Below are positions 1 through 14,559 of a stretch of DNA of 14,559 bases, piece after piece; position 1 is the first letter of the stretch, and every line of letters begins with the position of its first letter. The stretch comes from Thermodesulfobacteriota bacterium. Its GTDB lineage: Bacteria; Desulfobacterota; BSN033; UBA1163. The translations under genes and the position numbers were made by a program. The notes under the pieces are model-generated. The model did no database searches. It saw nothing but the letters and a program-made list of their open reading frames with translations, and was not told where the DNA came from. Where the stretch lies: the NCBI GenBank assembly GCA_030024065.1, contig JASEIE010000052.1, forward strand, positions 1 to 14,559, read 5' to 3'.

Positions 1-132
1 CAACTTTGGTTTATCATAAGGATCAATCCCTTGCAGGAAACAGCGCTTCCAGGATGCGCGTATTTCTCGGCTGAAGAGATGTGGAGGCAAAACGCCGTTT
101 TTAGCCATTAACATGTGCGAGTTATCATTCAT
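1..132 (-). CDS. AcoR-like sigma-54 activator, N-terminal fragment (partial)
   Basis: The first 44 codons of a leftward gene that runs off the window edge. The translation contains the segment REIRASWKRCFLQGIDPYDK. An 'R-x-SW-x-RC-x-x-x-G-x-DP' block near the N-terminus is typical of AcoR-type (acetoin catabolism) sigma-54 activators, just ahead of their GAF sensor domain. The AAA+ and Fis DNA-binding domains would lie outside the window. The ATG at 132 is the only usual start in the open frame; an in-frame TAA lies upstream, and the ribosome site is weak. A sigma-70-like promoter sits about 70 bases upstream. The gene is divergent from an operon headed by a consensus sigma-54 promoter, which fits an activator controlling its neighbour. 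The family call rests on this one N-terminal motif, so the exact subfamily and ligand are unknown. Confidence 0.68.
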   Translation of the reverse strand, partial: MNDNSHMLMAKNGVLPPHLFSREIRASWKRCFLQGIDPYDKPKL

Positions 133-202
133 ATCATCAAGTGAAAGCGTGATCCCATTTCCTGGCCGTGAGAAAGAAGAAAATGGTTAAATTGTAGGTT
201 TT

Positions 203-231
203 CTTATAAGACAAAAAATGGAAGATGTCAA
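203..231 (-). promoter_or_regulatory. Sigma-70-type promoter for the leftward regulator
   Basis: Read on the minus strand, TTGACA (231-226) is separated by exactly 17 bases from TATAAG (208-203). That is a perfect -35 and a 5/6 -10. Transcription would start near 196, leaving a leader of about 64 bases before the regulator ATG at 132. It is the best housekeeping promoter I found in the intergenic region and gives the regulator a supply independent of sigma-54. Confidence 0.65.
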
Positions 232-245
232 GCGATAATAAGAAA

Positions 246-337
246 AGACATTGAGTGATGTTTGTCTGATTTCTTTAAGTGTTTAGTTTCGCAACATCTG
301 ACCTTTCTTTCTGTTGTATTTTTTAACATTGAACAGA
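246..337. promoter_or_regulatory. Candidate activator-binding dyads (UAS)
   Basis: Two imperfect inverted repeats lie between the divergent genes. One has arms AGACA (246-250) and TGTCT (263-267), with inner ACAT/ATGT. The other has arms TCTGTT (310-315) and AACAGA (332-337), enclosing TGTT-N9-AACA (312-328). They sit roughly 90-180 bases upstream of the predicted sigma-54 start, where enhancer-binding proteins usually bind. Short dyads are common in AT-rich DNA, so this is only a suggestion. Confidence 0.3.
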
Positions 338-401
338 CCCATGGAAGAATAAAAAGAAGACAAGCAATGAATGTCGTTAGAGATTCATTTCATTACAGTA
401 T

Positions 402-417
402 TTGGCACATAAGTTGC
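402..417 (+). promoter_or_regulatory. Sigma-54 (RpoN) promoter of the catabolic operon
   Basis: TTGGCAC (402-408), five bases, then TTGC (414-417) followed by TT. This matches the -24/-12 consensus, with the invariant GG and GC pairs at the correct separation. Transcription should begin near 428-430, about 35 bases before the alcohol dehydrogenase ATG. Sigma-54 promoters need an ATP-driven activator; the divergent AcoR-like gene is the obvious candidate. The rest of the 133-464 gap is AT-rich and holds no convincing gene. Confidence 0.85.
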
Positions 418-464
418 TTCATTTCATTATCCGACATTAGGCATCATCTTTGAGTATTCACTAA

Positions 465-1508
465 ATGAAAGCTGCAGTACTGCACAGATATGATGAGTTA
501 CTCTCAAATTCGGAATGGCTTGTTTATGAGGACGTGCCCGATCCAACCATAGAAAACAAAACCGATGTCATCGTGCGAATTGGGGGGGCTGGCGTCTGTC
601 GAACTGATCTGCACATTATTGAGGGGCTATGGCGCAAGTATTTCAATGTGAGCCTGCCTTACATCCTGGGACACGAGAATGCAGGCTGGATCGAAGAAAT
701 CGGGAGTGAAGTTAAAGGAGTTGAGGTTGGGGATCCCGTGATCATTCATCCTGGGGAGATCAATAGTCGCTACGAAGCTTGCAAAGAGGTGAGAGATACA
801 CATACGGTAGACATTCTTCTCCCCGGTATCAGTGCCAATGGCGGATACGCAGAGTTTATGCGAGCCAATGAACGAGCTCTCATCCAGCTTCCTTTAAGTA
901 TTGCCCCGATGGATTTTGCCCCATTGGCCGATGCGGGTTTGACCGCCTACAATGTCGCTAAAAAGGCATCGCGCCATCTGTTGCCCGGGCAATATGTTGT
1001 GATCATTGGGGCAGGTGGTTTGGGGCATATCGGCATTCAGGTATTTCAAGCCCTAAGTGCCGCAGAGATTATCGTCACGGATATATCCGATATGGCGCTC
1101 AATCTGGCTAAAGAGTTGGGGGCACACCACACTATCAAGGCCGGTGATAACGCCGTTGCAGAGGTTCTGGCTTTGACGGGAGGGCATGGTGCCGAGGCAG
1201 TAGTTGATTTCGTCGCAGATGGCGACACTGTGGAAAAAGGATTGGCGATGACCCGGAGGACCGGTTTCTATTACATTGTCGGCTATGGCGGGAAACTGGA
1301 GATTCCCACGATGGATATGATCATGTCGGAAAAGACGATTGTGGGAAACCTCGTCGGATCTTACGCGGAACTTGTTGAGCTGATTGTACTGGCAGACCGC
1401 GGCCTGGTCACACTGACGACGCAGGAGTATCCTCTGAGCAGCGCAAATGACGCCCTACACGATCTCCACGACGGAAAGGTTTTTGGGCGTGCAGTTCTGA
1501 TCCCTTGA
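465..1508 (+). CDS. Zinc-type NAD-dependent alcohol dehydrogenase (MDR family)
   Basis: A 347-residue medium-chain alcohol dehydrogenase, predicted to interconvert an alcohol and a ketone or aldehyde with NAD(H). Catalytic zinc ligands are visible: C45 (GVCRTD), H70-E71 (GHEN) and D156 (PLADAGLT). Asp replaces the usual third Cys, as I recall for Rhodococcus ADH-A-type secondary alcohol dehydrogenases. The Rossmann glycine motif GAGGLG is at 182-187, and D206 ends the second strand, which favours NAD over NADP. The structural-zinc loop (about residues 96-113) keeps only one Cys, so that zinc is probably absent. It is the first gene after the sigma-54 promoter. The ribosome site is weak, but the ATG matches the family's N-terminus. 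It probably oxidises the imported substrate or its product; the true substrate cannot be read from sequence. Confidence 0.9.
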   Translation: MKAAVLHRYDELLSNSEWLVYEDVPDPTIENKTDVIVRIGGAGVCRTDLHIIEGLWRKYFNVSLPYILGHENAGWIEEIGSEVKGVEVGDPVIIHPGEINSRYEACKEVRDTHTVDILLPGISANGGYAEFMRANERALIQLPLSIAPMDFAPLADAGLTAYNVAKKASRHLLPGQYVVIIGAGGLGHIGIQVFQALSAAEIIVTDISDMALNLAKELGAHHTIKAGDNAVAEVLALTGGHGAEAVVDFVADGDTVEKGLAMTRRTGFYYIVGYGGKLEIPTMDMIMSEKTIVGNLVGSYAELVELIVLADRGLVTLTTQEYPLSSANDALHDLHDGKVFGRAVLIP

Positions 1509-1526
1509 AGCGTTATACTTCAGGGG
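1502..1526 (+). promoter_or_regulatory. Intercistronic hairpin at the end of the alcohol dehydrogenase gene
   Basis: CCCTTGAAG (1502-1510) can pair with CTTCAGGGG (1518-1526), with one G-U pair and a 7-base loop. It overlaps the alcohol dehydrogenase stop codon. No U-run follows, so it is not a classical terminator. It is more likely an mRNA processing or stabilising element ahead of the binding-protein gene. Confidence 0.45.
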
Positions 1527-1560
1527 GAATAAACCTGTAACCAAAAAAAGGAGGTGTTTT

Positions 1561-3105
1561 ATGGGAAAAACAAAGATGACCAAGATGGTGGTGACAATTG
1601 CATTGGCAGTTGGGTTAACAGCAGGCGGTGTGGCCGGGGCGGACAAATGGTCGGAAAAATATCCGATCAAAAAGGACATCCCTGGACCCGCATCCTACGA
1701 AGCAACGTCTCAAAAGGATTATAAAGGCCGCACTCTGAATATCCTCACCCATGCCATTCCGGTGATGGGGGAACCCACGGCACTGCATGCCAAGCAATTT
1801 GAAGAGCTGACCGGTGCCAAGGTGAATGTGGTTCATGTTCCTTTTGGGGACCTATTCCAGAAGGCCATGATCCCATTTCAGACGGGACAGGCAGCCTATG
1901 ACGTTATGTTTTACGGTTCACTCTGGATAGGTGACTTTAATGCTTATCTCGAGCCAGTTCCACAGAAATATATCGACATGCCCCAGATGCAGGAGGTCAC
2001 TCGTAACTATAAAGACGTGGCCACCTGGGAGGGTCAGATGATCCAGTTTCCTGTGGACGGCGATCGCCATTACTTGAAATACCGTTCCGACATAATCAAC
2101 AATCCTGAAATGAAGGCCAAGTACAAAGCAAAAACCGGCAAGGAGCTGAGGGTGCCGCAGACGTGGAAGGAATACGACGAGATCGGCCGGTTTTTCAATG
2201 GCTGGGACTGGGATGGCGACGGTGAGAAGAACTACGGGTCCGCCGAGGTTGTGGCTCGCGACGACCTGATGTTTTCGGCCATAATCAGCCGTGTGGCTCC
2301 CTATGCCAAGCATCCCGATGTGAAGGGGGGCTTCTTTTTCGATCTTGAGACCATGGAACCCCTGGTCAACACACCGGGCTGGGTTGAGGGGGTTAAGGAT
2401 TTTGTAGCGGCCCAGGACTATATGCCGCCAGGGGGTAATAACTTTGGTCTGGGCGACGAAATCTTCTCCTTTGGCGGAGGACAGACCCTTTTCAGCTATT
2501 CCTGGGATGATGCGTTTGTCCAGGCCATGGAGCCGAAGTCTCGTATTCGAAACCTCGTGGGAGCGGCGCCGCTTCCCGGGGCTCACAAAGTATGGAATCG
2601 CAAGACCGGTAAATGGGATAATTTCGATAAGCCCAATTATGCCCCTTATATCTGTTGGGGTTGGTCCTCGGCCGTAGCCAAAGCCAGCAAGAACAAAGAT
2701 ATGGCCTTTGATTATTTGGCCTTTTTCTCAAACCAGGCCAATCATCCTTCCGACCTTCTTGTAGGTCGATTTGGCGTCAATCCTTTCCGGACTACAGACT
2801 TTGATCCAAAATTTTACATCAAAGAGGCGGGCTGGGCACCTGATGTTGCAAAAACCTATTGTGCCACACTGTCAGGAATGGAAAAAAGCCGTAACCGCGT
2901 CTTTGACCTCCGTGTTCCAGGTGTTAACCAATACATGAGCTCTTTAGCCACAGGTGTTTCCAAGGCACTTGCCAAACAGCTTACGCCGCAGAAAGCCATG
3001 GATGAAGTCGCTGTGGAATGGAAAAGTATCACTAAGCGCCTCGGGGTCGATCTGGTGCGCAAAGCATACGCAAACGTGGTAGCCCTGGAGGACAATCTGA
3101 GGTAG
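1561..3105 (+). CDS. ABC transporter substrate-binding protein, family 1 (sugar/polyol type)
   Basis: A 514-residue periplasmic solute-binding protein that would deliver substrate to the two permeases downstream. Residues 1-26 form a signal peptide: basic MGKTKMTK, a hydrophobic stretch, then AGGVAGA. There is no lipobox Cys, so it should be a soluble periplasmic protein. The mature part begins with a long linker; the segment GRTLNILTH (56-64) starts the first alpha/beta lobe of the SBP_bac_1 fold. It is longer than the usual ~400-430 residues. A D-x-D-x-D-G loop (D216, D218, D220, G221) resembles an EF-hand-like calcium site. The very strong ribosome site AAAGGAGGTG (1547-1556) fixes the start. 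Gene order with MalF/MalG-like permeases and a MalK-like ATPase supports a carbohydrate-type importer (CUT1). The ligand is not identifiable; the dehydrogenases nearby suggest a hydroxylated compound. Confidence 0.88.
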   Translation: MGKTKMTKMVVTIALAVGLTAGGVAGADKWSEKYPIKKDIPGPASYEATSQKDYKGRTLNILTHAIPVMGEPTALHAKQFEELTGAKVNVVHVPFGDLFQKAMIPFQTGQAAYDVMFYGSLWIGDFNAYLEPVPQKYIDMPQMQEVTRNYKDVATWEGQMIQFPVDGDRHYLKYRSDIINNPEMKAKYKAKTGKELRVPQTWKEYDEIGRFFNGWDWDGDGEKNYGSAEVVARDDLMFSAIISRVAPYAKHPDVKGGFFFDLETMEPLVNTPGWVEGVKDFVAAQDYMPPGGNNFGLGDEIFSFGGGQTLFSYSWDDAFVQAMEPKSRIRNLVGAAPLPGAHKVWNRKTGKWDNFDKPNYAPYICWGWSSAVAKASKNKDMAFDYLAFFSNQANHPSDLLVGRFGVNPFRTTDFDPKFYIKEAGWAPDVAKTYCATLSGMEKSRNRVFDLRVPGVNQYMSSLATGVSKALAKQLTPQKAMDEVAVEWKSITKRLGVDLVRKAYANVVALEDNLR

Positions 3106-3128
3106 AAAAACAGCTTTATGTTGAGATG

Positions 3129-3163
3129 GTACCCGCTTCATTTTACTAAAACGAAGCGGGTAC
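3129..3163 (+). promoter_or_regulatory. Strong intercistronic hairpin after the binding-protein gene
   Basis: GTACCCGCTTC (3129-3139) pairs perfectly with GAAGCGGGTAC (3153-3163). After a single A/C mismatch the stem continues as TTTT (3141-3144) with AAAA (3148-3151) around a 3-base loop. No U-tract follows. In ABC importer operons such hairpins downstream of the binding-protein gene commonly protect its mRNA from 3' decay and reduce permease expression. Its position also argues against a permease start upstream of 3193. Confidence 0.7.
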
Positions 3164-3192
3164 TGTATATTTCTCAAAGGAAGGTCTATTTG

Positions 3193-4065
3193 ATGATCGA
3201 GTCGCGTTATAAGTATCTTTTTCTTTTTCCCGGGCTTTTTACCTTGCTCGCAATCATCATTTTTCCCCTGGTTTTCACTTTTCGCCTGAGTTTTTCCAGT
3301 TGGGATGTAGTGGCGCCTGCGCTCGATTTTATCGGATTTGATAACTATGTCCGGGTTTTCCATGATATTCGCTTCTGGGAATCTTTGGCAACATTAGGCA
3401 CGGTAGTCCTCTCGGTTGTATCTATTGAATATATTATTGGTTTTGGATTGGCTCTTCTGCTCTGGCAGGATATTGAAAAAAGCCGGTTTTTCAGGGTGTT
3501 GTTTATCATTCCTATGATGTCAACGCCTGTTATTATTTCCGTTGTGTGGAGGACCATGTTTCATGAATCTTTAGGCCCGGCAAACGACCTGCTTGCAATG
3601 ATACACCTCCCCACGGTTCCCTGGCTTTCAAAGCCGACCAGTGCACTGATTGCCGTTATAATAGTAGATGTATGGCAGTGGACATCATTTGTGTTTATCC
3701 TGCTGCTGGCAGGGCTACTCTCATTACCTCATGAGCCATATGAGGCGGCAGCAATGGATGGCGCTAATCGTTTTCAGACCTTTTGGCATATCACATTTCC
3801 CATGATGGCCCCCATATCCATTGGAATACTGATAATTCGCATTATCGAAGCATCCAAGATCATGGAAACAGTTTATGTGCTCACTTCGGGAGGGCCCGGT
3901 ACTTCCACCGAAACATCGGCATATTATATCTTTATACGCAGTCTGCGTGAATTCCAGATCGGTTACTCCTCAGCCATGTCCATCGTCTATCTATTGATGA
4001 TGATCGTTGGACTCACATTGATCGCCAAAGGATTGACGAGAGTATTGGTTGCCAAAGGAGGGTGA
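3193..4065 (+). CDS. ABC transporter permease, MalF/UgpA-like
   Basis: A 290-residue inner-membrane subunit of the importer. About six hydrophobic segments are visible: near residues 8-30, 67-92, 102-120, 148-178, 205-220 and 260-280. The cytoplasmic coupling loop has the EAA motif EAAAMDGA (184-191) followed by FWHITFPMMAP, which docks on the ATPase. A longer reading frame is open from 3118, but the extra 25 codons would span the hairpin at 3129-3163. The ATG at 3193 has a good ribosome site (AAGGAAGG, 8 bases upstream), so I chose it. Its last bases overlap the next permease. The family is clear, but a precise symbol (malF, ugpA, msmF) is not justified. Confidence 0.9.
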   Translation: MIESRYKYLFLFPGLFTLLAIIIFPLVFTFRLSFSSWDVVAPALDFIGFDNYVRVFHDIRFWESLATLGTVVLSVVSIEYIIGFGLALLLWQDIEKSRFFRVLFIIPMMSTPVIISVVWRTMFHESLGPANDLLAMIHLPTVPWLSKPTSALIAVIIVDVWQWTSFVFILLLAGLLSLPHEPYEAAAMDGANRFQTFWHITFPMMAPISIGILIIRIIEASKIMETVYVLTSGGPGTSTETSAYYIFIRSLREFQIGYSSAMSIVYLLMMIVGLTLIAKGLTRVLVAKGG

Positions 4066-4067
4066 TG

Positions 4068-4913
4068 ATGAGGATTTTTGTTTATAAGGGACTCAAATAC
4101 CTTGTACTCGTATTATGGTCGGCATTTGTGGCCGGACCCTTCCTGTGGGCGCTGAGTACGTCGGTTAAGAATGATGCAGCGGTGGTGTCTGGCGCAACCT
4201 ATATCCCTTTTGTCGATTTTGAGCCATCTCTTGAAGGATGGAAGGTTCTTTTCCGTGCTACTGAAGGAGTCAATATTTTAGGGCCATACATCTCCAGCCT
4301 TATCGTTACTCTTGTGTCCAGTTTAGTCAGCCTTGCGCTCGGCACGCTTGCCGCTTATGGGTTATCCCGTTTTCGTTTTCGAGCAGGTCCCCTCGGAAAT
4401 GCGGATATAGCATTCTTTTTTATTTCGCAACGCATCATTACACCGGTGGTGCTGGCCATACCCTACTTCCTTCTACTAAAGTCGCTTCGGCTTTTGGATA
4501 CCCACATCGGCTTGATTTTCATTTATATCGCCATGTTATTGCCGATCGTCGTGTGGGTGATGGTCGATTTTTTCAATAATATCTCCGCTGAACTGGATGA
4601 GGCCGCGCTCATTGACGGTTGCACACCACTGGAAGCGTTTTACAGAATTATATTGCCGGAATGTACGCCTGGTTTAGTGGTGACGGGGCTTCTCTGCTTC
4701 ATATTCGCATGGAATGACTTTTTCTTTGCCTTTACTCTAACTTTTGCTGACACTCAGCTTCTGCCTGTTTCGATCGTAGCTCTAAATTCATCCAAAGTTC
4801 CCTGGTGGAGCTTGAGTTCCTCTTCGTTGATTGCGATTGTGCCTTTGGTGGTTTTAGCCGTATGGCTTGAGCGTTATTTAACCCGTGGGGCGTTACTGGG
4901 TGCATTAAAATAG
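4068..4913 (+). CDS. ABC transporter permease, MalG/UgpE-like
   Basis: The second membrane subunit, 281 residues from this start. An N-terminal membrane helix (11-30) is followed by a periplasmic stretch, then five more hydrophobic segments. The EAA loop motif EAALIDGC (178-185) with FYRIILPE marks the ATPase contact. The final segment ends in a basic tail, as in MalG homologues. Three starts are possible: GTG 4062, ATG 4065 and ATG 4068. The ribosome site AAAGGAGG (4054-4061) is best spaced for 4068, though 4065 would overlap the previous stop and allow coupling. It forms the translocation pore with the preceding permease. After it, 192 bases hold no recognisable gene, only a small hairpin (CGATTT 4992-4997 with AAATCG 5002-5007). 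Confidence 0.88.
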   Translation: MRIFVYKGLKYLVLVLWSAFVAGPFLWALSTSVKNDAAVVSGATYIPFVDFEPSLEGWKVLFRATEGVNILGPYISSLIVTLVSSLVSLALGTLAAYGLSRFRFRAGPLGNADIAFFFISQRIITPVVLAIPYFLLLKSLRLLDTHIGLIFIYIAMLLPIVVWVMVDFFNNISAELDEAALIDGCTPLEAFYRIILPECTPGLVVTGLLCFIFAWNDFFFAFTLTFADTQLLPVSIVALNSSKVPWWSLSSSSLIAIVPLVVLAVWLERYLTRGALLGALK

Positions 4914-5105
4914 ACTTGATGATTTACTATTATCGATTGACTATTGAAAGATTTCATTTGTTCAGAACTCTTAAAATAGATGAAGCGAAGCCGATTTCCA
5001 CAAATCGTCAATCGTCAAAACGTAATTCACTGTTTGTTTCCGGCTTGTCCGGGTTAGGTTTTAAATACAATTTTTGTAAGTGCAATATCTATGAAAGGCG
5101 GTAGA

Positions 5106-6200
5106 ATGGCAGAATTACAGATTAAGAAACTATGTAAAGATTTTGGGAAAGTCAGGGCGGTGATTGATCTGAATCTTGATATCCGGGACAAGGAAATGAT
5201 CTGTTTTCTCGGGCCTTCAGGCTGCGGTAAAACCACATCTTTGCGAATGGTGGCTGGCCTGGAACGCCCTACTTCGGGGGAGATATTTCTTGAAGGGAAG
5301 GATGTTACCCATATCCCGCCCAAGGATCGGCATATAGCGATGGTTTTCGAAACCTATGCGCTCTACCCACGAAAGACCGTTTTTGAGAATATGGCCTTTC
5401 CATTAAGAATCAGGAAATTTTCAAATGATGAAATAAAAGCGAAGGTATTGGAGGCAGCAAGAATCCTGGATATAGGGGAGTTTCTCGACAGAAATATTCG
5501 TCAGTTAAGCGGCGGGCAAAGACAGCGGGTGGCCATGGGTAGAGCAATCGTAAGAAAGCCTTCTCTCTTTCTAATGGATGAACCCCTCTCCCATCTCGAC
5601 GCCAAATTAAGGACCCGTATGCGGGGAGAGCTCAAACGGCTTCAAAAAGATCTGGAAACAACAATGATTTACGTTACCCACGATCAACTGGAGGCCATGT
5701 CCATGGCCGACCGAATTGCAGTAATGAATTTCGGTGTGCTGCAGCAATTGGATACGCCAGACCAGATTTTTAATAATCCGGTTAACGAATTTGTGGCCGG
5801 GTTTGTGGGTGATCCGCCAATCAATTTCATTGACGGACAGTATATTGAAGACGGCGGGAAACCGTACTTCCGAAATGATGCTTTCAAGATTGAGCTTCCC
5901 GAAAAAACGGCTGCCGTGATAAGGGAGAAATGCCCTCATGGGTCTCTCCATATGGGCATTCGACCTTCCCATTTTCATCTGCATCAAGAGAAGCCGGATC
6001 TGCCCTCTATGCCTGCAAGGGTCTATATCTCTGAGCCTCTGGGAGAGATGTTGATTATAGATTTTTTACTGGAGAAAAAAATTATCAAGGTTGTAACGAG
6101 CCCGGACATAAGGGTAAATATGGGTGAAACCATGTGGCTGTCTTTCGATTTCGATAAGGTGCATATTTTTGATGCGCAGACAGGTGCTGCCGTTTGTTAA
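5106..6200 (+). CDS. ABC transporter ATP-binding protein, MalK/UgpC-like
   Basis: A 364-residue ATPase that powers the importer. Visible motifs are Walker A GPSGCGKT (36-43), signature LSGGQ (134-138), Walker B LFLMDE (154-159, catalytic E159), the D-loop SHLDA and the H-loop His at H192. The regulatory C-terminal part, from about residue 235, matches the TOBE/OB fold of CUT1 ATPases. Unusually, the Q-loop position has Glu: VFETYALYP with E82, where MalK has Q82. The ATG at 5106 has the ribosome site AAAGGCGG; an in-frame ATG at 5091 would add five residues but has no such site. The ATPase is last among the importer genes and separated by 192 bases from the permeases, yet same-stranded, so it is probably co-transcribed. 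Substrate specificity lies with the binding protein, not here. Confidence 0.92.
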   Translation: MAELQIKKLCKDFGKVRAVIDLNLDIRDKEMICFLGPSGCGKTTSLRMVAGLERPTSGEIFLEGKDVTHIPPKDRHIAMVFETYALYPRKTVFENMAFPLRIRKFSNDEIKAKVLEAARILDIGEFLDRNIRQLSGGQRQRVAMGRAIVRKPSLFLMDEPLSHLDAKLRTRMRGELKRLQKDLETTMIYVTHDQLEAMSMADRIAVMNFGVLQQLDTPDQIFNNPVNEFVAGFVGDPPINFIDGQYIEDGGKPYFRNDAFKIELPEKTAAVIREKCPHGSLHMGIRPSHFHLHQEKPDLPSMPARVYISEPLGEMLIIDFLLEKKIIKVVTSPDIRVNMGETMWLSFDFDKVHIFDAQTGAAVC

Positions 6201-6253
6201 TGCACATCCATCTGAATAAATAGCGACCTGAATGCCGGCAATAGTCTCGCCCA

Positions 6254-6264
6254 TAAGGAGGTGA
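6254..6264 (+). other. Orphan full-length Shine-Dalgarno match
   Basis: TAAGGAGGTGA is an uninterrupted match to the anti-SD tail of 16S rRNA, but no credible gene starts 5-10 bases downstream. The GTG inside it is too close, and the frame it opens lacks coding character. It lies 73 bases upstream of the cupin gene, which has its own ribosome site. It may be a remnant of a lost gene start or a ribosome standby site. Confidence 0.3.
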
Positions 6265-6336
6265 CAAGCCAAGAGGGCGTGGCAAGCCAACGGAGACTTC
6301 CTGATAAACCACAATCACAATATAGGAGGGAACAAA

Positions 6337-6690
6337 ATGGCAAGAGAACTGGTATTCGTAAATCCCGAAAGCATGAAGTGGCAGCCCATCGAAAAGCTGG
6401 GAACCGGTGCCTGGCTCAAGGTCTTAAGTTACGACGAGGAGACAAAGGCCGGAGCCTATCTTATCAAGTTCGATGACGGCTTCCGCGAGCCGCTCCATTC
6501 ACACCCTGGGGCTCACGACATCTTCTTTTTTCAGGGGTGCCTGGTGGACGATGAAGGAAACGAATCCTGTGCAGGCTCTTACTTTTACTCTCCGGCTGGC
6601 CCGAAGCATGAGCATGGTCCCTTCACCGCCAAAGGAGATGTGATCTTCTTCGCTTACTTCGATGGTCCCGTCTTCTATCCTGAAGAGTAA
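6337..6690 (+). CDS. Small single-domain cupin (ChrR-type) protein
   Basis: A 117-residue protein built of one beta-barrel cupin. Likely metal ligands are H54 and H56 (EPLHSHPGAH), H60 or D61 where the classical motif has Glu, and H91 or H93 (GPKHEHGPF). Glycines and prolines of the two cupin motifs are in the expected places (QG at 66-67, GSYFYSPAGPKH at 80-91). Relatives include the ChrR cupin domain and small dioxygenase-like or isomerase-like cupins, so it could be a metal-dependent enzyme or a sensor or binding protein. A strong ribosome site (TAGGAGGG) precedes the ATG. The gene lies inside the operon between the importer and the DUF362 gene, suggesting a catabolic role. Function is not assignable beyond cupin. 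Confidence 0.75.
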   Translation: MARELVFVNPESMKWQPIEKLGTGAWLKVLSYDEETKAGAYLIKFDDGFREPLHSHPGAHDIFFFQGCLVDDEGNESCAGSYFYSPAGPKHEHGPFTAKGDVIFFAYFDGPVFYPEE

Positions 6691-6863
6691 TGGGCGTAAG
6701 GTAGAGACATTAACCCTGCCATTATCAAGGAGAGCGGGTAGTTGGTAAGAGGAGAGTATTCCCCAAGAGTTCCTGCGCACATACTATACAGTGCTTGTGA
6801 GATCTTTTGTAGAGAACTCTGTCAGGAGACGAACAGTTGCTTACATAACATACGAGGGATGAA

Positions 6864-8216
6864 ATGAACAAATCGAAAGTAGCCATTGTCAAAATCGGCC
6901 ATTTAAGAGGTAATGCTGAGTTTCTCGGAGGCAAGTTCCTTCGCTACGACGAAGATATTTCACAATTGAGGAAGAAAATCGCCGAGACCATCGATCTTGC
7001 GGTGGGCGGTATTGACAACATCATCCGTGAGGGTGAAACGGTACTGATCAAACCGAACCTTGCCTTCCAGGCCCCGCCAGAAAGCTTTTCTGTCGTCGAT
7101 CCTCGAGTGATCGAGGCTTTCGTTTCTTACTTAAAGAAAGGCTCCAAGGCCAAAGAGGTCTGGATTGGAGATAATCCCTCGCTGGGCCAGCATGTGGGAC
7201 GGGCACGGCCATCCTTTAAGATGTCCGGTATGCAGGCAGCAGCAGAGCGCGGTGGTGCGGATCGCATCATTTACTTTGATGAGGAGGAGCTTGTGGACGT
7301 GGAGGTGGAGGGGGCTAGGCTGTTCCGCCGGGCCAAAATTTTTAAGCCTTTCTTAGACGCGGATCGGGTCATTAACCTTCCCAAAATGAAGACCCATCTG
7401 GCAGGAACAGTCACATTAGGAGTGAAGAACTGGCAAGGCATCATCCCGAACGTGCACCCGAGCGGCGAGCAGCAAGATGTTCACCGCCTGGATCTGGGTC
7501 AGAAGTGTGCCGATCTGCTTCGTGTTCGTAGAGCTGATTTGACTTTTGTGGATGCGATCATTGCCATGGAGGGCCAGGGTCCGCACGCTGGCACACCCCT
7601 GGAGATGAACCTGTTTATCGCCGGAATGGACACGGTGGCTGTGGATGCCGTAGCAGCCTATGTCATGGGCTTCGAAACAGTGGAAATTCCAGCCGTTCGC
7701 ATTGCCGCCACCGAGGGGTTAGGAGAGAGGGAGATAGACAGGATCGAAGTGGTGGGCACTCCAGTCGCGGATGTGCGCACTTTTTTTAAACGCCCCATGA
7801 TCGACCCCATTGGCCTGATCCCCGGTATTCATGTCATTGTCCAGCAGACATGTCCTGGATGCTTCGCCAACATCCGGGGCGCGCTTGACAACTTCAATAA
7901 TAATGTTGACACCCATGACTTCATAGACAAAGCCGGCGAAATCTATATCGTTGCTGGCGGGGTGCCCGAATTCGAACCTGAGTGGGTTACTGATAAGCAC
8001 CTATTCATACCCGGAGATTGTTGGAAGTTTTTCCCGAGCAGAGAAAAAGTTGAAGAGGCCAAGAAGGTGGCCAAAAGCGTGACTGAATATCCTGGTTGCG
8101 CACCGGTCTACATCTTTGCCCAGCTCAACGGTGATCTCCAGGCACTTTATCAAAAGTGTGGTGGTGTTCTGTGCCCACAACCCGCATTGAGAATGGTACG
8201 AAAACCCTCGTGGTGA
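6864..8216 (+). CDS. DUF362 domain protein with Cys-containing C-terminal extension
   Basis: A 450-residue protein of unknown biochemical function. Residues 1 to about 305 match the DUF362 pattern: ETVLIKPNL (58-66), INLPKMKTHLAGTVTLGVKN (170-189), VDAIIAMEGQGP (229-240) and GMDTVAVDAVAAYVMGF (254-270). DUF362 proteins often accompany Fe-S or redox functions. The extra ~145 residues contain C330-P-G-C333, C386, C412, C432 and C437. Six Cys in a cytosolic protein suggest a metal or Fe-S site, though this is inference. No signal peptide is seen. The ATG at 6864 is preceded by GAGGG. The stop overlaps the GTG proposed as the lipB start, implying translational coupling. The 173-base gap before it holds no gene I can recognise. 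Confidence 0.82.
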   Translation: MNKSKVAIVKIGHLRGNAEFLGGKFLRYDEDISQLRKKIAETIDLAVGGIDNIIREGETVLIKPNLAFQAPPESFSVVDPRVIEAFVSYLKKGSKAKEVWIGDNPSLGQHVGRARPSFKMSGMQAAAERGGADRIIYFDEEELVDVEVEGARLFRRAKIFKPFLDADRVINLPKMKTHLAGTVTLGVKNWQGIIPNVHPSGEQQDVHRLDLGQKCADLLRVRRADLTFVDAIIAMEGQGPHAGTPLEMNLFIAGMDTVAVDAVAAYVMGFETVEIPAVRIAATEGLGEREIDRIEVVGTPVADVRTFFKRPMIDPIGLIPGIHVIVQQTCPGCFANIRGALDNFNNNVDTHDFIDKAGEIYIVAGGVPEFEPEWVTDKHLFIPGDCWKFFPSREKVEEAKKVAKSVTEYPGCAPVYIFAQLNGDLQALYQKCGGVLCPQPALRMVRKPSW

Positions 8217-8914
8217 AAAGAGATCAGACTGGATACTGGTTAGATTTAGGATTAATCCCATACAAGCCGGCGTTTGCCATCCAGGAGCAAATCCTGGAAG
8301 CGCGCATGAGCGACCGATTGCCATCCACTATAATCCTCCAGGAAAACCTGTCAGTTTTCACCATTGGTCGCACTGGTAGCCGTTCAAATATACTGGCCTC
8401 TACGGATGAACTGGAACGGCTGGGAATCGAAGTGTTGGAAGTGAACCGCGGAGGCGACATCACCTATCACGGTCCCGGCCAGATCATTGTATCTCCTTTG
8501 ATCTACCTGGGTGATATTGATCTTAATGCCAACCAATACCTGCATCGCTTGGAGGACGTGCTCATAGATTTACTTTCGACTTTCGGGATTCAAACAAACA
8601 AGAAAGAGGGTTATCCTGGTGTCTGGTGGAATCAGGCCAAGATCGGTGCAGTGGGAATCGCCGTTAAACACGGCTATACTTTTCATGGTTTTTCGCTCAA
8701 CGTCAATCTGGATTTGGCCCCGTTCGACCTGATTAATCCCTGTGGATTCAGCCAGATGCAAGTTACATCTCTCCATCAAATACTTGGACGTAATATCCAG
8801 ATGTCGCACATAAAAAAGAGGCTGTATGAGATTCTGATGCAGACATTTTCTCTCACAACCAGGGATGTTTCCTGGAAGGAAGTTCAAGCGACTTTGGCCT
8901 CCAGCACCGGTTGA
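8213..8914 (+). CDS. lipB: Octanoyl-ACP:protein N-octanoyltransferase LipB
   Basis: A 233-residue transferase that moves octanoyl from ACP onto the lysine of lipoyl domains, the first step of lipoate synthesis; LipA then inserts sulfur. Family motifs are complete: RGGDITYHGPGQ (79-90), the active-site lysine K143 (AKIGAVG), TFHGFSLNVNLDLAPF (156-171) and the catalytic Cys C177 (INPCGF). The reading frame is open from GTG 8156, but those residues lie inside the DUF362 gene and do not resemble LipB. GTG 8213 overlaps the DUF362 stop as GTGA and gives the usual LipB N-terminus; GTG 8210 is equally possible. A lipoyl-domain gene follows 75 bases later and is its likely client. A LipB inside a catabolic operon is unusual, since lipB normally sits alone or with lipA. 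No lipA is seen in this window. Confidence 0.93.
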   Translation: MKRDQTGYWLDLGLIPYKPAFAIQEQILEARMSDRLPSTIILQENLSVFTIGRTGSRSNILASTDELERLGIEVLEVNRGGDITYHGPGQIIVSPLIYLGDIDLNANQYLHRLEDVLIDLLSTFGIQTNKKEGYPGVWWNQAKIGAVGIAVKHGYTFHGFSLNVNLDLAPFDLINPCGFSQMQVTSLHQILGRNIQMSHIKKRLYEILMQTFSLTTRDVSWKEVQATLASSTG

Positions 8915-8989
8915 TCAACGTGAGGAAAGAGAAAACGAGTGGAAAAAGAGAGTGAGGTCCCAAATCAGGTTAATTAAGGAGATAACATT

Positions 8990-9226
8990 ATGAACTACGA
9001 TATAGTCATACCACCAACGGCCGATGGATCAGCAGAAGTCACCATCGTTTCATGGTTAAAGAATGTGGGCAGTTCTATTACAAAAGGGGAAGACCTTGCC
9101 GAAGCGGCAACAGAGAAGATTACCCTGTACGTGACGGCACCGGAAAACGGCACCTTAGAAGAGATACGAGTAACGGTCGGTGAAAAGGCTCGTGTGGGCC
9201 AGGTTATCGGTGTTATGGCCGGGTAG
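8990..9226 (+). CDS. Free-standing lipoyl (biotinyl/lipoyl attachment) domain protein
   Basis: A 78-residue protein consisting of only a lipoyl domain. It resembles the N-terminal domain of 2-oxoacid or acetoin dehydrogenase E2 subunits. The modification lysine is K43 in AATEKIT, replacing the usual ETDKA turn, with symmetric flanks LKNVGSSITKGE and GTLEEIRVTVGE and the closing GQVIGVM. There is no biotin-type MKM motif, so lipoylation is expected. No peripheral-subunit-binding or catalytic acyltransferase domain is attached; the frame stops cleanly. The ribosome site GGAG lies 9 bases before the ATG. LipB immediately upstream probably modifies it. It could serve as a mobile carrier for an acyl or other group for an enzyme encoded elsewhere. 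GcvH or the sulfur-oxidation LbpA proteins are alternatives, but they are larger and differ around the lysine. Confidence 0.85.
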   Translation: MNYDIVIPPTADGSAEVTIVSWLKNVGSSITKGEDLAEAATEKITLYVTAPENGTLEEIRVTVGEKARVGQVIGVMAG

Positions 9227-9239
9227 TCAGGAGGAATAA

Positions 9240-9992
9240 ATGAGATTGGCAAACAAGGTCGCCTTGGTTACGGGCAGCAGTCGTGGTATCGGGCGAGAGA
9301 TTGCATTGGGGTTGGCCAGGGAAGGTGCAGATATCATAGTGAACTATCATAAACGGGAGAATGCGGCCCGCGAAACGGCCAAGGAGATCGAGGATATGGG
9401 GCGGCGAGCCTTGGTGGTACAGGCCGGAGTGACGGTCAGTGCCGAAGTGAAGAAGCTTATCCAGACTGGAGTGGAGAAGTTGGGGCGATTGGATATTCTG
9501 GTTAATAATGCGGGAACGTTCCCCATTAAACCCTTTTCCACCGTGAGCGAAGAGGAATGGGATATGGTCATGAACCTTGACCTTAAAAGCGTTTTTCTCT
9601 GTTGCCGTGAAGCATTGGCTCCCATGCGCCAGCAGCGCGGAGGGACCATTGTTAATATAGCATCGGTGTCCGGACTGGTGGGGGCACTGGGTATGGTCCC
9701 ATACTCAGCAGCAAAGGGTGGCGTCATCGCCTTCACCAAAGCGTTGGCCAGGGAACTGGCTTCTCTTAACATAACCGTAAATGCCATTGCTCCAGGCATC
9801 ATTGAGACGGAAACTACGTTGAAGGCCTTCCCGCCGGGAGCCCTGGAGGCATATAAAACCTACCATGTCCCTCTCGGTCGACTGGGACGGCCGGAAGAAA
9901 TTGTAGGGTTGGCGGTTTTCCTGGCCTCTCCCAATGCCTCCTACATTACCGGCCAGGTTTATGCTGTAGATGGCGGCTTTACGATGCAGTAA
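9240..9992 (+). CDS. SDR-family oxidoreductase (FabG-like)
   Basis: A 250-residue short-chain dehydrogenase/reductase, probably NAD(P)-dependent and soluble. The cofactor motif TGSSRGIG is at 11-18 and NNAG at 89-92. The catalytic set is N112, S142 (IASVSG), Y155 and K159 (YSAAK). The C-terminal ITGQVYAVDGG (236-246) is the classical family ending. It resembles 3-oxoacyl-ACP reductase, but in this operon it more likely acts on a catabolic hydroxy or keto compound, alongside the alcohol dehydrogenase. It starts 13 bases after the lipoyl-domain stop, with ribosome site AGGAGG. It is the last intact gene of the block: transposase debris begins within ten bases of its stop, so original downstream genes may have been lost. 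Confidence 0.9.
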   Translation: MRLANKVALVTGSSRGIGREIALGLAREGADIIVNYHKRENAARETAKEIEDMGRRALVVQAGVTVSAEVKKLIQTGVEKLGRLDILVNNAGTFPIKPFSTVSEEEWDMVMNLDLKSVFLCCREALAPMRQQRGGTIVNIASVSGLVGALGMVPYSAAKGGVIAFTKALARELASLNITVNAIAPGIIETETTLKAFPPGALEAYKTYHVPLGRLGRPEEIVGLAVFLASPNASYITGQVYAVDGGFTMQ

Positions 9993-10053
9993 ATTCTATC
10001 CCAGAGAGGAAGATGCAATGGAGAATCTTGCTTATTACATTATCCGTGCCTCC

Positions 10054-10164
10054 CTGCCCGCTCGTGCCTATATGCCTCGTTCAAACTACCGATACTGAGA
10101 TCTATCAATAACAGTAACAGTTGGCCTTGACGTTGTACACTGTATCTCGCAGTGGCAGGTGGGT
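10054..10164. mobile_element. 111-bp insertion inside the transposase remnant
   Basis: The transposase reading passes from RAS (ending 10053) to FSQERM (starting 10165) in the same frame, with 111 extra bases between. The inserted piece encodes nothing recognisable and has an in-frame TGA. Its edges are roughly inverted: the sequence around CCTGCC at the left recurs on the opposite strand as CCTGCC at the right (GGCAGG, 10154-10159), with further scattered matches. It could be a miniature inverted-repeat element, but no clear target duplication is visible. Confidence 0.45.
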
Positions 10165-10453
10165 TTCTCTCAGGAAAGAATGGCTTACATCCCAGAAGAG
10201 TCCAAGGTTATCTACCAATCCAAGGATGGGAGAGAAGAGAAGGTCTTCAATGCCCTTGAATAGTTAGCTGCTATGTGCTCTCACATACCCAACAAGGGTG
10301 AGCAGATGGTTCGTTATTATGGGTATTACTGTAACGTATCGCGGGGCAATCGAAAAAAGGAAAACCAGGATTGTTTGATCCCTTATATTATTGAACAAGA
10401 AGAGAATTCAAGAGAATATCGGAAGAACTGGACCAGTCTCATTCAGAAGATTT

Positions 10454-10497
10454 ACCCTGTTGAATTTCCCAAAGGGAACCCTATTCAACAGGGTGTA
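10454..10497. repeat. Palindromic miniature element with TA duplication
   Basis: Perfect 12-base arms ACCCTGTTGAAT (10454-10465) and ATTCAACAGGGT (10483-10494) enclose 17 bases that contain a second small hairpin (TTCCC/GGGAA). TA occurs at both borders (10453-10454 and 10496-10497). Removing 10455-10497 restores the transposase reading K-I-Y-E-V-D in one frame. This identifies a 41-bp insert plus a duplicated TA, as made by IS630/Tc1-type transposases acting on MITEs. Confidence 0.7.
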
Positions 10498-10561
10498 TGA
10501 AGTTGATCCTCTCACTTGCCCCAAATGCCAGGGAATGATGCAAATCATACGCTTCATTGAC

Positions 10562-10765
10562 GATTATGCAATTCCGATTAGCGACGATGACTTTGAGGTT
10601 GGAGGTTTGAAAAAACCAGGTAATATTAGGCCCAATCGCATATTTACCGCTGACACTCATTTAGTTTTATATCGAACAGGTAAGCTTAAAGTTGGAAAAC
10701 TGAATGAAATTATTGATAGAGTGATTGAAATCATTCGGCAATGTGCAAGACAGGACGGGACGTAG
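10562..10765 (+). pseudogene. Truncated MazF/PemK-like toxin, C-terminal part
   Basis: From the end of the transposase homology the frame reads YAIPISDDDFEVGGLKKPGN, then IRPNRIFTAD, HLVLYRTGKLK and KLNEIIDRVIEIIR. The order 'I-P-I...GGL...IRP...FTAD...GKL...L..I...I..II' resembles the C-terminal half of MazF/PemK endoribonuclease toxins. The N-terminal half, with the start codon and the first strands of the barrel, is missing. No antitoxin gene is adjacent. It is fused in frame to the transposase tail, so a chimeric product of up to 124 residues from 10391 could in principle be made. I regard it as a dead fragment; the family call rests on pattern memory. Confidence 0.55.
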
Positions 10766-10971
10766 GTTCTGAAGCATTTTAAGATACTTCTTCAAATCTG
10801 CCGCTTCTTCCGACTTGCCGCTAACTGGCAAAATGTCTTCTTCGCATTCGCCACTTTTCTCTTCCGTGTCCCCGACCGCATCTCCACTTCTTCAATTGTC
10901 TCTCCTTAGATACTTACACAATAAGATCTGAGAATTTGTCTCTAACACTTATAAAATGGATTTTCCAAAAA
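10766..10971. other. Non-coding spacer, no recognisable feature
   Basis: About 200 bases between the toxin remnant and the G/C-rich repeat. The first 150 are pyrimidine-rich on this strand. The opposite strand has an open acidic stretch without a proper start or known motif. I see no terminator, tRNA or promoter that I would defend. Confidence 0.4.
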
Positions 10972-11068
10972 AACTCCCCTCCCTTGGTGGGAGGGGATTG
11001 AGGGGAGGGGGGACAGATCCTTTGGTCCACCCCCACCTGTATCCTCCCCCATCGAAGGGGGAGGAGTT
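10972..11068. repeat. G/C-rich imperfect inverted repeat (MITE- or REP-like)
   Basis: Arm 1 (10972-11013) begins AACTCCCCTCCC and contains its own hairpin (CCCCTCCC, TTGGT, GGGAGGGG). Arm 2 (11026-11068), read on the opposite strand, begins AACTCCTCCCCC and also contains a hairpin (CTCCCCC...GGGGGAG). The two arms align along most of their ~42 bases around a 12-base centre. Such palindromes are common dispersed intergenic repeats in Desulfobacterota and related genomes. It ends 57 bases before the ketosynthase start and could also affect transcription there. Confidence 0.65.
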
Positions 11069-11125
11069 AAATTTTTGGATGTCGTAAAATTTCAAATATT
11101 TTTGGTTAGAAATCAGAGGAGAAAA

Positions 11126-12364
11126 ATGGAAAAAAGAAGGGTAGTCATAACAGGCATGGGGGTAGTAGCCCCCAACGGCATCGGGGTAGATAACTTCTGG
11201 GATTCCTTAGTCCACGGCCGGTCTGCAGTCAGAAAAATCACCCACTTCGACGCCTCCTCCTACCCTTCCCAAATAGCCGCCGAAGTTCCTGATTTCGACC
11301 CTACCGACTATATGGATCCAAAAACCGCAAAAAGATTAGGTAGATTCGCACAATTCGTTTTAGCAGCCTCTCAAATGGCAATTGACGATTCCGGAATAGA
11401 TTTTAAACAGGAAGACCCTTTTAGGTCTGGAGTTTTTATTGGAACAGCAATCGGGGGGGGAGACGTTTCGGAGCATTATCATACCGTATTTATGGAAAAA
11501 GGGATGAAGAGAATTCCTCCCTATTCGGTATTTTCAATTTCAACTCATTGCGCGAGTGGGGCAATCAGTTGTGAATTTGGTTTGAAAGGGCTTAATAATA
11601 CTGTATCCGCTGGTTGCAACTCCGGCTTGGATGCTTGCTACCTCGCTTATAATTCGATAAAAGCTGGGGATGCTGATGTCATCATCGTTGGAGCTGGGGA
11701 AGCTCCGATTACTCCATATATCTTTGCTATCTTTTGTGCAAGTGGTTACTTATCAAGAGTCAATGATAATCCCTTAAAAGCGGTAAAACCATATGATATG
11801 GATAGTGATGGGTTGGTTTTAGGAGAAGGTGGTGCTGTTATTATTCTTGAAGAACTTGCACACGCTAAAAAAAGGAATGCAAAAATATATGGTGAAATTC
11901 TTGGATATGGCGCTACCAATGACGGATATGATCTATTCGGAGTAAACTTGAATGGCACAGCGGCAGCGATGTGTTTTAAAAAGGCATTATTAAATGCTCA
12001 GGCTGAACCCAAAGATATTGATTATATCAATGCCCATGGTAATGGTTATTTGGATTACGATATCTGTGAGACAGAAGCCATTAAAGAAGCATTCGGGGAA
12101 ATCGCTTATCAGATTCCTGTTTCTTCCCTTAAGCCTATTACTGGTCAATCTCTTTCTCCAACTGGCATATTTCAGTTAATAGCTTGCCTCTTAGCAATGA
12201 GAGATAGCATTATTCCTCCGACAATAAATCACTTTAATCCTCATCCAAAATGTGACCTCAATTATGTGCCGAGACAATCTATTAAAAAGGAGGTTGCAAC
12301 AGCAACCATGAGTGCCCACGGATTTGGAGGAAGACATACTGTATTGGTGGTCTCAAAATACTAA
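11126..12364 (+). CDS. Beta-ketoacyl-ACP synthase (FabF/KAS II superfamily), divergent active site
   Basis: A 412-residue condensing enzyme of the thiolase fold, expected to extend an acyl chain from malonyl-ACP. The N-terminal RRVVITGMGVVAPNG (4-18) is classical. The nucleophile is C164 (SAGCNSGLDA), the first active-site His is H304 (NAHGNG), and K336 (SLKPITGQ) is present. The second His of the Cys-His-His triad is replaced by Q341 (TGQ instead of TGH), and the gating-loop region reads SAHGFGG rather than NSFGFGG. Reduced or altered activity, or a decarboxylase or partner-subunit role, is possible. The frame is open from 11075, but ATG 11126 has the ribosome site AGAGGAGA and gives the family's N-terminus. 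No ACP, acyltransferase or reductase gene is adjacent, so its pathway is unknown. A histidine kinase gene follows after 30 bases. Confidence 0.87.
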   Translation: MEKRRVVITGMGVVAPNGIGVDNFWDSLVHGRSAVRKITHFDASSYPSQIAAEVPDFDPTDYMDPKTAKRLGRFAQFVLAASQMAIDDSGIDFKQEDPFRSGVFIGTAIGGGDVSEHYHTVFMEKGMKRIPPYSVFSISTHCASGAISCEFGLKGLNNTVSAGCNSGLDACYLAYNSIKAGDADVIIVGAGEAPITPYIFAIFCASGYLSRVNDNPLKAVKPYDMDSDGLVLGEGGAVIILEELAHAKKRNAKIYGEILGYGATNDGYDLFGVNLNGTAAAMCFKKALLNAQAEPKDIDYINAHGNGYLDYDICETEAIKEAFGEIAYQIPVSSLKPITGQSLSPTGIFQLIACLLAMRDSIIPPTINHFNPHPKCDLNYVPRQSIKKEVATATMSAHGFGGRHTVLVVSKY

Positions 12365-12394
12365 AACAAAAACATATGATTTAGGGTTTTAAAA

Positions 12395-14554
12395 TTGAGT
12401 CTTATTGGAATAATACTTATCTTTGCTATCGTAGTTAACACTGGGTTGGGCATTTTAGTTTTTTTAAAAAGATCCACCTTTAAGCAGTTAAATATCACTT
12501 TCGCTGTTCTTTCTTGGGCTTCCGCAGGTTGGATTTTGAGTGTTTTGTTGGCTTATTTTCTTGAGGATCCTTTTTTGAGGTTGTTTTGGGGTAGAATGAG
12601 TTTTGCTACATCGGGGATAATTCCTACAGCATTTCTTCTATTTGCTATCCTTTTTCCAAGAAATCAAAGGACGATTAACTCTTTTAAACTCATTTTATTA
12701 TGTTTACCTGCGATATTTTTTTTGGTTTTATCATTTTCTAACCAAGTCGTTACTTCACTTGGCGATGGTCCCAAAATGTTTATTTACGGGTCTTTTTATC
12801 CGATCTTTTCCGTTTATTTAACGGGTTATATTCTTTTGGGTTTATTAATTCTGATAAGGACATATAAAAATACTATTGGAGTCGAGAGACTCCAAGTTAA
12901 GTACTGTTTATTGGGAATGTTTTTTACTTCAAGCCTTGGGTTATTAAGCAACCTGTTTCTTCCGATGGTGGGAGTTTCCAAATTCAACTGGCTGGGTCCT
13001 TCCCTTACTATGATTATGGTTGGTTTCACAACCTATTCTATCCTCAAACATCGTTTGATGGATATTAATATTGTCTTGAAGAAAGGGACAACTTACATCC
13101 TTTTGTTGTTGCTTCTTTTCATCCCCTCCTTTATTTTAATCCTTCTTGGCCAGAAGATCTTCTATGGAAAGATAAATTATTTATTTACGGTGATGATGTT
13201 TTCGGTCCTTTTCCTGGCGGCTATCTTATTTCACAGGATCAAACCAGGGACCGAAAAGGCAGTAGAGCAGCTCCTCTTTAAAGATCGCTACAATTATCGT
13301 GAGACACTGGGGAAATTCAGCAAGGCGATGGTGACGATCCTCGATCTACAATCTCTCTTGAGAAGGATTGTCGAGACCATTACTCAGACCATGGGGGTTG
13401 AGAAGGCTTCTCTATTTCTCTTTAATGAAGAGAAAAGGGGATATGATTTATTCGAATCGAAGAATGTCAACATGGCTTCTTCCTCCCCCTTTCTTTCCAA
13501 AACAGCCCCCCTTCCCCACTATTTGCAGAAAATCGGAGAAATTGTTGTGAAGGAAGAATTGGCCAAGGGTAGACATATTCTAGAATTGGACCAGGTCGTC
13601 AATCAGATGTCCTTGCTGGAAGCGGAAGTCAGCATACCGCTTATTTTAAAGGGGCATCTCATCGGAATCATTAATCTCAACCATAAACTTAACAAGGATA
13701 TCTATTCCCATGAAGACATAGAACTGCTCACCACCCTCGCCAACCAAACAGCCGTTGCCATTGAGAATGCAAGGCTCTTTGAAGATCTAAAAAAGTCAAA
13801 ATCCTATATTCGCAGAGCGGACCGCCTCGCCTCCCTTGGAACCCTTACGGCAGGCCTGGCCCATGAGATCCGCAACCCCCTGGTTGCCATTAAGACACTC
13901 ACCCAATTGTTGCCGGAACGGCTCGAGGACGAGGAATTTCGAAACCATTTCCTGAACATCGCCGCAGGAGAGGTGGACCGGATCTCACATCTGATCAATG
14001 AACTCTTGGATTTTGCCAGGCCTTCGAGCCCCAAATTGGAATTTGAAGATGTCAACAGCATTTTAGATGGAATGATACTTCTGGTCTCAACGGAGAGCAA
14101 AAAGAAGCAAATCCATATCGCCAAACAATATATACCGGATCTGCCCTCCGTCAAGGTCGACCGGGAACAGATCAAACAGGTCTTTTTAAATGTCTTACTA
14201 AACGCCATTGAAGCGACCCCTGAGAATGGGGAAATCACCGTAAAAACCCGTTCCTTTTTAAAACCCGGAGGGGAACCCTATCTTCAGGTCGAATTTAAGG
14301 ATACGGGTTGCGGCATTCCGCAAGAATATGTAGAGGAAATTTTCAACCCCTTTTATACGACGAAGACGACCGGAAGCGGCCTGGGACTGTCGATCTCCAA
14401 TCAGATTGTACAGGATCACAAAGGATATATTGATGTTGAGAGTCAGGTGAGCAAGGGGACCTCCTTCTTCATCAATTTGCCTGTGGACCAGGACCGTCCA
14501 AGAAGAAGGCAAACCGATCTCGAAACTCAACGAACGACTTTTTTTGAGCCATGA
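12395..14554 (+). CDS. Membrane sensor histidine kinase (7TM-type, GAF, HisKA, HATPase)
   Basis: A 719-residue sensor kinase. Residues 1-285 contain about eight hydrophobic helices, resembling the HisKA_7TM sensor module. A short linker leads to a GAF domain (about 305-462), followed by a helical segment and the HisKA domain with the phospho-acceptor H490 (LAHEIRNPL). The ATPase domain shows the N-box N603 (NVLLNAIEAT), G1 DTGCGIP (636-642), F-box NPFYTTK and G2 GSGLGLS (660-666). The start is a TTG with only a weak upstream TAGGG; the first membrane helix begins at once, and the next Met is residue 68, so TTG is the best choice. Its stop overlaps a following ATG (ATGA), suggesting coupling to a response regulator. 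The ligand is unknown. The first third is visibly AT-richer than the kinase core. Confidence 0.9.
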   Translation: MSLIGIILIFAIVVNTGLGILVFLKRSTFKQLNITFAVLSWASAGWILSVLLAYFLEDPFLRLFWGRMSFATSGIIPTAFLLFAILFPRNQRTINSFKLILLCLPAIFFLVLSFSNQVVTSLGDGPKMFIYGSFYPIFSVYLTGYILLGLLILIRTYKNTIGVERLQVKYCLLGMFFTSSLGLLSNLFLPMVGVSKFNWLGPSLTMIMVGFTTYSILKHRLMDINIVLKKGTTYILLLLLLFIPSFILILLGQKIFYGKINYLFTVMMFSVLFLAAILFHRIKPGTEKAVEQLLFKDRYNYRETLGKFSKAMVTILDLQSLLRRIVETITQTMGVEKASLFLFNEEKRGYDLFESKNVNMASSSPFLSKTAPLPHYLQKIGEIVVKEELAKGRHILELDQVVNQMSLLEAEVSIPLILKGHLIGIINLNHKLNKDIYSHEDIELLTTLANQTAVAIENARLFEDLKKSKSYIRRADRLASLGTLTAGLAHEIRNPLVAIKTLTQLLPERLEDEEFRNHFLNIAAGEVDRISHLINELLDFARPSSPKLEFEDVNSILDGMILLVSTESKKKQIHIAKQYIPDLPSVKVDREQIKQVFLNVLLNAIEATPENGEITVKTRSFLKPGGEPYLQVEFKDTGCGIPQEYVEEIFNPFYTTKTTGSGLGLSISNQIVQDHKGYIDVESQVSKGTSFFINLPVDQDRPRRRQTDLETQRTTFFEP

Positions 14555-14559
14555 TGAAC
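14551..14559 (+). CDS. Start of a downstream gene, probably a response regulator (partial)
   Basis: ATG ATG AAC begins at 14551, overlapping the kinase stop in an ATGA arrangement. Only three codons lie inside the window, so identity cannot be read. A coupled response regulator is the usual partner of such a kinase; that is inference from position alone. Confidence 0.3.

Follow-up and report, generated by a model that had tools for sequence, protein, structure and literature searches.

To our knowledge, lipoate is known from only a handful of enzyme systems. The closest described counterparts of the locus presented here are LplA2/GcvH-L, the private lipoylation pair of the class M sirtuin operons (PMC4518038), and sHdr-LbpA, in which the carrier LbpA occurs with sLpl(AB)/LipS1/LipS2 (PMC6067878, PMC10332631). 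LipB is described as an all-purpose transferase for all known pathways except sHdr (PMC10332631). The window analyzed in this study, a stretch of 14,559 nucleotides from a Thermodesulfobacteriota bacterium (contig JASEIE010000052.1), encodes a LipB directly followed by a free-standing lipoyl domain, and this combination of LipB and free carrier, next to a probable metal-cluster partner in a nutrient-uptake operon, points to a lipoic-acid-dependent enzyme system that is so far undescribed. No description of a LipB-based private lipoylation pair with an E2-type free domain was found in the open-licence PMC literature, and the LipB-based variant is counted as new on this ground.

The operon consists of ten genes in one run on the + strand. 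It begins with a Zn-dependent (MDR) alcohol dehydrogenase (ADH; 465..1508, PF00107 and PF08240) and continues with an ABC solute-binding protein (1561..3105, PF13416/PF01547), two ABC permeases (3118..4065 and 4062..4913, both PF00528) and a MalK-type ABC ATPase (5091..6200, PF00005, OB_MalK and TOBE_2). These are followed by a ChrR-type cupin (6337..6690, PF12973), a DUF362 protein (6864..8216), the octanoyltransferase gene lipB (8213..8914, 233 aa), the free-standing lipoyl domain (8990..9226, 78 aa) and a FabG-like SDR (9240..9992, PF13561). The GTG start of lipB at 8213 overlaps the DUF362 stop codon, and clear ribosome-binding sites precede the lipoyl gene (AAGGAG, 8976–8981) and the SDR gene (AGGAGG, 9229–9234). 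The initial annotation had recognized an intact lipB and, 75 bases on, a lipoyl protein of 78 residues with lysine K43, an assignment borne out by the profiles, the catalytic dyad and the coordinates. It had also described the operon as free of E1, E2 core and E3, and a Pfam search of the ten proteins encoded between 465 and 9992 agreed, finding none of the three, which sets the carrier apart from membership in a 2-oxoacid or acetoin dehydrogenase complex. The same search of the ten proteins returned neither a sirtuin nor a macrodomain, and no Rfam family or tRNA was found across the window. An anti-phage role was rejected, as PADLOC gave no match for LipB, the carrier or the DUF362 protein.

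The operon LipB scores above the cut-offs of TIGR00214 (132.7 bits, cut-off 83.55), PRK14345 (160.3 bits, cut-off 155) and PF21948 (143.4 bits, cut-off 27) and below those of the LipB equivalog models PRK14341, PRK14342 and PRK14343. The catalytic dyad of E. coli LipB is K135 and C169 (PMC9307952), and K143 (codon 8639–8641, + strand) and C177 (codon 8741–8743, + strand) of the operon LipB match these residues, with the dyad kept in all ten aligned rows. Such a gene could simply be the housekeeping lipB drifted into an operon, with the small neighboring protein incidental, and the two smallest drafts among five relative genomes, G001 (1.7 Mb) and G002 (2.1 Mb), would suit this explanation in that no other lipB was seen in these possibly incomplete assemblies. 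However, a separate lipB is present in the other three, adjoining gcvPB in G003 and G234 and adjoining lipA in G445, where the gene is split over two contigs (the gcvPB and lipA neighbors were recognized by eye from sequence). A second lipB, which the initial annotation had proposed to look for in the window's own genome, is thus present in three of the five relatives and was not seen in the two smallest drafts. The six operon LipBs also group apart, falling on one side of a branch with a support of 93/97 that recurs in 92% of 200 bootstrap trees; six of 500 label shuffles gave a value as low, and the branch does not carry the star of the tool. The operon copies are 56–83% identical among themselves, compared to 31–38% with the gcvPB-side LipBs and 37–43% with the lipA-side piece of G445. 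Additionally, lipB and the carrier gene are adjacent in all six loci, the window included, with gaps of 39–178 bases, the gaps that flank the carrier in G234 being wider (178 and 158 bases). In light of these observations, a drifted housekeeping gene is a very improbable account of the operon lipB.

The small protein matches PF00364 with 49.5 bits (cut-off 22.1) and has no further Pfam domain, and its frame stops after 78 residues with no E2 core following. K43 (codon 9116–9118, + strand) is part of T41-E42-K43-I44, which together with L46-Y47 occurs in 138 of 138 carrier sequences among the matches listed (85 from one listing and 53 more from another, the window's own counted). In a tree built from few alignment columns, 35 carriers occupy one side of a branch with a support of 97/97, present in 98% of 200 bootstrap trees; the outgroup comprised 28 lipoyl domains from longer frames (presumed E2) and four others, with L004–L006 (frames of 182, 325 and 86 aa) and L052 (82 aa) included among its rows. 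The carrier was not read as a biotin protein because the T-E-K-I motif is invariant, E2 models lead among its NCBIfam matches (1e-13) and PRK05889, a profile for biotin/lipoyl carriers, matches weakly (4e-4, 20.4 bits compared to a cut-off of 75). Nor does the carrier match GCV_H (PF01597) at E 0.001, while GcvH-like proteins of G001 and G234 do. LplA-like ligase genes adjoin such GcvH-like proteins in G001, G234 and G445, and radical SAM genes lie close by; the Pfam check covered a single GcvH-like protein in each of G001 and G234 and a single radical SAM protein, from G001. These genomes therefore seem to hold more than one lipoyl system each.

The carrier-LipB block occurs in some uncultured relatives of sulfate-reducing bacteria. 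A scan of the genome collection identified eleven carrier relatives, three of which, in a Desulfobacteraceae draft (L001), a Syntrophobacterales draft (L002) and a Deltaproteobacteria draft (L003), are 70–83% identical to the window carrier. The eight distant matches (L004–L011, 27–46% identical) were left out of the family, and the neighborhoods inspected among them (L004–L006) held no DUF362, lipB or SDR relative nearby. Profile searches added two more genomes with a close carrier, G234 (locus L051) and G445 (locus L058). The order DUF362-lipB-lipoyl-SDR is present in all five loci with a close-family carrier, the SDR of L002 being cut off by the contig end, and the relative contigs that reach further, L051 and L058, contain the whole run from an ADH orthologue at the matching place to the SDR, with two ATPases and a divergent GAF-domain regulator at its head; a sigma-54 domain is also present in the G234 stretch. 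The SDR is 66–94% identical in the relatives, and in L001 and L002 it is better conserved than DUF362 (93–94% compared to 88–90%). The conserved neighborhood envisaged by the initial annotation thus holds for DUF362, lipB and the carrier in five of five loci and for the ADH in both relative contigs that reach that far, but not for the cupin, which lies between the ATPase and DUF362 in the window only and is absent at that place in all five relatives. The loss of the lysine or of the neighborhood, named there among the observations that would count against a dedicated pair, was not encountered in the close relatives, and the proposal that the carrier is private and comes with the enzyme that modifies it is supported by the conserved block, the invariant K43 in the sequences listed and the separate lipB of G003, G234 and G445.

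In the protein lists, 40 carrier contigs measure at least 5 kb, and 13 of them share their exact length with one of 120 listed DUF362 contigs, compared to an expectation of 0.11 from jittered lengths (mean 0.11, maximum 3, 10,000 trials). This comparison used 120 of 344 DUF362 matches and 120 of 325 carrier-profile matches; the remaining 27 contigs hence do not count as negatives, and part of the 13 may come from the five loci, such that not all are independent. Within a sample of 395 genomes from the phylum, 68 match the carrier profile at E 1e-12, of which only two reach about 143 bits, and the other matches listed have at most 62.5 bits and mostly lie in frames of several hundred residues. 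Matches were counted in 4 of 85 genomes in the order of G003, a set identical to that for the class of G234, and in 1 of 55 genomes in the class of G002. At most 14 candidates per genome were scored in the sample of 395 genomes and at most 4 in another scan, a depth at which a member in a large genome may be missed.

The transport module has a wider distribution than the block that follows it. The solute-binding protein is 70.5–71.4% identical in L051 and L058 and 63–67% identical in the five best plasmid records; against the PDB it matches only a maltose-binding protein (1.4e-6), and at E 1e-100 G234 is the only one of 257 genomes in the phylum of G001 with a match. Plasmid stretches of Ponticoccus, Tabrizicola and two Streptomyces contain a cassette of binding protein, permeases and ADH without DUF362, lipB or a lipoyl domain (one Streptomyces plasmid was judged from its annotation, which has a GAF-domain protein, and the other by tblastn only), and an Ensifer stretch contains only permeases and ATPases. 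The plasmid orthologues of the binding protein accompany an ADH and, in the annotated cases, also a regulator, which is of the sigma-54 type in Ponticoccus and Tabrizicola. Further genes differ between the cassettes: Ponticoccus has a diiron monooxygenase as well as a pyruvate carboxylase, and Tabrizicola has an AceE-like E1. As the cassette is found without the lipoyl block, this block looks to have been added to the transport module and not to be part of it. The same plasmids bear on the idea that the carrier acts as a thiol cofactor in aldehyde oxidation or detoxification, where the dihydrolipoyl form of the carrier would combine with an aldehyde to a hemithioacetal and the Zn-ADH or the SDR would oxidize this to a thioester, in a manner comparable to glutathione-dependent formaldehyde dehydrogenase. 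Both an MDR ADH and an SDR are encoded in the operon, and the ADH is weakly similar to profiles of thiol-dependent formaldehyde dehydrogenases (101 and 66 bits; cut-offs 513 and 544), but the cassette of ADH and transporter exists without the carrier on plasmids of three genera and the DUF362 protein would be left without a role, making this use of the carrier quite improbable.

A further candidate for the client of the carrier is a thiamine-dependent dehydrogenase of the acetoin or 2-oxoacid type with its E1 encoded elsewhere, for which the carrier would be a trans-acting lipoyl domain; the ADH and SDR would then make the diketone or oxo acid, the E1 would acylate the carrier reductively, and the acyl group would pass to CoA. 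Among NCBIfam profiles, the carrier comes closest to acetoin dehydrogenase E2 and SucB, in both cases within the lipoyl domain (51.0 and 50.8 bits), and the nearest relation found for the divergent regulator in G234 is DhaR (105 bits, cut-off 551). The AceE-like E1 of the Tabrizicola plasmid lies near the same import cassette, past an oppositely oriented Lrp gene. PF00676 E1 matches of at least 115 bits occur in three of the five relative genomes (G001, G002 and G445), and G445 has a PF00676 E1 on contig C263, a contig with no E2 core match. Conversely, none of the six operon loci contains an E1 (the window by Pfam, the others by eye in translations). E2 cores were found in two of the five relative genomes (G001 and G445) and in none of the other three, all five being drafts. 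PF00676 has no match in G234 and reaches about 19–23 bits in G003, where two frames of more than 600 aa score 18.6 and 21.3 bits, the better one 22.6 with its neighbors compared to a cut-off of 22. Weak matches of this kind also occur in G001, G002 and G445 and are, in our judgement, other thiamine enzymes. Because no E2 core was found and the E1 matches are weak or none, G003 and G234 appear to be without an E2 core or a credible PF00676-type E1, with the provisos that the E1 search used PF00676 only, AceE-type E1 being beyond its reach, and that absences in draft genomes may reflect missing contigs. A trans-acting role alongside a distant E1 is thus considered unlikely, albeit with some weight of its own.

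DUF362 is a widespread family of unknown function. The structure predicted for the operon member is LarA-like by Foldseek, with low TM-scores (0.32–0.38) and an rmsd near 13, and VIA-align covers 213–227 of 450 residues. A weak alignment (probability 3.6%, E 0.012) places its H110, H178, K188 and H207 (the last three at 7395, 7425 and 7482, + strand) opposite H109, H175, K185 and H201 of the LarA homologue L113, which were taken as LarA H108, H174, K184 and H200 by spacing. H110 is a glutamine in 17 of 59 alignment rows, and H178 is seemingly missing in L062, a distant relative. In the same weak alignment, the SD.TR motif of L113, taken as LarA D72/R75, falls opposite residues 65–68 and a gap, and residues 60–72 of DUF362 include no Asp or Arg. 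Lar_N (PF09861) matched none of three DUF362 proteins at E values of up to 10; against the PDB, the DUF362 sequence gave one chance match (E 0.35) and the DUF362 profile none up to E 10. The C-terminal domain contains four cysteines, C330, C333, C386 and C412 (7851, 7860, 8019 and 8097, + strand), the first conserved in 58 of 59 rows and each of the others in 59 of 59, which perhaps form a candidate [4Fe-4S] site. With a [4Fe-4S] domain of the NuoB or hydrogenase small-subunit kind in mind, comparison of this protein with E. coli NuoB, HybO and HyaA by hhalign aligned only 12–16 residues, with a PGC motif in HybO and HyaA, and the C-terminal domain modelled alone had a pLDDT of 49.5. The initial annotation had suggested that the carrier perhaps passes an acyl or C1-type group between an oxidoreductase and a partner encoded elsewhere, but gene order and co-occurrence, the only ties between the carrier and DUF362, point rather to the latter as a candidate partner inside the operon. 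No paper joining lipoyl and DUF362 was found in the open-licence PMC literature, and the family would gain a concrete candidate partner that can be put to the test.

Taken together, the favored reading, to which we assign a probability of roughly 0.5, is that a private LipB-modified lipoyl carrier serves DUF362 and the dehydrogenases in the breakdown of an imported small hydroxy-compound. In the chemistry that we infer, the ABC transporter would import this compound for degradation by the operon pathway, the operon LipB would move octanoate from acyl carrier protein onto K43 of the carrier, and a lipoyl synthase encoded elsewhere would add the sulfurs. The lipoylated carrier would then work for enzymes encoded in the same operon, chiefly for the LarA-like DUF362 protein with its possible [4Fe-4S] site, but also for the Zn-alcohol dehydrogenase and the FabG-like SDR. 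At the active site of DUF362, the swinging dithiol/disulfide would most likely collect either reducing equivalents or an intermediate bound to a thiol, and it would hand this load to the NAD-linked dehydrogenases or to lipoamide dehydrogenase. A bolder and rather unlikely version holds that DUF362 represents a new class of lipoate-dependent enzymes, in which a LarA-fold protein, possibly with a nickel-pincer nucleotide, and its [4Fe-4S] domain pass hydride or electrons from the hydroxy-compound to the disulfide of the LipB-charged private carrier. Should this be true, the hidden redox chemistry of LarA would be coupled to net oxidation via a lipoyl carrier. If the favored reading is correct, an operon with its own octanoyltransferase and free carrier would add one lipoate system, in drafts that may lack classical E2 complexes, and would show that LipB, held to be all-purpose, can be dedicated.

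The locus compares with known systems as follows. The LarA nickel-pincer-nucleotide racemases are fold relatives of the DUF362 neighbor, which, unlike LarA, lacks a Lar_N match and has an extra C-terminal domain with four cysteines, and in the weak alignment the SD.TR motif of the LarA homologue faces neither Asp nor Arg. The N-terminal lipoyl domains of E2 proteins (AcoC, SucB and PDH E2) belong to the same family, PF00364, as the window carrier, whereas the latter has no E2 core and a tree group of its own (97/97). LplA2/GcvH-L shares with the window an operon-specific carrier, a dedicated lipoylating enzyme and adjoining oxidoreductases, but it has a GcvH-like carrier, a lipoate ligase and a sirtuin and macrodomain as neighbors, where the window has an E2-type domain, LipB and neither neighbor. 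The sHdr-LbpA system is similar in its free-standing lipoate carrier and private assembly genes, which stand outside the 2-oxoacid and glycine complexes. LbpA, however, is GcvH-like, is made by sLpl with LipS1/S2 and occurs with Hdr-like genes, whereas in the window it is a LipB paralogue that seems dedicated to the carrier.

The Cupin_7 (ChrR-type) gene at 6337-6690 occupies this position in the window only and is missing between the ATPase and DUF362 genes in all five relatives that carry the DUF362-lipB-lipoyl-SDR block. Downstream of the block, overlapping short frames (10273-10765) resemble, by eye, a decayed transposase end and have no Pfam match. These are followed by genes for a FabF-type ketoacyl synthase and then a 7TM/GAF histidine kinase (11075-14554), neither of which adjoins the block in the Desulfobacteraceae (L001) or Deltaproteobacteria (L003) drafts.

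The window's import cassette (ABC solute-binding protein, permease and ADH genes) also occurs on plasmids. On the Tabrizicola piscis plasmid (L065), a divergent AceE-like E1 (21164-23524) lies close to the cassette, from which it is separated by an alpha/beta hydrolase and an Lrp gene in opposite orientation. On the Ponticoccus alexandrii plasmid (L063), the cassette is followed by pyruvate carboxylase, and a soluble diiron monooxygenase cluster lies in its vicinity. Among the protein records, a homologue of the 78-residue lipoyl-domain carrier (P0211) has a record naming an Olavius-associated proteobacterium Delta 1, and close DUF362 homologues occur in records named Anaerolineae and Symbiobacteriaceae (P0163, P0202).

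Further putative lipoylation genes were observed in three of the operon-bearing relatives. In genomes G234 (L094) and G445 (L095), an LplA-like ligase lies directly downstream of a GcvH-like protein, with a radical SAM gene close by, as judged by eye. In genome G001, GcvH-like proteins share contig C268 (L054/L018) with LplA-like ligases, a radical SAM gene and a DsrE-like protein, a gene group that looks like a private lipoylation cluster of the LbpA/LipS type.
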